A stretch of 64,000 bases of DNA from Hirschia maritima DSM 19733 (GTDB taxonomy: Bacteria; Pseudomonadota; Alphaproteobacteria; Caulobacterales; Hyphomonadaceae), in assembly GCF_000378345.1 (NCBI RefSeq), contig NZ_KB899545.1, forward strand, positions 1 through 64,000, in the 5' to 3' direction. Position numbers and translations under genes: made by a program. Numbering within the stretch: the stretch's first letter is position 1; each line of letters begins with the position of its first letter. The notes beneath the pieces were generated by a model. It worked only from the letters and a program-made list of their open reading frames with translations. It was not told the DNA's origin and did no database searches. Shown piece after piece: positions 1 to 64,000 of the stretch.

Positions 1-882
1 AGCGGTCTTAAAGCGGGTGAAGATTTTGCTATGGCGTATTCGCCAGAGCGAGAAGACCCGGGTAACCCTGATTTTGAGACATCGACCATTCCTAAAGTCG
101 TTGGTGCGGATAGCGAAGCTGAGCGCCAAATTGCCAAAGCGCTATATGATATTATCGTTCAGACGGTTCTCGTATCTAACACGAAGACAGCCGAAGCCAC
201 AAAGCTTGTTGAGAACATCTATCGATGGGTCAATATCGCGATGGTCAATGAGTTGAAAATCATTTTCGATCACATGGATATCGATGTTTGGGAAGTTATT
301 GATGCAGCCAAGACAAAACCATTTGGTTTCCAAGCCTTTTACCCAGGCCCAGGAGTAGGTGGTCACTGTATTCGTATTGACCCATTCTATCTAAGCTGGA
401 AGGCGAAAGAGTTTGGTTCTTCGACCCGCTTCATCAATCTAGCTGGTGAAATAAACACGCGCATGCCTAAGCATGTTGTGCGTCGTTTGCTGGAAGAGCT
501 ATCGACACGTTGTAAGAAGGCGCTCAATGGCGCAAATGTATTGTTGTGTGGATTGGCCTACAAAGCAGATATTGATGACATGCGCGAGAGTCCATCACTT
601 GAGCTGATCAATATACTCAAGGAATATGGAGCGAATGTGGATTTTCACGATCCTTACATTCCAGTTGTGCCGCAAACGCGTGAGCATCCTGAATTTGCAG
701 GGATGAAATCTGTCGAAATTTCACCAGAGAATCTAAAATCCTATGATGCAGTGCTTATTGCCACAAAACACTCAAATGTGGATTACAGGGCGCTGTGTGA
801 AAATGTCGAACTCGTCGTCGATACGCGCAATGCCACGGATGAATTGTTCGAAGAATTCGGCACTAAAATTGTTAAAGTGTAA
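1..882 (+). CDS. UDP-N-acetylglucosamine 6-dehydrogenase (WbpA-type), 5' truncated
   Basis: The reading frame is open from base 1, so the N-terminal NAD-binding domain lies largely outside the window and about 293 residues remain. The NAD-dependent family oxidises UDP-GlcNAc (or a related UDP-sugar) to the uronic acid for surface polysaccharide. Visible landmarks are the catalytic-cysteine motif GGHCIRIDPFYL (Cys about residue 123 of the fragment) and the C-terminal stretch LCGLAYKADIDDMRESPSLE, typical of the UDP-binding domain. The wording around these motifs (DPFYLSWKAKEFG, LAGEINTRMP) resembles WbpA more than plain UDP-glucose dehydrogenases. It precedes two glycosyltransferases on the same strand, which fits an O-antigen or capsule locus. 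The exact sugar is inferred. Confidence 0.88.
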   Translation, partial: SGLKAGEDFAMAYSPEREDPGNPDFETSTIPKVVGADSEAERQIAKALYDIIVQTVLVSNTKTAEATKLVENIYRWVNIAMVNELKIIFDHMDIDVWEVIDAAKTKPFGFQAFYPGPGVGGHCIRIDPFYLSWKAKEFGSSTRFINLAGEINTRMPKHVVRRLLEELSTRCKKALNGANVLLCGLAYKADIDDMRESPSLELINILKEYGANVDFHDPYIPVVPQTREHPEFAGMKSVEISPENLKSYDAVLIATKHSNVDYRALCENVELVVDTRNATDELFEEFGTKIVKV

Positions 883-927
883 TAGCGCAAATTTTAAAAG
901 TATTTAGGTCTGGGTGAGCTGATTTCA

Positions 928-2061
928 ATGCGTGATCAACTTAAGTTAAATATGAATATTGTACATATGACATCGGTGCATCCGAGATATGATTCGAGGA
1001 TATTTGTCAAAGAATGTCAGTCGTTAGCTCGAGCTGGTTATAAGGTTTCGCTTGTTGTTGCGGATGGCTTGGGAAATGAGAAAAAGGAAGGTGTAGAAAT
1101 AGTCGATGTTGGTAAGCCAAAAAATAGGTTTGAACGTCGCCGGACAACTACTAAAAAGGTATTAGAGGCAAGTCTTGAGCTAGCTCCTGATATTCTTCAT
1201 TTTCATGATCCAGAGCTTATTCCTGCAGGTGTAAAAGCCAAACGAATGGGAAAGTTGGTAGTATTTGACTCACATGAAAATGTGTCAAAGCAGATCATGG
1301 CCAAATCATACATTCCTAAATTGTTCAGAGGGGTGGTTTCATCAGTCTACAAAGCTTATGAAAGTAATGCAGTAACAAAACTTGACTTTGTCGTTGCGGC
1401 GACCCCCTCCATAGCAGAACATTTTCGGAAGTTAGGTGTTGCCAGTGAGGCAGTCTCAAATTTCCCAATCATGGATGAATTGGTAGACGATGATTTTGAT
1501 TGGGCCAAGAAAGGACAAACGGTTTGTTATATTGGTGGTGTCACTAAGGTTCGCGGTATTTCGGAATTAGTTTCATCTAAATCATGGTTACCTAAAGCGG
1601 TTTCTTTTGAAATAGGTGGCCCTATTGCGGGACCCGCTTATGAAGATGAATTAAAAATTCTAGTCAGTCAGAAAAAAATTAAAAATATAAATTTCTTAGG
1701 CCGTATGAGCCGCGAGGAAGTGAAAGAGCTATTTCGTAAATCAATGGTAGGAGCAGTGACGTTGTTGAAAACTCCGAACCATTATGATGCACAGCCGGTT
1801 AAATTATATGAGTATATGAGTGCAGGATTGGCGGTTATCGCTTCTGACTTTCCCTTATGGCGAGAGGTCGTAGAAGGTAATGAATGCGGCTTGTGCGTTG
1901 ATCCTTCAAATGAAAAGCAAATAGCCGATGCTATAAGTAAACTCATTTCAGATCCAGAATATGCGCAAAAATTGGGGGAGAATGGTAAACGGGCGGTTGC
2001 TAATAAATACAACTGGAGCAATGAAGAGGAAACATTGCTGAAAATTTATAAGAATTTGTAG
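928..2061 (+). CDS. Glycosyltransferase family 4 protein
   Basis: The 377-residue protein has the GT-B layout of GT4 retaining glycosyltransferases: an N-terminal acceptor domain containing DILHFHDPELIPAG and FDSHEN, and a C-terminal nucleotide-sugar domain with VCYIGGVTKVRGI, FLGRM and the donor-binding stretch QPVKLYEYMSAGLAVIASDFP (about residues 290-312). No signal peptide or membrane segment is visible, so it probably acts at the cytoplasmic face. A second ATG 24 bases downstream (MNIVHM...) is a possible start, but only the first has a GGGTGAG-like sequence ahead of it. It lies 45 bases after the sugar dehydrogenase. Donor and acceptor sugars cannot be told from sequence. Confidence 0.85.
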   Translation: MRDQLKLNMNIVHMTSVHPRYDSRIFVKECQSLARAGYKVSLVVADGLGNEKKEGVEIVDVGKPKNRFERRRTTTKKVLEASLELAPDILHFHDPELIPAGVKAKRMGKLVVFDSHENVSKQIMAKSYIPKLFRGVVSSVYKAYESNAVTKLDFVVAATPSIAEHFRKLGVASEAVSNFPIMDELVDDDFDWAKKGQTVCYIGGVTKVRGISELVSSKSWLPKAVSFEIGGPIAGPAYEDELKILVSQKKIKNINFLGRMSREEVKELFRKSMVGAVTLLKTPNHYDAQPVKLYEYMSAGLAVIASDFPLWREVVEGNECGLCVDPSNEKQIADAISKLISDPEYAQKLGENGKRAVANKYNWSNEEETLLKIYKNL

Positions 2062-2112
2062 AAAGCGATGTTTGAGCGTTTTGTTTGAGGCGTTGGAAGA
2101 GGAGGAGGGAAA

Positions 2113-3381
2113 ATGCGGTTATGGATTGTTCATCAGGATGCAGGAACACCATATGAGTATGGGTATAGCCGACATTTTGAATTAGCGAAAAGTTTGATCG
2201 CACAGGGTTGGGAAGTTAAAATAATTGCCTCAGCGTTCAACCACAAAGCAAAAGAATTTAGAGTTGATATTTCAGAAGAATATGCCGTCTCTCAAAATGT
2301 TGATGGAGTAGAATGTGTTTTCTTGAGATCTACTTCATATCAAAAAAATAACTGGAAAAGAGTGGTTAATTTTTGTTCTTTTCCATACTATCTAAATAGA
2401 TATGTTAGTAGGTTCATTAAAGTTCAGAAAGAGAATTTACCTGATTTTGTTTTAGCAAGTAGCCCATCTCTTTTTTCGGCAAGAGCTGCTTTAAGTGCTG
2501 CTAAACGAATGAGGTGCCCGTTCGTTTTCGAAATTAGAGATCTTCATCCTGATACTATTATACATTTGGGTAAATATTCAGAGCTTCATCCAGCTATTCG
2601 GTTCATGAGATTGATGGAAAAGCATTTATATAAAAATGCTGCTGGGGCCGTTTCTAATTTGCCATTTGCGAATGAAAGAATTGTGGAACTTGGCTACCCT
2701 AGGCAGGGGCCTTTCATTTATATTCCTAATGGTGTTGCCTACGACAGTCAAAATTTGTTGCAATCGCAATCCGGTAGTACCGAAATAAAAAAAGAATTTG
2801 TGTTTGTGTATGCAGGTAGTCATGGAATTTCCAATGACTTGGATAAGATAATTGATGCATTCAATCATGTTAAACTAGAAAATTTAGAACAAAAGAAAAC
2901 TTTGTCTTTGCGCCTTGTCGGAGATGGTCCGTTAAAGGCGGAGTTGAAGCAAAAAGTCAAAAAACTCAATTTGGAAGAATTCGTTCTATTTGAAGATTCT
3001 ATTCAGCAAGACGAAGTGCGTCCGATGTTACAGAAGGCTGATGCCCTTATTCTAGCTGTACCTTCTTCTAATTTATATAAGTATGGCATTGGCGCGAATA
3101 AGATTTATGAGTATATGGCGTCAGGACGGCCTGTCTTTTGTATTTCTTCAGCTCGAAATGATCCTATAACTGACGTCGGGAGTGGAGTTACAATATCAGC
3201 TGAAGTATCTATCGAAGGTGTTGCCCAACAGTTGATTGAATTCTCGGAAATGGGAAATGAAAAGCTTAAAGAAATGGGGAGGCTAGGAGTAGTTGCTGTT
3301 TCAGAGAACTATACTTATGGAGCTTTGGGTAAAGAATTGGGCGTGTTTTTACAGACAGTTATAAAATCAGATATGAAGTAG
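2113..3381 (+). CDS. Glycosyltransferase family 4 protein (WbuB-like)
   Basis: The start is well set by a strong Shine-Dalgarno run (GAGGAGGAGGGA) just before the ATG. The 422 residues show a GT4 fold: an N-terminal PYEYGYSRHFELAKSL segment, VFEIRDLHPDTI in the acceptor domain, YIPNGV at the domain hinge and GANKIYEYMASGRPVF for donor binding. The N-terminus resembles the WbuB/fucosamine transferase group of O-antigen enzymes, but substrate assignment is inference. The gene is visibly AT-richer than housekeeping genes further right, as is usual for exchanged polysaccharide genes. It is the last plus-strand gene before the convergent polymerase gene. Confidence 0.85.
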   Translation: MRLWIVHQDAGTPYEYGYSRHFELAKSLIAQGWEVKIIASAFNHKAKEFRVDISEEYAVSQNVDGVECVFLRSTSYQKNNWKRVVNFCSFPYYLNRYVSRFIKVQKENLPDFVLASSPSLFSARAALSAAKRMRCPFVFEIRDLHPDTIIHLGKYSELHPAIRFMRLMEKHLYKNAAGAVSNLPFANERIVELGYPRQGPFIYIPNGVAYDSQNLLQSQSGSTEIKKEFVFVYAGSHGISNDLDKIIDAFNHVKLENLEQKKTLSLRLVGDGPLKAELKQKVKKLNLEEFVLFEDSIQQDEVRPMLQKADALILAVPSSNLYKYGIGANKIYEYMASGRPVFCISSARNDPITDVGSGVTISAEVSIEGVAQQLIEFSEMGNEKLKEMGRLGVVAVSENYTYGALGKELGVFLQTVIKSDMK

Positions 3382-3397
3382 GGTGAGCTAGTTGCAA
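3379..3397 (+). repeat. 19-bp direct repeat, left copy
   Basis: TAGGGTGAGCTAGTTGCAA starts at the stop codon of the glycosyltransferase. A copy with two mismatches in the same orientation lies at 7673-7691. The pair brackets the minus-strand block of polymerase, flippase and sugar transferase. Function is unknown. Confidence 0.5.
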
Positions 3398-3533
3398 GGC
3401 ATAGAGTGAAGTTATGTTTACTTGTTTTTATAGCCAAAAAGTTATGAAATTCATTGTGGTAGGCTAAGTTTGATATTAAAGTAAATGAAAATAATCCATC
3501 CTCACATTAGAGCCGTTGCAAAATCTGATAAAA

Positions 3534-4880
3534 TTAAGGTATCGGTTTTTTGGCTTTGGGGGAGGAAGAATTTAAGGCACAAACGACGAGTCCCCAAGCG
3601 AGTCCAATTTGAGGAAAAAATACCCCCGCTTTTGTCGTTGCTACCAAAATAAATGAAGAGGTAGACATTAAGAAGGCTAGTTTCCAAATGGTAGAATTGT
3701 ATTTTTTTATGAACACACCGTGAGCAGAGGTTATTATTGAGCCGACCGACAGCACGATAAAGAGTGTGAAGTTGATAATGCCATAGTTTACCCAAACGGA
3801 CAAAGCATTATGAGCATAAGATCCAGATGAGGTGTAATCTCCATGATACCAAACGGGTGCGTGCTCTCCAAATTCAAAGTGACCTCCAAATTGCCCCCAA
3901 ATTGGGTTTTCTAAAATTTGTTTTATTGCAAATTTATTCATTGCTTCGCGAAGTAAATATGAGGAATTTTCATTTAACTCTAACAGAGTAAGGACTCTGA
4001 AATTAGGGTAAGACAATATTAGATAATTAAGTATTTCTTCCCAAAAAGTTACAATACAGAGAAAGCTTAAAAGAATACCTGCTGTTATCCATATTTTGAC
4101 ATCTAGAAAAACAAAGTAAGCAAAAAATACGAACGCGAATGTTACAAATTCAGCTCTAGCACCTATTGCAAACAACAAAACTGTCGTCAGGGTTCCCAGA
4201 ATTAAAATCGGGACTTTTTTGTTTAAAGTTGCAAGTATAAATAGTGAAGTCATTAAGACTGATCTACTGTAGCCTTGATATGTTACTCTGCGGGCTTCAT
4301 TGTCTCCATTAATGGGGGCAATTATTGCTTCACCAGTCATATATAAGTTGGCGCAGGTAATTAGGGTAATTAATCCTAGCAACAACCAAAGCAGTTTCAA
4401 TCGATTTGATTCATTTGATGTATCATCTGACATCATGTGACAACCGATTGTAAAATTGGCATACAATAAAATGAGGCCATATACTGCTTGTTTAACAGCC
4501 TGTTCGATATAATAATCGACAGAAATCAATTGATTATAAACAATCACTAAAATTGCTAAAAAGATGTAAGCATAAAATGTGTATACAATCCAAGCTGAAC
4601 GAGCTTTTTTCAAGTGCTTTGCCGGAAACAAGAATAGTATAGATAAAATGCTAGTGAGCGCAGCTATTGGCCCGTAGAAACCGCCGAGAAAGCTATTGAT
4701 ACCTAATGCGTTTATCCCCGAATGATAAACAAAAAATACAGGATAAAGCGCCACAAAACTCAAAAAGGAAATTAGGATGGTCAAAGAAAATGTTTTTTTC
4801 TCGCTTGGAGGGGGGGATTTTAATTCATCCATCGCAGCGAGAAGACGGTCAGCTTTTGTGTTTGGTGAAGATGTGTTCAT
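3534..4880 (-). CDS. O-antigen polymerase/ligase-like membrane protein (Wzy/WaaL type)
   Basis: A 448-residue, very hydrophobic protein with roughly ten to twelve predicted membrane segments and a large periplasmic-type loop (about residues 290-360) containing a Trp/Tyr/His-rich stretch (WGQFGGHFEFGEHAPVWYHG). This loop placement is characteristic of the O-antigen ligase/polymerase superfamily (Wzy, WaaL), which are poorly conserved in sequence. It sits 7 bases downstream of the flippase gene and is probably translated from the same message. Wzy (polymerisation) is more likely than WaaL because Wzx and the initiating transferase are neighbours, but the call rests on topology and context. A C7 tract (4810-4816 as G7 on the plus strand) falls near the 5' end of the coding region. 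Confidence 0.72.
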   Translation of the reverse strand: MNTSSPNTKADRLLAAMDELKSPPPSEKKTFSLTILISFLSFVALYPVFFVYHSGINALGINSFLGGFYGPIAALTSILSILFLFPAKHLKKARSAWIVYTFYAYIFLAILVIVYNQLISVDYYIEQAVKQAVYGLILLYANFTIGCHMMSDDTSNESNRLKLLWLLLGLITLITCANLYMTGEAIIAPINGDNEARRVTYQGYSRSVLMTSLFILATLNKKVPILILGTLTTVLLFAIGARAEFVTFAFVFFAYFVFLDVKIWITAGILLSFLCIVTFWEEILNYLILSYPNFRVLTLLELNENSSYLLREAMNKFAIKQILENPIWGQFGGHFEFGEHAPVWYHGDYTSSGSYAHNALSVWVNYGIINFTLFIVLSVGSIITSAHGVFIKKYNSTIWKLAFLMSTSSFILVATTKAGVFFPQIGLAWGLVVCALNSSSPKAKKPIP

Positions 4881-4887
4881 TGCGATT

Positions 4888-6183
4888 TTATATTTCTTTC
4901 GCAGCGTATGAGTGCGATCGGGATATCCGCGTCATTGCTATAGCATCTATTACATATGCCAGAATTTTGCATATGGCGATGAGGATTATGAATGTTTCGT
5001 ATCCAGCGTTAGTGATAAATGCATAAAGGCAAACACTGCTGATTGAGAGAAGTCTAAAGGTATGCCACGCTAAAATGTATTTTTTTGCATTGAGGATTAC
5101 AGCCGTTCCTGAAATTGTCTCTGAAACGAATGCGCAACCTGAACTAACGAGAACGATTGCGATTGTGGATGTCGCTGCTTGCCATTCTGAACCAAATAAG
5201 AAGCCAATATTTTGAGGAACTATAATAACTGCTGCAGAAAATACTGGAATGGCCAATCCAGCTGCTAGCATTATGGTTTTAGTTTGGAGTGAGACAAAGC
5301 TCTGTTGTGAATTGTGCATTTTTGCGGCGCGTTGGCGAAATACATCCGCAATTGCCAGGCAAGCCATTTGAGCAGGTGAGGTCACGACGCGCTCTGCAAG
5401 AGCATAGTATCCCGCAAATACTGGATCAAAGAGAATTGCAATGCATATCATCGGCAATCTTTGGTGTATTGCTGAAATTAGTTGTGAAGCTGCAACCGAT
5501 GAAATTAGCGATTGTTCAGATTGAATTGCAGCGCTGATTTTTGATTTTTCGAAGTGAGACAAACGTTTGGATTCAGCTGGGCTAGTATAGCAGAGCAGGT
5601 AAAATAAGAACAGAAATTGCCCGAGCGCATGACCGCCAGCCAGTATCAATCCAGGAGGAGATTGGTGAATAACAAAGCCAATAGCCAGCCAAAAAACTGC
5701 CATTGCGCAAGCTTTGAGAATTTGTGCTTTGCCTAATTTATCAAATCGGCCCTCCCTGATGGAATAGGCCCGAATTCCAAGAAATATACCATTTGCAATA
5801 ATTAGAAGCGGAAAAACAAATAGGGTCGATTCTGCGTGTTTGAGTGTTTCGGTTGTGTTGCTTATTTGGGTCTTGAACAGCGCAATAATAATCAATGCAA
5901 TTACAGCTACAAAGATTGATAAAATAACAATGCCTTGGAACATGTTGATAGCTTTGAGGCGTGATTCAACTTTAGGGATTACTAGATCAAGTCTAAGCGA
6001 AGAAAATACAGTCGTAATTGCAATGGCAGAAAGCAGTAATGAAAATACGCCGAAATCTTGCGGGGTGAAAAGTCTCGTTAAAACAGGGGAGATCAGTAGT
6101 GCGATTAATTGCGCTATCACCGCGCCGGAAACGAGCTTTTGAGCGTCTCTAATAAATCTTGAGTTGAATAAGCGTGTTAACAT
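4888..6183 (-). CDS. Polysaccharide flippase (Wzx-like, MATE/MVF superfamily)
   Basis: The 431-residue protein begins MLTRLFNSRFIRDAQKLVSGAVIAQLIALLISPVLTRLFTPQDFGVF; the LTRLFTPQDFGVFSL segment is the standard N-terminal signature of RfbX/Wzx oligosaccharide flippases. About twelve membrane helices can be drawn through the chain. It would move undecaprenyl-linked repeat units across the inner membrane for the adjacent Wzy-like polymerase. It is followed after 7 bases by the polymerase and preceded by the sugar transferase on the same strand, forming a plausible three-gene unit. Confidence 0.85.
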   Translation of the reverse strand: MLTRLFNSRFIRDAQKLVSGAVIAQLIALLISPVLTRLFTPQDFGVFSLLLSAIAITTVFSSLRLDLVIPKVESRLKAINMFQGIVILSIFVAVIALIIIALFKTQISNTTETLKHAESTLFVFPLLIIANGIFLGIRAYSIREGRFDKLGKAQILKACAMAVFWLAIGFVIHQSPPGLILAGGHALGQFLFLFYLLCYTSPAESKRLSHFEKSKISAAIQSEQSLISSVAASQLISAIHQRLPMICIAILFDPVFAGYYALAERVVTSPAQMACLAIADVFRQRAAKMHNSQQSFVSLQTKTIMLAAGLAIPVFSAAVIIVPQNIGFLFGSEWQAATSTIAIVLVSSGCAFVSETISGTAVILNAKKYILAWHTFRLLSISSVCLYAFITNAGYETFIILIAICKILAYVIDAIAMTRISRSHSYAAKEI

Positions 6184-6263
6184 AGGAAGGTCTATCTATT
6201 TGAATTCCTACAATAGCTTTCGATTTACGAGCGCGAAAATAAAGATAGTAATCTTGGGGCTAA

Positions 6264-7580
6264 CTACTTGGCACCATTTCCAGTAAGGACAACTTGCGTG
6301 GTTTTTAGAAACACTAGGATATCTAACCATAGAGACAGATTTCTAACATAAAAAAAGTCGTATTGTAATTTAACTTCTGCATCTTCTAAGCTAGTGACAT
6401 GTCCCTGATTTACTTGTGCCCAACCGGTGATCCCAGGACGGACAAAGTGTCTGAATTGATAATAAGGGAGTTTTTCGTCATACCATTGCGAAAGCTTAAG
6501 CGCTTCTGGGCGCGGTCCAATCCAACTCATCTCACCTCGTAAAATGTTTAAAATCTGAGGTAGTTCATCTATACGGTTTTTTCTTATAAAGCGGCCTACG
6601 CGCGTGATACGATCGTCATCACTTTGTGTCATTTCACTATTGCGATCGATTGTATTGGGATCTTGAACCCGCATTGACCTAAATTTGTATATAGTGAATG
6701 GCTTTCCTCTGAAACCCATGCGTTGTTGCTTGAATATCGCTGGGCCTTTGCTTTCTAGCCGGATTGCAATAGCAACTGCAGTGAGTAGAGGTAGCAAGAA
6801 AACAAAAGCAGTTACAGCTCCCAGCCAATCGATGTAGAATTTGGCAGGAGCATACACCGTTGTTGGTGTAAGAGATCCAAACTTGTTTTCTGACATTTTA
6901 TCTACACGCGCTCGGCCGGATAGAGATTCAGTCACTTGCTTGACGTGATAGACAGATTGCCCTGCTAAAGAGCGTTCCGTTATGAATTTCTCCCATTCTG
7001 GAGAGAGAGCATTGTTCATATCCACCACAATTGGAATATTTTTTACGCTGTCGTTTGGAGACTTTAAATGGGTTAGCTCAACAAATTTAATATCTTCTAT
7101 AAGTCCAACTTGTCCGCCGGGAATGACAGCTAGCTTAATCTTGTTTGAACTGCGCGAAACTATGAAAAGAAAGAAAAACCATGCGGATGTCATGGAGAAG
7201 CTAGCTAGAAACTGGTAGCGGCTGTATTCAAGTCGTAAGAAAAAGAATAAAACAATAACAATCAGATAGCCTGCTGCAAAAGCCGGAAGAATGTATTGTG
7301 TTTGTCTAATTCCAGGAAAAGAAGTGATCTTTTGAAAAAAGAAAAAACTTAGGAGAAAAGCTAGAGTAGTTCCGATTATGGAATTGTCGTAACTTGCCAG
7401 TTGATCAACAAATCGCTCGAGTTGTCCTCGTGCTATTGCAGGAGCAATAATTGCGATGAGCATTCCAGACAGAAGCTGAAAACGCATTCGTGTAATCGAA
7501 CCAAGAAAGCTGGATTTTTTGGAAAAATCCGACTTTGTTCCAGCATAATTAATTATGTCATTTGTTACAATTTCTGACAT
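6264..7580 (-). CDS. Polyprenyl-phosphate hexose-1-phosphate transferase (WbaP/WcaJ-like)
   Basis: The N-terminal half has several membrane segments; the C-terminal half is a bacterial sugar transferase domain with FKQQRMGFRGKPFTIYKFRSM, TRVGRFIRKNRIDELPQ, GEMSWIGPRPE and VRPGITGWAQVNQG, all diagnostic of initiating polyprenyl-phosphate glycosyl-1-phosphate transferases. It would load the first sugar-phosphate onto undecaprenyl phosphate at the inner membrane. I chose the ATG at 7580 (MSEIVTNDIINYAG, 438 residues); an in-frame TTG at 7670 would add 30 residues that do not look like part of the family. It is the first gene of the minus-strand polysaccharide block. Confidence 0.88.
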   Translation of the reverse strand: MSEIVTNDIINYAGTKSDFSKKSSFLGSITRMRFQLLSGMLIAIIAPAIARGQLERFVDQLASYDNSIIGTTLAFLLSFFFFQKITSFPGIRQTQYILPAFAAGYLIVIVLFFFLRLEYSRYQFLASFSMTSAWFFFLFIVSRSSNKIKLAVIPGGQVGLIEDIKFVELTHLKSPNDSVKNIPIVVDMNNALSPEWEKFITERSLAGQSVYHVKQVTESLSGRARVDKMSENKFGSLTPTTVYAPAKFYIDWLGAVTAFVFLLPLLTAVAIAIRLESKGPAIFKQQRMGFRGKPFTIYKFRSMRVQDPNTIDRNSEMTQSDDDRITRVGRFIRKNRIDELPQILNILRGEMSWIGPRPEALKLSQWYDEKLPYYQFRHFVRPGITGWAQVNQGHVTSLEDAEVKLQYDFFYVRNLSLWLDILVFLKTTQVVLTGNGAK

Positions 7581-7672
7581 GCCCCAACCCAAACCACGAC
7601 GCTTAATTTCAAAATTGCCTTTACCTATGAGCAGGCATACCAGAAGTGTTAAGCAAGTGTTAATATTCAATT

Positions 7673-7691
7673 TAGGGTGAGATAGTTACAA
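7673..7691 (+). repeat. 19-bp direct repeat, right copy
   Basis: TAGGGTGAGATAGTTACAA, differing at two positions from 3379-3397 and lying in the same orientation. Together they flank about 4.3 kb of minus-strand polysaccharide genes. Confidence 0.5.
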
Positions 7692-8021
7692 TGGAAATCA
7701 TAAGAAAGAAAGAGTAAATTATGTTAATTGGTATTTTGTTTATAGTGTAGCGCACTAAATTTAATGTAATAATAGTATTATTTGTGCTTTTAGTTAATTG
7801 TTTTTCTAGTAATAGGTGAGGTGTTCAAAAATACTTCGTTTTATTTAAGTAAAGGGAAAACTAGACAGGTTTAAATTTGTCTAGCCATTTATAACTGTTG
7901 CAACTGAAAGCTCATCTTCAACTCCAAACTTGCATCAGTTTCTATGATCCAAGCAGTAGGCAAGATTAATAAGATCGTGCTGCTGATAGAAAATCAATCT
8001 AAGTGTTTTAAAAAAGAAAAA
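7692..8021. other. AT-rich intergenic stretch with one inverted repeat
   Basis: About 330 bases without a credible gene separate the polysaccharide block from nadC. The stretch is strongly AT-rich. The only clear structure is a perfect inverted repeat at 7861-7884 (arms CTAGACA and TGTCTAG, 10-base spacer), which could be a regulator site for the leftward sugar transferase but lacks a T-run and is not a convincing terminator. No clear hairpin terminator for nadC is seen. Confidence 0.5.
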
Positions 8022-8882
8022 TTATCCGTTGTAATCTAATCCAACGTCCAGATTGACCGCAGAGTGGGTGAGAGCTCCCACAGATATAAAATCAACACCA
8101 CTTTCAGCGATAGCTTTCACTGTTTTCAGGTTTACGCCTCCTGAAGCTTCAGCTTTACAAGAGCCACCAATCATCGAAACAGCTTCTGCCAGCATCGTTG
8201 GCTTCATGTTATCGAGCAATACAGCCGTGGGCTTAAACGGAAGTGCTTCTTGTAATTGATCCAGTGTATCAACTTCAATTTCAATAGAACAAAGGTGGCC
8301 TACAGAGGCTTTTGCGCGTTCTAAAACCGCTTGAATGCTGCCAGCTGCAGCGATGTGATTGTCTTTGATGAGAATGGCATCATCTAAACCAAGGCGATGG
8401 TTAACACCGCCCCCCAATCTCACGGCGCGCTTTTCCAAAGCACGAAAGCCTGGTGTGGTTTTGCGAGTACAAACTATACGCGCTTTTGTGTGCTTTACTT
8501 CTGTAACAAATTTTCCAGTCAGCGTCGCGACACCTGATAGAGGGCCGATAAAGTTCAAAATCATGCGTTCGGCTGTCAAAATGGAACGTGCCAAACCTCT
8601 TAAGCGGATGAGCTCAGCACCTTCTTCAAACGGGGTGCCTTCATTGTGGAGAGGTTCCCATTCCAGATTGGGATCAACAATTCTGGCTGCTAATCTTGCA
8701 GCGTCATAGCCAGCAGCGATTCCGGGTTCGCGTGCATTCACGGTTGCTACCATTTGGGTGTCAGCAGGAATAGTCACATCAGTGGTTATGTCGCCAGCGC
8801 GGCCTAAATCTTCGCTGAGTGCAAGGCGCACCAAAGGTTCGATAATCACATCTGGAAGTGGTGGGATTGGCAGAGTGCTCAT
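8022..8882 (-). CDS. nadC: Nicotinate-nucleotide diphosphorylase (carboxylating), quinolinate phosphoribosyltransferase
   Basis: The 286-residue length is typical for NadC. It converts quinolinate and PRPP to nicotinate mononucleotide, the third step of de novo NAD synthesis, in the cytoplasm. Signatures seen: LSEDLGRAGDITT near the N-terminus, TRKTTPGFRALEKRAVRLGGG followed by NHRLGLDDAILIKDNHI (substrate-binding Arg/Lys/His residues), EIEVDTLDQ, VLLDNM and EASGGVNL in the barrel. It is the last gene of the nadA-nadB-nadC run, 36 bases after nadB. Confidence 0.96.
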   Translation of the reverse strand: MSTLPIPPLPDVIIEPLVRLALSEDLGRAGDITTDVTIPADTQMVATVNAREPGIAAGYDAARLAARIVDPNLEWEPLHNEGTPFEEGAELIRLRGLARSILTAERMILNFIGPLSGVATLTGKFVTEVKHTKARIVCTRKTTPGFRALEKRAVRLGGGVNHRLGLDDAILIKDNHIAAAGSIQAVLERAKASVGHLCSIEIEVDTLDQLQEALPFKPTAVLLDNMKPTMLAEAVSMIGGSCKAEASGGVNLKTVKAIAESGVDFISVGALTHSAVNLDVGLDYNG

Positions 8883-8918
8883 TGATGCGGGCCTTGTGTA
8901 ATGTACGATAAGTTGGCG

Positions 8919-10502
8919 CTAGGCTGATTTGGCATCAGCTGTCGAGTCCATCTCAACACGCGTAATAATAGGTTTTAGATCGTCGTTTTTGCTCACATAA
9001 GTACGAGCAGGAATGTCTTCTTGAGGATAGTCTGTCCGATAGTGTCCGCCGCGACTTTCTTTCCGTTCAAGCGCTGCTCGAGCGATCATTCGGCTAACCG
9101 TTAGTGCGCGGGCACCGCCGCGTATATCTTCTTTGGTTTCAATCCAATTGCAGAGAAGAGTTAGGCCTTCTTCATTGCGCGAAACACCTGCATGATTGGC
9201 CATTAAGACCCTTAATTCAGATAGATCGGCAGGGGACAGATCAATCGGTGGTTCACCAAACAACAGGCCGCTAGTGGAGTGTAATTTTTCTTCGCGAAGT
9301 CGGGTTGCTATGCGATCAGCAAATACAACGGCTTCCAGCAAGGAGTTGGAGGCCAAACGATTTGCCCCATGTGCGCCGGTGGAGGAGCTCTCGCCGCAGA
9401 CAGACAACCCGTCCAAGGTTGTGCGGCCCCAAATATCGGAAACAACGCCGCCCATATGATAGTGCGCAGCTGGTGCCACGGGAATGTGGTCGCGGCGAGG
9501 ATCAATGCCAGCAGCCTCACAAGCGGCAAAAACAGTCGGGAAATGGTGCGGGAACTCATCTCCAACTGCTTCAATCGTATCTAGAAAAGCACCGCGGCCA
9601 GCAATACGCTCTGCATGAATGGCACGAGCTACTTCGTCACGAGGGGCTAATTCTCCAGCTTCATTGTAATCATACATGAAACGCCGCCCTTTAGCATCGC
9701 GTAAAACAGCGCCTTCGCCGCGCAATGCTTCGGTAGCTAATGGTGCAGGATCGCGGTCAACATCGATCGCGGTTGGGTGGAATTGTACAAACTCTGGGTC
9801 AGCAATCAGGGCGCCGCATTCGTAGGCCATGGCAATTGCATCTCCCCGTGAAGAACGGGGATTAGTGGTGACTTGAAACAAGCCGCCCGATCCGCCTGCA
9901 CAAAGCACAGTTTCCTTTGCGGGCATTCGAAAGGTTGTTTCGTCCTCGATGTTTTGAGCAACTATACCGCCAATTCGACCGTGCTGATCTTGCAATAGAG
10001 AAATGGCTTTTACGCCTTCAACTAAAGTGATGTGTTCAGCGGCGCGAGCTGCGTTCACCAACGCTTCCATTATCGCAGCACCCGCGAGATCACCAGCGAC
10101 ACGGGCAACGCGCGGATGAGAATGTGCTGCTTCAAGAGAGAGGGCGAGGGCACCATTCTCAGTACGATCGAATGGAACACCAAGCTCCAATAAATCTCTC
10201 ACACGTTCTGGGCCATGAGACGCGATCAGACTAGCCACTACAGGTTCTACCAAGTGTCCGCCGGCAGCGACAGTATCCTTTGCGTGTAGAGCAACGCTGT
10301 CTGCAGGGTGAAGTGCGGCAGCCAGTCCACCTTGTGCCCATGCAGATGACGCCGCTGTTCCCAAAGGAGCAGGAGAGATCACAGTACATTTTCGAGGGGC
10401 AAGTTTTAGAGCTAGGAATAATCCTGCTAAACCCGCGCCAACAATAAGAATGTCAACTTCTGAGGAAATGGATTGTGAATTGGTAGATGTGTGTGAAGTC
10501 AT
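8919..10502 (-). CDS. nadB: L-aspartate oxidase
   Basis: The 527-residue flavoprotein oxidises L-aspartate to iminoaspartate, feeding NadA. The FAD-binding Rossmann motif DILIVGAGLAGLFLALKLAP is at about residues 18-37. Other family landmarks are SSAWAQGGLAAAL, FVQFHPTAI, LRGEGAVLRD, HYHMGGV and GANRLASNSLLEAVVFA. The gene starts 6 bases after the stop of a small secreted-protein gene and runs into nadC, so the three are probably co-transcribed. A GTG/TTG start is not needed; the ATG at 10502 suits the N-terminus. Confidence 0.96.
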   Translation of the reverse strand: MTSHTSTNSQSISSEVDILIVGAGLAGLFLALKLAPRKCTVISPAPLGTAASSAWAQGGLAAALHPADSVALHAKDTVAAGGHLVEPVVASLIASHGPERVRDLLELGVPFDRTENGALALSLEAAHSHPRVARVAGDLAGAAIMEALVNAARAAEHITLVEGVKAISLLQDQHGRIGGIVAQNIEDETTFRMPAKETVLCAGGSGGLFQVTTNPRSSRGDAIAMAYECGALIADPEFVQFHPTAIDVDRDPAPLATEALRGEGAVLRDAKGRRFMYDYNEAGELAPRDEVARAIHAERIAGRGAFLDTIEAVGDEFPHHFPTVFAACEAAGIDPRRDHIPVAPAAHYHMGGVVSDIWGRTTLDGLSVCGESSSTGAHGANRLASNSLLEAVVFADRIATRLREEKLHSTSGLLFGEPPIDLSPADLSELRVLMANHAGVSRNEEGLTLLCNWIETKEDIRGGARALTVSRMIARAALERKESRGGHYRTDYPQEDIPARTYVSKNDDLKPIITRVEMDSTADAKSA

Positions 10503-10508
10503 GAATAT

Positions 10509-10991
10509 CTATGAGGTCGGCGCTGAATCACGTCGGAACAGGACGTAGGCGCGACTTGCGCTTTCTAAAGTGCCGGTCATTTCGTTGTTGGATTGAATTT
10601 TTAGACGCCAATCATCAGGAGCGTATCCGTATGGGCGCGGTGTTTGTTTTGCGATACGCTCTATTTTGGACACAAAAGCTGCTTCATTGCCTTCCACCAT
10701 AATAGAGCACACTTGTTCAACTTCACCATATTGCCCAGGACAGCGCTCAAAGGTGGTGAATTCGCAAGTAAATTGGTTGGAATTGTCTGTGGGTTGAATC
10801 GTCATTCTGCCGGTGAGGTGGCAACGATTGCCATTGTAACGACCTGTTTCAAACACCCAAGAACCAGCAATGTTCGCATTTGTATTGACGGCATCATCTG
10901 CGAAAGAGACCATTGAAAGGCTCAACCCACCTAGCAGAGCCCAAGTTCCGATTGCCTTAGTGACACTGAATTTTGATGACTGATTTGTCAT
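10509..10991 (-). CDS. Secreted protein of unknown function inside the nad operon
   Basis: I do not recognise this family. From the ATG at 10991 the protein has 160 residues; an upstream ATG at 11018 would add nine residues but has no ribosome binding site, whereas GAAG precedes the chosen one. A Sec signal peptide (hydrophobic ALLGGLSLSMVSFA) is clear, followed by a small beta-rich domain with GSWVFETGRYNGNRCHLTG and four cysteines that could form disulfides. The layout (GxW start, short beta strands, Cys pairs) recalls small periplasmic lipocalin-like domains. It lies between nadA and nadB, 6 bases ahead of nadB, which is unexpected for a periplasmic protein. Confidence 0.75.
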   Translation of the reverse strand: MTNQSSKFSVTKAIGTWALLGGLSLSMVSFADDAVNTNANIAGSWVFETGRYNGNRCHLTGRMTIQPTDNSNQFTCEFTTFERCPGQYGEVEQVCSIMVEGNEAAFVSKIERIAKQTPRPYGYAPDDWRLKIQSNNEMTGTLESASRAYVLFRRDSAPTS

Positions 10992-11042
10992 GACTTCACA
11001 CTCTTGAATAAAACGCATTACAACATCTATCGTTAAGCCTGC

Positions 11043-11089
11043 TTTATAAAAGCGGCGGCACTATGATGAGATCATGTTTCTGCCGCTGC
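11043..11089 (-). terminator. Hairpin with T-run after nadA (terminator or attenuator)
   Basis: On the minus strand GCAGCGGCA pairs with TGCCGCCGC (one mismatch), enclosing an inner ATGAT/ATCAT hairpin, and is followed by CTTTTAT. It lies 20 bases after the nadA stop codon and before the downstream genes, so it could lower expression of nadB and nadC relative to nadA. Confidence 0.55.
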
Positions 11090-11108
11090 TGAAAGAATAG
11101 AGCTGTAA

Positions 11109-12281
11109 TTATTCGGCAGGTTCGATTGCTACTTCGCGTGATTCAACTACAATTTCTACTGGAACCAATCCTGTTTTGAAGTCCGGTGGTGTTTCCATTT
11201 TAGGAAGAGCCAACATTGCATTGATTGCGGATTTTGCGCGAATGCGCACATCTTCTTCGATCTCTACCTCGTGCTCCATGTTGACGAGACAATCATAAAT
11301 GTTTTCGACCGTGATGCGTTTCATGTGTGGGCATAAATTACACGGCTTCACAAATTCTACATCTGGATTTTCTGCTGCTACATTGTCGCTCATTGAGCAT
11401 TCGGTAAGCAACAAGACTTTGTTTGGAGAATTGGTTTTAACATAGTTCGCAAGACCAGATGTTGATCCTGCATAGTCTGCTTCAGTTAGCACATCTGGTG
11501 GACATTCAGGATGAGCAAGAACTACTACGCCTGGGTGTGCTTCACGGAGATCTTTCACATCTTGACCAGTGAACAGCTCATGTACCTCACATGCACCAGC
11601 CCATGTAATGACTTTGATGTCGGTGTTTGCTGCCACATTCTTTGCCAAATATTGGTCCGGCATAAGAATTACAGTGTCAGTGTTCCAATCTTTTGCTGCC
11701 TGTTCAACAACTTGAACAGCATTAGATGAAGTACAGCAAATGTCAGTTTCAGCTTTCACGGCAGCTGAGGTGTTCACATAAGTCACAACAGGCACGCCAG
11801 GGTACTTCGCCTTTATCAAACGAATATCTTCAGCGGTGATTGACGAGGCTAGAGAACATCCAGCGCGGAGGTCAGGAATTAGCACTGTCTTCTCAGGTGC
11901 TAGAATTTTTGATGTCTCTGCCATGAAATGCACACCGCCTTGAACGATTACATCTGCATCTACTTCTGCTGCTTCACGGGCAAGCTGGAGACTATCGCCA
12001 CGAAAGTCGCCCACTAAATTGAAAATATCCGCTGTCATATAATTATGTGCAAGAACGACAGCATTTCTTTCTTTTTTTAACTTGTTTATAGCGTGGATGA
12101 GGGGAGCTAATGTAGGCCATTCCATCGGTGTGATGAAATCTTTCACATCATCATATAAGTGATCTACTGCTTCTTTTACTTCATCATTATACATCAAACC
12201 GCGCGCTTCAGACGGGTTGGCTTGGCGGGCATCCAAATTTGGAAGCTCACAAACATTTCCTGCATCAATAATACGTGCCAT
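11109..12281 (-). CDS. nadA: Quinolinate synthase
   Basis: NadA condenses iminoaspartate with dihydroxyacetone phosphate to quinolinate using a [4Fe-4S] cluster. The three cluster cysteines are visible in ICCTSSNA, LLTECSMSDN and KPCNLCPHMK. NAVVLAHNYM and FMAETSKILAPEKTVLIPD are also typical. I chose ATG 12281 (MARIIDAG, 390 residues) because AGGGG lies six bases before it; an ATG at 12311 would add ten residues but has no ribosome binding site. First gene of the operon, read from the promoter at 12363-12392. Confidence 0.95.
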   Translation of the reverse strand: MARIIDAGNVCELPNLDARQANPSEARGLMYNDEVKEAVDHLYDDVKDFITPMEWPTLAPLIHAINKLKKERNAVVLAHNYMTADIFNLVGDFRGDSLQLAREAAEVDADVIVQGGVHFMAETSKILAPEKTVLIPDLRAGCSLASSITAEDIRLIKAKYPGVPVVTYVNTSAAVKAETDICCTSSNAVQVVEQAAKDWNTDTVILMPDQYLAKNVAANTDIKVITWAGACEVHELFTGQDVKDLREAHPGVVVLAHPECPPDVLTEADYAGSTSGLANYVKTNSPNKVLLLTECSMSDNVAAENPDVEFVKPCNLCPHMKRITVENIYDCLVNMEHEVEIEEDVRIRAKSAINAMLALPKMETPPDFKTGLVPVEIVVESREVAIEPAE

Positions 12282-12348
12282 TTCCAGCCCCTTTATTCTG
12301 AAGGGCTCCATAGATGATGACGGTGTGTCATGACTTAATGGAACCTTT

Positions 12349-12363
12349 TACTCAATATGAGTA
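12349..12363. promoter_or_regulatory. Candidate NadQ operator (palindrome over the nadA start region)
   Basis: TACTCAATATGAGTA is a perfect inverted repeat with six-base arms and a three-base centre. It begins at the last base of the nadA -10 box and covers the expected transcription start, a classical repressor position. NadQ, the NAD-biosynthesis repressor of alphaproteobacteria, is encoded 4 kb away at 15390-16343. That NadQ binds here is inference from position and symmetry. Confidence 0.6.
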
Positions 12364-12392
12364 TTATATGGGTGTGCATCAGCATTTTTCAA
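12363..12392 (-). promoter_or_regulatory. Probable sigma-70 promoter of nadA
   Basis: On the minus strand TTGAAA (12392-12387) and TATAAT (12368-12363) are separated by 18 bases, a near-consensus housekeeping promoter. The predicted start is about 75 bases before the nadA ATG. Confidence 0.65.
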
Positions 12393-12565
12393 GATGTGCC
12401 ATATATATTTAGGAGGCAGTATCCGGATAATTCTGGGGCTTTTACCCAATTTGAGCATAAGTCCTTATACAATTTCATCTTAAAAAGCAAGGGAAAAGGG
12501 GGAGGGCTGGGGATTGCTTGTTGCAAGATCTATAGTTAATATCTGTATAGGTTTAATTTTTATTT

Positions 12566-12575
12566 GGGGGGGGGG
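12566..12575 (+). repeat. G10 homopolymer in the ribosome binding site of the lyase gene
   Basis: Ten consecutive G bases end two bases before the ATG at 12578 and must serve as its Shine-Dalgarno region. Homopolymers of this length change by slippage, so the spacing between the binding site and start codon may vary between cells. Confidence 0.7.
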
Positions 12576-12577
12576 CG

Positions 12578-15331
12578 ATGAATATCAGTCCTATTTTTTG
12601 TAATTTTCTTCGAGCTTCAGCTGTTTTTTCTTTAGTTGCAGGCTCCACTTTATTAAGTTCTGCATCTGCTGATGCAATATTGTTTAATGACACACCTATG
12701 GGTAATGCAGGGTATTGGAATAATTCAACAGTATCTGCGAGTGGTGACCCAACATACAATGGGAGTGTTTCATCAATTAAAATGGTGCTTCCTTCTTGGG
12801 ATACTAAAGGTTTAGCTTTTGTTCGGGATGTTAATACAGATCAACGAATTCTCAGCTTTTGGCTCTACAAACCTACAAATGGCAATGGTCATATATCTCT
12901 TAGTCATGGCTCTAACTACACAACCATATTGTTAGGTAGCGATAATCAGCCTCACTGGCGTGCGAATGGCAGTACTGTTTCAGGCTTGGCCGATCTTGCA
13001 GCAAATCAATGGCATCAAATAGAAGTTGATTTAGAGGCACTAAATATATCCAGTTTTCGAGCAATTGGTGTGAAAGCAAATGGAACAAGTGGGCTAAGCT
13101 ATTTCATGGATGAAGTAGTGTTATCGGATGATTGGTCAGGTGGGCAACCGGCTCCACCACCGCCACCGCCATCCAGTGATAACCTGTTGTACAATGGCTC
13201 ATTTGAATATGATGATATTGGGTATGGAGAATGGGACCCGGTAACTTCATTGACTGGTTGGTCAGCGATATCTGGTGGTCAAATTGAGTTATGGGATCAC
13301 GCCATGGCCGGAATTGAGCCAACAGATGGTAGCCAAAATATTGAGTTGGATGTTTTAAGCAATAGAGATGGTTTGTATCAAAATGTTCAAACTAACAATG
13401 ATGCATCATACACTATTAGCTTAGATGCTCGTTTAAGGCCTGGAACAGATTCGTCTTCCCAGAGTGTCGAGATATTGTGGAATAATGCAAAAGTCGGGGA
13501 GTTCGTTCCGACTTCCAATTGGGTAACATATACATTCTCTGTGACCGGCACAGGAGCTCAAGATGAGCTAACAATTCAAGAATTGTCTTCGCAATCTCAA
13601 GATGGTAGGGGGGCGATTATTGACAATATTCAATTAATTGAGAGTGACACACCTGAGCCTATTATTCCTCCACCTCCATTGCCTGGCTCAACAACAGTTT
13701 TGTTCAATGATACACCTATGGGTAATGCGGGTTATTGGAATAATTCAACAGTATCTGCGAATGGTGACCCAACATACAATGGGAGTGTTTCATCAATTAA
13801 GATGGTGCTTCCCTCTTGGAATACTAAAGGTTTAGCTTTTGTTCGTGAGGTTAATACAGATCAACGTTATATGAGCTTTTGGCTTTACAAGCCAGTAAAT
13901 GGAAATGGTCAAATATCTTTGAGCCATGGAGCTGCATATTCGACCATATTATTGGGCAGTAATAATCAATCTCATTGGCGTGCCAATGGAAATACTATTT
14001 CAGGATTAGTTGATCTTGCAGCGGATCAATGGCACCAGATAGAGATCGATTTGGGAGCTTTGAATATATCTAGTTTCCGCGCAGTGGGTATCAAAGCAAA
14101 TGGTGCGAGCGGTCTCACTTACTTCATGGATGAGGTTGTGCTGTCAGATGGTTGGTCTGGTGGTCAGCCACCACCACCTCCGCCACCACCTCCGCCGCCG
14201 CCACCTCCGCCGCCGCCACCTCCGCCGCCGCCACCTCCGCCGCCGCCACCGAGTGGACAAAATTATGGCATCCATTCGGCCGCCGAAGTGCAGCAGGCTC
14301 TTGCAAATCTTTCTACGTCTGCGGGACAGGCTGCTCTTGCTGAAGTAAAAAGTGTGGCAGATGATTCTTATTCCAAATGGTTAGCAAATGGAAATGGAAG
14401 CATTCCTCAAGAGTTGAATATCGAACCCTTCTATGACAATCCGGAGCTGTCTAGACAGCAGTCAGAGCTTGTTGATAATAGTGGGAATACAGCATATTTT
14501 TCAGCAGTTTATTGGTTGATGACGGGAGATAACGCTTACGCAAGTCGAGCAGTTTCAGTTATGAACGAATGGGCTCAGGAAAATAGGGGAGCAACTAATA
14601 ATCAAGCACATCTTGTAATGTGCGTAAAAGGTGTGGGATTGCTAATGGCAGCCAATATCTTAAAAGATTATAATGGTTGGTATGCTTCCGATCGAAGTGC
14701 CTTTGCGGACTGGGTTTCCAACTATTATATTCCCTCTACTGATAATGAGATACAGGGGCAGTATAATAACGTCCACAGTGGAAATAACAGAAAGAACTGG
14801 GGGATGTTTGGAAAGTCAAATGCATTAGTCTATTTGGAACGAGACTTGGGAGAGATTATTAGCATTATCCCAAGCACTATCACGCATCAAATTTCAGGTC
14901 ATGCCGCTACACTTGGTCGGCATAACATTGAGTATACGCGGAAAGATACCGGTGAAAGAGGATTGTGGTACACGAATTTTTCATTGTCGCCATTAATGGG
15001 AACAATCCATTTGATTTACAATGAAACTGGTCAAAACCTGGTAGACCATTGCTTCTATCCTGGGGATTGCGTGCGTCCTCGATTGGTGGAAGCTGTGCGT
15101 AAATTGTATAACTACAATACCAACCGATCTTGGCCTTATAATACAGATGAAGTCAACAATCCTACATTTTATGGTGAGGGGGATGGTTGGCCATACAATT
15201 TGACCGACGCAATGGAATTCTACTTTGGCGAAGAGTTTGGAGATGCAGGGCCGCCTCGCCCGTTGACTTCAACAGGTGACCATATGGCGTGGGGGGTGAC
15301 TTCATTGATCCCGCCCATAACACCTGAATAA
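12578..15331 (+). CDS. Secreted multidomain alginate-lyase-family enzyme
   Basis: A 917-residue secreted protein. Residues 1-32 are a Sec signal peptide. Two near-identical beta-sandwich-like modules (about 35-190 and 375-530) flank a different carbohydrate-binding-like module (about 200-360, beginning LLYNGSFEYDD). A run of 28 prolines (531-558) links them to the C-terminal catalytic domain (about 562-917). That domain resembles the alginate lyase family (PF05426): NNVHSGNNRKNWGMFGK and HAATLGRHNIEYTRKDTGERGLWYTNFSLSPL carry the expected Asn/His/Arg/Tyr residues. It would bind and cleave alginate or a related polyuronate outside the cell. The exact substrate and lyase family are not certain. 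It stands alone, followed by a strong terminator. Confidence 0.8.
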   Translation: MNISPIFCNFLRASAVFSLVAGSTLLSSASADAILFNDTPMGNAGYWNNSTVSASGDPTYNGSVSSIKMVLPSWDTKGLAFVRDVNTDQRILSFWLYKPTNGNGHISLSHGSNYTTILLGSDNQPHWRANGSTVSGLADLAANQWHQIEVDLEALNISSFRAIGVKANGTSGLSYFMDEVVLSDDWSGGQPAPPPPPPSSDNLLYNGSFEYDDIGYGEWDPVTSLTGWSAISGGQIELWDHAMAGIEPTDGSQNIELDVLSNRDGLYQNVQTNNDASYTISLDARLRPGTDSSSQSVEILWNNAKVGEFVPTSNWVTYTFSVTGTGAQDELTIQELSSQSQDGRGAIIDNIQLIESDTPEPIIPPPPLPGSTTVLFNDTPMGNAGYWNNSTVSANGDPTYNGSVSSIKMVLPSWNTKGLAFVREVNTDQRYMSFWLYKPVNGNGQISLSHGAAYSTILLGSNNQSHWRANGNTISGLVDLAADQWHQIEIDLGALNISSFRAVGIKANGASGLTYFMDEVVLSDGWSGGQPPPPPPPPPPPPPPPPPPPPPPPPPPPPSGQNYGIHSAAEVQQALANLSTSAGQAALAEVKSVADDSYSKWLANGNGSIPQELNIEPFYDNPELSRQQSELVDNSGNTAYFSAVYWLMTGDNAYASRAVSVMNEWAQENRGATNNQAHLVMCVKGVGLLMAANILKDYNGWYASDRSAFADWVSNYYIPSTDNEIQGQYNNVHSGNNRKNWGMFGKSNALVYLERDLGEIISIIPSTITHQISGHAATLGRHNIEYTRKDTGERGLWYTNFSLSPLMGTIHLIYNETGQNLVDHCFYPGDCVRPRLVEAVRKLYNYNTNRSWPYNTDEVNNPTFYGEGDGWPYNLTDAMEFYFGEEFGDAGPPRPLTSTGDHMAWGVTSLIPPITPE
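12680..13143 (+). repeat. Intragenic 464-bp repeat, copy 1
   Basis: Encodes the first N-terminal module of the lyase. The second copy is offset by exactly 1020 bases; stretches such as GTGACCCAACATACAATGGG are identical in both, with mostly synonymous changes elsewhere. The near-identity indicates recent duplication or gene conversion. Confidence 0.85.
13700..14163 (+). repeat. Intragenic 464-bp repeat, copy 2
   Basis: Second copy of the module at 12680-13143, directly repeated without length change. Recombination between copies would delete 1020 bases (340 codons) in frame. Confidence 0.85.
14168..14251 (+). repeat. 15-bp minisatellite encoding polyproline
   Basis: Twenty-eight proline codons in a row. 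Most of the tract is four tandem copies of CCTCCGCCGCCGCCA, preceded by degenerate units. The repeat keeps frame when unit number changes, so linker length can vary. Confidence 0.9.
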
Positions 15332-15347
15332 ATTGCAATTAAGCAAA

Positions 15348-15376
15348 ATAGCTCTCGCTGTAAAAGCGAGAGCTAT
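15348..15376. terminator. Bidirectional terminator between the lyase gene and nadQ
   Basis: A perfect 12-bp stem (ATAGCTCTCGCT with AGCGAGAGCTAT) with a five-base loop, followed by GATTTTGT on the plus strand and by TATTTTGC on the minus strand. It lies 16 bases after the lyase stop and 14 bases past the nadQ stop, so it can serve both convergent genes. Confidence 0.85.
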
Positions 15377-15389
15377 GATTTTGTAGCAG

Positions 15390-16343
15390 TTAGATATCTC
15401 GCTTTTTGTGTGGTGTGGCGATGCCTGATGCGATTGTTTTACGAAGGGTTTCTCGGCGACATCGAAAGAACTCGGCAGGGCGGCCACCAGTTGTGGTTTC
15501 GTATTCACCAAGGCCTTCTACGAGTTCTGATTTTTCTATTGAGCGTCTGAAGTTTTGTTTGTGTAAGGTTCTTCCAAGTAGAGACTCAACGGTTTGCTGA
15601 AGTTCAAAGAGGGTGAATTTATCGGAAGTTAGCTCAAAGATAACAGGCCGATATTTTATTTTTCCGCGTAAACGGGAGATCGCGGTTGCAAGAATACGTC
15701 GGTGGTCAGAAATCATAGATTGCCCTGAAACCGGGGCGGAATTGCAGCTAGTGCCGTCTCTTACTGATTCAGCCGCCAAACCAGCTTCGTAAAGCAATTC
15801 GTATCGCTCCAGAACGCGTTCTTCGATCCAAAGCGCATCCTCAAAACCAAAAGCGAGTTTTACGCGTTCTCTGCGATTGAGATTATCATCAGCCCACTCA
15901 TATAGGGCGGGTTTGATTTCCTCTTCGATGACAAGGGGAGGCCCATTGCGGTGGTCTTCCCAAGGGAAAAACCTATACCAATCGCGCCAGACGGCATCGA
16001 AAGCACCATCAATTTCTGTTCTTTGTGGGGTGAGCCCCAAATATCCAACAGATATGATGCGCGCATTGTCGGGAGCGTTGGCCATGTCTGCTTTAGGGAG
16101 TTCACGGCCGTGATCGGCAAAAGTGTAGAGTTGCTCAACGTAACCTGGTTCAAAACCAGTTTGCGTATGGACCCAGTCTCTAAGACCTTGCTCCATGGTG
16201 CGGTGGTTTGCAGGATCGAATGCTCCAAAAGGTAATCCAGACCTTCCTTCTCTAAGACGAGTCACCAGTGCAAATGGAGAAAGTGCATCCGCTGCTACAA
16301 CAACGGCTGAAAGACCGACCATAATTGGTTGTGAGTTGGACAC
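15390..16343 (-). CDS. nadQ: NadQ-type transcriptional regulator of NAD synthesis (NUDIX-like + winged helix)
   Basis: The 317-residue protein matches the COG4111/NadQ architecture. The N-terminal part (about 1-200) is NUDIX-like (LPFGAFDP... LRDWVHTQTGFEPGYVEQLYTFADHGRE) but without the catalytic REXXEE box, as in the NrtR relatives that sense NAD-related ligands. The C-terminal part is a winged helix resembling NrtR: FELTSDKFTLFELQQTVESLLGR, NFRRSIEKSELV and GRPAEFFRC. NadQ is known as a repressor of nadABC in alphaproteobacteria. A GTG at 16343 is taken as start; ATG 16322 is an alternative. It is downstream of an HD hydrolase gene and close to nadABC, supporting the assignment. Confidence 0.82.
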   Translation of the reverse strand: MSNSQPIMVGLSAVVVAADALSPFALVTRLREGRSGLPFGAFDPANHRTMEQGLRDWVHTQTGFEPGYVEQLYTFADHGRELPKADMANAPDNARIISVGYLGLTPQRTEIDGAFDAVWRDWYRFFPWEDHRNGPPLVIEEEIKPALYEWADDNLNRRERVKLAFGFEDALWIEERVLERYELLYEAGLAAESVRDGTSCNSAPVSGQSMISDHRRILATAISRLRGKIKYRPVIFELTSDKFTLFELQQTVESLLGRTLHKQNFRRSIEKSELVEGLGEYETTTGGRPAEFFRCRRETLRKTIASGIATPHKKRDI

Positions 16344-16379
16344 GGGTTTGCAAACACCTTGTGAATTGAAACGAGAGAA

Positions 16380-17093
16380 TTAGCGTTCTTGATTCTTCTG
16401 ATCTAATTCTTGCAATAGGACGTTGAAACGATCAAGGAATAGAGTTTGCGCTTGAGGAATGGGCAGTGGAGTAACGTCTGCTAGCATCCCTTCAGGCGGC
16501 TCAACAAAGAGTTTCTTTGCTTCTGCTTCATCAAAGCCGGCTAAATCTATGGCTTCATAATATGCGCAAATGAGGTCTGCTTTCTTTATAGCTTTCTTCA
16601 ATTTTGAAGGGATAGCAGCAGGCAGGCCAAAGCGCATATGGATTGCATGCTCGAGCCTTGTTTCAATCTCTTTATAGCTTTGGCCTAAAATCGCTTTGAA
16701 TGGAGATATCATGTCACCAATCACGTACTCTGGAGCATCGTGCAAGAGTGCGATGAGTTTCTCTTCCACGGGCATGTTGGGAGATAATGCGCTGCAAACA
16801 CCTTCGACAATGACACTGTGTTGAGCGACAGAGAACGCGTGATCACCAATTGTTTGACCATTCCAACGAGCAACTCGCGCGAGGCCATGAGCGATATCTT
16901 CAATTTCGATATCAAGCGGTGAAGGGTTTAGTAGATCAAGCCTGCGACCAGAAAGCATCCTTTGCCAGGCGCGAGCCGGCGCTTTTGATTGTTTCTTTGT
17001 TGAAGAAGCAAGATCTTTTTTCAAACCTAGTTCGGCTCCGTTTTTAGAAACTGTAGGTTTGGTCATAGTTACCAATGAAGGTCGTGTTGTCAT
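16380..17093 (-). CDS. HD-domain phosphohydrolase (YfbR-like)
   Basis: The 237-residue protein has a low-complexity basic N-terminus (to about residue 40) and a YfbR-like HD domain. Metal ligands are visible as QHSV, the LLHDAPE pair and a later Asp in KKADLICAYYEA. YfbR relatives remove phosphate from deoxynucleoside monophosphates; whether this one does is inferred. It lies 36 bases upstream of nadQ on the same strand and probably shares its transcript, suggesting a nucleotide-linked role. ATG 17066 is an alternative start. Confidence 0.8.
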   Translation of the reverse strand: MTTRPSLVTMTKPTVSKNGAELGLKKDLASSTKKQSKAPARAWQRMLSGRRLDLLNPSPLDIEIEDIAHGLARVARWNGQTIGDHAFSVAQHSVIVEGVCSALSPNMPVEEKLIALLHDAPEYVIGDMISPFKAILGQSYKEIETRLEHAIHMRFGLPAAIPSKLKKAIKKADLICAYYEAIDLAGFDEAEAKKLFVEPPEGMLADVTPLPIPQAQTLFLDRFNVLLQELDQKNQER

Positions 17094-17253
17094 AAAAATC
17101 TCGCAAAAAATTTGAGAAAAAATCCAAAAACTGTCAATTTAGCTCTGAAAGTTACCAGAAAAACCTTGGTTGTTTACCATATTCCTGATTCGACTCAGAG
17201 TTTCTTAAGGCCCTTGTGTCATATTGATCTGGCTCCGTTAGAGAGAGACAAAA

Positions 17254-17403
17254 ATGATACAAATGATGGTGGAAGCAATTCAGCAACCTGCTGTATTGTG
17301 GGTGATTTTAGGAGGAGCAGTTTTGACTGCGCTTTTTGAAGTCTACAAGACAAGTCCCGATGCCCTTTGGGGTGATATTCTCGGCGATGAGTCACAAGAA
17401 TAG
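17254..17403 (+). CDS. Small single-pass membrane protein, 49 residues
   Basis: A short gene with its own punctuation: GAGAGAGA a few bases before the ATG and a strong terminator 37 bases after the stop. The protein has one hydrophobic segment (AVLWVILGGAVLTALFEVY, about residues 13-31) and a short acidic tail. I know no family for it. It is divergent from the HD hydrolase gene. The ribosome binding site, sensible codon use and terminator together argue that it is real. Confidence 0.6.
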   Translation: MIQMMVEAIQQPAVLWVILGGAVLTALFEVYKTSPDALWGDILGDESQE

Positions 17404-17440
17404 AAAAACTCCCGCTTAAGGCGGATAGGGTGATGAAGAG

Positions 17441-17470
17441 CGGAGATGATAGCAATATCATCTCCGTTTT
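17441..17470 (+). terminator. Rho-independent terminator after the small membrane protein
   Basis: Perfect 10-bp stem CGGAGATGAT/ATCATCTCCG with a six-base loop, followed by TTTTCATTTT. It lies between the 49-residue gene and a convergent lipoprotein gene. Confidence 0.88.
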
Positions 17471-17478
17471 CATTTTAG

Positions 17479-17715
17479 CTAGCTTGGAGCACTTTCTTCT
17501 TTATTGGCTGGAATGTCTTGAGGATCTTCAATTCCTCTAATCTTGTTTATGCATTCAAGTCTTCTGCTGGGCCAATTGTCATAAGTTTTAAAGCATTTAG
17601 CGATAGCTGCATCGTTTTTATTTTGCATTGATTGCTTATCTGCAGATGCGCACCCAGATAGGCTGAGAACAAAAATGCCAATGGCAGCGTGCTTTGGGAG
17701 TGTGATTTTTTGCAT
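17479..17715 (-). CDS. Small lipoprotein of unknown function
   Basis: From the ATG at 17715, which has GAAGG at good spacing, the protein has 78 residues. It starts with a lipoprotein signal peptide ending in LSLSGC (lipobox Cys about 22). The mature part is polar and contains two more cysteines (AKCFKTYDNWPSRRLECINKIRG), perhaps a disulfide hairpin. I do not recognise the family. It is the last of a run of ygfZ, tag and two lipoprotein genes on the minus strand. Confidence 0.68.
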   Translation of the reverse strand: MQKITLPKHAAIGIFVLSLSGCASADKQSMQNKNDAAIAKCFKTYDNWPSRRLECINKIRGIEDPQDIPANKEESAPS

Positions 17716-17750
17716 ATGACTGCCTTCGATGAGGGGACTTTGAAAGGTTG

Positions 17751-18005
17751 TTAGCTTTGATCTAGCTCTTTTTTCTTGTCTTCCCATTGATCCTTTTTAT
17801 CTTTTGGGGCGCTTGGTAGGGGCTCACCACAATTAGAATTTGCGTAACGCTGACTTTCATCGGGAATTGCGCCGCAATTTATGTGCTCATTGCGGTCGCC
17901 CAAGCTTTCAACAGTTGATGTGGCGTTGGGTGGTGGTTGATCTGTTGTGGAGACACAAGCAGATAATGAGAAGCAAAGTGCAACTGAACAAAAGAGCTTT
18001 TTCAT
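17751..18005 (-). CDS. Small lipoprotein of unknown function
   Basis: An 84-residue protein beginning MKKLFCSVALCFSLSAC, a clear lipobox with Cys 17. The mature chain is charged, with a Lys/Asp/Glu-rich end (KDKKDQWEDKKKELDQS) and two Cys residues. No family is recognised. Its ATG overlaps the tag stop codon (ATGA), so it is translationally coupled to tag. Confidence 0.68.
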   Translation of the reverse strand: MKKLFCSVALCFSLSACVSTTDQPPPNATSTVESLGDRNEHINCGAIPDESQRYANSNCGEPLPSAPKDKKDQWEDKKKELDQS

Positions 18006-18601
18006 CGATAAAATTCCTGAACTTCCTTATGGCGAGGGCAATTTATCTCATGATCATTGACCATTCCAACTGCTTGCATTGCAGCGTAGACAATGACAGG
18101 TCCACAAAATTTAAAGCCACGTTTTTTCATATCTTTTGAGATAGCTTCAGAAAGTGGCGTTTTTGCGGGAGCATCTCGCCAGCTTTGCCAATTGTTGATG
18201 ATTGGTTTGCCATCGACAAAGTTCCATAGATAATCAGCGAAAGTTTCTCCTTTCGCCAACATGTCCAGATAGATTTGCGCATTTCCGATAGTTGCGGCTA
18301 TTTTCTTAGGGCTGCGTATAATACCCGGATTTTGCAAAGCCTTTTCGACCCGCTTGTCATCCCAAAGCGCAATTTTTTCGGGATCAAATCCGTCAAATTC
18401 TTCTCGCATGGTGTCGCGTTTGCGTAAGATAGTGATCCAAGATAACCCAGCCTGATGACCATCTAATTGGAATTTCTCCCATAAAGCACGGCTATCATAT
18501 TCTGGAACACCCCATTCCGTATCATGATAGTCTCGATATAGCGCATCATCGAGCGGTGCCCAGCCACAGTAAATTTCATTTTCCGCATTAGATTTCGACA
18601 T
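18002..18601 (-). CDS. tag: DNA-3-methyladenine glycosylase I
   Basis: The 199-residue protein removes 3-methyladenine from DNA (base excision repair). The N-terminal YCGWAPLDDALYRDYHDTEWGVP, the HQAGLSWITILRKR segment and the C-terminal HEINCPRH match Tag; the Cys/His pairs at both ends are the zinc-site ligands of the E. coli enzyme. It starts 22 bases after ygfZ and its stop overlaps the next lipoprotein gene. Confidence 0.95.
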   Translation of the reverse strand: MSKSNAENEIYCGWAPLDDALYRDYHDTEWGVPEYDSRALWEKFQLDGHQAGLSWITILRKRDTMREEFDGFDPEKIALWDDKRVEKALQNPGIIRSPKKIAATIGNAQIYLDMLAKGETFADYLWNFVDGKPIINNWQSWRDAPAKTPLSEAISKDMKKRGFKFCGPVIVYAAMQAVGMVNDHEINCPRHKEVQEFYR

Positions 18602-18623
18602 GGGGATGTTCCTGATTTGTTTA

Positions 18624-19457
18624 TCAGGAAGATGTCACAGCTTCCATCTGTTCTGCAAGCCAATTAGGTGAAATTAATTCAGCTTTTTTACCATTTGCTG
18701 TAATCTCAGGTTTTCCCGTAGATTGAGCTTTTGCAAGGCGGTCAATTCTCAATTTCGCAAGTGCATAATCTGACGTCGAAGAGCTGACTTCGCCTATTGT
18801 TTTTCCTTCAATTTCAAGTGGGGTTCCAGCCTGCGGAGCGCCATTAGGAAAATGAAAGGAGAGGGTACGCCTTCTCGCGGTTCCTCTTCTTTTCATACGA
18901 GAAACGACTTCTTGGCCAATGAAACAACCTTTTTTGAAATCTATGCCATCATTTATATCCATATTGACGTCAGCTGGAAAAACTTCATTTTCGCCAAAAT
19001 CTTTGCCTTGTTCAGCTATGCCAAGTTTTGTTCGTTCTACATGATAAGTTTTGCATGAAGTGTCTTCGTATAGCCCTTTTTCGGAAATCATCCTTTTAGG
19101 CATATTGGGATGGCGAGGGTCACTTAAGCCATCATTTACAAAGGCATACACGGCTAGGTCATCACGAAGAGATATTTCGACATTTGCTTTTAATTTGAAC
19201 ATTTTTAGGCGTTTAAGCAGCGCTTCATCCGCTTGAATTGGAACATCAAGGAGAAAGCCAGTTTCCGTTCTCTGCAAGATGATATCGCAAATTATTTTGC
19301 CTTGCGGTGTTAGGAGAGCTCCATAACCGAGCTGATCATTTTTTAGATCAACAATAGTGTTTGTGAGAAGACCATTTAGGAAAGTGGCCGAGTCGGCTCC
19401 GTCTACACAGAGGACAACACGGTTATCGAGATGGATAGGATTGCTCATATGCTGCAT
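18624..19457 (-). CDS. ygfZ: Folate-binding protein YgfZ
   Basis: The 277-residue protein belongs to the GcvT-like YgfZ family, which uses folate to support iron-sulfur enzymes such as tRNA-modifying MiaB. The family hallmark K-x-G-C-[FY]-x-G-Q-E is present as FKKGCFIGQEVVSRMKRRG. The N-terminal half contains NGLLTNTIVDL and GYGALLTPQGKIICDIIL, also typical. A start at the second ATG (19448, MSNPIHL) is equally possible. First gene of the ygfZ-tag-lipoprotein run; a probable small RNA starts about 175 bases upstream on the other strand. Confidence 0.92.
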   Translation of the reverse strand: MQHMSNPIHLDNRVVLCVDGADSATFLNGLLTNTIVDLKNDQLGYGALLTPQGKIICDIILQRTETGFLLDVPIQADEALLKRLKMFKLKANVEISLRDDLAVYAFVNDGLSDPRHPNMPKRMISEKGLYEDTSCKTYHVERTKLGIAEQGKDFGENEVFPADVNMDINDGIDFKKGCFIGQEVVSRMKRRGTARRRTLSFHFPNGAPQAGTPLEIEGKTIGEVSSSTSDYALAKLRIDRLAKAQSTGKPEITANGKKAELISPNWLAEQMEAVTSS

Positions 19458-19602
19458 TTAGGATGTATTGTGTGAGAACGCCAGATTGTTTTGCCTTGAA
19501 TGGATGAAAATAATTCAAACACGCAATTGTGATCGTGTAGATATTCAGCCCTTGGCTTGATGTCCTTGAATTGCCTTAATGTGATACTACATTTGTAATA
19601 CG

Positions 19603-19628
19603 GGAATTGTCTTGGCGTGTTTTACGTT
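19603..19628 (+). promoter_or_regulatory. EcfG-type general stress promoter
   Basis: GGAAT at 19603-19607 and CGTT at 19625-19628 with a 17-base spacer match the alphaproteobacterial EcfG/SigT consensus GGAAC-N16/17-CGTT at all but one base. No plus-strand protein gene follows; the structured region at about 19635-19740 does. No sigma factor is encoded in this window. Confidence 0.62.
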
Positions 19629-19634
19629 GCGGCG

Positions 19635-19742
19635 ATATCTCCTTGCTGTGCCGTTATCCCCAGAACGCTGTGGCACAGCAGATCCAGTGCCTGTTCCAAT
19701 ACATCCCCCCTAGATTGTAGCAGGTTACTGGGTCAGCTTTCT
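19635..19742 (+). ncRNA. Probable small regulatory RNA with two C-rich hairpin loops
   Basis: Starting about 7 bases after an EcfG-type promoter, the sequence folds by eye into two hairpins. Hairpin 1 (19644-19680): TGCTGTGCC pairs with GGCACAGCA, with an inner GTT/AAC and loop ATCCCCAG. Hairpin 2 (19681-19734): GATCCAGT pairs with ACTGGGTC (one G-U), then CCTG/CAGG and CAAT/ATTG, with a loop containing CCCCCC. The 5' leader has TCTCCTT, also complementary to ribosome binding sites. Exposed C-rich loops under a stress sigma factor recall GsrN of Caulobacter; homology is not shown. The 3' end overlaps the end of the convergent kinase gene. Ends are approximate. Confidence 0.6.
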
Positions 19743-21577
19743 GCATTGGCGATTGATTGGGGAGTATTCTGTTTCTTTCGTTGGTTCTTTTTCTCAAAAC
19801 GAATAAGAACAGTGCTTAACGCGGCCATCAGGTTTCGCGTTTCAATGGGCTTTGAAACAACGCCGCATATTCCAGCTTTATAGTATTGTTCTATTTGTTC
19901 TGGAGCTACGTTTGCTGTAACGGCGAGGATCGGGATATCTGCATTGTCGGAATCTAGTTTCCTGATGATTTTAGTCGTTTCAACACCACTAATTCCCGGC
20001 ATCATAATATCTACAAGGATTGCGTCATATGAGCGGTGTGAGCTGCAAAGTTTTATCGCTTGCTCACCATTCATTGCGACATCGACGTTGAATCCTTGCT
20101 CGGAAAGTAGGACATTCAATATTCTCAAATTTGCAGGATGGTCATCGACACATAATACTCTGCGTTTTCCTGCGGTAATCAGTTGTTTCTCGTTGTTTTC
20201 GATTGGTTCCGCAAATGGTGCCTCAAATGTAAAAAGGAAATGTGCACCGGGAGCAGGGCGTTCTAGAAGTTCAATGTCTCCATTCATTTTTTGAGCTATT
20301 AGACGAGAAACATGGAGCCCAAAGCGCTTTAGGGATGAAAATTCGATGGATGGAGTTTTATTATCTGGTGCAAATAGTTTCTGCCGCAATTCCGATTTTA
20401 TGCCCGGGCTAGAATCAGACACAAGCAATCTTACAAGAGCTTTGTTTCCCGCTGACGGAGAAGAACATCTCACATCTATTATAACTCCACCTTTGGCAGT
20501 TGATTGAATAGCGTTGGATAAAAGGTTGTTGATGATTTGTTGTGTGCGCGCTGGGTCAATCATGATATCAGCACTGCACTGTTCATCATGGTTTAGACTA
20601 ATATACAGCTCCTTATCATCAGCATGACCTTTCCATAATAAAATGGACCGCTGAACTAGTTCCAAAATGCTTGTAGGCGTAGGTGAAAGTTTAAGTTGAT
20701 TGTTTTCAATGTTTGACATGTCAAGAAGATCATCCAATTGATTGGATAGTTCTCTCGCTGCATCGCGTATCATGTCCATCATGCCAGTTTTGGATTTGGA
20801 GTCTGCTGAAGATTCCAATATTTCGATAGAACCAATTATTGCATTCATTGGTGTTCTTAGTTCGTGACTGGCCATTGCAAGAAAATTGCGTCTTTCCTGA
20901 CTTACATTGATGAGTTTTTCTTTCTGTGAGGCCAGCAGATTATTCTGAATTTTCTGACTTGTTTTGAACGTCAACGTGATTGCGCCGACATGTACGAGAT
21001 TGATGCAAAGAATGAGAAAACTCAGATAAGCATAGTCTTTAGGGGGGAGTGTTGTTGGAGTACCCCAATATCCAGTCACACAAATAGAAATCACAATGAA
21101 AGTGATCACCGTCGAAATCAGCCCCATAAACAGTCTCAATTTCGAGTTAGCCATCACAATCGTCAGCAATATTGGGAATAGAAAAGAAGCTGAGTAGGTG
21201 ATCTGACCAGCACAATGAAATGCTGTTTCCGCAATAGAATATAAAGTTATCAGAATGGCTATCGGGGCTGGCCAAGCGGCGGTGGGCCAACGAATTAATG
21301 ACAAAGCACAAGCGGAATTCACTAATGCGCTGAAAGCCATTACCTGCTTACAAGAGAGAGGAACATTCTCAAAATTGAAAGCAATTATCGCGCTAAAGAT
21401 TGAAGACAAAGCCAACAATAGGACGAAGTATGCATCGGTAATTTTTGAGTGGTCTTTAGAAGAGCTTGGAACAATGCGAGATTTTTTGAAAAGATATCGC
21501 AAGAGGAAGTTTACCTGTTCTTTATTAGAACGGTCTTGAGCATAGTTGTCTTTAGAATATGAGCTATCCTGTGCCAC
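19733..21577 (-). CDS. Hybrid sensor histidine kinase/response regulator
   Basis: The 614-residue protein has five to six membrane helices (about 48-200), a HisKA domain with phospho-His 238 in ASHELRTPMNAIIGS, an ATPase domain (N box NNLLSNAIQST about 350-360; G2-like FGLHVSRLIAQKMNG about 419-433) and a C-terminal receiver domain (about 472-600) with VDD and the phosphoacceptor Asp 523 in LVDIMMPG. The G1 box reads DSSPGI, less canonical than DTGIGI. There is no separate periplasmic sensor, so the signal is probably sensed in the membrane. The start is a GTG without a clear ribosome binding site. No output domain is fused; a phosphorelay partner must be elsewhere. Confidence 0.88.
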   Translation of the reverse strand: MAQDSSYSKDNYAQDRSNKEQVNFLLRYLFKKSRIVPSSSKDHSKITDAYFVLLLALSSIFSAIIAFNFENVPLSCKQVMAFSALVNSACALSLIRWPTAAWPAPIAILITLYSIAETAFHCAGQITYSASFLFPILLTIVMANSKLRLFMGLISTVITFIVISICVTGYWGTPTTLPPKDYAYLSFLILCINLVHVGAITLTFKTSQKIQNNLLASQKEKLINVSQERRNFLAMASHELRTPMNAIIGSIEILESSADSKSKTGMMDMIRDAARELSNQLDDLLDMSNIENNQLKLSPTPTSILELVQRSILLWKGHADDKELYISLNHDEQCSADIMIDPARTQQIINNLLSNAIQSTAKGGVIIDVRCSSPSAGNKALVRLLVSDSSPGIKSELRQKLFAPDNKTPSIEFSSLKRFGLHVSRLIAQKMNGDIELLERPAPGAHFLFTFEAPFAEPIENNEKQLITAGKRRVLCVDDHPANLRILNVLLSEQGFNVDVAMNGEQAIKLCSSHRSYDAILVDIMMPGISGVETTKIIRKLDSDNADIPILAVTANVAPEQIEQYYKAGICGVVSKPIETRNLMAALSTVLIRFEKKNQRKKQNTPQSIANAES

Positions 21578-21742
21578 TTACGTTGCTTTAAAATCCTTCC
21601 ACTATTTTCGGATACGCGTTATTCGTACAAAGTTAACACTGCAAGCTCTATTTTTCGTTTCGTAAAATTATATAAAACAACTCTACGTCACGTGTTAACT
21701 TTTCTTAGCATATGTAGTTGTGGGATTTCGTCAAGTATATCC

Positions 21743-21760
21743 ACTAGGGATGTCCCTAGT
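21743..21760. promoter_or_regulatory. Perfect 18-bp palindrome upstream of the hybrid kinase gene
   Basis: ACTAGGGATGTCCCTAGT has eight-base arms about a TG centre, 166 bases before the kinase start. Its length and symmetry suit a dimeric regulator (LuxR/FixJ-type sites look similar), but the binder is unknown. Confidence 0.5.
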
Positions 21761-21833
21761 ATTGTTTCATATTTTTAGTAAACACCAGTAAAACTGCACA
21801 ATCAAAATGGTATATCTTAAAACTTAGTTTGCT

Positions 21834-22229
21834 TTAGTTCATGTATTGAACGGCAATTGCTTCAGCGATCTTTCGGCCTTTTGATGCGAGAGACATTTCC
21901 AATTGAGCAGCGTTTAGATCACAACGACTTAGGTGGTTGCGTCTGTGTTTGTAACCTTGATTGAAAGCTTTTGTAAAAAGAGATTTTCGTTGTTTTGAGG
22001 ATGCTTCATGCTTTAGAAAATCTCTCATATAATTTCGCCAATATTGGTCTTTGTTACCATTACAGAGAGTACGGATGTAATGCACTTCACCCAAGATTCC
22101 AGCTAGATCTCTTCTCAATGTGAGGTTGGCGTCCGCTGATCCTTGTTGCGCAAATGCGCTAGCTGAGCTCGCAATGAACACAAGCATCACAAATGCTGTT
22201 TTAATGTGTGAATTGTTGAAACACTTCAT
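21834..22229 (-). CDS. TIGR02301-family exported protein
   Basis: A 131-residue protein with a signal peptide ending ASAFAQ. The mature part (LRRDLAGILGEVHYIRTLCNGNKDQYWRNYMRDFL ... FNQGYKHRRNHLSRCDLNA) matches the alphaproteobacterial TIGR02301 family, small periplasmic proteins of unknown function with two conserved cysteines. It is transcribed alone toward the kinase gene and is followed by the palindrome-bearing intergenic region. Confidence 0.82.
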   Translation of the reverse strand: MKCFNNSHIKTAFVMLVFIASSASAFAQQGSADANLTLRRDLAGILGEVHYIRTLCNGNKDQYWRNYMRDFLKHEASSKQRKSLFTKAFNQGYKHRRNHLSRCDLNAAQLEMSLASKGRKIAEAIAVQYMN

Positions 22230-22415
22230 TGCTATTCGCCATAAATAAGTCGCAGATACATTCTTACCATAGAAAATGGTAGCATTATGTTGTCTGCGAG
22301 AAATATACTATCTCTGACTAAGAAGATTTCCAACAGATGAGGCTATTGATAACTAATTTGACCTTCACGTATGTCATGGTAGATCAGCCAAGGTTTGTAG
22401 CGGCGTAGTAAATTA

Positions 22416-22862
22416 ATGAACAAATTTTCTCTAAAACCATTGTTGTGTTTGGCTATTGTGGGATTCATGCTTAGCGTCGGGGTGTCCTCTTATGCACAAA
22501 GCATCTCTAAAAATGGATCAACGATTTTGTCCGCTGATGAAGCGCGAGCAGAACTCTTTGGTGTATGGATGGAAGGGGAAACTGCACAGACCAAGGAGCA
22601 GTGGAGTGAGTGCATTCAGCCAAATGGTCTGACCGTCTATAGTTTTAGCGGACTGGAAATGGTTGGGAAACTGGAAGTTCGCGAGGATGGTAAAGCCTGT
22701 TTTTTATATGAAACGGATGCTTACAGCCATACAAGTTGTTTTCGGGTTAGCAGAAATGGTGATGGCTATACTTTTTGGGGTGGCGTAGAAGGCGTTTTTA
22801 CGACTACAAGTATTCAACGTAATGTAAGTACTTGTCCTTCTGCAAACACGCCTATGAGTTAA
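22416..22862 (+). CDS. Exported protein of unknown function
   Basis: A 148-residue protein with a signal peptide (MNKFSLKPLLCLAIVGFMLSVGVSSYAQ). The mature domain contains ELFGVWMEGE, ECIQPNGLTVYSF and GKACFLYETDAYSHTSCFRV, a small beta-rich fold with four cysteines. I do not recognise a named family. It is three bases upstream of the FAD-linked dehydrogenase gene and probably shares its transcript. Confidence 0.72.
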   Translation: MNKFSLKPLLCLAIVGFMLSVGVSSYAQSISKNGSTILSADEARAELFGVWMEGETAQTKEQWSECIQPNGLTVYSFSGLEMVGKLEVREDGKACFLYETDAYSHTSCFRVSRNGDGYTFWGGVEGVFTTTSIQRNVSTCPSANTPMS

Positions 22863-22865
22863 ACA

Positions 22866-24293
22866 GTGTCACAAAACAATATTACATCAAAATTTTTACA
22901 ACGCGCAAAAGAGATCCTAGGCCCAGCAGGGTTTATTGATGATATTGCGGATATGGATAGTTATCTTTCGGATTGGCGTGGAAGAATGAAAGGCGATGCT
23001 CCGTTTGTTGCGCGTCCAGCAAATGTTGAGCAAGTTTCTCAATTTATGGCGCTGTGTTCTGAATATGGCGTATCTGTAACACCTCAGGGGGGGAATACCG
23101 GGCTTGTGATGGGAGGGCTTCCTGACGGAGAGGTTTTGCTCAGTACCAAAAGACTCCGTGGTGTTAGAAACGTCGATCCGCTCAATGATTCTGTAACTGT
23201 AGAGGCAGGTATAATCCTCGCGGAGTTACAAGAGCTGGTCGCAAAAGAAGGGCGTTTATTTCCATTATCATTGGGAGCTGAAGGTGAAGCACAAATCGGT
23301 GGGTTAATTTCAACCAATGCTGGTGGTGTGGCTGTGGTCAAATACGGTATGATGCGAGATCTTGTGTTGGGGCTGGAAGTTGTCATGCCGGACGGGCGTG
23401 TTTGGGATGGATTAACCGCTCTTCGTAAAGACAATACTGCGTATGATTTGAAACAACTATTTATCGGTGCAGAAGGTACTTTGGGGGTCATCACGGCAGC
23501 GACATTGAAAATGTTGCCTGCACCCGCAGTTAAGATGGTATCTTGGCTGTGTGTCGAAAGCCCTGCAAAAGCAGTTGAACTTCTTGCTATGGCGAAAGCT
23601 GAAACAGGTGGTGCTGTGTCCAGTTTTGAACTGATGCCAAAAATTGGTGTGGACTTTGTAATGGAACAAATTCCTGATGCGAGGAATCCGCACCCTGATG
23701 CTAAATCGCCGTGGTATATTCTAATGGAGATCTCTTTCCCTCGTGAAGAGGGGGCAAGAGAGGTCATGGAAACTCTGCTTGAAAAATCTATGGAAGCAGA
23801 ATTGGTCACTGACGGTGTTTTAGCGGAAAGTGAAGCTCAAGCCTTTGAAATCTGGAAAGTTAGAGAAACTTTGCCATTAGCTGAAAAGGCTTTCGGCAAA
23901 GCAGTAAAACATGATGTGTCGGTGCCAGTTTCTTTGCTTCCCGAGTTTATCGAACGCGCAAATGAAAGAGTTTATAAAATTGCGCCTCAGGCAAATATCA
24001 TTTCTTTTGGTCATGTTGGGGATGGTAATATGCACTATAATGTTGCTCCACCTGAGGGAATGAATGATGTTCAGTTTGGCGAGAATTTTGGTTCAGAACT
24101 AACTGAAGCAATTCATGATCTTGTGTGTGAAATGAATGGCTCTATTTCTGCTGAGCATGGTATCGGAACAATGAAAAGAGATGAATTGGCTGAGCGTGTT
24201 TCTGATGTTGAGTTGGATATGCTTCGTGCAATCAAAAAGGCGTTAGATCCTGATTACCGAATGAACCCGGGCAAGGTTTTGTCAGAGATATAG
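22866..24293 (+). CDS. FAD-linked 2-hydroxyacid dehydrogenase (GlcD/D-2-hydroxyglutarate dehydrogenase type)
   Basis: The 475-residue protein starts at a GTG. It has the PCMH-type FAD-binding domain (VTPQGGNTGLVMGGLPDGEVLLST, then GGLISTNAGGVAVVKYGMMRDLVLGLEVV and GAEGTLGVITAATLKMLP) followed by the FAD-oxidase C domain with FGHVGDGNMHYNV (substrate/metal His) and SAEHGIGTMKRDEL. This family oxidises D-lactate, D-2-hydroxyglutarate or glycolate and passes electrons to quinone or ETF; the wording fits the D-2-hydroxyglutarate group best. It is flanked by an exported protein and an unknown protein on the same strand. Confidence 0.88.
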   Translation: MSQNNITSKFLQRAKEILGPAGFIDDIADMDSYLSDWRGRMKGDAPFVARPANVEQVSQFMALCSEYGVSVTPQGGNTGLVMGGLPDGEVLLSTKRLRGVRNVDPLNDSVTVEAGIILAELQELVAKEGRLFPLSLGAEGEAQIGGLISTNAGGVAVVKYGMMRDLVLGLEVVMPDGRVWDGLTALRKDNTAYDLKQLFIGAEGTLGVITAATLKMLPAPAVKMVSWLCVESPAKAVELLAMAKAETGGAVSSFELMPKIGVDFVMEQIPDARNPHPDAKSPWYILMEISFPREEGAREVMETLLEKSMEAELVTDGVLAESEAQAFEIWKVRETLPLAEKAFGKAVKHDVSVPVSLLPEFIERANERVYKIAPQANIISFGHVGDGNMHYNVAPPEGMNDVQFGENFGSELTEAIHDLVCEMNGSISAEHGIGTMKRDELAERVSDVELDMLRAIKKALDPDYRMNPGKVLSEI

Positions 24294-24315
24294 TTATTTT
24301 TTTTGGGGGGGAGAC

Positions 24316-25311
24316 ATGTTTGGTCTTTTTAATCGTGGAAAGCGACCTGAGTTAAAGCCCATAGATTGGCATCCCAAGTTGGATGAAGCACTCCTATATT
24401 GGAACAAGGGAGAGTGGAGTAAATTATCTGATTTACTCGCGAATCTCTCTAACAATAGCCAATTTTCGCTTCTTCAGTCTATAGGGAACAATAGCGAACT
24501 TGATGTTATTGTAGGAAAATTTCCCGATACACCGTTTGCGTATACAATATTGGGTGCTGTTCAAGTTATGTGGGCTTGGAGGCATCGAGGGTTTGGTCGT
24601 GGAAACGAAGTTGACGATGAAAGATGGGAGCCTTTCTTCAATAATTTGGTCAAAGCGTATAACAACCTTTTGCAATCAATTGAGCTTCAGCCAGAAAATT
24701 CGGTTGCGTATTCTTATTTTATACGTGCCGCAACCGGATTGGGTGATGATTATTCAGTTGAGATTGAGCCATCAGCACGGAAATTGTTACAGTTGAAAGA
24801 CCCGCCCATGGAAGGCTTGTGTTTTGCTATGCAGGCGCTCAGCCCCAAATGGCACGGTGATCTTGAAACAATGTATGGGTACGTCGCTGCTGTAGAAAGA
24901 CAAAAAGAAATCCATCCCTCAAGATTGTCATTGATTGCACGTGCCCAGATAGAGAATTGGCTTTGGGAGGTATTTAGAGAAGAGGATGAAGAAAAAGATC
25001 TAAAAACTGATTTTTACTTCACACAAAGTCAGGTCGTTGAAAAAATTGTGCAGGCAAATCAAAAATTCAATGACGAAATGATAGCGAATAAGTCCTCGCA
25101 AAAAGATGAAGCAGCAATATGGTTCGCTCACAATAATTTAGGGTGTGCTTTGTATCGTGCTGGGCAATACAAATTGGCAGCGGCACATATTGACGCCCTC
25201 CAAGACCACCCAGGGGAGTGGCCGTGGGTTTATAATATGGGGAGTCCAGTTGCTCCCTCTTGGCCGGACTTACGTAAACAGGTTGGATTATCCAAATACA
25301 TCACTCCTTGA
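24316..25311 (+). CDS. Unknown cytoplasmic protein with TPR-like helices
   Basis: A 331-residue protein starting just after a G7 run plus GAGA, a strong if unusual ribosome binding site. There is no signal peptide. The chain is alpha-helical, with TPR-like segments (AYNNLLQSIELQPENSVAYSYFIRAATGLG about 120-147; WFAHNNLGCALYRAGQYKLAAAHIDAL about 275-300). I do not recognise a named family. It follows the hydroxyacid dehydrogenase by 22 bases and is probably in the same operon. Confidence 0.72.
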   Translation: MFGLFNRGKRPELKPIDWHPKLDEALLYWNKGEWSKLSDLLANLSNNSQFSLLQSIGNNSELDVIVGKFPDTPFAYTILGAVQVMWAWRHRGFGRGNEVDDERWEPFFNNLVKAYNNLLQSIELQPENSVAYSYFIRAATGLGDDYSVEIEPSARKLLQLKDPPMEGLCFAMQALSPKWHGDLETMYGYVAAVERQKEIHPSRLSLIARAQIENWLWEVFREEDEEKDLKTDFYFTQSQVVEKIVQANQKFNDEMIANKSSQKDEAAIWFAHNNLGCALYRAGQYKLAAAHIDALQDHPGEWPWVYNMGSPVAPSWPDLRKQVGLSKYITP

Positions 25312-25340
25312 AGACTGATCATTTGTTCAAAAATGAGTCT
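25312..25340 (+). terminator. Possible weak terminator
   Basis: AGACT and CATTT pair with AAATG and AGTCT (10 bp with a three-base bulge, six-base loop) directly after the stop codon of the TPR-like gene. The following tract is only moderately T-rich (ATTTTAT begins 14 bases later). Confidence 0.35.
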
Positions 25341-25373
25341 GGACAAAATTTTATAGAAAAGCCCGATTGAATT

Positions 25374-27320
25374 CTATTTTTGGTGGGTAGAGTTCTTTGT
25401 CTTTATTGAAGCCATTTCTTCTTTTAGTTTGGGAATTTTCGTACGTTGAATTTCATGGATTTTATCGATCAATTCCTGATTTTCATATGAAGGCACATTG
25501 ATATCGTAGACTTGTGCGATTTCCAGCATGGATTCGCCATTCCACTTGTTGAAGTGGTCTTTAAGTTCTTCTGCAGTTTCGCGGGAGTGCCCCAGAGCTT
25601 CTAAAGCTGAGCGCCCAATGCGCAATGAGCTGTCATAAGTTTCTCGAATGATGTCTCGGCAACCGAGGCTGTACAACTCATAAACATGATCGCGGTCAAC
25701 TGCACGTGCGATGACATGTAATTTTGGGTAGTTGGATACCGCATATTCTACGAGTTGATTGATCTGGTCTTTATTATCGATATTTACGATAAGTAATTTT
25801 GCTTCCTCAATTCCTGCTGCATGTAAAAGGTCTGGGCGGGTTGCATCGCCAAAATAGGCATGTTTGATCCCAAACGTACGCAATATGTCTAAGTGGCCGG
25901 AATTGTAGTCAATCACGGTTGAATTATAGCCTGCAGCTTGAAGCATGCGATCAACAATTCCACCAACGCGTCCGCGCCCAGCAATAATGATAGGGCTAGA
26001 GGTTTCTATATTATCTTGCTCTTTAGCTTGAGATTGAGCAAATCGAGGGGCAATGAGTTTGTCGTAAACTATAAATAGGGCCGGTGTTAACAGCATTGAC
26101 AATGCAACGACCAACATCAGTTGATCTGCAATGGACGGAGGCAAAATGTTGTTGCTGACAACAAATGATAGCAATACAAAACCAAATTCACCTGCTTGTG
26201 CCAATCCTAATGCAAAGAGCCATTTTTGGCCGCCACGAATTTTAAAGACATAAGCTAGTATCATTATGATAGTGGCTTTTAAGGCAATCAGGCCAAGTGT
26301 TAATCCAAGAATTGGCAAGAAGTTTTCTGAGAGCAGTGTAAAGTTGATACCAGCTCCGACGGTGATGAAAAATATTCCCAGCAACAGGCCTTTAAATGGT
26401 TCGATATCGGACTCCAACTCATGGCGATACTCACTGTTGGCCAACACCACTCCTGCCAGAAAAGTCCCTAAGGCAGGTGAAAGCCCAACCAGCATCATCA
26501 AGACAGCTATACCGATAACGATCATCAAAGCAGTTGCAGTGAACAATTCTCGCAAGCGTGCCCCTGAAACGAAACGAAATAGAGGGCGCGTTAGAAAATT
26601 ACCTCCAATTATAATGGCTGCCACGGCTCCAATCGTAACGAGAGCAGTTTGCCAACCGTTTAACCCTTCGACTAGGCTAAGGCTTGTGTGGTCATCGTGA
26701 TGATCGTCTTTTCCGTGATTGTTTTCAGAAGCATGCGTATCATGGTGTCCAGCTTCACCGTGAATTTCGGCTGATTGGATGCCATGACCAACTGAATCCA
26801 CGAGGTCAGGCATTGCCAACAGTGGCAATAGCGCCAGCATTGGTATAACGGCTATATCTTGAAACAAAAGCACGGAGAAACTGGCTTGCCCGCCATCACT
26901 TTTCATCAAGCCTTTTTCATTTAAAGTTTGAAGTACAATGGCTGTAGAGGAGAGTGCTAAAACCAAACCAATAGCGAGTGAAAATTTCCAATTTAAACCC
27001 AAGCCCATGCTGATTGCTGTTACTGCGATGGTGGTGAGAACTACTTGTCCACCACCCAATCCCGATAACCTGGCACGCATTTGCCAAAGAACTTTAGGTT
27101 CCAACTCTAGCCCAACAAGAAAAAGCATCATTACAACACCAAATTCCGCAAAGTGCTGAATGGAAACAATGTCGACATCTAGCAAAGAGAGAATTGGGCT
27201 GATGACAATTCCAGCAATCAAATAACCAAGGACAGAACCAAGACCGAGGCGGGATGCTATCGGAACGGCAATAACACCCGCACATAGAAAAATGAAAGCG
27301 AGAAGCAGCGTATCTGTCAT
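25374..27320 (-). CDS. CPA2-family cation/proton antiporter with TrkA-N domain (KefB/KefC-like)
   Basis: The 648-residue protein has about twelve membrane helices (1-400), beginning with GSVLGYLIAGIVISPI and containing MMLFLVGLELEP and SSTAIVLQTL of the CPA2 exchanger core. A cytoplasmic RCK/TrkA-N domain follows (IIAGRGRVGGIVDRMLQ about 428-444; FGDATRPDLLHAAG), which binds nucleotide and gates Kef-type potassium efflux. Unusually, a loop at about 179-211 carries nine histidines and many aspartates (GHHDTHASENNHGKDDHHDDH). The substrate ion (K+ or Na+) is not determinable. No kefF/kefG-like partner is adjacent. Confidence 0.9.
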   Translation of the reverse strand: MTDTLLLAFIFLCAGVIAVPIASRLGLGSVLGYLIAGIVISPILSLLDVDIVSIQHFAEFGVVMMLFLVGLELEPKVLWQMRARLSGLGGGQVVLTTIAVTAISMGLGLNWKFSLAIGLVLALSSTAIVLQTLNEKGLMKSDGGQASFSVLLFQDIAVIPMLALLPLLAMPDLVDSVGHGIQSAEIHGEAGHHDTHASENNHGKDDHHDDHTSLSLVEGLNGWQTALVTIGAVAAIIIGGNFLTRPLFRFVSGARLRELFTATALMIVIGIAVLMMLVGLSPALGTFLAGVVLANSEYRHELESDIEPFKGLLLGIFFITVGAGINFTLLSENFLPILGLTLGLIALKATIIMILAYVFKIRGGQKWLFALGLAQAGEFGFVLLSFVVSNNILPPSIADQLMLVVALSMLLTPALFIVYDKLIAPRFAQSQAKEQDNIETSSPIIIAGRGRVGGIVDRMLQAAGYNSTVIDYNSGHLDILRTFGIKHAYFGDATRPDLLHAAGIEEAKLLIVNIDNKDQINQLVEYAVSNYPKLHVIARAVDRDHVYELYSLGCRDIIRETYDSSLRIGRSALEALGHSRETAEELKDHFNKWNGESMLEIAQVYDINVPSYENQELIDKIHEIQRTKIPKLKEEMASIKTKNSTHQK

Positions 27321-27442
27321 CGGAATCTAACTCACAACGTTATCAATCTAGTTGTGTGTAGCTAGTCAGGTCAGACTTGGATAGTTGAAACTTTCAGAAA
27401 CAAACATGTTGGGTTTAATGCTGACAGTTTTGTGTTGATCAG

Positions 27443-28057
27443 CTAAGCGTTTTTTTGTGCAATGATTTCTTCTTCGATTTCTCGGAGAGTATTTTTACCA
27501 AAAAACATTTCTTTACCGACATAGAATGTGGGGGCGCCAAAACATCCTCTTTTAACAGCTTCTGATGTGTTGTTCATCAACGCACCTTTGATTTCGTCAG
27601 ATTGAGCCGCTTCAAGAATTTCGGCGCTGTTTAGGCCTGCCGCGTTTAAGATTTCTTCAATTGCTTCTGCTGTTTTTAGGTTTTTGTCTTGTGTCCATGT
27701 CGCATCCAAAGCTGCATCAAGGTATGGACGAAGTTCACCTCTTTCTTTGGCTGCAATTGCGCAACGTTGCATAAGAACACTGTGCACAGGAAAGGCTGAG
27801 TTCATTTTAAAGTTTGTTATGTTGTGTTTTTTTAGAAAGCGAGCAAACTCAATACGTTCATAGTCAAACCTACCTGTGACATTGCCCATCGTCATCATAG
27901 GCGGTTGGTTGTTCGTAGCTTTAAAAATGCCACCCAGCAAAACCGGTACATAGTTGAAATTGACACCTGTACGGTCTTCAATTTCTGGCACTATCTTGTG
28001 TGCCAGAAATACGTTCGGACTAGTAATATCGAAAATAAAATCAACTTGAACTGTCAT
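27443..28057 (-). CDS. DsbA-fold oxidoreductase (2-hydroxychromene-2-carboxylate isomerase-like)
   Basis: From ATG 28057, preceded by AGGA, the protein has 204 residues; an ATG at 28090 would add eleven without a ribosome binding site. The thioredoxin-like N-terminus has FDITSPNVFLAHK, with Ser-Pro where DsbA has Cys-Pro-x-Cys, plus PVLLGGIFKATNN and a C-terminal GCFGAPTFYVGKEMFFG. These mark the HCCA isomerase/GST-kappa branch, which uses glutathione to isomerise aromatic degradation products. The true substrate is unknown. It is divergent from an HxlR regulator, which may control it. Confidence 0.85.
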   Translation of the reverse strand: MTVQVDFIFDITSPNVFLAHKIVPEIEDRTGVNFNYVPVLLGGIFKATNNQPPMMTMGNVTGRFDYERIEFARFLKKHNITNFKMNSAFPVHSVLMQRCAIAAKERGELRPYLDAALDATWTQDKNLKTAEAIEEILNAAGLNSAEILEAAQSDEIKGALMNNTSEAVKRGCFGAPTFYVGKEMFFGKNTLREIEEEIIAQKNA

Positions 28058-28100
28058 GAGCGTTTCCTGTCCTTGTCCCTCTAATAGCATATTTTAAGAG

Positions 28101-28144
28101 GCAGGCTCGTACATCAGAGATTGGGCTAAGGTGTACGAGCCTGC
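28101..28144. repeat. 13-bp perfect inverted repeat upstream of the DsbA-like gene
   Basis: GCAGGCTCGTACA and TGTACGAGCCTGC are separated by 18 bases, 43 bases before the chosen start of the DsbA-like gene. It would form a strong hairpin in that gene's leader or act as an operator. Neither side has a T-run typical of a terminator. Confidence 0.65.
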
Positions 28145-28338
28145 TTCTATGCGGAAACAAAGAAATGTTCTTTGCTCCGCAATCTTATGCAAATTTGGAG
28201 TGCGAATTCATTATGTCTCCGTGCACAATGTGATTCAGCATCAGTATTTTTTTTGGTTTAATAATGAAACCAATATACTTGTTTGGTTTTTGTTTGCAAC
28301 CATTATATACTAAGAATAGTAGATTGCTGGAGGCATGA

Positions 28339-28836
28339 ATGACGCAAACACATAATCAACCTTGTGCTATAGCTCAAGCACTCAATATCTTTGGAGATAA
28401 TTGGACGTGGTTGATTATTCGCGAAGCTTTTTACGGCGTTTCTCGATTTAGTGAGTTTCAGCGAAATATTGGAATCGCGAAAAACTTACTCAGCAATCGC
28501 CTTTCGACCTTGGTTGAACAGGGGATATTTGAGAAAAAAAATGTGGGTGAAAATGGTACGAGATATTCCTATCACCTTACGCCCAAAGGGGCAGCTTTAA
28601 GAACTCCGTTGTTTGCCATTTTGTTGTGGGGAAATGAGTATATAAGCGGGGACGGAAATGAAGCGGTATTATTGACGGAGAGAAATACCGGAAGGCAATT
28701 GACCACAATGTCACTCGTTTCAGAGAGCGGCGAACCCATTGAGCCTAATGATGTGCGTGCCATCGCAGGTCCCGGCGCGAACCAGGAAATTCTTGATAAA
28801 TTTGAGAATGCTAGAAATTTGAAAAAGCAGAAATAA
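28339..28836 (+). CDS. HxlR-family transcriptional regulator
   Basis: The 165-residue protein has the HxlR winged-helix signature: CAIAQALNIFGDNWTWLIIREAFYGVSRFSEFQRNIGIAKNLLSNRLSTLVEQGIFEKK, then YHLTPKGAAL. The single Cys near the N-terminus (Cys 8) precedes the DNA-binding helix, a position used for redox or aldehyde sensing in some members; that role here is inferred. A 45-residue C-terminal extension follows the domain. It is divergent from the DsbA-like gene, the usual layout for local control. Confidence 0.88.
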   Translation: MTQTHNQPCAIAQALNIFGDNWTWLIIREAFYGVSRFSEFQRNIGIAKNLLSNRLSTLVEQGIFEKKNVGENGTRYSYHLTPKGAALRTPLFAILLWGNEYISGDGNEAVLLTERNTGRQLTTMSLVSESGEPIEPNDVRAIAGPGANQEILDKFENARNLKKQK

Positions 28837-28853
28837 ATTCGTTTTTATACTTC

Positions 28854-29189
28854 TCAACAACCGAACTTCACGTCTTCATGATCATAAATAATAAAGGCAT
28901 CCTGTAGTTCATCCCATTCGGTGAATACTGTGTATCGACATTCATCAGACATATCGACACCAATAATTCGATCACCAATAACTTTGGATGCTACATTTTT
29001 CGGTTTCTGATCCCATTGGAATGCTTTGCCATTATGCGGCATGTTGATGACTTGATCCGGTTCACCGCGTTCCAACATTATATATTGAATGGGTTTGCCA
29101 TAAAACTTCTCTAATTTTTTGTCTGTTGAAGTACATGCATGAAGCGCAGACAGTGCTGTTATTCCACATATCAATATCCGCATCTTCAT
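28854..29189 (-). CDS. Small lipoprotein of unknown function
   Basis: A 111-residue protein with a lipoprotein signal peptide (MKMRILICGITALSALHAC, lipobox Cys 19). The mature domain reads LEKFYGKPIQYIMLERGEPDQVINMPHNGKAFQWDQ, similar in feel to small envelope lipoproteins that begin with a short helix and a GxPxxV turn (SmpA/BamE-like), but I cannot assign it. It follows the TerB-like gene by 11 bases on the same strand. Confidence 0.7.
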   Translation of the reverse strand: MKMRILICGITALSALHACTSTDKKLEKFYGKPIQYIMLERGEPDQVINMPHNGKAFQWDQKPKNVASKVIGDRIIGVDMSDECRYTVFTEWDELQDAFIIYDHEDVKFGC

Positions 29190-29200
29190 GTTTGTATTCC

Positions 29201-29659
29201 TTACTGATTCATTGCAGCTTCTACGCGTTGTCTAGCGTGAGCAGATGCAATTGGCTCCAGTCCCATCATCTCAACTAGTTTTCTTACAAGCGCATCTTCA
29301 TTGGGATCGCGTGTTTCGTCAGATAATATGACGCTCCACAGCCCCTCAAGCACAACAAGCCTGTCTGCTTCGGGAAGACTTGTTTTGATGAGGTGAGTAA
29401 AACGAAAAGTGTCAGCGCACTCTGTTTCAGCTTGTTCGCCTTCTTCGCGCAATGTTGCTGCTTCATCGCTGCGCAATTTGTATATGTGCCCAAGAATGGA
29501 GGAAATGAGGTCACGTTCTACTGAGGTATAATCGTGATCAACATGAGCTGCGTGAACGAGTAAAGCAGCGACCGCGGTTCGCGCGTCGCTTTCATTCAAA
29601 TATTCTGGTTTTTCGGCGGACGCATCGCCTTTAAGGCGTTCAAGAAATGATTTTAGCAT
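29201..29659 (-). CDS. TerB-like protein
   Basis: The 152-residue helical protein matches the TerB/DjlA-type domain: TAVAALLVHAAHVDHDYTSVERDLISSIL near the N-terminus, whose acidic residues may bind metal, and LWSVILSDETRDPNEDALVRKLVEMMGL near the end. The family is named for tellurite resistance and acts at the membrane in stress responses, but isolated TerB domains have no settled function. No other ter genes are near. It heads a two-gene unit with a lipoprotein. Confidence 0.85.
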   Translation of the reverse strand: MLKSFLERLKGDASAEKPEYLNESDARTAVAALLVHAAHVDHDYTSVERDLISSILGHIYKLRSDEAATLREEGEQAETECADTFRFTHLIKTSLPEADRLVVLEGLWSVILSDETRDPNEDALVRKLVEMMGLEPIASAHARQRVEAAMNQ

Positions 29660-29856
29660 GAATGAAAATTACGGTTACTAAACGCAGGTGGCAAGTAAAT
29701 AATTGAGTGGAAACTCGAATTTATTTTATTGAATTCATGGGAAGGTGAAAATTTAAAATACTTTAGAGTTAAAAATAGAAAAATGTAAAAAAAGCGTATT
29801 CTCCATGAAATGCTTTTGCTAGTGTTAATCATGTTGTGGGGCGAGCATAGCAAGGC

Positions 29857-30801
29857 ATGCATATGAAGATAAAAGAATTTGTTGAAAGGGTAGAATCGCA
29901 AAACGGAACAGATTCTGGTCGACGCCTCAGTATGGTGGCGTTGATATTTACCCTGTTGATGGGAACATTTATCGCAGTGTTTGCGGCCAGCCGCCCACAG
30001 TTGCCACCGGCACTAGCGCTATTTGTATTCGTGACAGCCCTTGTCGCGTCAGTATTGATTGCTCAAATACTTTTTGACCTTGAGGGATGGTATGAGCAGA
30101 GAAAACGAGATCTGGACGCCGAAGAGATTTTTCAGTCTCTAAGGGGAGCGCGGGATGAAAATTTGGTCCCATTTATTCTGTATTTGCGTCCATTTGTGTC
30201 TACAGGAAAAATAGCCGCTGAAAAATCAAAACTCCTAAGGGTGGGCGCCAGCTCCATTGGAAATGGACCGTTGATGCTTGCGTCTGATCGAGTGGAGTTT
30301 GAGGAAGAAATTGAAAAAGCGCTTCGTCCATTGGGCAAATTAATTGCGCTGGGAAAGCCGCTAGAGCACATGGGAGCAGGCCGAATTCGAGTGGATGATA
30401 ATGTGTGGCAAGACGCAATCAAACTGTTGATGGATAATGCAGAAATGATTGTCCTCTTGCCTTCTCCCCGACCTGGAACATGTTGGGAGGTTGAACATTT
30501 ACTTACTTCTGGAGCCCTTGAAAAAACAATCGTAGTAGATCCGCCCAATGATCGTGGATCGATTGAGGACGGTTATGACCCAATATCGGAATGGCATGGA
30601 GTGCGGGACACTTTTCATGAACATGGCTACGAGTTACCCGAGGATAATGAAGAGGGGTCTTTGATAATTTTCGGAACTGATAAGAAGCCATCAAAAATAT
30701 CACGCATAGGGTTGAGTGGTGAAAACCAGGTGCGGAAGTTTGCAAAACAATTGAGAAAACTGCTTAGAGATAAAGCTAAGGGAAACAGGGTAGAGGGATA
30801 A
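29857..30801 (+). CDS. Membrane protein with C-terminal TIR-like domain
   Basis: The 314-residue protein has two membrane helices (about 25-43 and 51-72) and a cytoplasmic domain (about 104-230) with the pattern ILYLRPF, then VEFEEEIEKALRPLGKLIALGKP, GAGRIRVDDNVWQDAIKLLMDNAEMIVLLPS and CWEVEHLL. This order (YLRPF strand, Glu-rich helix, G-x-P, W-Q, W-E) is one I associate with uncharacterised two-helix membrane proteins having a TIR/nucleosidase-like fold; that relation is inference. A second ATG six bases downstream has better spacing from AAGG. One base separates its stop from the next gene, so the two are coupled. Confidence 0.72.
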   Translation: MHMKIKEFVERVESQNGTDSGRRLSMVALIFTLLMGTFIAVFAASRPQLPPALALFVFVTALVASVLIAQILFDLEGWYEQRKRDLDAEEIFQSLRGARDENLVPFILYLRPFVSTGKIAAEKSKLLRVGASSIGNGPLMLASDRVEFEEEIEKALRPLGKLIALGKPLEHMGAGRIRVDDNVWQDAIKLLMDNAEMIVLLPSPRPGTCWEVEHLLTSGALEKTIVVDPPNDRGSIEDGYDPISEWHGVRDTFHEHGYELPEDNEEGSLIIFGTDKKPSKISRIGLSGENQVRKFAKQLRKLLRDKAKGNRVEG

Positions 30802-30802
30802 A

Positions 30803-31447
30803 ATGCGTAATATTTCTAGTTCGGTATTGGCACTTGCCGCGATGGTGTTGTCCAGTTTTACGACATATCTGACATTTTTCGATTCCAGATACACATTGAC
30901 TGCAGCAGTGGCCAAAGTGACAGGTCAAGTCAGTCGAGGATACGGTTCAAACAGTGATTCCAAGAGCGTAAATTATAGGTTCTTCACCGACACAGATATG
31001 GTGCTATCTAATCGTGGTACGCGCTCACTTGTTGTTTCCGATATACACGCCGTTAAATCGTCAAACCCAGAGAAATGTGAAGCAGAAAAGGACGCAGAGC
31101 GTATTCGTGTTCAAGAGTACACAGCTGACGGACGAAGTACTGTGTGGATCAAACCTTTTATAGTCGAGCCAGGTTCTATTAGTGCGCGTACATTGTGGGT
31201 TAACCCATCTGCTATTGATCAAGAAGTTAAGCCTGATGAGAGTTTTGAATTATCACCAATATCTGACCTATGGTGTTTGGAATGGAAGATCTTTGATCCG
31301 AACGGCAAAAAACATGAGAACCTGATGCCTGCGTTTGAATTGTTTGTTGAATTTGAAAACAAAGAGGGAGAGGGCTCACCTATCGCAAATATGCGATTAG
31401 AAGATAAATCGGGTCCAAAGGAATTGCTTAAACGAGGTCTGTTCTAG
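30803..31447 (+). CDS. Membrane-anchored protein of unknown function
   Basis: A 214-residue protein with one N-terminal hydrophobic segment (SVLALAAMVLSSFTTYLTFF) serving as anchor or uncleaved signal. The rest is beta-rich with VNYRFFTDTDMVLSNRGTRSLVVSDIHAV, which suggests an Ig-like or adaptin-like sandwich. I do not recognise a family. It is translationally coupled to the TIR-like membrane gene and ends directly against the convergent rRNA pseudouridine synthase gene, with no intervening base. Confidence 0.7.
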   Translation: MRNISSSVLALAAMVLSSFTTYLTFFDSRYTLTAAVAKVTGQVSRGYGSNSDSKSVNYRFFTDTDMVLSNRGTRSLVVSDIHAVKSSNPEKCEAEKDAERIRVQEYTADGRSTVWIKPFIVEPGSISARTLWVNPSAIDQEVKPDESFELSPISDLWCLEWKIFDPNGKKHENLMPAFELFVEFENKEGEGSPIANMRLEDKSGPKELLKRGLF

Positions 31448-32419
31448 TTATTTAGAACCTGGGTATTTGGGGCGCGATTTAGCTTTTCGATTATGCTTGG
31501 AATATCCAGCAGCATTGCGCCCCTGATCTTGCTTGTTTTTACCTGAGCCTTGCTTGCGGAGCTGTTGCTTGCGTTGTTCAAGCGACGGTGCTCTTTTTGT
31601 CGAAGGGGTGGTTTCATTTTGTATTTGTGGATCTGGTTTAGGCTTGGTGTCAGCTTTTGATTTATCAATCAAACCATCGCGTTCTCTGGAGGATAGGGGC
31701 CTCCACTTGCCTTCTGGAAGATTTTCGATGTGTACATGCCCAATACGAATGCGAAACAGATCCACGACATGCAATTGAACTAATTCAGCCATGCGCCGGA
31801 TTTGACGATTTCGGCCCTCGATCAAAATAAAACGTAAAAGTTGACCGCCTTCATGTGTGACTTTGGCGGGCTTAAGTGCGCGTCCATCCATGCGAAGGCC
31901 ATGGCACAGTTTGCTAATCTTATCGGGTGTGATTTTGCCATTCACTGTGACGAGGTATTCTTTTTCACTTTCCGCATCAGGGCCAATGACAGCTTTTGTC
32001 AGCACACCATCTTCAGTCAAAATAAGCAGGCCTCGAGAATCCTTATCGAGGCGACCTACAGGCGCAAGCCTGGAATCTCTGTTGGGGAGGTTTTCACAAC
32101 GTCCTGCAAGGTTTGCTGGAGTTAGCAATCTAACAGCTGGAATTTCTCCGTTATTGGGGTGAGCAGAGACATAATCAATAGGTTTGTTTAAGACGATAGA
32201 TAACGCGCTGGAGAGTTTGTCAGTTGCTGCGTCAGCTAGAGTAAGAGTTTCGCCTTTTTCTATTTTACGCCCCGGCTCGGTGACGGTCGTTCCATCAATT
32301 GATATCAACCCTTGCTCAACCAAACCTTCGGCTTCACGGCGTGAACAGACACCAGACTGGCCTAACCATTTATTGATGCGTTGTGGTTCATCACCTTCAT
32401 ATGTTTTGGTCCAAGCCAT
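31448..32419 (-). CDS. rluF: rRNA pseudouridine synthase, RsuA/RluF family
   Basis: The 323-residue protein has an S4 RNA-binding domain (RINKWLGQSGVCSRREAEGLVEQGLISIDG, about 14-43) and a pseudouridine synthase domain with the catalytic Asp in GRLDKDSRGLLILTEDG, then EKEYLVTV and GRNRQIRRMAELV. GRLDKDS and the short N-terminus are closer to RluF (23S U2604) than to RsuA or RluB; the exact target is inferred. The C-terminal 75 residues are a Lys/Arg/Gln-rich disordered tail. It is probably the third gene after two DUF2147 genes. Confidence 0.85.
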   Translation of the reverse strand: MAWTKTYEGDEPQRINKWLGQSGVCSRREAEGLVEQGLISIDGTTVTEPGRKIEKGETLTLADAATDKLSSALSIVLNKPIDYVSAHPNNGEIPAVRLLTPANLAGRCENLPNRDSRLAPVGRLDKDSRGLLILTEDGVLTKAVIGPDAESEKEYLVTVNGKITPDKISKLCHGLRMDGRALKPAKVTHEGGQLLRFILIEGRNRQIRRMAELVQLHVVDLFRIRIGHVHIENLPEGKWRPLSSRERDGLIDKSKADTKPKPDPQIQNETTPSTKRAPSLEQRKQQLRKQGSGKNKQDQGRNAAGYSKHNRKAKSRPKYPGSK

Positions 32420-32514
32420 AATATTGCGCTTAATAGTCCACTCTGATTACTGAATGGAATGGGTTTTGAACTGGTTTAGCACCTTTAGCAATTGGTTTGT
32501 TGGTTCAAAGCTTT

Positions 32515-32967
32515 CTATTCATTAGACTGAACGCAACTTTCGTCGGTGGGAGATGTTCTTTTCCAAGTATAATTGAGGCCCATGAATTCATATTTGTCAT
32601 AAGCTCTAACAATTAGATTGCCATCTGTGATTTTTAGAATTGCGCCGTACATAGTTTCTGTTTCTAAATCAAAGATTTGACCATCATCCCAGCGCGATTT
32701 TTCTTCGTTTCTGGATAAATTGGAAATCAAAGGAATTCCGCATAAGATATCTGCATTCTGAAGCAATATTTGGTATTCTGCACTTTGTTTGTAGAAGTCA
32801 CGAATAAATCCACAAACATTAGGACTACCGGCCTCGCATTCTGTGATTTCAATAATCAAGGATTCGTCATCAGTAAGCCAAAACCCCATCACACTGTCTT
32901 GTTCCTGAGCAATGCTTTGAAATGAAAATGTGCACAATAATATGCAGATTGAGAAAATCTGTTTCAT
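32515..32967 (-). CDS. DUF2147-family exported protein
   Basis: From ATG 32967, which overlaps the previous stop as ATGA, the protein has 150 residues (an ATG at 32982 would add five). A signal peptide ends QSIAQ. The mature domain follows DUF2147: GFWLTDDESLIIEITECEAGSPNVCGFI, WDDGQIFDLETETMYGAILKI, and a Trp near the end. Such small beta-barrel periplasmic proteins have no proven function. It is a tandem relative of the next upstream gene. Confidence 0.8.
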   Translation of the reverse strand: MKQIFSICILLCTFSFQSIAQEQDSVMGFWLTDDESLIIEITECEAGSPNVCGFIRDFYKQSAEYQILLQNADILCGIPLISNLSRNEEKSRWDDGQIFDLETETMYGAILKITDGNLIVRAYDKYEFMGLNYTWKRTSPTDESCVQSNE

Positions 32968-33602
32968 TTGTTTATTTTCCATTTTTCTCTTTGTGGTGTG
33001 TCACATCTGTCCAATGGAGAGATAACTTTTTTCCAATGAGCCAATTCACCGGTAATTTCTTTTCCTGCAGTTAGACGGAAAAGGTAGTCAGCACTACTCA
33101 ACATGTCCGGAAGATTGCCGAGGGCGGCGTTTATAGCGATGTCGACGCTTTCGTTTATACTAGTCCCTTCATAGATTAGAACTTCGAGGCGACCTGTGTG
33201 TCTTGGCCACGCTTCAATATTAAAGACCTTTCCTTTTTCTCGAATGTAAACAAATCCAGTAAGCGTTTTTGAACGCTGATTGTATTGTAAGTCGTGCAAT
33301 ATTTGACTGCCGCAAACTTTCTGTCCCCATGCCCAAAAGTCTGGATTGGAAAAATCTCGGTCATTTGTCTTTCCCTGAAATTGAATTAGCTGGCCGCATA
33401 TTTTTTGATTGTCTTTTTCGCAAGTTGAAATTTGAATTGTTCCGATTTCATCATGTAAGCGCCAGTAACCTTCAAAAGGGCGTAATTCAGGAGTTAGTTC
33501 TGCTTGCTTTTGTGGTGTTGCACATGAAGTAAGAACTGAAAGGCAGCCAAAGAAAGCAAGTGCTTTTATTGGAGGGGGGAGGGAGGCTAAAAAATCTCTC
33601 AT
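32964..33602 (-). CDS. DUF2147-like lipoprotein
   Basis: A 212-residue protein whose N-terminus has a lipobox (CLSVLTSC, Cys about 27). The mature part has the DUF2147 pattern: FEGYWRLHDEIGTIQISTCEKDNQKICGQLIQF, LQYNQRSKTLTGFVYI, and a longer C-terminal segment than its neighbour. It is presumably anchored in the envelope. The pair looks like an old duplication with one copy soluble and one lipidated. Confidence 0.78.
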   Translation of the reverse strand: MRDFLASLPPPIKALAFFGCLSVLTSCATPQKQAELTPELRPFEGYWRLHDEIGTIQISTCEKDNQKICGQLIQFQGKTNDRDFSNPDFWAWGQKVCGSQILHDLQYNQRSKTLTGFVYIREKGKVFNIEAWPRHTGRLEVLIYEGTSINESVDIAINAALGNLPDMLSSADYLFRLTAGKEITGELAHWKKVISPLDRCDTPQREKWKINK

Positions 33603-33784
33603 ACGTTCAATTTTCTAAACAATTAAAGTTGAGAAGATTGAAGGTTCATAGCGTGGAGTTTTTGTGGAGGTTTTGCTGCGAAAGCGTTGAGTGGAACGAG
33701 AATATGGTTCTGACTTTCCTGTGTGCAGTGAGTGCGCTGTTCGACATCAAAATTTATGAAGAAAACTCGTCTTCATAGAAAGTC

Positions 33785-33806
33785 GATCAAATACATGAGT
33801 TTGATC
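33785..33806. promoter_or_regulatory. Inverted repeat upstream of the beta-barrel gene
   Basis: GATCAAA and TTTGATC with an eight-base spacer, about 60 bases before the start codon. A second short repeat (CGATC/GATCG) follows at about 33832-33847. Either could be an operator; the regulator is unknown. The rest of 33603-33866 holds nothing I can identify. Confidence 0.4.
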
Positions 33807-33866
33807 CATATAAACAATTTATCTCCGACCTCGATCGCTATTGATCGATGAATTGGAGAATTTTCA

Positions 33867-34460
33867 ATGTCTAGATGGTCTACTCTTACAACCGTCATTG
33901 CACTTCTTAGTATTCCTGCCACAGCGCACGCGGATAGTCCGTTTAATGGTTTTTCCATTGGGGGAAATGTTGGTCTAGCTAAAAACCAAGCCAAAAATCC
34001 AATTTCAGGCGTGGATACGGGTACAGTTAAAAAGAACGGCAAAGAGTTCCGAGGCTTTGTTGGGTATGACACGTTGGCCGGAGATAATTTTGTTGTTGGC
34101 GGAGAATTGGGATTAGCGACTGCGGGTCCAACAGTGACATGGTCTAATGACGAATATTCCTACAGAGCCGATCCCAAATTAGCCATAGATGCATCGTTGC
34201 GAGCTGGCATATTGGTAACAGATAATGCGTTAATTTATGGACGAGTGGGGTACGCTAATGCTTCAGTTAAAACATCGCTGACCACACCTTCTAACTCTGA
34301 TGTCGCAAGCAATAGTAAACGAAAAGGCGGAGTATTATTTGGAGGGGGCGTTGAGTTCGCCGTTTCAGATTCTCTTTCATTACGTGGAGAGATTTTGAAA
34401 AAAGATCTAGGAAAAATTGATTCTAAACAATTGCTGTTTGGTGCTGCGTTACGATTTTAA
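33867..34460 (+). CDS. Outer membrane beta-barrel protein (Omp25/OmpA-like barrel)
   Basis: A 197-residue protein with a signal peptide ending AHA|DSPF. Alternating hydrophobic strands with glycine turns (FNGFSIGGNVGLAKN, FRGFVGYDTLAGDNFVVGGELGLA, LIYGRVGYANASV, GGVLFGGGVEFAVSDSLSLRGEIL) and a terminal phenylalanine indicate an eight-stranded outer-membrane barrel. The TATAAT-like and operator elements upstream are not clear beyond the inverted repeats. It stands alone with its own terminator. Confidence 0.85.
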   Translation: MSRWSTLTTVIALLSIPATAHADSPFNGFSIGGNVGLAKNQAKNPISGVDTGTVKKNGKEFRGFVGYDTLAGDNFVVGGELGLATAGPTVTWSNDEYSYRADPKLAIDASLRAGILVTDNALIYGRVGYANASVKTSLTTPSNSDVASNSKRKGGVLFGGGVEFAVSDSLSLRGEILKKDLGKIDSKQLLFGAALRF

Positions 34461-34468
34461 CATAGCGG

Positions 34469-34499
34469 TGCAGGGCATGTCTTTTAGATGTGTCCTGCA
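34469..34499 (+). terminator. Probable terminator of the beta-barrel gene
   Basis: A 13-bp stem including three G-U pairs (TGCAGGGCATGTC with GATGTGTCCTGCA) around a five-base loop, followed by GTCTCTTTTG. Confidence 0.6.
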
Positions 34500-34552
34500 G
34501 TCTCTTTTGAATGTTTTGGTGTAATGAGATTGCGAGCACGGTGCGGTGATAC

Positions 34553-34580
34553 TAGATAGTAAATTAGAAACTATCTAATT
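34553..34580. promoter_or_regulatory. Nested inverted repeats before yaaA
   Basis: TAGATAGT (34553-34560) pairs with ACTATCTA (34570-34577), while AATTAGA (34562-34568) pairs with TCTAATT (34574-34580). The two stems share bases and exclude each other. The region ends 27 bases before the yaaA start. It could be a LysR-type operator (ATAG and CTAT half-sites) or an RNA switch. Confidence 0.45.
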
Positions 34581-34607
34581 GAGTCGGATTCGATTGAGGG
34601 CAAATCA

Positions 34608-35399
34608 ATGCTTGTGCTGTTATCACCTGCCAAATCTCTAAATTATGAAGCTGCACCTTTGCAATTGCCGGTTACGGATAGATTGCTAGCGGATGAAACG
34701 CGGATTCTTTCAAAGTCTACTCGTGGTCTTTCTCGTATAAAATTGCGAGAGTTAATGGGGATTTCCGAGGATCTCGCGAATTTGAATTATGATAGATTTC
34801 AAGCATTTATTCCCGAAGGAAATTCAGAAGCTGAAAAACAAGCTGCATTAGCTTTTAATGGAGATGTTTATATTGGGCTGGATGCTGAGTCTCTTGATCA
34901 AGAGGCATTGGAATGGTCGCAAGGGACACTCCGAATATTATCAGGGTTTTATGGTTTGTTGCGCCCCTTAGATGCGATGCAGCCCTATCGCCTTGAAATG
35001 GGGATCAAGTTGAAAACACGTCGCGGATCAAGCTTGTATGAATTTTGGGGAGATAAAATCTCCAAGCAATTGAATGCGGATCTTGACAAAAATGATGGCG
35101 ATGAAGTGGTCGTGAATTTAGCATCAAATGAATATTTCAAATCAGTTGATAAAAAAGCCCTAAAAGCGCCGATCGTAAGTTGTGATTTTAAAGACATAAA
35201 AGATGGCAAAGCACGTACTCTCGGTTTTTTTGCAAAGAAAGCACGCGGGTTGATGGCGCGTTACATTATCGACAATCGTTTGACGCAGGTTGAGGATCTC
35301 AAAGGTTTTAATTCCGAAGGTTACACATTTGATCCGGCGCTATCGGCCAAAGACAAGTGGGTGTTCACGCGTCCCCAACCTGAACCAAAAGGAAAATAG
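34608..35399 (+). CDS. yaaA: Peroxide stress protein YaaA
   Basis: The 263-residue protein matches the YaaA/DUF328 family from its first residues (MLVLLSPAKSLNYE) through GDVYIGLDAESL, LSGFYGLLRPLDAMQPYRLEMG, NLASNEYFKSV and the end segment GYTFDPALS. In E. coli YaaA lowers free intracellular iron during hydrogen peroxide stress and is under OxyR control. Single-gene unit, convergent with a membrane protein gene 9 bases away. Confidence 0.95.
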   Translation: MLVLLSPAKSLNYEAAPLQLPVTDRLLADETRILSKSTRGLSRIKLRELMGISEDLANLNYDRFQAFIPEGNSEAEKQAALAFNGDVYIGLDAESLDQEALEWSQGTLRILSGFYGLLRPLDAMQPYRLEMGIKLKTRRGSSLYEFWGDKISKQLNADLDKNDGDEVVVNLASNEYFKSVDKKALKAPIVSCDFKDIKDGKARTLGFFAKKARGLMARYIIDNRLTQVEDLKGFNSEGYTFDPALSAKDKWVFTRPQPEPKGK

Positions 35400-35408
35400 A
35401 AGAGGCGC

Positions 35409-36284
35409 TTAGGCTCTCTTCTTTTTACGGCGGTTCGTTGTGAAGCGTATGAAAGCAAACAACGCTGAGAATACACCTGCAATACCACCTATAGCTCCGA
35501 TAACTGGTTCATAGTTTTTGGCTAACGTCACGATTTTGTCTAGCTGTTTTACTTCCACTGAAATGCGGTCACGATAGGCGTCCAGCGGTTCTGCTGCATT
35601 TGAGCCTTGCGCGTATCCAAAAATCTCAAGGATCAGCATGTGCTCACCTTCTTCAATTGGGGTGACGCGCCATTGCCAGCGGTTTTGAGCGCGTGAAGAG
35701 AGGATCTGACGAGAGACAGACATTAGCTCAATGTCAAAAGCTGCCCCAGTTAGCTGTGCTGCAACTTCATCAGATAAAACAACATCACGTTTGACAACTT
35801 CACCTTCAAAACCTTCTAGTCCAGCTGCGGGATTGGCTTCGCTTGTTGCATCGATAATAAGAGATACATCAACAGGTTTTCCCAATGCCAATATTTCGGG
35901 GGGGCGGTTGTATGCTATCGGGCGAGATTTGAAATTATCCAGTTCACTTGGAGCTGCCGCTTCAACGGTTCTGGTTGCAATAATGGGTTCACCATCTGAG
36001 AAGCTGTTAGTACCAACTTGAGCTGGTTGAACGATTCCCCCTGCAGCAGGTGCTAAATCGTTTAAGGCCTCAAAGTCGATATTTCCATCTGCATCTATCA
36101 ATTCGTCTTCTATGACAATTGGTTCGGGAGCAGGGGGAGCCTCAATTGCTGCTTCTTCAACAGCAGCCGGCATAGCTGGTGCTTCAGCCGATCTGGCTGC
36201 AGGCGAGCCTTGCTGAGAGAGCCAATACCAAGCTCCACCACAAACAATGGCAATAATCGCCAAGAGAAAAGAAAACGTCCGCAT
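35409..36284 (-). CDS. Membrane protein of unknown function with helices at both ends
   Basis: A 291-residue protein with an N-terminal hydrophobic helix (about 5-24), a Pro/Ala/Glu-rich linker (25-60), a soluble beta-rich domain (about 125-245, with RWQWRVTPIEEGEHMLILEIFG), a second hydrophobic helix (about 262-282) and a short basic tail (RRKKKRA). The bulk would lie in the periplasm if both helices span. I do not recognise a family; the W-x-W-x-V-x-P-x-x-x-G motif recalls Ig-like domains in other signalling proteins. Convergent with yaaA. Confidence 0.7.
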   Translation of the reverse strand: MRTFSFLLAIIAIVCGGAWYWLSQQGSPAARSAEAPAMPAAVEEAAIEAPPAPEPIVIEDELIDADGNIDFEALNDLAPAAGGIVQPAQVGTNSFSDGEPIIATRTVEAAAPSELDNFKSRPIAYNRPPEILALGKPVDVSLIIDATSEANPAAGLEGFEGEVVKRDVVLSDEVAAQLTGAAFDIELMSVSRQILSSRAQNRWQWRVTPIEEGEHMLILEIFGYAQGSNAAEPLDAYRDRISVEVKQLDKIVTLAKNYEPVIGAIGGIAGVFSALFAFIRFTTNRRKKKRA

Positions 36285-36427
36285 CAGCCCACTCCAATAC
36301 CAGTTTAGCTCAACTTGCTATAATGCGCACATTCAATGCTTGGGCGCTTACGTCAAGTGTATTTGGTAAGGTTAATCCTTATTGGCGAAAAAGGCGAATT
36401 AAAGACTATCTTCAGCCTACTGAAGGG

Positions 36428-37357
36428 CTATACGGCGGCGCGTTTAAGGCGGTCGTTGATTGCTTCACCCAATCCTTCTTTCGGGATGGGAGCCACCGCA
36501 ATATTGCCATATTGCAAATCAAGTATGCGCAACATTGCAAATAGATTTGCGGCGGCTTCTATAAGATCACCTGACGTTGATAAATTGGCGGCCACTTTTT
36601 GAGTGGTCGGGCCAAAGCCAAGGTAGGCTTCGTTGCCTTCAGGTTTTTTGGCATTCAAACGCAATTTTGCATTTGGTGCATAATGACGTCGCATCATACC
36701 AGGGCTGGCAATCTTTTCTGATGGCGCATCGAGGGGACCTGTAATTGTCTCTATTTCCTCGCGTGCCAGAGCACCGGGGCGCAGGAGAGCAGGGCGTTTA
36801 TCTGCCAAAGATACGACAGTCGATTCAACGCCGCGAAGGCAAGCGCCACCATCTAAAATAAGATCAACATTGCCAGACAAAGCATCGCTCACGTGTTGCG
36901 CTGTTGTGGGAGACAAAGCCTCTGAAGGATTGGCCGATGGAGCCGCAAGTGGGCGTTGTGCAGTTTCTATCAGACCGCGAGCTATAGGGTGGTTTGGAAT
37001 TCTAATTGCTATTGTGTCCAGTCCCGCTGTGACGAGGTCACTTACAGGGCAATCTTCTGATTTTGGTAGAACCAAAGTAAGCGGGCCAGGCCAAAACTTT
37101 TCAGCCATCTTCAATGCCACATCATTAAAACGGGCAAGTGTTTTCGCCATCTTCAGGTTGGGGACATGTGAAATTAGAGGATTGAAGCTAGGACGACCTT
37201 TCGCAGCGTAAATTCTAGCGACAGCTTCTCCATTTGTGGCGTCAGCGGCCAGACCGTAAACCGTCTCCGTTGGAATGGCGACAATGCCTCCATCACGAAT
37301 GATCTGTGCGGCCATTTCCATGGTGTCATGGCTTGGGGTTTGGATTTTATCTGACAT
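36428..37357 (-). CDS. tsaC: L-threonylcarbamoyladenylate synthase (Sua5/TsaC)
   Basis: The 309-residue protein makes threonylcarbamoyl-AMP for the t6A37 modification of ANN-decoding tRNAs. The YrdC domain fills about residues 10-200 with IPTETVYGLAADAT, AAKGRPSFNPLISH, WPGPLTLVL, IAIRIPNHPIAR and APSANPSE. The extra C-terminal region (about 220-309) beginning RHYAPNAKL is the Sua5 domain, so this is the long Sua5-type form. It lies 63 bases after the cytochrome b561-YceI gene on the same strand, with no obvious functional link. Confidence 0.94.
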   Translation of the reverse strand: MSDKIQTPSHDTMEMAAQIIRDGGIVAIPTETVYGLAADATNGEAVARIYAAKGRPSFNPLISHVPNLKMAKTLARFNDVALKMAEKFWPGPLTLVLPKSEDCPVSDLVTAGLDTIAIRIPNHPIARGLIETAQRPLAAPSANPSEALSPTTAQHVSDALSGNVDLILDGGACLRGVESTVVSLADKRPALLRPGALAREEIETITGPLDAPSEKIASPGMMRRHYAPNAKLRLNAKKPEGNEAYLGFGPTTQKVAANLSTSGDLIEAAANLFAMLRILDLQYGNIAVAPIPKEGLGEAINDRLKRAAV

Positions 37358-37420
37358 TGAGTATCGGGGTCTTTTTTAGCGTGACGCAACTTCACATATG
37401 GGATGCGTCACGCTTTAAAT

Positions 37421-38668
37421 CTAGTTTATCTTTGTGGCAACAACATGCACTTTGATATCTACATTTTGAGATGTCGATTTATTTGCTGCAGGGTCTGAGG
37501 TTCCGAGATCCAGTGCGACACGGTCTAAAATGAAACTGGATTTCATTTCAGCTTTGTCAGCGTCAAATGATAAAGTGAATGGCATTCGCACAGGGTAGTC
37601 ATTCCCCTTCAAGTTTAGCACGGCAGTTAATTCGAGCCCATCTTCGGTGATGAATACGCCGTCGGCTGAGAAAGTCGCTGTAGGATGCTTTTTTGTTTCG
37701 AAAAAGACGGCACTATTTAAATAAAGGTCACCATATTTATCGCCAGTTTTGGCGCTTGCAGGTTCAACTACAACTTCAATGCGTGCTTCATCTTTTGCAT
37801 CATCATTATACTCAATTTTAGCGTCCCACTTTTCAAAGAACAGATTGTGCTGCTTGTCATCATAGGTGAACGAGAATTCGATTTTACTGTTTTCTTTATC
37901 AATCGTCCAATTCGGAGCGATCTCTGTTTTCTCAACAGGAACTAAATTAGCAGTTTCAGAGGTAGGGGGAGGTGAAGCGGGCTTAGCGGCAGCGGGTGTC
38001 ATAATCATTCCAAGACCGACAATCCCTGCGAAGAAGAGAGCAGCGCCTCCAAAAGCTATCACACCGCCCTTTGAAGGTTGCCTTACGCCATCTGTTTCAC
38101 CGAACAGTCCAGGTATCATGCGTGCCATTAGATCATCTTTATCCATAAATTGGTGTTTCAATGCGCCAGCTATGTGTAGGGCCAGTAATACGATAGCCAC
38201 CCATGCCAACTTGCTGTGAGCGTTTTCTAAAAAGGGATGAATTGCCTCTTTTGTTTCGTTCGTTAGCGAAGCCAAGAAGGGCATATGAGGCCAGTTAAAT
38301 GTGTCAAAAATAACGGTGGGGATGCCTTTAAGTGAAGCTGATACCAAAACCCATCCGGTCAATGGCATGAGAATCATCAAGGCATAAAATGCAATGTGCA
38401 CCGCTTTGGCAATTATTGCTTGAGTGTGTTCCATAGGAATTTCTTCAGGTGGCTTATTTAACATTCGCCACAATATGCGCGCTATTGTTAGTATAAGAAT
38501 AGCGATCCCGATTGATTTATGAAGTTGGTACAAGCTGCCTTTATTGGGAGCGCTACTTGGCAAATCACCCATATACCAGCCCAGACCAATCATACCGATA
38601 ATTGCAAGTGCAATAACCCAGTGAAGTGCTATGGCGACGGCGGAATATCGATGTTTCAATAGCTGCAT
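37421..38668 (-). CDS. Cytochrome b561-YceI fusion protein
   Basis: From ATG 38668 (GGAG seven bases upstream) the protein has 415 residues. The N-terminal part is a four-helix cytochrome b561 domain (about 1-175) with haem His candidates in ALHWVIALA, LYQLHKSIGI, HIAFYAL and VLLALHIAGALKHQF. A further helix (about 210-228) leads to a C-terminal YceI domain (about 245-415, NWTIDKENSKIEFSFTY ... HPTATFSADGV). In E. coli yceJ (cytochrome b561) and yceI are separate neighbouring genes. The fusion suggests the haem protein exchanges electrons with quinone bound by the YceI lipocalin-like domain. Confidence 0.88.
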   Translation of the reverse strand: MQLLKHRYSAVAIALHWVIALAIIGMIGLGWYMGDLPSSAPNKGSLYQLHKSIGIAILILTIARILWRMLNKPPEEIPMEHTQAIIAKAVHIAFYALMILMPLTGWVLVSASLKGIPTVIFDTFNWPHMPFLASLTNETKEAIHPFLENAHSKLAWVAIVLLALHIAGALKHQFMDKDDLMARMIPGLFGETDGVRQPSKGGVIAFGGAALFFAGIVGLGMIMTPAAAKPASPPPTSETANLVPVEKTEIAPNWTIDKENSKIEFSFTYDDKQHNLFFEKWDAKIEYNDDAKDEARIEVVVEPASAKTGDKYGDLYLNSAVFFETKKHPTATFSADGVFITEDGLELTAVLNLKGNDYPVRMPFTLSFDADKAEMKSSFILDRVALDLGTSDPAANKSTSQNVDIKVHVVATKIN

Positions 38669-38722
38669 TGAGGACTCCAAATGAACCAATAGTTTTGAAC
38701 CAAATTGATTTTACAAGATTTT

Positions 38723-39355
38723 TTAATTCTCACCAAATTCGGCTTCAATTTGAAAACGCACTTCATCACTGACAGTGTTGGGTATGTATACATCCATGCC
38801 GAAATCTGATCGGTTGAATGAGCCTTTGGCTGAAAAGCCAATTATCGTTTTTCCCGGTGCCCATGGTACAGAGTTTGAACCATTAAATGTGACTTCCAAA
38901 CTTATTGGCTTGGTGACACCTAATAGGGAAAGGTCGCCAGTAATATAGCCGGTATTATCACCAGTCACCGAAACACTGGAAGAATTGAATGTGATGTCTG
39001 GAAATGTATTTGCTGCTAAGAAACGATCATCATTTGCGAGTTCTTCATCCCACTCCTTGCCCTGATCTGGGTGGTTTGCGCTAATGGACTTAGGGTTTAC
39101 GACGGCGGAAACACTAGAATTTTCTGGATTTTCGCTGTCGAAATTGATTGTCGCGTCAAATTCATCAAACCGCATGGTATACCAAGCTAGGCCCATATGT
39201 TTGACTGAAAAAACAAGCGAAGCATGCGATTTATCCAATGTGTAATTACCGGCTTCTACCTCTGCAATTGATTGCTTTGCAGGGGAAACACACGCGGATA
39301 CTCCGAACATAGCAATTGAAGCCAAGATTATACTTGTTTTGCGAAAAACCGACAT
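38723..39355 (-). CDS. YceI-family lipoprotein
   Basis: From ATG 39355 (AAGG seven bases upstream) the protein has 210 residues. The signal ends with a lipobox (AMFGVSAC), so it is probably lipid-anchored. The mature YceI domain has YTLDKSHASLVFSVKHMGLAWYTMRFDEFDATINFD, ANTFPDITFNSSS and SLLGVTKPISLEVTFNG. YceI proteins are periplasmic lipocalin-like carriers of isoprenoid quinones. It is the middle of three consecutive YceI genes. Confidence 0.9.
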   Translation of the reverse strand: MSVFRKTSIILASIAMFGVSACVSPAKQSIAEVEAGNYTLDKSHASLVFSVKHMGLAWYTMRFDEFDATINFDSENPENSSVSAVVNPKSISANHPDQGKEWDEELANDDRFLAANTFPDITFNSSSVSVTGDNTGYITGDLSLLGVTKPISLEVTFNGSNSVPWAPGKTIIGFSAKGSFNRSDFGMDVYIPNTVSDEVRFQIEAEFGEN

Positions 39356-39475
39356 GTCAGAACCTTGTCGCATCAGGCTAATTTCCCCATTGTCAAAGTT
39401 GATTAGAGAACAAAATGCCCCGCAATAGCAATAACCATGCGGAGCAAATTGGATGAATTGTTTGTGACTGCAGGC

Positions 39476-40162
39476 TTACTCAGCAGCACTTTCTTTTTCT
39501 ACCTGTAAAAACTCAGCTGAAATACGAATTGTAACCTCATCGCCAATGCCATACTGAAGGGCGTTTTCAAGGCCAAATTCAGAGCGGGTAATTGTTGTAG
39601 ATGCGTCAAAGCCAATGATGTCCAAATCGCCTAACCAAGGCTTATTGGCTACCCCATTATATTTTACATCAAGATCTATAGATTTGGTCACTCCCAGGAA
39701 TGTTAAATCTCCAGTGACAACACCCGTGTTTGGTCCATTCGTTTTTACGGAAGTGGACTTGAAAGTAATTGCTGGGAATTCACCGACTTTGAAAAAATCG
39801 TTCGCTAATTCTGTGTGCCATTCATCCGGTTTTGTCGGGTGGTCTGTCTGAACAGAGGCAGGGTTGATCGAAGCAGTAACGGTTGAAGCAGCAGGGTTTT
39901 CAGGGTTGAAATCAATGCTAGCATCCCAGTCAGTGAATTTAGCTGTGTATGTGGATAGGCCACCATGGCTTAATTCCCAGAACAGAAAAGCGTGTGTTTT
40001 TTCGACATCGTATTGTCCGGCAGTTGTTTCTGCTAGTTGAGTTGCGACTGTTTCCGCGAGTGATGCAGATTTTTCTTCAGCAACAGCACTGATGGGTGTG
40101 AATGCAGCAATAGAAAAAATTGATGCGCTAGTTAGCGCGCCCAGAACAGATAATTTCTTCAT
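39476..40162 (-). CDS. YceI-family periplasmic protein
   Basis: From ATG 40162 (GGAAAA upstream) the protein has 228 residues; an upstream ATG at 40237 lacks support. A cleavable signal peptide ends ISAVA. The YceI domain is seen in YDVEKTHAFLFWELSHGGLSTYTAKFTDWDASIDFN, GEFPAITFKSTS, LTFLGVTKSIDLDVKYNG and FGLENALQYGIGDEVTI. First gene of the three-gene YceI run, so soluble, lipidated and membrane-fused versions follow one another. Confidence 0.9.
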   Translation of the reverse strand: MKKLSVLGALTSASIFSIAAFTPISAVAEEKSASLAETVATQLAETTAGQYDVEKTHAFLFWELSHGGLSTYTAKFTDWDASIDFNPENPAASTVTASINPASVQTDHPTKPDEWHTELANDFFKVGEFPAITFKSTSVKTNGPNTGVVTGDLTFLGVTKSIDLDVKYNGVANKPWLGDLDIIGFDASTTITRSEFGLENALQYGIGDEVTIRISAEFLQVEKESAAE

Positions 40163-40332
40163 AAGAATTTTCCAATTTTTGTTTTCGAGTATGAAATCAT
40201 ATGGGTGTCTAGTCCAGCATTTGCGAGGCATTCTCAATCACAATAATGTGATTGATTTTACTTGAATACTGATCATTGGCAGCTATCTACATTTATTTAG
40301 AATTAAAAAGCTTCCTTGGAGGGGATTAGGCC

Positions 40333-41388
40333 ATGACAATGCGTATGAGAAAACTAGGACGCACAGATATTGATGTATCTGTGTGTTGTTTGGGCACGAT
40401 GACTTATGGCCAACAAAATACTGAGCAAGAAGGCCATGCTCAGATGGATTATGCTTTAGAGCGAGGGATCAACTTCTTTGATACTGCTGAGCTATATTCC
40501 ATTCCGCCAATGGCTGAGACTTATGGAAACACTGAACAAGTGATCGGGAGTTGGTTCAAGAAAAACGGTAATCGTGACAAGGTGGTTCTTGCGTCAAAAA
40601 TCACGGGTCGATCGAGCGTGATTAACTGGATGCGTGGTGAAAAACCAGTCTTAACCCGCATCGTTAAAGAACAGATTGACCAAGCAGTTGAGCAAAGTCT
40701 TCAACGCCTACAAACTGATTACATTGATTTGTATCAACTTCATTGGCCTGACAGAAAAGCGGCGATCTTCGGTGAGAAAATGTCAGAGAGCGATTGGCAA
40801 GCTGAGAGAGAGACATTTGACGCGCAACTCAATGCATTAGAAGAACATGTCCAAAAAGGTAACATTCGTCACCTAGGGCTTTCCAATGAATCTCCATACG
40901 GCGTGATGAAGTTCTTACAGGCTTCCGAAAAGGGCGGCACTTCTCGTGTTGCTTCAATACAGAACGCATTTAATCTCCTGAACAGAGAATTTGAAACAGC
41001 TTTGGAAGAAGTCTGTCGTTATGAAGACGTTTCATTGCTAGCATATTCTCCTTTGGCACAAGGTGTTTTGACAGGAAAGTACAGGGATGGTGCTTTGCCG
41101 ATTGGGTCACGCAAACAGCTTTTCAATCGATTGCAAAGATATGAAGGACCTATCGCGGAAAAAGCTTTGAATGCTTATCTCGATTTGGCGCTCGAATTGG
41201 AAGTAGACCCAACACAATTGGCCATTCGTTTTTGTGATACGCGTCCATATATGGGATCAACCATCATTGGATCAACAACAATGGAACAACTGAAAATTTG
41301 TATCGATGCGTTTGATCTTGAATGGAGTGAGGTGATGGAAGATTGCGTGAATGCGATCCATCAAGTGCAACCTAACCCTTGTCCTTAA
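40333..41388 (+). CDS. tas: Aldo/keto reductase, Tas-like
   Basis: The 351-residue NADPH-dependent aldo/keto reductase has the catalytic tetrad Asp and Tyr in FFDTAELYS, Lys in LASKITGR and His in YQLHWPDR. The insert and spacing (YGQQNTEQEGHAQMDYALERGINFFDTAE and HLGLSNESPYGVMKF) match the Tas/YajO group. TTGGAGGGG lies before the ATG. Physiological substrate unknown. It is divergent from the YceI operon. Confidence 0.9.
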   Translation: MTMRMRKLGRTDIDVSVCCLGTMTYGQQNTEQEGHAQMDYALERGINFFDTAELYSIPPMAETYGNTEQVIGSWFKKNGNRDKVVLASKITGRSSVINWMRGEKPVLTRIVKEQIDQAVEQSLQRLQTDYIDLYQLHWPDRKAAIFGEKMSESDWQAERETFDAQLNALEEHVQKGNIRHLGLSNESPYGVMKFLQASEKGGTSRVASIQNAFNLLNREFETALEEVCRYEDVSLLAYSPLAQGVLTGKYRDGALPIGSRKQLFNRLQRYEGPIAEKALNAYLDLALELEVDPTQLAIRFCDTRPYMGSTIIGSTTMEQLKICIDAFDLEWSEVMEDCVNAIHQVQPNPCP

Positions 41389-41406
41389 TATGGGGTGAGC
41401 AGGGCG

Positions 41407-41805
41407 TTAAATACGCCCTGCAGCCATGTCTAATGCTACCGTGACAATTGTTTCAGAGTTCAACCTGCGTGTGAGCCCTTCATAGAATTTGGCAACAGAA
41501 CTCGTTTGGCTTGTATTTAGCTGATACGACCCAAGCAGGCCTCGTTTATCTAAGGCTTTAAGTAACATCTGAACATATTCGGATGTCTTGACCATTGAGA
41601 GTTTGTTGCGAGCTTCCATAAAAGCAATAAAATTGGGGTCTTCTGGGGAGCCGAGTTTGATTTTCTTAGGAGTTTGCAGAGTTTCGATAAATTCTGAAGG
41701 AGACAAATCTGTCAGCTCTTCATAAATATCCTGTAGATCTTCATTGGTGAATTTGGGGCGCGCGCGCCTTATCATATCAATGACGCGTTGTGTGCTCTCT
41801 TGCAT
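41407..41805 (-). CDS. Small helical protein of unknown function
   Basis: From ATG 41805, with AAGGAG seven bases upstream, the protein has 132 residues; the frame extends further up but without a ribosome binding site. It is charged and predicted helical, with no signal peptide or membrane segment. The middle reads SPSEFIETLQTPKKIKLGSPEDPNFIAFMEARNKL. No family recognised. It is downstream of the EamA transporter gene by 97 bases on the same strand. Confidence 0.7.
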   Translation of the reverse strand: MQESTQRVIDMIRRARPKFTNEDLQDIYEELTDLSPSEFIETLQTPKKIKLGSPEDPNFIAFMEARNKLSMVKTSEYVQMLLKALDKRGLLGSYQLNTSQTSSVAKFYEGLTRRLNSETIVTVALDMAAGRI

Positions 41806-41902
41806 GGAGTGACTCCTTACTCGATTCTCACTTCTAAGTAGCAAATCAGAAAAGAGTTATTTTACAATAGGCTTTCACTTTAAGAGAGGTATTCTTTTGA
41901 AC

Positions 41903-42796
41903 TTAATTTCTTGCTTGCTTTCCGAAAATAGCGAGACCAATGCCCCCCAGTATGAATAGCGATGAAATTGAAAACCTCGCGCTCCACTCTTCAGCTAAAA
42001 TGAAGCTGCCACCAATACCCGCAAGAATAGGAACTGAAAGTTGTGAAATTGCCGCGCGTGTGGTGGAAAGGTTTGGCAGTACAGAATACCAAAGAGCATA
42101 GCCTAACCCAGAAGTGAGTGCTCCCGACAAAACCGCCAATAAAATACCATAATGAGTTATATTGGTCGGGTTTAAAAATAGCAGAGCAATTGGGCTAGCT
42201 ATCAAGAAGTTTCCAGCACTTGTTGAAAGTGGATCTGGGGATTTTTGCCCTCTTATTGTGTAACCAGCCCAAGCGATTCCTGAAATTACCATCAGCATGG
42301 CGGGTATCAATGGCGGTGCAGTAAGCCCGGGGGACACTAACCAAGACAATGCAAGTAATGCGATGATGGAACCTGAATACTCCCAATAATGCGGTTTTTC
42401 TTGTTTGAATATGGCCCAGGCAAACATGGATAGTTGGACGCAGGCGAAGAGAATAAGCGCACCCATACCGGTATCGATTGACACGTATGAATAGGAGAAA
42501 GCAGCAGCATACCCCAATAAGAACAAAGCCGAGATTGGATGGCTGCCATTGAGTGCTTGTTTAGAGAGACCATGCTTTAGACCCGTCAGAGCACATAAAA
42601 TAGTTGCGCCAGAAACAATTCTAATAAGTGTATAGTTTCCAGGGTCAATGAAGGCGCTTCCTGATGCATTTTCGGTCAGCGCGATGCGTCCAATCACTGA
42701 ATTTGCGGCAAAGGCAAGCATAGCCAAGCTAGTCAATAAAATGAGTTTCAATGGTGATGATCCTGCCGCTTGTGCAATATTGGTATCAATCTTCAA
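41903..42796 (-). CDS. DMT-superfamily (EamA) transporter
   Basis: The 297-residue protein has ten predicted membrane helices in two EamA repeats; NSVIGRIAL early in repeat 1 and SGIAWAGYTIRGQ in repeat 2 are typical of EamA metabolite exporters. The only suitable start is a TTG at 42796, inside the end of the previous gene (11-base overlap), so it is translationally coupled to the 150-residue membrane protein. Substrate unknown. Confidence 0.85.
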   Translation of the reverse strand: MKIDTNIAQAAGSSPLKLILLTSLAMLAFAANSVIGRIALTENASGSAFIDPGNYTLIRIVSGATILCALTGLKHGLSKQALNGSHPISALFLLGYAAAFSYSYVSIDTGMGALILFACVQLSMFAWAIFKQEKPHYWEYSGSIIALLALSWLVSPGLTAPPLIPAMLMVISGIAWAGYTIRGQKSPDPLSTSAGNFLIASPIALLFLNPTNITHYGILLAVLSGALTSGLGYALWYSVLPNLSTTRAAISQLSVPILAGIGGSFILAEEWSARFSISSLFILGGIGLAIFGKQARN

Positions 42797-43238
42797 ACAA
42801 TTCTTTGTCTAAGCTTGTGTCTCTTTTGCGGGGGCGATTGGGTATAAGAATCAATGCGCCACCGACACTTGTGGATATGCCGAATATGTAGATTAGATAT
42901 TCCAACACCCAGCCTGGGCGATTAAATACATTGGTTATTATAGATTGGGTCTTACCCAATCCTTCTTCCAATTCTCTTGCTAGCGTGAGAAGTTCAAGAG
43001 CATATCTATAATTGTCTAATTGTGCATTGTAATTCAGATACATAAACCCGCCATACGCGCTGAATAAAACAAAGCGCGAGGCGATATTAACGCGATCCGG
43101 ATTGATCATGAAAAGTAGACCAAAGATCGCTATGTGGACGCTGACAAAAAATTGCCAAGTGTTTGAAATGAATTCTCGATGTTGTCCGATGAGTTCGTGT
43201 ATTGCCAGTAGACTTTCTGAATTAATCATCTGGTCCAT
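42786..43238 (-). CDS. Small membrane protein of unknown function
   Basis: A 150-residue protein with three probable membrane helices (about 26-45, 53-70 and 112-132) and a basic, charged C-terminus (NRPRKRDTSLDKELFED). No family recognised. It overlaps the downstream EamA transporter gene, suggesting the two act together or share expression. Confidence 0.72.
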   Translation of the reverse strand: MDQMINSESLLAIHELIGQHREFISNTWQFFVSVHIAIFGLLFMINPDRVNIASRFVLFSAYGGFMYLNYNAQLDNYRYALELLTLARELEEGLGKTQSIITNVFNRPGWVLEYLIYIFGISTSVGGALILIPNRPRKRDTSLDKELFED

Positions 43239-43329
43239 AACTTCCTCACTATAACAATCGAACTGAACTTATGTTGAGAGTATCAGAGTTTGAGAGCTTG
43301 CCCAGCCCCTTCAAAAAAATGGAAAGCGA

Positions 43330-43359
43330 ATAAAAAGAAACCCTTCTTGAAAAGAAGGG
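43330..43359 (-). terminator. Terminator of the TonB-like gene
   Basis: On the minus strand CCCTTCTT pairs with AAGAAGGG (three-base loop), followed by TTTCTTTTTATT, a textbook intrinsic terminator. It lies 31 bases after the TonB-like stop codon. Confidence 0.88.
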
Positions 43360-43389
43360 CTGATAGTTCGTAGAGATTTGAGAGAGAGT

Positions 43390-44067
43390 TTAGTTCATTT
43401 TGTATTCGAGGGGGAAAACCATATTGTGTGAGATAATGGGCAATCCATTGGCGTCTTTAGCGGGAGAGAATGCAGCTTTGCCGACTGCTCGCTCAGCGGA
43501 TTTTGCAAAAGCAGGATCGCTACAATCTGCCGTAATATTAAATGGTTGACCTTGTTGAGTGAGAGAGAAAGCGACCATACAGCTTCCAGATAGGCCCTGA
43601 CGAAGTGCTGATTTTGGATAGGTTGGGATAGGCTGGCGTATCGCCATCGCCACCGTTGGACCAGAATGCATAGATGTGGGGATGATAAAGTCACCGATAC
43701 TCAATTCGGGTGCGGTGGGATCAATCTTGGGAGTTGGAAGTTCCGGTGCAGAGGTTTTCTGATCGTTGATGATTGGCTTAGCTGGTGGAATAGCCGTTTC
43801 TATGCGCTCAATTGGAGATCTTTCTGTCCTTGGCTCATCAACTTTGGGAGCTTCCGGGTGGATATCTCTTATGCCACCAGTTTTTTCTTCAATAATCTCA
43901 ACTGCATCTATTCGAATAAGATACTCCATCGTCATGAAGAGGCTGAGCGTGACAGCTCCTGCTAAACCAAAGGCGAGGGCTGATTTTGAAATCTCTTTTG
44001 CGGGTCGATGAGTCGGTGTATCGGAAAGCGACAATAGTGTTTTTTGATGTAGAATTGCTGCGGACAT
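43390..44067 (-). CDS. TonB-family energy transducer
   Basis: The 225-residue protein has one membrane helix (about 30-50), a Pro/Glu/Lys-rich periplasmic linker (about 65-130) and a C-terminal TonB domain (about 140-225) with PTYPKSALRQGLSGSCMVAFSL and NMVFPLEYKMN. It would couple the proton-motive force to TonB-dependent receptors. ExbB/ExbD and receptors are not adjacent. A perfect inverted repeat lies 19 bases before its start. Confidence 0.85.
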   Translation of the reverse strand: MSAAILHQKTLLSLSDTPTHRPAKEISKSALAFGLAGAVTLSLFMTMEYLIRIDAVEIIEEKTGGIRDIHPEAPKVDEPRTERSPIERIETAIPPAKPIINDQKTSAPELPTPKIDPTAPELSIGDFIIPTSMHSGPTVAMAIRQPIPTYPKSALRQGLSGSCMVAFSLTQQGQPFNITADCSDPAFAKSAERAVGKAAFSPAKDANGLPIISHNMVFPLEYKMN

Positions 44068-44086
44068 GATATTCTCCCCATATATC

Positions 44087-44106
44087 AGAAACTGTTATTA
44101 GTTTCT
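44087..44106. promoter_or_regulatory. Inverted repeat in the TonB-like gene leader
   Basis: AGAAACT and AGTTTCT with a six-base spacer, 19 bases before the start codon. It does not look like a Fur box. Operator or leader hairpin are both possible. Confidence 0.4.
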
Positions 44107-44164
44107 TTGTTGCAAACACAGGTTGATATTAATTTTCCGTAAGGTCAAGCCCTGTTAACTTCGA

Positions 44165-45826
44165 TCACGCGGCACTCACATCGTTAAGGAATGCTTCAAT
44201 GGATTGCTTCAACTTTTGAAGGTCTTCGGATGTGCTCTGTGTAATATCTTCAACAGCAATAGCGACTTGATTTGTGCTTTTAATCGCGTCGGTTACGGAT
44301 TCAATATTTGAATTCACGGTTTGAGTTTGTTCCGAAGCACGGCGGACTCGGTCCTGTATATCGCTTGTTGAGGTTTTTTGAATTTCGACTGATTGAGTGA
44401 TTGTTTCTGCATATTGTGAGACATCTTGCATTGTGCCTGTAATCTGGCTAATGGCGGATGTCACGCTTTGCGTAGAAGTTTGAACTTGTGTGATTTGCAG
44501 AGAAATATCCTCTGCTGCTTTTGTTGTTTGACTCGCAAGTGCTTTCACTTCCCCAGCGACTACGGCAAACCCTTTTCCAGCCTCTCCAGCACGAGCAGCC
44601 TCGATTGTTGCATTCAAAGCTAAAAGGTTAGTTTGCTCGGTCACATCTTTGATAAGGGAAATTACATCTCCGATCTTTTCGGCAGCTTCGGATAGGGTGG
44701 CAACCTTATCATTCGCTGTATTGGATTCCTTATTCGCTTGGGTAATTACATCATTAGTCTGCGATAGTTTTTGCGAGATATCATCGATTGAATTCGCTAC
44801 AGCATCAGAAGAGTGAGACACTAATTGCACATCTGTTGCTGTTTCTACGGATGCATCATTGGCAGTTTGAGCTTTTTGATGTGATGCCGTAGCGAGTTTT
44901 GTCAATCCTTGAGCTTCATCGCGCATCTTGTTCAGGCGGTCTTCAAAAGCATTTAGGTTTGAAGAGGATGTTTGGCTGAAATTCTCAATTAATTTTTCGA
45001 CTCTTGTTTGTCTTAGCGCTTGTTTTTTCTTTTCTGCGTTTGCTTTTTCTTCCAATTGCGCACGCTCTAATACGCCGTCTCTAAAACCGCTAATTGCTCT
45101 AGCCACAGCTCCAATTTCATCGGAACGACTTTGTTCACTGAATGTTGTATCAGTATCGCCTGCGGCAAGCTTTTCGGCATTTTTCACAAGGGAAACGAGT
45201 GGGCGGCTGATATTCGCTGCCAAGAAATGAGCTCCAATAGCTCCCACCAAGGCTATGACTAGGGCTATTCCCAAAACAATGAATAGCGATTGTTGAGTTT
45301 TTTGACCAGATAAAACAATGCTCTCATTTACGTTGATTTTTGAGGTCTGCGAAATATCCAAAATAAGTTGCCTTAGTGTTTGATTGCTTCGCTCGATTTT
45401 TTCGTGAGTGGGTATTTGTGAAGAAGGCTGGACGCCAAGAATGACTGACGTAATTGTGTGCCATTCTTGATAGCTGGACATGAGTTCAGAGCCCATTTCC
45501 TGCATTTCAGAAGACAGGCTATTGGCTTGAAGTCCTTCTATAGCTGCAGCAAGAGCGGTCGAAGTTTCGTTGAAATTTTGGGTGATTTCCTCTTGTTCAA
45601 TGAATTGGGACATGGCCAAGACAGTTCGCACGAGGTCATTGGCTGACGTGAACTCTGCCTGCATTTCCTGTGTATATGATTCAACTCGTGTAATCTTTTG
45701 AACCAGTTCTTGGGCTGAATTTTGACTATTCACAGCTTGATAAAAAACACCGCCACAAAGTATGACACCTAAAAATAGACTGCCTAAAAGAGGTATGAAA
45801 ACTTGGTTTTTAATAGAAAAATTCAT
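44165..45826 (-). CDS. Methyl-accepting chemotaxis protein
   Basis: The 553-residue chemoreceptor starts after GAGGAAG. It has a membrane helix (about 10-30), a periplasmic four-helix-bundle-like ligand domain (about 31-187), a second helix (about 188-208), a HAMP domain (about 209-262) and a cytoplasmic signalling domain whose tip reads DVTEQTNLLALNATIEAARAGEAGKGFAVVAGEVKALA. No CheW-binding pentapeptide tail (NWETF) is present. It lies 18 bases after the di-heme peroxidase gene and is probably in the same transcript, hinting at a redox-related signal. Confidence 0.94.
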   Translation of the reverse strand: MNFSIKNQVFIPLLGSLFLGVILCGGVFYQAVNSQNSAQELVQKITRVESYTQEMQAEFTSANDLVRTVLAMSQFIEQEEITQNFNETSTALAAAIEGLQANSLSSEMQEMGSELMSSYQEWHTITSVILGVQPSSQIPTHEKIERSNQTLRQLILDISQTSKINVNESIVLSGQKTQQSLFIVLGIALVIALVGAIGAHFLAANISRPLVSLVKNAEKLAAGDTDTTFSEQSRSDEIGAVARAISGFRDGVLERAQLEEKANAEKKKQALRQTRVEKLIENFSQTSSSNLNAFEDRLNKMRDEAQGLTKLATASHQKAQTANDASVETATDVQLVSHSSDAVANSIDDISQKLSQTNDVITQANKESNTANDKVATLSEAAEKIGDVISLIKDVTEQTNLLALNATIEAARAGEAGKGFAVVAGEVKALASQTTKAAEDISLQITQVQTSTQSVTSAISQITGTMQDVSQYAETITQSVEIQKTSTSDIQDRVRRASEQTQTVNSNIESVTDAIKSTNQVAIAVEDITQSTSEDLQKLKQSIEAFLNDVSAA

Positions 45827-45844
45827 TAAGTTACTTCCTCACCG

Positions 45845-46864
45845 TTACTCTGGTAGAATCGGCATTTGAATTTCTGTTGTTTCAGCAGTGAGAGATTCAA
45901 GAAATTCGATTAAGTCCAGACGATCTTCATGTGAAAGTGTGATTGGCTCCATTTTTGGTGAAAGACTTTCTCTTCTTTCAAATGGTGATTCATATGAAAA
46001 AATAACCTCCATCAAAGTGGGAACAGAACCGTCATGCATGTAGGGAGCGCGGTGGGTTAAGTTTCTTAAACTTGGTGTTTTAAACGCGTGTTGAGCGTGT
46101 AAATTGTTAGGCTCTAAACTGCCGCGTCCTAAATCGTCTCCGGGAATTCCTATGTCGTGAAATTGATTATCGGTAAAGTTCCATCCGGTATGACAGTTTG
46201 CGCATTTAGCTTTCCCGATGAATAATTCAAACCCGCGTTTTGCCGCGTCGGTTATGGCCGTTTTATCGCCATCAACCCATCGATCAAATGGTGCCCATCC
46301 AGAAACTAAAGTGCGTTCATATGTGGCGAGGGCTTTTAGAATAGTTTTCTGACTTATGCCTTCTTCCGGGAACAGTTTTTTGAACCAATAATTGTATTCT
46401 TTGCTTTGACTCAAATCGAATGAAATTTCGTGAAAATCACCATTCATTTCTTCAGGAGCGGTTATTGGGCCTTCAGCTTGTTCCTCGAGGTCTTTTGCTC
46501 GTCCATCCCAGAAGAAGGATTTCCCCCAAGCACTATTTAAGACAGTGGGGCTGTGTCTTTTGATGGGAACATTTGCAGCCCCTAAAGGTCGTTCTTGAGG
46601 GACTTCAAAACCAAAAGATGGATTGTGACATGTTGTGCAATTGATATTATTGCTTCCCGACAAACGCGGATCAAAAAACAGCATCTTGCCCAATACAGCT
46701 GTCTGCGGAGAATAGGGGGCGTGCTCTGGGAATGGGATATCTAACGGTCTGCGATAATCATCTTTTGCAGATTTGGATTCTCCAAATGACGCTGCACTAA
46801 ACACGACAACCCCAATGAACAGAATAGCGAACTTACTTTTTAAGTTAGATAAACGAGATCCCAT
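45845..46864 (-). CDS. Di-heme cytochrome c peroxidase (CcpA/MauG family)
   Basis: From ATG 46864 the protein has 339 residues; a TTG three codons upstream is less likely. A signal peptide ends near AASFGES. Two CxxCH haem sites are visible (NCTTCHNPSFGFE about 77-81 and KCANCHTGWNF about 220), with family motifs KMLFFDPRLSGSNNI, SPTVLNSAWGKSFFWDGRAKDLEEQAEGPI and FKTPSLRNLTHRAPYMHDGS. It reduces hydrogen peroxide in the periplasm or has a MauG-like oxidative role. First gene of a pair with the chemoreceptor. Confidence 0.92.
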   Translation of the reverse strand: MGSRLSNLKSKFAILFIGVVVFSAASFGESKSAKDDYRRPLDIPFPEHAPYSPQTAVLGKMLFFDPRLSGSNNINCTTCHNPSFGFEVPQERPLGAANVPIKRHSPTVLNSAWGKSFFWDGRAKDLEEQAEGPITAPEEMNGDFHEISFDLSQSKEYNYWFKKLFPEEGISQKTILKALATYERTLVSGWAPFDRWVDGDKTAITDAAKRGFELFIGKAKCANCHTGWNFTDNQFHDIGIPGDDLGRGSLEPNNLHAQHAFKTPSLRNLTHRAPYMHDGSVPTLMEVIFSYESPFERRESLSPKMEPITLSHEDRLDLIEFLESLTAETTEIQMPILPE

Positions 46865-47034
46865 ATGAGCCAACCTGATGCATTTTATAGTTGTTAAAAT
46901 AGTCGGTTGGTTAATCTGTAGTAGATAAAGGTAAATAAATTCCGATCAATTTTTAGGGTTTTGAGGCGTCGTTTTATGGGGTGCAAATTGTGGTTGCTGC
47001 TGGAAAGAGCAGTGTCATTCATTCGAAATGATGA

Positions 47035-47391
47035 CTAATTCCCTCCAAACCAAGTGAATGTTTCAAACTTAATGCCTCGATCAATCAGAAACTCTTCGAT
47101 GTCTTTAAAGGCGTTGGGGGATTCACCAAACTGCCTCGACAACATATCAAGAATATCGCGTTGAATATCGCCAGTATTTGCCCGTGGTTTACATGTTTTA
47201 TCTAACACTCTTTTGAGCGCTGGAACTTCACCCTTTGAGACATGCAAATACCAATCATCGTCAATATTTCCACGATTTACAGTCAGTCGTCCTTTGTCAT
47301 CAAACGATATCGTTTCACTCCAGAATGGATTCTTCTCTTCTCTATATAGAGTGATCTGATAATTCGGATTTGGACCTGATGAAGAGCTCAT
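47035..47391 (-). CDS. Small cytoplasmic protein of unknown function
   Basis: A 118-residue protein without signal peptide or membrane segment. The N-terminal half is beta-rich (YQITLYREEKNPFWSETISFDDKGRLTV), the C-terminal half helical. No family recognised. Its start lies 2 bases after the stop of the EamA transporter gene, so it is almost certainly co-translated with it. Confidence 0.7.
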   Translation of the reverse strand: MSSSSGPNPNYQITLYREEKNPFWSETISFDDKGRLTVNRGNIDDDWYLHVSKGEVPALKRVLDKTCKPRANTGDIQRDILDMLSRQFGESPNAFKDIEEFLIDRGIKFETFTWFGGN

Positions 47392-47393
47392 TT

Positions 47394-48323
47394 CTAACTC
47401 GCATTTTTTGCTTCACCTTTATCTTGGGACAATGTTTTCGTCTTGGCCAGCTTTCGTTCTCTTAAAGCGATGTATATACCTGATCCGATGATAAGTGGTG
47501 CGCCAAGCCACAAAGAAGCTTGCGGCAATTGTTGCCAGAAAACAAACCCGATAGCTGTCGCAAATATCAGGTTTGAATAATCCATTGGCATCACAACTGC
47601 TACATTGGCCAATCTGAGAGATTCCGATAATCCCAATTGCCCGATAGTTCCCAGAAAACCAATTAATAACAACAGACCGATAATGTCCCAAGAATGAGGC
47701 TGAGCGACCCAAAACATGCCAATTCCAACGATTGGTACCGCCAGAATAGTATAATAAAATACGATGGAAGTAGAAGTCTCCGTCGTGCCTAAACGGCGGA
47801 TAATGATCATGGTGACGGCACCAAATGTGGCACCCGCCAGCGCGACACATGCGCCGAACAATGGCATGCTGGTTTGCCAAGGCTGAATGGCAATTAAAAT
47901 GCCTAGAAAACCAATGCTAACTGCTGCCCAGCGACGTATACCGACAAATTCAGATAGAAATATAACGGAGAAAACCGTTGCAATGAGGGGAACGGTGAAG
48001 CCGATTGTTGCAGCTTCGGCCATCTGTAAAATAATGACAGCCCAGAAATTCATACCCATCGCGACAATTCCAAAGGCTGCCCGCAACGCATGGCCGCCAA
48101 ATCGTTTGGTATGAAACCCATCGAAGCCTTGCCGATAGATAGTCCAGCCACCGGTCAGCACCGCACCAAAGAGATAGCGGTAAAACAGAATCTCTATGAC
48201 ATGGACACCTTGTTCACCCACATATTTCACTAAAGCAAACATAGAGGAGAGTACGGCAATCGCGAACAACCGTATTGCTAGCCCGGCAACAGGCCTATCT
48301 TGCGAAACATTTGAATGAGTCAT
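47394..48323 (-). CDS. DMT-superfamily (EamA) transporter
   Basis: The 309-residue protein has ten predicted membrane helices in two EamA repeats; the first contains EILFYRYLFGAVLTGGWTIYRQG and the second GATFGAVTMIIIRRLGTTE and MDYSNLIFATAIGFVFW, typical of RhaT/EamA drug/metabolite exporters. Substrate unknown. It is divergent from a LysE-type exporter and followed immediately by a small unknown gene. Confidence 0.88.
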   Translation of the reverse strand: MTHSNVSQDRPVAGLAIRLFAIAVLSSMFALVKYVGEQGVHVIEILFYRYLFGAVLTGGWTIYRQGFDGFHTKRFGGHALRAAFGIVAMGMNFWAVIILQMAEAATIGFTVPLIATVFSVIFLSEFVGIRRWAAVSIGFLGILIAIQPWQTSMPLFGACVALAGATFGAVTMIIIRRLGTTETSTSIVFYYTILAVPIVGIGMFWVAQPHSWDIIGLLLLIGFLGTIGQLGLSESLRLANVAVVMPMDYSNLIFATAIGFVFWQQLPQASLWLGAPLIIGSGIYIALRERKLAKTKTLSQDKGEAKNAS

Positions 48324-48502
48324 CTTGGTTGCTTAGCGTGAAAGTGGGTAAGAGGCAAAACATCTGCCCATCGTCCAAAACAACATTCAATACAAGATTT
48401 TGCGCTAATAACTCTTGTTAGAAAAAATAATGCTAAGAATAGTTTTTCTCTCCTATAAACTCTAGCATTCACATTCATTAGTGACGTAGAGGATCTTATA
48501 AT

Positions 48503-49135
48503 ATGGCATGGGCTGATGTTTTGTCTTTTGTATTCGTAGCTTCGCTTTTGGTGATGTCCCCAGGGCCAAATGGCATGCTCATAGCGAAAACGGTCCCAAC
48601 TTCTGGGCGGATGGCAGGATTTGCCAATGTGGCAGGATTTATCGCTGCATTTTACGTACACGGCCTTTTGGCCATAATGGGAATTTCTGTGCTGCTTTAT
48701 AAGTCCGCACTGGCCTTTACAATTGTCAAATATGTTGGGGCGGCATATTTGATCTGGTTAGGCCTAAAAGCTCTAAATGTAGCTTATAAGGGAATTCAGG
48801 ATACGCCAGAAATCTTACCTGCAAGGCACAAACGGACTCTACAAAATGCCCTGTTAGAAGGCTTTTTGACGAATGCACTCAACCCCAAAGTTTCAATGTT
48901 CTATTTGGCGGCTTTTCCGCAATTTATCACTCCAGGTGAAACGACTGTTCTGACTTCATTCTTCTTGGTTTTCTTGCACTCCATGATTAACGCAATTTGG
49001 TTTGGCGCGATGGTGTTCTTGTTTTCAAACCTGACCAAATTTGCCCGTCATGGAAGCTTTCAGCGTTGGCTAAAAGGCGTCACCGGCGTGGTGTTTATAG
49101 GTTTTGGCGCAAAACTTGCGGTTTATCGTGTGTAG
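48503..49135 (+). CDS. LysE-family translocator (RhtB type)
   Basis: The 210-residue protein has six membrane helices and the family signature LLVMSPGPNGMLIAKTVPTSGRMAGFANVAGFIAAFYVHG near the N-terminus, with LEGFLTNALNPKVSMFYLAAFPQFI in the second half. LysE/RhtB proteins export amino acids or related metabolites across the inner membrane. Single-gene unit convergent with a TPR lipoprotein gene. Confidence 0.92.
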   Translation: MAWADVLSFVFVASLLVMSPGPNGMLIAKTVPTSGRMAGFANVAGFIAAFYVHGLLAIMGISVLLYKSALAFTIVKYVGAAYLIWLGLKALNVAYKGIQDTPEILPARHKRTLQNALLEGFLTNALNPKVSMFYLAAFPQFITPGETTVLTSFFLVFLHSMINAIWFGAMVFLFSNLTKFARHGSFQRWLKGVTGVVFIGFGAKLAVYRV

Positions 49136-49137
49136 GT

Positions 49138-49159
49138 GTGCTGGATAAATTACCAGCAC
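49138..49159. terminator. Small hairpin between convergent genes
   Basis: GTGCTGG pairs with CCAGCAC around an eight-base loop, right between the LysE and TPR stop codons. There is no T-run on either side, so terminator function is doubtful. Confidence 0.3.
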
Positions 49160-50961
49160 TACAGATCCGATAAGTTTGGAGATTGTCCTTCTTCGCCGAT
49201 CCAAGCTTTGTTAAACAAGTGCCGCGCGTATTTTTCAGATGCTTCATCTCCCTGCGCCTTGTAGGCTTCAGCTAAACCAAATAGCGCATAAGCGTTGTTG
49301 GGAGTGTTTAAAAGCGTACGATAAAATTCACGTTCAGCGCGTTCATTCTGTCCGTCTTTGATAAGGTAGGCTCCCAGTGTTTGCCGTGTGTGGTTATACC
49401 ACCAAGCAGGTTCCATGTATGAAAGCTGGTCTTGAGCGTCTGCAGCTGCGTCCAAAAGCTTTATCGCTTGAGTAAGGTTTTCTTCTGCACCGGCAATGTG
49501 GCCTTCAAGAGTTAGTTTGGCGACTTTGACAATGCCCGGTAGAGGCACGCCATAAGGTTCATATTCCTCCAATCCAGAATGGTTTTCCAGAGCACTGAGA
49601 GCTGATAATTCTATTTTCGCTTCAGAAATTTGTCCTTGCCGAGCTAATGTTAGGCCACGTGCATATCTCCATGCTGTACGTACATAGAGGTGTGCTTCTG
49701 GAGGAGCGGGCATGTCTAGTATATTTTCGTGGCTTCCAAATTGAATTTCCGTCAAAACGGGAGCTGCGGCCACATGCTCGCCAAAAGGGTTCATTGAACT
49801 AGGGTCTAATTGCGCTACTTTTTTGAGCTTTTCAGCCATTTGAAGGGCTGTTTCACCATCTCCGCCCATTTGAGCATTTGCGACTAGGAAATGCACATTG
49901 TGTGGATAATAGGTGTAGGAATAGGATGTCGCGTTTTCGCTTTGACTAATGTACGCCTCATCAGCCGCGATGGCTTCTACATTGGCTTTGTGTGATTTTT
50001 TCCAATCACCTAAACGCAGATAAATGTGCGATGGCATGTGGACTAGGTGCCCAACTCCCAGAGACTGAGCGGCAAGTCGATCCGCATAGCTTTCGGCGCG
50101 GAATGGATCCACCGAAGCTTCAGTTGCGTGAATGTAGAGGTGGATGGATGGCGCAAATTCAGGGTCAATTTCCAGCGCATGCTCTAATATTTCAATAGTA
50201 CGAGCTGTCCGTCCTCTAGGTTCACGTCCATCAGCCTCCCAATAATTCCAAGGTTGAGTGTCTAGATTAGCTTCGGCGGCAAGAGAAAGTATGAATTTGT
50301 CATCAGGATAGGAAAGTGTGACTTCATCCATCGCGATAGCGTAAGCTTCAGCAGCTTCTAACACTTCGCCTTCACCGCCATCATAATAGCGGGTTGCCAA
50401 AGCGTTGATGAGGGCCGCTTCATGTTCGCTAGCGGAATTGGATAATTCAGTTGCTTTTTGTGCGGCGGAGAGGCCAGCAGCCCCTCGTGAAGAATTATAG
50501 GGCGCATTGATATTGCTACCAAAAGATAAGCCTTCTCCCCAATAACACATGGCGCAGTCTGGATCATGTTTTTGTGCTTCACGGAATGAGGCAATGGCTT
50601 CATCATGATTGAAATTGACCATGTGGGTCATGCCAATATCAAACCAACGTTGAGCCTCTTCATCCTCCGAAGAAATTGGGTAATGGAAGTTTTTAATGAT
50701 GTCGTCGGGCAAAGCAAACGGCGCTGCAAATTCGAACACAGGCGTTTTTGCGATTGCTTTTTTTGCAATTGACTTTGCAGTCAGGGGAGGTGCACCGCAT
50801 TGGCTTTGGGCCAATATAACAGGATCAATGAAAGCCTCTTCTACCGGCTCTTCAGCAAGTGGTTTTTCCGAACCGTATTGATCTGGAAACAAGTATGCAC
50901 AAGATGATACCGCAAACACACTTATCGACGCACTTAGTAAGCTTAACCGTGACTTTTTCAT
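49159..50961 (-). CDS. TPR-repeat lipoprotein
   Basis: The 600-residue protein has a lipoprotein signal peptide (FAVSSC, Cys about 21) and several TPR units, e.g. AQRWFDIGMTHMVNFNHDEAIASFREAQKHDPDCAMCYWGEGLSFG (about 103-150) and FYRTLLNTPNNAYALFGLAEAYKAQGDEASE near the end. HLVHMPSHIYLRLGDWKKSHKANVEAI is a conserved stretch of this family, whose function is not established. It stands alone, probably in the periplasm anchored to a membrane. Confidence 0.82.
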   Translation of the reverse strand: MKKSRLSLLSASISVFAVSSCAYLFPDQYGSEKPLAEEPVEEAFIDPVILAQSQCGAPPLTAKSIAKKAIAKTPVFEFAAPFALPDDIIKNFHYPISSEDEEAQRWFDIGMTHMVNFNHDEAIASFREAQKHDPDCAMCYWGEGLSFGSNINAPYNSSRGAAGLSAAQKATELSNSASEHEAALINALATRYYDGGEGEVLEAAEAYAIAMDEVTLSYPDDKFILSLAAEANLDTQPWNYWEADGREPRGRTARTIEILEHALEIDPEFAPSIHLYIHATEASVDPFRAESYADRLAAQSLGVGHLVHMPSHIYLRLGDWKKSHKANVEAIAADEAYISQSENATSYSYTYYPHNVHFLVANAQMGGDGETALQMAEKLKKVAQLDPSSMNPFGEHVAAAPVLTEIQFGSHENILDMPAPPEAHLYVRTAWRYARGLTLARQGQISEAKIELSALSALENHSGLEEYEPYGVPLPGIVKVAKLTLEGHIAGAEENLTQAIKLLDAAADAQDQLSYMEPAWWYNHTRQTLGAYLIKDGQNERAEREFYRTLLNTPNNAYALFGLAEAYKAQGDEASEKYARHLFNKAWIGEEGQSPNLSDL

Positions 50962-51035
50962 GATTTCTTCCCCTAGAACCTAAAGAAGAGTGCCGTAGAT
51001 GTGGTGCTTTGTCTATGGTTGTCAAAAACTGAAAA

Positions 51036-53003
51036 TTAACTTTCTACATTGCTGTGATCAATTACATTTTTTGCGGAACCACGCAAAATCCGTTTTGCTT
51101 GTCGTTTAATTATATTGGCGGGATCCGATTGACAGCTATTGATGATAGCACGCTCGATTTTTTCAAAATGGTCTTTATTGTTCATTTTGGTTTCTAAATA
51201 GGATAATATTTTTTTTCGGTTTTCTTTGATGCTCTCTCGGTTTGGTCCAACTAGCCTTTCACATAAAATGCTAATTTTAGAGCTGCTTTCTGGATAGTCG
51301 TAGTCTTGTAAATAATCTTCTATTATCCAACTACGCACATCGGAGTATCCGGTTTTAAAATTCAATTTTTCTAGAGCCTGCTGGATACTTCGCTCAATAA
51401 AAGGTTCGTTCTCTTTGCCTTCAATATACATTTGAGCAATCACAGAAGGGGGAGCCAGCTTATATTTTGTGTTGATTGCTTCGCTAAACAATTCTTGTGG
51501 GTCAGTTTCATTTAGTGAATTGATTTGTATTATTCTTTTTACAGCTTCTCTTGCTGCTTGAGGGGTGTTTTTGTTTAGCTTAAGAACTGAAAGAGCAATC
51601 CGATCATAGTGAAGAAATTTTTTGATGCGTTCTTCATCTATTTTCCATTCCCCATTTTTTTTGAATGCAAGTTTGGAAAGCTCAACTCGTTCGATGAAGG
51701 GATCCAGAACGAATATTTCCTCATTAAAAAACAGCCTTTTATGTTCATTTAGTTTGAACGAACTGGTTATAGCTTGTGTCAAAGCTCCCAAAAATACGAT
51801 GTCTACGATTGCTCTAGCTATAAATACTACGTGGAAGGAATAAGGCCCGACAGATTGAATGGTTGGATTAGAATCCACTTTGTAAATATCAGCCCAATCT
51901 ACAAAAGGAATCGCCTTGGCCAATTCGGTGCCAAAAAAAGCTAACCACTGGATAAAGCTAGTTTGCTCTGCAGTTATCAATCCATTGTTCTGTAGGCTGA
52001 AAAGGTGAACATCTGGAGAAAAAGCGAGAGTCGTAAGATGCGCTTGGCGCATAGCTAACGGTAGCATCACAATAAGGGATAACAGTGCCAAAAGGGCCTC
52101 ATCCCGCAGATCTTGTTCAACACCTATACTGAGTTTGGATTCATCGGCCTTGGGATTGCGAAGTTTTATTTCTCGGTCCGCTTCCACCCAAGACCACCTT
52201 CGAGCCACAGCGGTGGAAATGATAAAGCCAAGTACAATTGGAAGTAAGCCAAACGGTGCAGGTAGATACCACGATAGAACTGCCAGTGGTATTAGGTAAG
52301 ATGTTATTGTGAAATACCTGCCAAATGTTGAATTCATCGTGACGCCTACAGTCGGTGCCACAACATAAACAAAGAAAGCATCAATAATACTTAGAGCACT
52401 GCCGAAGGTGGATAGCAGGAAGCCAAAAGGTGTTTTTTTGCTGAAAACATGCCGAAAAAACTTTGAAACGAATGACCAATGAAGCGAGGCGGCAATTCTT
52501 GGCAAAAATATCAGGAGTGCAAAAGCAAAAGCTATCACTGCAAGAACAAGAAACCCTTCATCATCTTTTAGGGTGAATGAAACACCATTATTCGCAACAT
52601 ATCCTTTTTGTAAGTTTCCTGCGATGTAAATCACTGTAGCTAGGATGATAATTGATGCGAATATCAGTCCACCCGGCACTGATTCTTTATTTACAATTGG
52701 TTTGCAAAAAGCATCGATGCGACGATGTTCCATAGCGTGGTTATAGAAGTAGACACATGCTGGAGTAAAACCAAACATTGTGATTGTCAAACCGAAGGTT
52801 AGCAACTCTTCTTTACTGTCGCTGTGGAGTGGGGATGAAGAGAACCACCAACAACAAGAACTTCCCATAAGAACCCAAAACAAAGAGAGAAGTACTGTTT
52901 CAGATTGTTTGGAATTACTTTCTTCTTCTACGACTTTCTCTGAGGCATCCATTAATGCCAAGCCATTAGAGCCAAATTGGCTTTTTAAGTCTTCAGATTG
53001 CAT
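51036..53003 (-). CDS. Large multi-pass membrane protein of unknown function
   Basis: From ATG 53003, preceded by GGCGGGGGA, the protein has 655 residues; an ATG at 53018 would lie inside an upstream palindrome and has no ribosome binding site. About eight to nine membrane helices occupy residues 40-430; the last 225 residues are soluble and helical with many charged residues (KRIIQINSLNETDPQELFSEAINTKYKL). No family, catalytic motif or close relation recognised. Single-gene unit. Confidence 0.75.
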   Translation of the reverse strand: MQSEDLKSQFGSNGLALMDASEKVVEEESNSKQSETVLLSLFWVLMGSSCCWWFSSSPLHSDSKEELLTFGLTITMFGFTPACVYFYNHAMEHRRIDAFCKPIVNKESVPGGLIFASIIILATVIYIAGNLQKGYVANNGVSFTLKDDEGFLVLAVIAFAFALLIFLPRIAASLHWSFVSKFFRHVFSKKTPFGFLLSTFGSALSIIDAFFVYVVAPTVGVTMNSTFGRYFTITSYLIPLAVLSWYLPAPFGLLPIVLGFIISTAVARRWSWVEADREIKLRNPKADESKLSIGVEQDLRDEALLALLSLIVMLPLAMRQAHLTTLAFSPDVHLFSLQNNGLITAEQTSFIQWLAFFGTELAKAIPFVDWADIYKVDSNPTIQSVGPYSFHVVFIARAIVDIVFLGALTQAITSSFKLNEHKRLFFNEEIFVLDPFIERVELSKLAFKKNGEWKIDEERIKKFLHYDRIALSVLKLNKNTPQAAREAVKRIIQINSLNETDPQELFSEAINTKYKLAPPSVIAQMYIEGKENEPFIERSIQQALEKLNFKTGYSDVRSWIIEDYLQDYDYPESSSKISILCERLVGPNRESIKENRKKILSYLETKMNNKDHFEKIERAIINSCQSDPANIIKRQAKRILRGSAKNVIDHSNVES

Positions 53004-53017
53004 TTGTTCCCCCGCCA

Positions 53018-53036
53018 TAAGGTTGTTACAACCTTA
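53018..53036. promoter_or_regulatory. Perfect palindrome just before the 655-residue membrane protein gene
   Basis: TAAGGTTGTTACAACCTTA has eight-base arms and a three-base centre, ending 14 bases before the chosen start codon. Its position suits a repressor operator or a translation-blocking hairpin. Confidence 0.55.
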
Positions 53037-53094
53037 AGTGAGTTATTGCATCGCGTTAATGTTTTGGAAAGTGTTTTGTTTGGCTAAAGACAAA

Positions 53095-53124
53095 AAAGCC
53101 CGCCAGATTTCTCTTGCGGGCTTT
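53095..53124. terminator. Terminator of ilvD
   Basis: AAAGCCCGC pairs with GCGGGCTTT around a 12-base loop; the minus strand continues into a TTTTG run. It lies 44 bases after the ilvD stop codon and just upstream of the membrane protein gene, so it insulates that gene from ilvD. Confidence 0.85.
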
Positions 53125-53167
53125 CTTATTTCTAAATTACGCAGCGGATTGCAAATCCGGGTAATGT

Positions 53168-54910
53168 CTACAAATCAGCGTAGACGTGTTTTTCTTCTTT
53201 TGCGCCTGGGTGGGTACAAGCGCCTAGGTGAGCAGGGCCTACTGTTTTTGTGTATTTGTAGAGCGCACCCGTGGCGTAATTGTTTTCGCGTGGTTTGAAG
53301 TCTGCCTTGCGTTTGGCTAGTTCAGCGTCATCCACTTCGAGTTCGATTGTGCCTTTTTCAGCATCGATAGAGATGATGTCGCCATCTTTCACCAAACCAA
53401 TCGGGCCGCCATCATAAGCTTCTGGTGTCACGTGTCCGATACAGAAACCACGTGTGGCACCTGAGAAGCGGCCATCTGTGATCAATGCAACTTTGTCGCC
53501 CATGCCTTGGCCGTAGAGTGCAGCTGTTGTGGCAAGCATTTCACGCATGCCTGGGCCGCCTTTAGGACCTTCATAGCGGATAACCAGCACTTCGCCTTCT
53601 TTATATGTCTTGTCGCGAACTGCTTCAAAACAATCATCTTCTGAATCAAATACACGGGCAGGGCCACTAAATTGTTGGTGGGCAAGGCCAGCCACTTTCA
53701 CGATCGCGCCATCCGGAGCCATTGATCCTTTTAGACCAACAACACCACCAGTTGGTGTGATTGGGTTCGTCACTGGGTAGATAACTTTTTGAGTGTCATC
53801 GAATTTCACATTCTCGATGTTTTCCGCCAAAGTTTTACCCGTCACAGTGATACAATCACCGTGCAAATATCCACCATCTAGCATTGTCCGCATCAGCATT
53901 GGCATTCCGCCAGCTTCGCCCATGTCCTTGGCCACATAACGGCCACCTGGTTTCAGGTCGGCTAGGTAAGGCGTCTTTTTGAAGATCTCGGCCACGCGTT
54001 CAAGTGGGAAATCAATGCCAGCTTCATTCGCCATGGCAGGAAGGTGAAGACCAGCATTGGTTGAACCACCTGTTGCAGCAACAACCGCTGCAGCGTTCTC
54101 AAAGGCTTCAAGAGTACAAATATCACGTGGACGCAAATTGCGCTCAATGAGGTCCATTACGGCTTCACCAGTGGCGACTGCGTATTGATCGCGGTTCTCA
54201 TATGGAGCAGGTAGGGCGGAAGATAGAGGTAGGGCTAGCCCAATGGCTTCAGACACACACGCCATTGTGTTTGCGGTGAACTGACCACCACATGCACCAG
54301 CTCCTGGACAAGCAACTTTCTCTAGTTTGTTTAGCTTCGTTTCGTCCATGTCGTTTGCACCAACGGCAAAAGACCCAACAGCTTCAAAAACGTCTAATAC
54401 GGTTACATCTTTGTCTTCAAAGCGGCCTGGAAGGATAGAGCCCCCATAAAGGAAAGCTGAAGGTACGTTTAGACGTAACATAGCCATCATCATACCAGGC
54501 AGAGATTTGTCACACCCGGCAATACCAACAAGTGCATCGTAGAAATGTCCGCGCATTGTCAGCTCAACAGAGTCAGCGATTGTGTCGCGGGATACAAGCG
54601 AAGAGCGCATGCCTTCGGTACCCATTGCGATACCGTCAGTTACTGTGATGGTACAAAATTCACGGGGAGTTCCATTTGCTTTCTTCACACCTTCAGACAC
54701 AGCGTGTGCTTGGCGTAGAAGGGCGATGTTACAAGGGGCAGCCTCATTCCATGCAGCAGCAACACCAACAAATGGTTGTTCAATTTCCTTAGTCCCGAGG
54801 CCCATAGCGTAATAGTATGAGCGTTGAGGCGCTTTCTTTGGGCCAATTGTAACGTGACGCGAAGGTAATTTTGACTTGTCGACCATGGAGAAGACACTTT
54901 CTTGGGGCAT
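53168..54910 (-). CDS. ilvD: Dihydroxy-acid dehydratase
   Basis: The 580-residue protein dehydrates dihydroxy acids in valine, isoleucine and leucine synthesis. Family motifs are present: [46 protein letters not shown] with its cluster Cys, [22 protein letters not shown], and the C-terminal [23 protein letters not shown]. The three conserved Cys positions fit an iron-sulfur enzyme. The ATG at 54910 is used; [11 protein letters not shown] at 54886 is an alternative. Single-gene unit. Confidence 0.96.
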
Positions 54911-55037
54911 ATTCTTTTAAATTCTGGGAGAGGTTATGGCCCATCAGGTGCAAAACAGGAAGAGGCGTTATGTCCTTGTTCAGGATGATTTTGTATATTT
55001 CTGATGGTTATTTTGCTGAAAAAAGAGGTTTTGCAGC

Positions 55038-55367
55038 ATGAAGTTGGTATTATCGGGATGTGTTTTTGAACTAATTGAGAATAGTTCAGGCCATGCTGCC
55101 GAAAAAACAATTATGAGTTTTAGTCCGAACCTCGAAATATGTTCCGCAATTTACAGCGGACCAAATATAGAATTTGGGCAAGTGTTAGTTTCAGATGACT
55201 GCATGCTGTATCATGCGTTAGATAAAGCAGGAAAATTGGCGGCTGGCCAAGCAAAAATCTCAATCCAACAAGATGATTCTAATGATGTATTCATGAAATT
55301 GGAATGGAGTTGGTTGTCTAGCGATAGCTCGTCTGGAGAATCGTTATGGAAACTCGTGAAATGCTAA
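55038..55367 (+). CDS. Small protein of unknown function
   Basis: A 109-residue protein beginning MKLVLSGCVFELIENSSGHAAEK; the early Cys follows too short a hydrophobic stretch for a lipobox. The chain is mixed, with four cysteines and an acidic/Ser-rich end (SSDSSSGESLWKL). No family recognised. It lies 23 bases before the trypsin-like protease gene and may be its partner (inhibitor or substrate), which is only a suggestion from position. Confidence 0.55.
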   Translation: MKLVLSGCVFELIENSSGHAAEKTIMSFSPNLEICSAIYSGPNIEFGQVLVSDDCMLYHALDKAGKLAAGQAKISIQQDDSNDVFMKLEWSWLSSDSSSGESLWKLVKC

Positions 55368-55390
55368 GCTCTGAGTGGAATGTTGTTTAG

Positions 55391-56395
55391 ATGGAAGATG
55401 CATCAAATTTTGACGCTGTTGTTTTTGAAATGGTGTCGCCTGCAGGATACAGCAGGTCTGCTGAAGATATTGTTGGGCAGGCGCCGCTTCCTTCTCAAAT
55501 GCCTGACAAGAAATATGGTCCATCTGTCTCAACACGGGAATTAGCTGACGACGTTCAGGCATTGGATCAGGAACTTGATGCTTTTTCAGTGTCTGGCCAA
55601 ATTATGTTGGCTTCACCGCCAAATAGTCAGCGATTTTTCGGACGGCCTGAAATACACGGTGTGCCGGCTCCTCATGTTGAAAAGCGTCTAAATGAAGTTG
55701 ATTGGACTGGAGAGGTAACCGAGGTCATTGGAAATCAGTCTCAGTATCCTTTTACGGCTATTGGACGGCTAAGCTACAGTATTCAGGGAGTTGTTCGTCA
55801 ATGTACGGCCTGGGTTGTTTCCGAACGAGTAGTCGCAACGGCAGGTCATTGCGTGTATTCGAGAAATAAAAACGAACTCGCTGATTGGACAATATTTGAA
55901 CCTGGTTATCGCGCAGGAATTAAAGGTGAGCAATGGGTTGGTGTCCGCGGCTATGTTTTGGAACAATGGGTAGAACCTCAAGAAGGCGTTTCAACCAGCC
56001 CGTATGATTTTGCATTCATCGTTTTGGACAGACCAATTGCTTCTCAAACAGGGGTATTAGGTGTGCGTATTTCCAATCCGGATAAACCGTCTGCAACCTT
56101 TAGTTTGGGCTACCCTCAAAAACCTACGGTGGGATTCGCATTCGATGGGAATGATCTTTATGCTTCTACTGGAAATGTGAAGTCGGCAGGGCTTGGTGTT
56201 TTGGAAACCGAAAATAGACTAACAGAAGGCTCATCAGGTGGGCCTTGGTTAACAAAAACCATGGACGGCATAGTCGTTACGGGTATTAACTCGAACAAAC
56301 CTGTCGGCAATGACAGTGTGACTTATTCTCCGCTGATTGGTCAGAGTTTTATTGAACTGTTTTCGCGTGTTCTGTCCGACATGACGGGGGTTTAG
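55391..56395 (+). CDS. Trypsin-like serine protease
   Basis: The 334-residue protein has a chymotrypsin-fold domain (about 135-330). The catalytic triad is visible as His in VVATAGHCVYS, Asp in SPYDFAFIVLD and Ser in LTEGSSGGPWL. The N-terminal 130 residues are low-complexity and polar, without a signal peptide from the ATG chosen, which is unusual since this branch is normally secreted. Either the protein is cytoplasmic, exported by another route, or the start lies elsewhere. It follows a small unknown gene by 23 bases. Confidence 0.82.
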   Translation: MEDASNFDAVVFEMVSPAGYSRSAEDIVGQAPLPSQMPDKKYGPSVSTRELADDVQALDQELDAFSVSGQIMLASPPNSQRFFGRPEIHGVPAPHVEKRLNEVDWTGEVTEVIGNQSQYPFTAIGRLSYSIQGVVRQCTAWVVSERVVATAGHCVYSRNKNELADWTIFEPGYRAGIKGEQWVGVRGYVLEQWVEPQEGVSTSPYDFAFIVLDRPIASQTGVLGVRISNPDKPSATFSLGYPQKPTVGFAFDGNDLYASTGNVKSAGLGVLETENRLTEGSSGGPWLTKTMDGIVVTGINSNKPVGNDSVTYSPLIGQSFIELFSRVLSDMTGV

Positions 56396-56499
56396 TACTT
56401 AAAGGTGACGTTGATTTATTTTGCGGCACCATTTCCAAAAGCGTTTTTACTCTATTAGATTTGATAAAAAAGCGAATAGGCCTTGAGGGAACACCGGAC

Positions 56500-57618
56500 A
56501 TGAAAAAGACAAAGCAAGATGAGCCGGCGAGTGATGTTGATCAAGCAGCTGATGAAGCTCGTAAACAGGAATTTTTCGGTAAAACAGGCCGTATTAAGTT
56601 AGAATATCCGTTTGAAGAAAAGCCTGAACCAGGGGAAGTCATAGAAGTTGCTCCAGGGATTTTGTGGGTGGCCATGCCTCTTCCGATTAAAGGATTGGAT
56701 TGGATTAATCTTTGGCTGATCGAAGAAGAAGACGGTTGGGCGTTGGTCGATACAGCGATGAATATGGACGAAACACGTTCATATTGGGAAACTGTGTTTG
56801 AGAATCATCTCAAAGGAAAACCGATAACCAAGGTTATTGGAACGCATCTTCATCCCGATCATATTGGTTTAGCAGGTTGGATTACTCGCAAGTATGATTG
56901 CGACCTGTGGATGACGCGCAGCGAGTACATTATGTGTCGCATGCTTATCGGGGACACAGGAAAACCGGCACCGCCAGAAGGCGTAGATTTTTTCGCCAAG
57001 TCTGGTTGGACTTCGGAAATGCTAGATCATTATCGCAATAGATTTGGTTTTTTTGGAAAGATGGTTTGGGCAATGCCTGAATCATTTCGTCGATTGCAAG
57101 ATAATGACCGATTGGAAATTGGTGGCAGGGAGTGGCGTGTCATCGTCGGGACAGGGCACAGCCCCGAACACGCTTGTCTGTATTGTGAAGAACGAAATGT
57201 GTTGATCTCCGGTGATCAACTTCTTCCGCGAATATCTTCAAATGTGTCTGTCTATCCGACTGAGCCTGAAGCAGACCCATTGTCTGACTGGTTGGACAGT
57301 TGTGCCAAGTTGATGGAGGAAGTACCTAAAGATGTGCTGGTTTTGCCCGCGCACAACAAACCTTTCAAAGGAGCGCATCCAAGATTGAAGGGCTTGATAG
57401 ATGGGCATCAAAGGCAGTTGGAGCGGTTGTGGCAACGTTTAAAAGAACCAGCAAGCGCAGTGGATGTTTTTGGTACTTTGTTCTTCCGCAAAATTGGTCA
57501 AGGAGATTACTTTACAGCAACCGGGGAAGCAGTTGCTCATCTCAATTATCTTTATGCTCGTGGTCGTATTTCTCGAGAATTGAAGGATGGTGTTTGGATC
57601 TATGAAGCAATCACCTAA
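56500..57618 (+). CDS. MBL-fold metallo-hydrolase
   Basis: From ATG 56500 (GAGGGA nine bases upstream) the protein has 372 residues; a TTG at 56461 is less likely. The metallo-beta-lactamase fold carries the metal motif THLHPDHIGLAGW, then VGTGHSPEHACLYCEERNVLISGDQLLPRISSNVS and VLPAHNKPF. A charged N-terminal 40 residues precede the domain, and a C-terminal helical region (about 275-372) resembles the winged-helix end seen in related hydrolases. Substrate unknown; a thioesterase/glyoxalase-like activity would fit. Lone gene. Confidence 0.86.
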   Translation: MKKTKQDEPASDVDQAADEARKQEFFGKTGRIKLEYPFEEKPEPGEVIEVAPGILWVAMPLPIKGLDWINLWLIEEEDGWALVDTAMNMDETRSYWETVFENHLKGKPITKVIGTHLHPDHIGLAGWITRKYDCDLWMTRSEYIMCRMLIGDTGKPAPPEGVDFFAKSGWTSEMLDHYRNRFGFFGKMVWAMPESFRRLQDNDRLEIGGREWRVIVGTGHSPEHACLYCEERNVLISGDQLLPRISSNVSVYPTEPEADPLSDWLDSCAKLMEEVPKDVLVLPAHNKPFKGAHPRLKGLIDGHQRQLERLWQRLKEPASAVDVFGTLFFRKIGQGDYFTATGEAVAHLNYLYARGRISRELKDGVWIYEAIT

Positions 57619-57819
57619 TTTTGATTGCTCATGAGAGAATGATATGAAACTGCTGCTTTTTCAGCAAAAATTCTACTTTTTTGCGTGATTGCGCCATTTC
57701 AATACCATTTTTCCGCATAAATAGTGTTGTCCGTTGAAGCAAAAACGGCGATGACGACAGATCAAGTCATTTTGTGATTTGGTGTGAATGAAGCAATTTA
57801 ATAACGCGGAAAGTTTGAA

Positions 57820-58710
57820 ATGACACTTGAAACTGGCAATGAGAGCGGACGCGTTGATGATAAAGATTCAGAAGAAAAACTGACAGGTCTTGATTGGTGG
57901 ATCCATGAAGCCAAAGAAACTGGTATGACTGTCGCCATCTTTTTGCCTATTTGGCTATTGCTGACTTCATTTGTGTTTGAGCTTCGTTCTATTCCTTCTG
58001 AAAGCATGGTCCCTAATCTGCAGGTTGGAGATCGTGTGGCTGTTTCCAAATACGCTTATGGGTATAGTCGATATTCCCCAGCTTTTGGCATTGGAACATG
58101 GTTTACAAAGGAAGATAAGTCTAAACCTGATCAGCGCATGATGGCTTCCACACCAGAGAGAGGGGATGTTGTCGTATTTAGGCATCCCAACGACAATAAG
58201 GTGATGATTAAGCGATTGATCGGATTGCCGGGTGATCGCGTGCAAATGGTAGATGGCCATTTGCATTTGAATGGGGAGCCTGTTGAACGCGAGGTCGTTC
58301 GTCGTTTCCGTTACACGCCTCATGGCCGAGCGGTTCCTGAAAATGCAACGGAGTATCGTGAGACATTACCAAATGGCGTAACATATCTCACGCATAAATT
58401 TGCGGGTGCTCAATCTTATGATGACACGCCGGTATTTGTTGTGCCTGAAGATCATGTTTTCATGATGGGTGACAATCGTGACAATTCAGAAGATTCTCGA
58501 GCGCCAAGAGGGCATCTGGAATTATACAATAATGATCCAACAGGATGGGGGGGGCGTCGCTTTCGCGTGGGAAGTACGCCAGAGACTGTCGGATTTGTGC
58601 CAATGGATCATTTGATGGGACGAGGGGAAACTGTTTTCTTCACTCTGTCAGGATGTAAAAAAGCACCGGAATCGAAATGCCCGACCTCTCGAGTATGGAA
58701 AGGGTTGTAA
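57820..58710 (+). CDS. lepB: Signal peptidase I
   Basis: The 296-residue enzyme removes Sec signal peptides at the outer face of the inner membrane. One membrane helix (about 27-48) precedes the catalytic Ser in SIPSESMVPNL, and the Lys is in KVMIKRLIGLPGD. MMGDNRDNSEDSR is the conserved box near the C-terminus. The protein has one clear N-terminal helix, and a G8 run occurs inside the gene (about 58548-58555). It stands alone rather than in the common lepB-rnc pair. Confidence 0.95.
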   Translation: MTLETGNESGRVDDKDSEEKLTGLDWWIHEAKETGMTVAIFLPIWLLLTSFVFELRSIPSESMVPNLQVGDRVAVSKYAYGYSRYSPAFGIGTWFTKEDKSKPDQRMMASTPERGDVVVFRHPNDNKVMIKRLIGLPGDRVQMVDGHLHLNGEPVEREVVRRFRYTPHGRAVPENATEYRETLPNGVTYLTHKFAGAQSYDDTPVFVVPEDHVFMMGDNRDNSEDSRAPRGHLELYNNDPTGWGGRRFRVGSTPETVGFVPMDHLMGRGETVFFTLSGCKKAPESKCPTSRVWKGL

Positions 58711-58794
58711 AAAGCAAAATTGATTTAGAGTTTTGGTGTGAAATTCGCATAAGAATGAGTTAGTCGCGCCGAATGTGTATCAATTTGCTTTTCA

Positions 58795-59997
58795 ATGGTC
58801 TTTTCGATGAAGTATAAAATTGTAAGTCCTGAGAATTTAAGTGAAGGTGAAATAGCATCTTGGCGTGATCTCATTTCTGTTGATGGACGATATGTAAGTC
58901 CTTATTTTCAGCCAGATTATTGTCAAATCGTTGGGCAGGCGCGAAACGATATCAGTGTCATTCTCGCAGAAGATGATAAAGCTGGTTTAGTTGGTGTTTT
59001 CCCATTCCAATCATCTGGTGTTGGGTTACGGTTGGCTAGACCAATTGGGGCACCGTTCACCGATTATAACGGTCCAATATTGAAACAGGGGTTTGCACAT
59101 ATCGCGAGTGATATGCTCTCCTATGCAAAAGTTTCAGTTTATAGCTTTTCAGGTTTTCCAATTACCGGTGATGCAATTGATGCCAACACTGATGAAGAGA
59201 TTGATATCGCTAAAGTTGATCCGGAGTTGCTCAGCTTTGGCATGAGTGTCAGAAACAAGACGCGAGCATTTGTTGCGGATTTATCTATTGGGTATGCCGA
59301 CTACTTAGAATCTCGTCGTTCAGAATTTCCAAAGCATTTTAAAAAGTCTCGCCGACTGTGGAGACAGGCTGAAAAAGAAGCCGGAAAACTTGAAATTCAA
59401 TTTCACGAGCCTTCTGAAGAAGCGTTGAATACACTTATTGATTGGAAGCGAGAGCAGTTTGTAAGGACAGGTCTGCATGATGTCCTGGGCCCCCAATGGT
59501 CGCGCGATATGCTGAAAAAATGTTTTTCTGCTCAGAGTGAAAATTTTGCAGGTGTTCTCACGACACTTCGCTGTGATGGAAATTTGATGGCCGCTGAGTT
59601 TGGAGTGAGGTCAGGAGATCTTCTCCATGGGTGGGTATCCGGTTACAACATTGAGTACCACTCGTATTCTCCGGGGATGTTGCTTCAAACAAGATTGCTC
59701 GAAGAGGCAAGTAAAGCAGGCGTGAAGACAGCCGATCTTGGGATTGGTGCAGAACATTATAAAAAATATTATGCAAGTTATCAAAGACCTGTGAGCCAGG
59801 GCGTGTTGTCTGCGACTGGGTTAACAGGAGCTGTGCGTGGGTTGGGTGGCGAGATTTGGAATCATATTGAAGCCGCACCTTTGGGGCCAGTATCGAATTT
59901 TGCTGGAAAATTACGTCGTCGTTTGGACGTGATATTATCCGTAGAACAAACTATGGCTGGCCGTAGGCAGGGCATAATTCAAGCCTTCAAAAAGTAG
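58795..59997 (+). CDS. GNAT-type acetyltransferase (CelD/BcsL-like)
   Basis: The 400-residue protein shows an Acetyltransf_6 (CelD/BcsL/FemAB-like) arrangement of two GNAT-like halves: HFKKSRRLWRQAEKEAGKLEIQFHEPSEEALNTLIDWKREQFVRTG followed by GNLMAAEFGVRSGDLLHGWVSGYN and SPGMLLQTRLLEEASKAGVKTADLGIGAEHYKKYYA. Such enzymes modify exopolysaccharide or peptidoglycan precursors; the name comes from cellulose clusters, which are not seen here. MKYKI at 58807 is an equally possible start, as neither has a clear ribosome binding site. Confidence 0.8.
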   Translation: MVFSMKYKIVSPENLSEGEIASWRDLISVDGRYVSPYFQPDYCQIVGQARNDISVILAEDDKAGLVGVFPFQSSGVGLRLARPIGAPFTDYNGPILKQGFAHIASDMLSYAKVSVYSFSGFPITGDAIDANTDEEIDIAKVDPELLSFGMSVRNKTRAFVADLSIGYADYLESRRSEFPKHFKKSRRLWRQAEKEAGKLEIQFHEPSEEALNTLIDWKREQFVRTGLHDVLGPQWSRDMLKKCFSAQSENFAGVLTTLRCDGNLMAAEFGVRSGDLLHGWVSGYNIEYHSYSPGMLLQTRLLEEASKAGVKTADLGIGAEHYKKYYASYQRPVSQGVLSATGLTGAVRGLGGEIWNHIEAAPLGPVSNFAGKLRRRLDVILSVEQTMAGRRQGIIQAFKK

Positions 59998-60183
59998 CTT
60001 TAAAATCATCCGCTCACGGATATAAATCTTTTAAATGTGCGAATTTTTGTGTTTTAACATGAATATTATCGGTCTCATTTGAAAGACGGACTTGCTCACT
60101 TCAGAAGAGATGAGTAAACCCTCAAGGTATTGTGGTAATTCAGAGTTGTCGCAACCAGCTTTTTTTGAGGGATTGTATTTTTC

Positions 60184-60834
60184 GTGTCGCAAAAAACTGA
60201 TCATAGCGAAACAACAATTCCGCCAGTTTCTCGCGCTAATACACAAGTGTCCAAGGTAGGCAGAATCATTATTGGTCGTCATGGGCGTCCTGATAAAGAT
60301 CGAGAACTAGGGCCACGCCTTACGGCGACTCAATACCTTGCATGGTGGGCTTCCTATGAGGAGGCATCTTTGAAAGACAATGGCCAAGGGCCATCAAAAC
60401 GATTGTTGGAAGAGACGGGTTCAGCACCATTCATCAATACAAGCATTCGCCCAAGAGCCATACAAACTGCTCAAGCGATTTCGCAGGGGCGTGAAGTACG
60501 GCAAAATGCAATTTTCATTGAGGCACCACTTCCACCACCAAATTGGCCAGATTTTTGGCGGTTTTTACCTAAACGCTGGAATGTAATTTCTAGAGTTTCA
60601 TGGTGTTTTGGTTTTTCCGGAGGTCAGGAAAGTCAAAAAGAAGCGCGTATTCGCGCCGATGAGGCCTCGGATGTGTTGATCGCTCAGGCCGAAAGTGGAC
60701 ATGATTCTGTGTTGGCTGCCCATGGTTGGTTTAATCGGATGATGCGCCCTGAATTAAAACGTAAAGGCTGGAAATGCACCTATGATGGTGGTGATAGCTA
60801 CTGGTCTTTCCGAATTTATGAAAAACATAGTTAA
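60184..60834 (+). CDS. Histidine phosphatase family protein
   Basis: The 216-residue protein starts at a GTG. It has the phosphoglycerate-mutase-like RHG motif (IIIGRHGRPD, about 27-36), an Arg in SIRPRAIQTAQA, and the second His in VLAAHGWFNRM. It should cleave a phosphate ester, with unknown substrate. No signal peptide. It is upstream of xseB by 75 bases and may belong to the xseB-ispA-dxs transcript. Confidence 0.82.
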   Translation: MSQKTDHSETTIPPVSRANTQVSKVGRIIIGRHGRPDKDRELGPRLTATQYLAWWASYEEASLKDNGQGPSKRLLEETGSAPFINTSIRPRAIQTAQAISQGREVRQNAIFIEAPLPPPNWPDFWRFLPKRWNVISRVSWCFGFSGGQESQKEARIRADEASDVLIAQAESGHDSVLAAHGWFNRMMRPELKRKGWKCTYDGGDSYWSFRIYEKHS

Positions 60835-60909
60835 ATAAACAGATTCAACGCTTGTTTGATAACGAGCTGAATCGTATGTTCAAAACAGTATTGTTTCTGG
60901 AGGACCATA

Positions 60910-61167
60910 ATGGCAGCGGCTTCATCGAATAAAGATATTCCAAAAATGAACTTTGAAGATGCACTAGCTGAGCTAGAGCGTATTGTTCAAAAACTGGAAA
61001 GTGGTGATGTTGCACTGGAAGACTCCATATTGATCTATGAGCGTGGTGAAGCATTGAAAGCGCACTGCGAGAAAAAGCTAAAAGCAGCGGAAACAAAGGT
61101 AGAGAAAATCGTTGTTGGTTCAGATGGCGCATCTGCGGCAGGAATTGAGCCAAGCGAAGTTTCATGA
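60910..61167 (+). CDS. xseB: Exodeoxyribonuclease VII small subunit
   Basis: The 85-residue protein matches Xse[56 protein letters not shown]. It binds the XseA catalytic subunit to degrade single-stranded DNA. The TGGAGGACCATA before ATG gives a good ribosome binding site. The ispA start overlaps its stop (ATGA), the usual xseB-ispA arrangement. Confidence 0.95.
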
Positions 61168-62075
61168 GCGAAAATTCCGAATCAGACATTAGCTTTGAGC
61201 TAAAACTTGCTGAATGTGCAGACAAGGTCACTGTCGCCTTGGATAAAATGATCGCGCCAGCTGTGGGGCCTGAGGCCCAATTGATGCGAGCAATGCGACA
61301 TGGTGCATTGGCAGGCGGAAAACGTTTGCGTCCATTTATTGTGATTGAAGTTGGTCGGATGTTTGATGCACCCGAAAAATCGCTTTTGCGTGCAGCGAGT
61401 GCGCTAGAAGCAGTGCATGCTTATTCTCTCGTGCATGATGATTTACCGAGCATGGATGATGATGATTTGCGCCGTGGTCAGCCGACAGTTCACAAAGCTT
61501 TTGATGAAGCAACTGCGGTGTTAGCAGGGGATGCGCTACAAACGCTCGCATTTGAAATTCTTGCCAATACTGAAACACATGGCGATGCAAATGTGCGTTG
61601 TAAATTGATAGAGATATTAGCTTTATCGTCTGGTGCTCGCGGAATGGTGGGCGGACAAATGATAGATATGGCTCCATCCTTCGACGAAGATGACGCATTG
61701 AATATTTTAGCACGTATGCAACGAATGAAGACAGGTGCTTTGATTTCGTGTGCCGCAGAATTTGGCGCTATTATTGGTGGAGCAAGTGAAAATGAGCATC
61801 AGGCTCTTGCTGGCTTTACGACTGATTTGGGACTGGCATACCAGATCAAAGATGATTTATTGGATGTGCAGGGAGAAGAGGCTGTCGTAGGTAAGGCTGT
61901 TTCTAAAGACAAAGACGCGGGTAAACAAAATTTCGTCTCACTTTTGGGTGAAGAGAGTGCGATTTCGCGTGTAGAAATGCTAGCCGATCAAGCAAAACAA
62001 CACTTGTCAGTATTTGGAAGTCGGGCCAGTACTTTAATACAAACAGTGGATTTTGTGTTAGATCGTCGTCATTAA
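61164..62075 (+). CDS. ispA: Polyprenyl synthetase (farnesyl diphosphate synthase)
   Basis: The 303-residue enzyme elongates allylic diphosphates with IPP. The first Asp-rich motif is [24 protein letters not shown] (about 87-110) and the second is [27 protein letters not shown] near residue 52 binds IPP. The position between xseB and dxs supports a farnesyl- or geranyl-PP synthase (ispA), though chain length cannot be read with certainty from sequence. Confidence 0.93.
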
Positions 62076-62107
62076 GACGACAACTTTGTATAGTCTGTAA
62101 TTAAATA

Positions 62108-64000
62108 ATGAATAAGAAAACAACACATCTGGATGCGATTACGTCACCAGCAGACCTTAAAGATAAGTCCATTGAAGACTTACAAAAAATTGCGGGTGAT
62201 CTCCGTACAGAAACTATTGATGTCGTTTCAAAAACGGGTGGGCATTTAGGCTCAGCGCTCGGTGTTGTTGAATTAACAGTCGCAATTCATAATGTGTTTG
62301 ATACGCCCAATGACAAGCTCGTTTGGGATGTCGGGCATCAATGCTATCCGCACAAAATATTGACAGGCCGCCGCGATGAAATGCCTACATTGCGTCAAGG
62401 TGGAGGTTTATCCGGGTTTACGAAGCGATCTGAGAGTGAGTACGACCCGTTCGGTGCAGCCCATGCAGGGACTTCTATTTCAGCAGGTGCTGGATTTGCC
62501 ACTGCGCGCGACCTGAAAGATGAAGACCGTAATGTTGTCTGTGTGATCGGTGATGGTTCGATGACGGCGGGCATGGCGTATGAGGCCATGAACCATATGG
62601 GGGGGCTTCACAAGCGCATGATTGTTATTTTGAATGATAACGACATGTCGATTGCGCCACCTGTAGGGGCATTGAGCCATTATTTATCCAAGACTGTTTC
62701 ATCCAAAGGCTATCGCCAGCTTCGTAAAGCTGGGAAGATGGTTGCGAAAACGGTTGGACTAGAAAAACCAGCAAAAAAGGCTGAGCACTATGCGCGTGAT
62801 TTTGCGCTAGGTGGAGCCATGTTTGATGCGCTTGGTTTTTATTATGTCGGTCCGATTGATGGACATGATTTAGACACACTGATCCCAGTGTTGGAAAATG
62901 TACGCGATATGCAGAATGGGCCTGTGTTGGTTCATGTTGTGACCGAAAAAGGCAAAGGGTTTGAACCTGCCGAAAATTCAGCTGACAAATATCACGGTGT
63001 GTCGCGTTTCAACGTGATTACAGGTGAGCAAGCTAAGTCAAAACCAAATGCGCCAAGTTATACAAATGTGTTTGCAAATGAGCTTATACGTTTGGCAAAA
63101 GACGATGATCGCATTGTAGGAATTACTGCAGCCATGCCATCAGGGACGGGCATGGATAAGTTTGGCGATGCATTTCCAGAGCGAATGTTTGATGTTGGCA
63201 TCGCGGAACAGCACGGCGTAACATTTGCTGCAGGTATGGCAGCAGATGGTATGAAGCCATTTTGTGCGATTTATTCCACATTCCTACAACGCGCCTATGA
63301 CAGTGTTGTGCACGATGTAGCCATTCAGAAATTACCAGTGCGATTTGCAATTGACCGAGCAGGATTGGTGGGTGCTGATGGTGCCACGCATGCGGGCTCA
63401 TTTGATATTGGATACCTCGGTGCATTGCCTGATTTTGTGCTTATGGCAGCCTCTGATGAAGCTGAACTTCAGCGCATGGTGGCTACAGCGCATGTGATTG
63501 ATGATCGTCCAAGTGCGTTCCGATTCCCACGCGGTGAGGGTGTGGGTATAGATCTATGGGATCGTGCAGAGCCACTGGAAATTGGTAAAGGACGGATCGT
63601 CAAAGAAGGTACAACTGTAGCTATTTTATGTCTTGGTGCACGTTTACCGGAGTGTATGCAAGCAGCTGACATGTTGGGTGCTCAAGGCTTGTCTACAACG
63701 GTTGCTGACGCTCGGTTTGCAAAACCATTGGATGCGGATTTGATTGAGCGCTTGGCCAAAGAGCATGAAGTGCTGATTACCGTGGAAGAGGGCGCACGCG
63801 GTGGGTTTGGTTCTTTTGTGTTAGAGCATCTTGCTAAATGCGGTGCTTTGGACAGTGGACTGCGAATTCGTCCAATGACATTGCCAGATGTTTTTCAAGA
63901 CCAAGGAAAACCAGAGGCTATGTATGAGGAAGCTAATCTATCGGCTAATGCAATAGCAACGCAAGCAATCTCAGCGCTAGGGCGTGGTGATACTGCAAAA
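62108..64000 (+). CDS. dxs: 1-deoxy-D-xylulose-5-phosphate synthase (3' end cut by window)
   Basis: The frame is open from ATG 62108 to the last base (631 codons), so only a few residues of the usual ~640 are missing. DXS makes the first committed intermediate of the MEP isoprenoid pathway from pyruvate and glyceraldehyde 3-phosphate using thiamine diphosphate. TPP-site [15 protein letters not shown], the catalytic Glu in [15 protein letters not shown], and [18 protein letters not shown] are all present. It follows ispA by 32 bases in the same operon, so supply of precursors and their elongation are linked. Confidence 0.94.

Follow-up and report, generated by a model that had tools for sequence, protein, structure and literature searches.

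Alphaproteobacterial small RNAs with the CCUCCUCCC anti-Shine-Dalgarno motif carry a C-rich loop motif that is complementary to ribosome-binding sites. Among Actinobacteria, the 6C RNA is described as widespread; it is compact and has two hairpins with C-rich loops (PMC6582537). GsrN of Caulobacter crescentus is described as a small RNA whose transcription needs SigT and whose exposed C-rich loop was proposed to pair with G-rich mRNA. BLASTn homologs are reported only within the Caulobacteraceae, and gsrN is usually placed near the ecfG-nepR-phyR locus, C. crescentus itself excepted (PMC5869019). RepG of Helicobacter pylori is described as a small RNA whose target is the G-repeat of an mRNA leader (PMC8295292).

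Here we analysed a locus of Hirschia maritima DSM 19733 with two such loops. The window, i.e. the whole stretch of DNA analysed, comprises 64,000 nucleotides (contig NZ_KB899545.1, positions 1 to 64,000). An initial annotation had proposed a GsrN-like small RNA under EcfG/SigT control. The features of the window that are discussed below are the following:

18624..19457, minus strand: ygfZ-like folate-binding protein, pointing away from the RNA
19603..19628, plus strand: GGAAT-N17-CGTT, proposed as an EcfG promoter, probably matching by chance
19638..19644, plus strand: TCTCCTT, proposed as a third C-rich stretch, not part of the conserved block
19644..19680, plus strand: hairpin 1, 10 pairs, loop with TTATCCCCA (19654-19662) and a C-run at 19658-19661
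19681..19734, plus strand: hairpin 2, 19 pairs, loop ACATCCCCCCTAG with a C-run at 19705-19710
19733..21577, minus strand: hybrid histidine kinase (HisKA, HATPase_c, receiver), convergent with the RNA, with an ortholog at the same place in the sister species
24316..25311, plus strand: 331-aa protein without a Pfam match, TTTTTTTTGGGGGGGAGAC ahead of its start; candidate target, a lead only

The gene order in the window is ygfZ (minus), RNA (plus), kinase (minus), DUF2385 protein (minus) and a 148-residue protein (plus). Folding of the plus strand of 19640-19738 gave -40.8 kcal/mol, compared to -24.7 kcal/mol (SD 2.6) for dinucleotide shuffles (z -6.19), and none of 200 shuffles was as good. 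The minus strand reached -30.1 kcal/mol (z -0.39), and 65 of 200 shuffles folded as well. A gap between the strands is expected, since the G-U pairs of the stems are present on one strand only. The two hairpins are real and lie on the plus strand, and the two stable tandem hairpins proposed initially were thus borne out. The C-rich loops were likewise found where they had been proposed, as ATCCCC (C-run 19658-19661) and ACATCCCCCC (C-run 19705-19710). The placement opposite the 3' end of the kinase gene held only in part: hairpin 2 overlaps the kinase by its stop codon only, and the element is almost wholly intergenic. Plus-strand open reading frames of 33, 37 and 88 codons that span the element were not kept as open frames in the sister species. 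A coding function was rejected, as the best tblastn match there to the 88-codon frame (E 0.001) contained stops.

We compared the locus with a sister species (G001), which is placed in the same genus as the window's genome (G000), as is a third genome (G002). A DNA similarity search of 61 genomes, comprising G000 and 60 relatives, found no copy besides that of the window. A contig search with the neighbouring DUF2385 protein gave no match, near records possibly lying outside the search set. The G001 copy was found by its position. It has the same two-hairpin design, lies upstream of ygfZ and adjoins the orthologous kinase, with the gene order ygfZ (minus), ion channel (plus), RNA (plus), kinase (minus), DUF2385-like protein (minus) and 148-residue protein (plus). 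The ion-channel gene between ygfZ and the RNA (L004 2435-3271) is absent from the window. Since the two flanking kinases are only 49% identical, unconstrained DNA at this place should have diverged far. Folding of the G001 copy gave z -5.87 on the plus strand and z -2.26 on the minus strand.

So that the search would not be circular, a covariance model (R2) was derived only from the copy in the window. In a search of 75 sources (541,771 bases) it detected the G001 copy with 37.4 bits (E 2.9e-5; present in two overlapping loci), and the next-best matches scored 17.1 and 16.5 bits. In the two-row alignment 57 of 58 cells were paired, with 5 two-sided changes, 6 one-sided changes, 1 broken pair and 17 unchanged pairs. 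All 10 pairs of hairpin 1 were kept in G001, 4 of them by a two-sided and 2 by a one-sided change. Hairpin 2 had 37 of 38 cells paired over both species, with 1 two-sided and 4 one-sided changes. The compensatory stem changes that the initial annotation had expected in relatives were therefore seen in the one relative found. As a control, sliding the partners by 1-3 columns reduced pairing to 27.6-40.4%, with 0-1 two-sided changes. Column shuffling is a weak control for an alignment of two rows; of 500 shuffles, 54 attained the covariation score and 41 the percentage paired. Such shuffles often reach the scores when only two sequences are available, and covariation alone is thus not conclusive.

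The loops were conserved together with the stems. The 9-mer TTATCCCCA of loop 1 is identical in G001, and the C-run of loop 2 is kept, with 6 C in the window and 7 C in G001. Local alignment of the element scored 44, compared to 18.7 (SD 2.9, maximum 35) for 500 mononucleotide shuffles. The upstream flank scored 18 against 20.0 (SD 3.6) for shuffles, and the downstream flank 22 against 18.3 (SD 3.1). Loops and pairing are kept, the flanks are not, and the conserved block stops at the hairpins. The element is a structured plus-strand RNA sequence that is conserved in the sister species. The TCTCCTT stretch, initially counted as a third C-rich part in the leader, is present at 19638-19644 and falls outside the conserved block. 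Past hairpin 2, both species have a run of G (GGGG at 19759-19762 of the window, GGGGGG at L004 3474-3479 of G001) with which the C-loops of the same RNA could pair; the flank in which it lies is itself unconserved.

The arrangement of the two loops is rare. We scanned 464 kb of G000 (the window and a further 400 kb) as well as 400 kb of G001 for a run of at least four C followed by at least six C within about 60 nt. On the plus strand this occurred at one place per species, which was the element, with the starts of the C-runs 47 nt apart in both. On the minus strand, the G000 stretch contained 2 such places and the G001 stretch none. Plus-strand runs of at least six C numbered 8 and 5 in these stretches, and outside called open reading frames there was one per species, namely loop 2 of the element. 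Runs of at least six G on the same strand were more frequent than runs of at least six C (45 versus 8 in G000:C2:1-464000; 32 versus 5 in G001:C1:1190001-1590000), and the scanned stretches showed a GC skew of about 0.10-0.11 alongside this strand bias.

A second model (R1) built from both copies was run over 398 genomes of the order, the own genome included, with strict filters under which weak matches are lost. Two strong matches resulted, G000 and G001, and the 396 other genomes gave no convincing copy with these filters. Matches in G374 and G385 at 22 bits were judged to be chance, as the element's own reverse complement reached 21.3 bits. Laxer filters on 39 genomes returned the two known copies only, and G002, of the same genus, was without a copy. 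The outer-stem pattern of hairpin 2 was found in 75 stretches, and in 3 stretches of viral contigs. The best R1 score among the 75 was 22.5 bits, about that of the reverse complement, and these were also judged to be chance. None of the 4227 families of Rfam 15 reached its gathering score in the window, and none matched the element of either species at E values up to 10. A literature search for Hirschia baltica and small RNA found no paper. Within what could be searched, the RNA is restricted to part of one genus.

We consider it probable, with moderate confidence, that the RNA is a narrowly distributed, trans-acting C-loop small RNA whose loops pair with G-rich ribosome-binding sites. It would be a plus-strand non-coding RNA of about 95-110 nt with two tandem hairpins, the stems of which would display two C-rich seed loops, one with AUCCCC and one with 6-7 consecutive C. 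This role of the loops is suggested by analogy, since AUCCCC and C6-7 loops on stiff stems resemble those of known C-loop small RNAs. In trans, the loops would pair with mRNAs at G-tracts or at G-rich ribosome-binding sites, and this pairing would lower translation or, in some cases, expose it. We infer that the RNA has its own transcription, that the loops are its active part and that G-rich start regions are its targets. Against this reading, G002 is without a copy, and neither a sigma-70-type promoter nor an intrinsic terminator was found in either species.

Candidate targets were sought in the window by calculating loop duplexes with the start regions of 52 ATG-start open reading frames. 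The best two were the gene at 24316 (TTTTTTTTGGGGGGGAGACATG, -20.4 kcal/mol), 4.6 kb from the RNA, and the gene at 12578 (-19.8 kcal/mol), whose start region has ten G ahead of CGATG. The G10 tract (12566-12575) lies directly ahead of the start of an alginate-lyase-like gene and the G7 tract (24305-24311) directly ahead of that of the gene without a Pfam match; both are candidates for slippage-type variation. Conservation of G-tracts was evaluated with 281 ortholog pairs of the shared region, of which 245 were used and 36, lacking a usable start codon, were set aside. At least five G ahead of the start in both species was found only for the 24316 gene (0.03 expected, permutation p 0.03, in a test chosen after the window was seen), and the protein is only 44% identical to its G001 ortholog. 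At least four G in both species was seen in 9 pairs versus 1.8 expected, an excess that may reflect only ordinary Shine-Dalgarno conservation. The kinase beside the RNA has a G5 start region in G001 and none in the window. At loosely defined start-region positions, runs of at least six G numbered 12 of 53 (G000, 464 kb) and 4 of 37 (G001, 400 kb), and no enrichment is claimed. Because a C6 loop fits any G-run, target pairing is generic, and the 24316 gene is a lead, not a proof.

Several other readings of the element were weighed against a trans-acting RNA. It could consist of structured 3'-UTR hairpins at the end of convergent transcripts, stopping or protecting an RNA or binding a protein, with no free small RNA. 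In favour of this, the element is located where the convergent kinase gene ends in both species, and in G001 it starts about 100 nt past the stop of the plus-strand ion-channel gene. However, ygfZ of the window points away, so that no annotated plus-strand mRNA would end there, and structure and loops are kept regardless. A terminator signature was also not found: a search for an intrinsic terminator (stem followed by a T-run) gave 0 hits in either species, and hairpin 2 of the window is followed only by AGCTTTCT. Moreover, a plain terminator needs neither C-runs nor a conserved TTATCCCCA. Altogether we regard 3'-UTR hairpins as unlikely. More doubtful still is a cis-antisense RNA with the 3' end of the kinase transcript as its target. 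It would account for the same position beside an orthologous kinase in both species, and without a terminator the transcript would enter the kinase gene. Against this, hairpin 2 reaches the stop codon only, the model match in G001 ends 47 nt short of the kinase stop, and an RNA of this type needs no conserved loops.

The GsrN-type general-stress RNA transcribed by EcfG/SigT, as put forward in the initial annotation, has in its favour a GGAAT-N17-CGTT box at a plausible distance ahead of hairpin 1, and an exposed C-rich loop; GsrN is described as sigT-dependent with a 5' C-rich loop (PMC5869019). The box is indeed present at 19603-19628, but as an EcfG/SigT promoter it did not stand: GGAAY-N16/17-CGTT occurred once in the window versus 1.96 expected, one or more matches were present in 89 of 100 shuffles, and the box lies in the unconserved flank. 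In a genome of moderately high AT content, such a match does not justify an EcfG assignment. A search of 3.8 kb around the G001 copy found no GGAA[CT]-N15-19-CGTT, though G001 has the sigma factor. A scan for sigma-70-type promoters accepted none in either species. By eye, TTGCCT-N17-TGTAAT is seen upstream of the box in the window, which the promoter scan did not accept.

We then compared the general stress genes. G001 has PhyR (NCBIfam NF006623, 360.6 bits, cut-off 240; also PhyR_sigma2 and PhyR_sigma-like), NepR (54.5 bits, Pfam cut-off 25.7), an EcfG-like ECF sigma factor between NepR and the kinase, and a PhyK-like kinase, all at one locus. The kinase scored below the cut-off of the PhyK model, and the name EcfG for the sigma factor rests on its place and on the boxes. 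This locus (G001:C1:2185364-2187078) served for comparison with the window's genome. It lies at 2.185 Mb and the RNA at 1.217 Mb, about 0.97 Mb apart. The boxes at the stress locus are GGAAC-N16-CGTT and not GGAAT-N17, with 8 in 17 kb versus 0.2 expected. Genome-wide, GGAAC-N16-CGTT occurred 17, 25 and 38 times in G000, G001 and G002, versus 43, 54 and 59 for the reversed control. The motif is unenriched in all three genomes, a lone match therefore means little, and only the cluster at the G001 stress locus stands out. G002 has the sigma factor (63%) and PhyR (64%). In the window's genome, the G001 EcfG query found only other ECF sigma factors with 26-29% identity, the G001 PhyR query found only receiver-domain matches (residues 118-252 of 261), and the NepR model found nothing. 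The genome is 99.71% complete in 10 contigs; an assembly gap hiding ecfG, nepR and phyR is unlikely. Anchored on lipB, the 17-kb stretch of G001 was aligned with a 19.9-kb stretch of G000. Matches were confined to one end of the G001 stretch, namely to lipB, an adjacent 90-residue open reading frame and a carboxylase gene, and a loss is thus not shown as a clean deletion. These searches suggest that the window's species lacks the general stress core (EcfG, NepR, PhyR) that its close relative G001 has.

EcfG control was consequently rejected, and kinship with GsrN is not supported. The box is at chance level, EcfG, PhyR and NepR were not found in the genome that has it, and the G001 copy is without a box in a species whose stress-locus boxes are of the other type. 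With a box in the species without a detectable EcfG, and no box at the copy in the species with EcfG, control by EcfG fails as an explanation. A GsrN-type RNA under this sigma factor is highly improbable and the proposal is largely refuted; the RNA's promoter is probably not an EcfG promoter. A minus-strand RNA that binds a CsrA-like protein, for which the loop regions would read GGGGAUA and GGGGGGAUG and thus bear GGA, was dismissed as equally improbable because it folds little beyond shuffles (z -0.39 in the window, -2.26 in G001).

The favoured trans-acting RNA can be extended, quite speculatively, to a genus-specific global riboregulator. Its twin C-loops might tune genes with G-tracts (24316 with G7, 12578 with G10), slippage of the tracts might set the strength of the response, and the RNA might have been kept in a lineage in which one species lost the general stress response. 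We hold this broader scenario to be doubtful.

Compared with the known systems, the element is like GsrN in being alphaproteobacterial and in having an exposed C-rich loop in the predicted folds of both species. It differs from GsrN, as compared by description, in its two C-loop hairpins, in that EcfG was not found and in the lack of a box at the G001 copy. Unlike gsrN, the RNA gene is not near ecfG-nepR-phyR in G001, and that locus was not found in the window's genome. Further marks of GsrN are a stable 5' isoform formed by processing and the activation of katG. From the CCUCCUCCC small RNAs it differs in its motif, which is AUCCCC and C6-7 here, and in matching no family. With the 6C RNA it shares two hairpins with C-rich loops, loop 1 here having only four C. 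The 6C RNA is reported as common in Actinobacteria, whereas this element was found in two genomes of one genus and matched no Rfam family; the 6C RNA was presumably among the Rfam 15 families scanned. RepG belongs to a different phylum and is likened by description; targeting of G-repeats is a possible common mechanism, for which the genes named above are candidate targets. The design is as in 6C RNA or RepG, without detected kinship. The RNA is ordinary in kind and new as a family, and for one alphaproteobacterial genus it represents a candidate RNA family whose strand, structure and conserved loops are backed by evidence.
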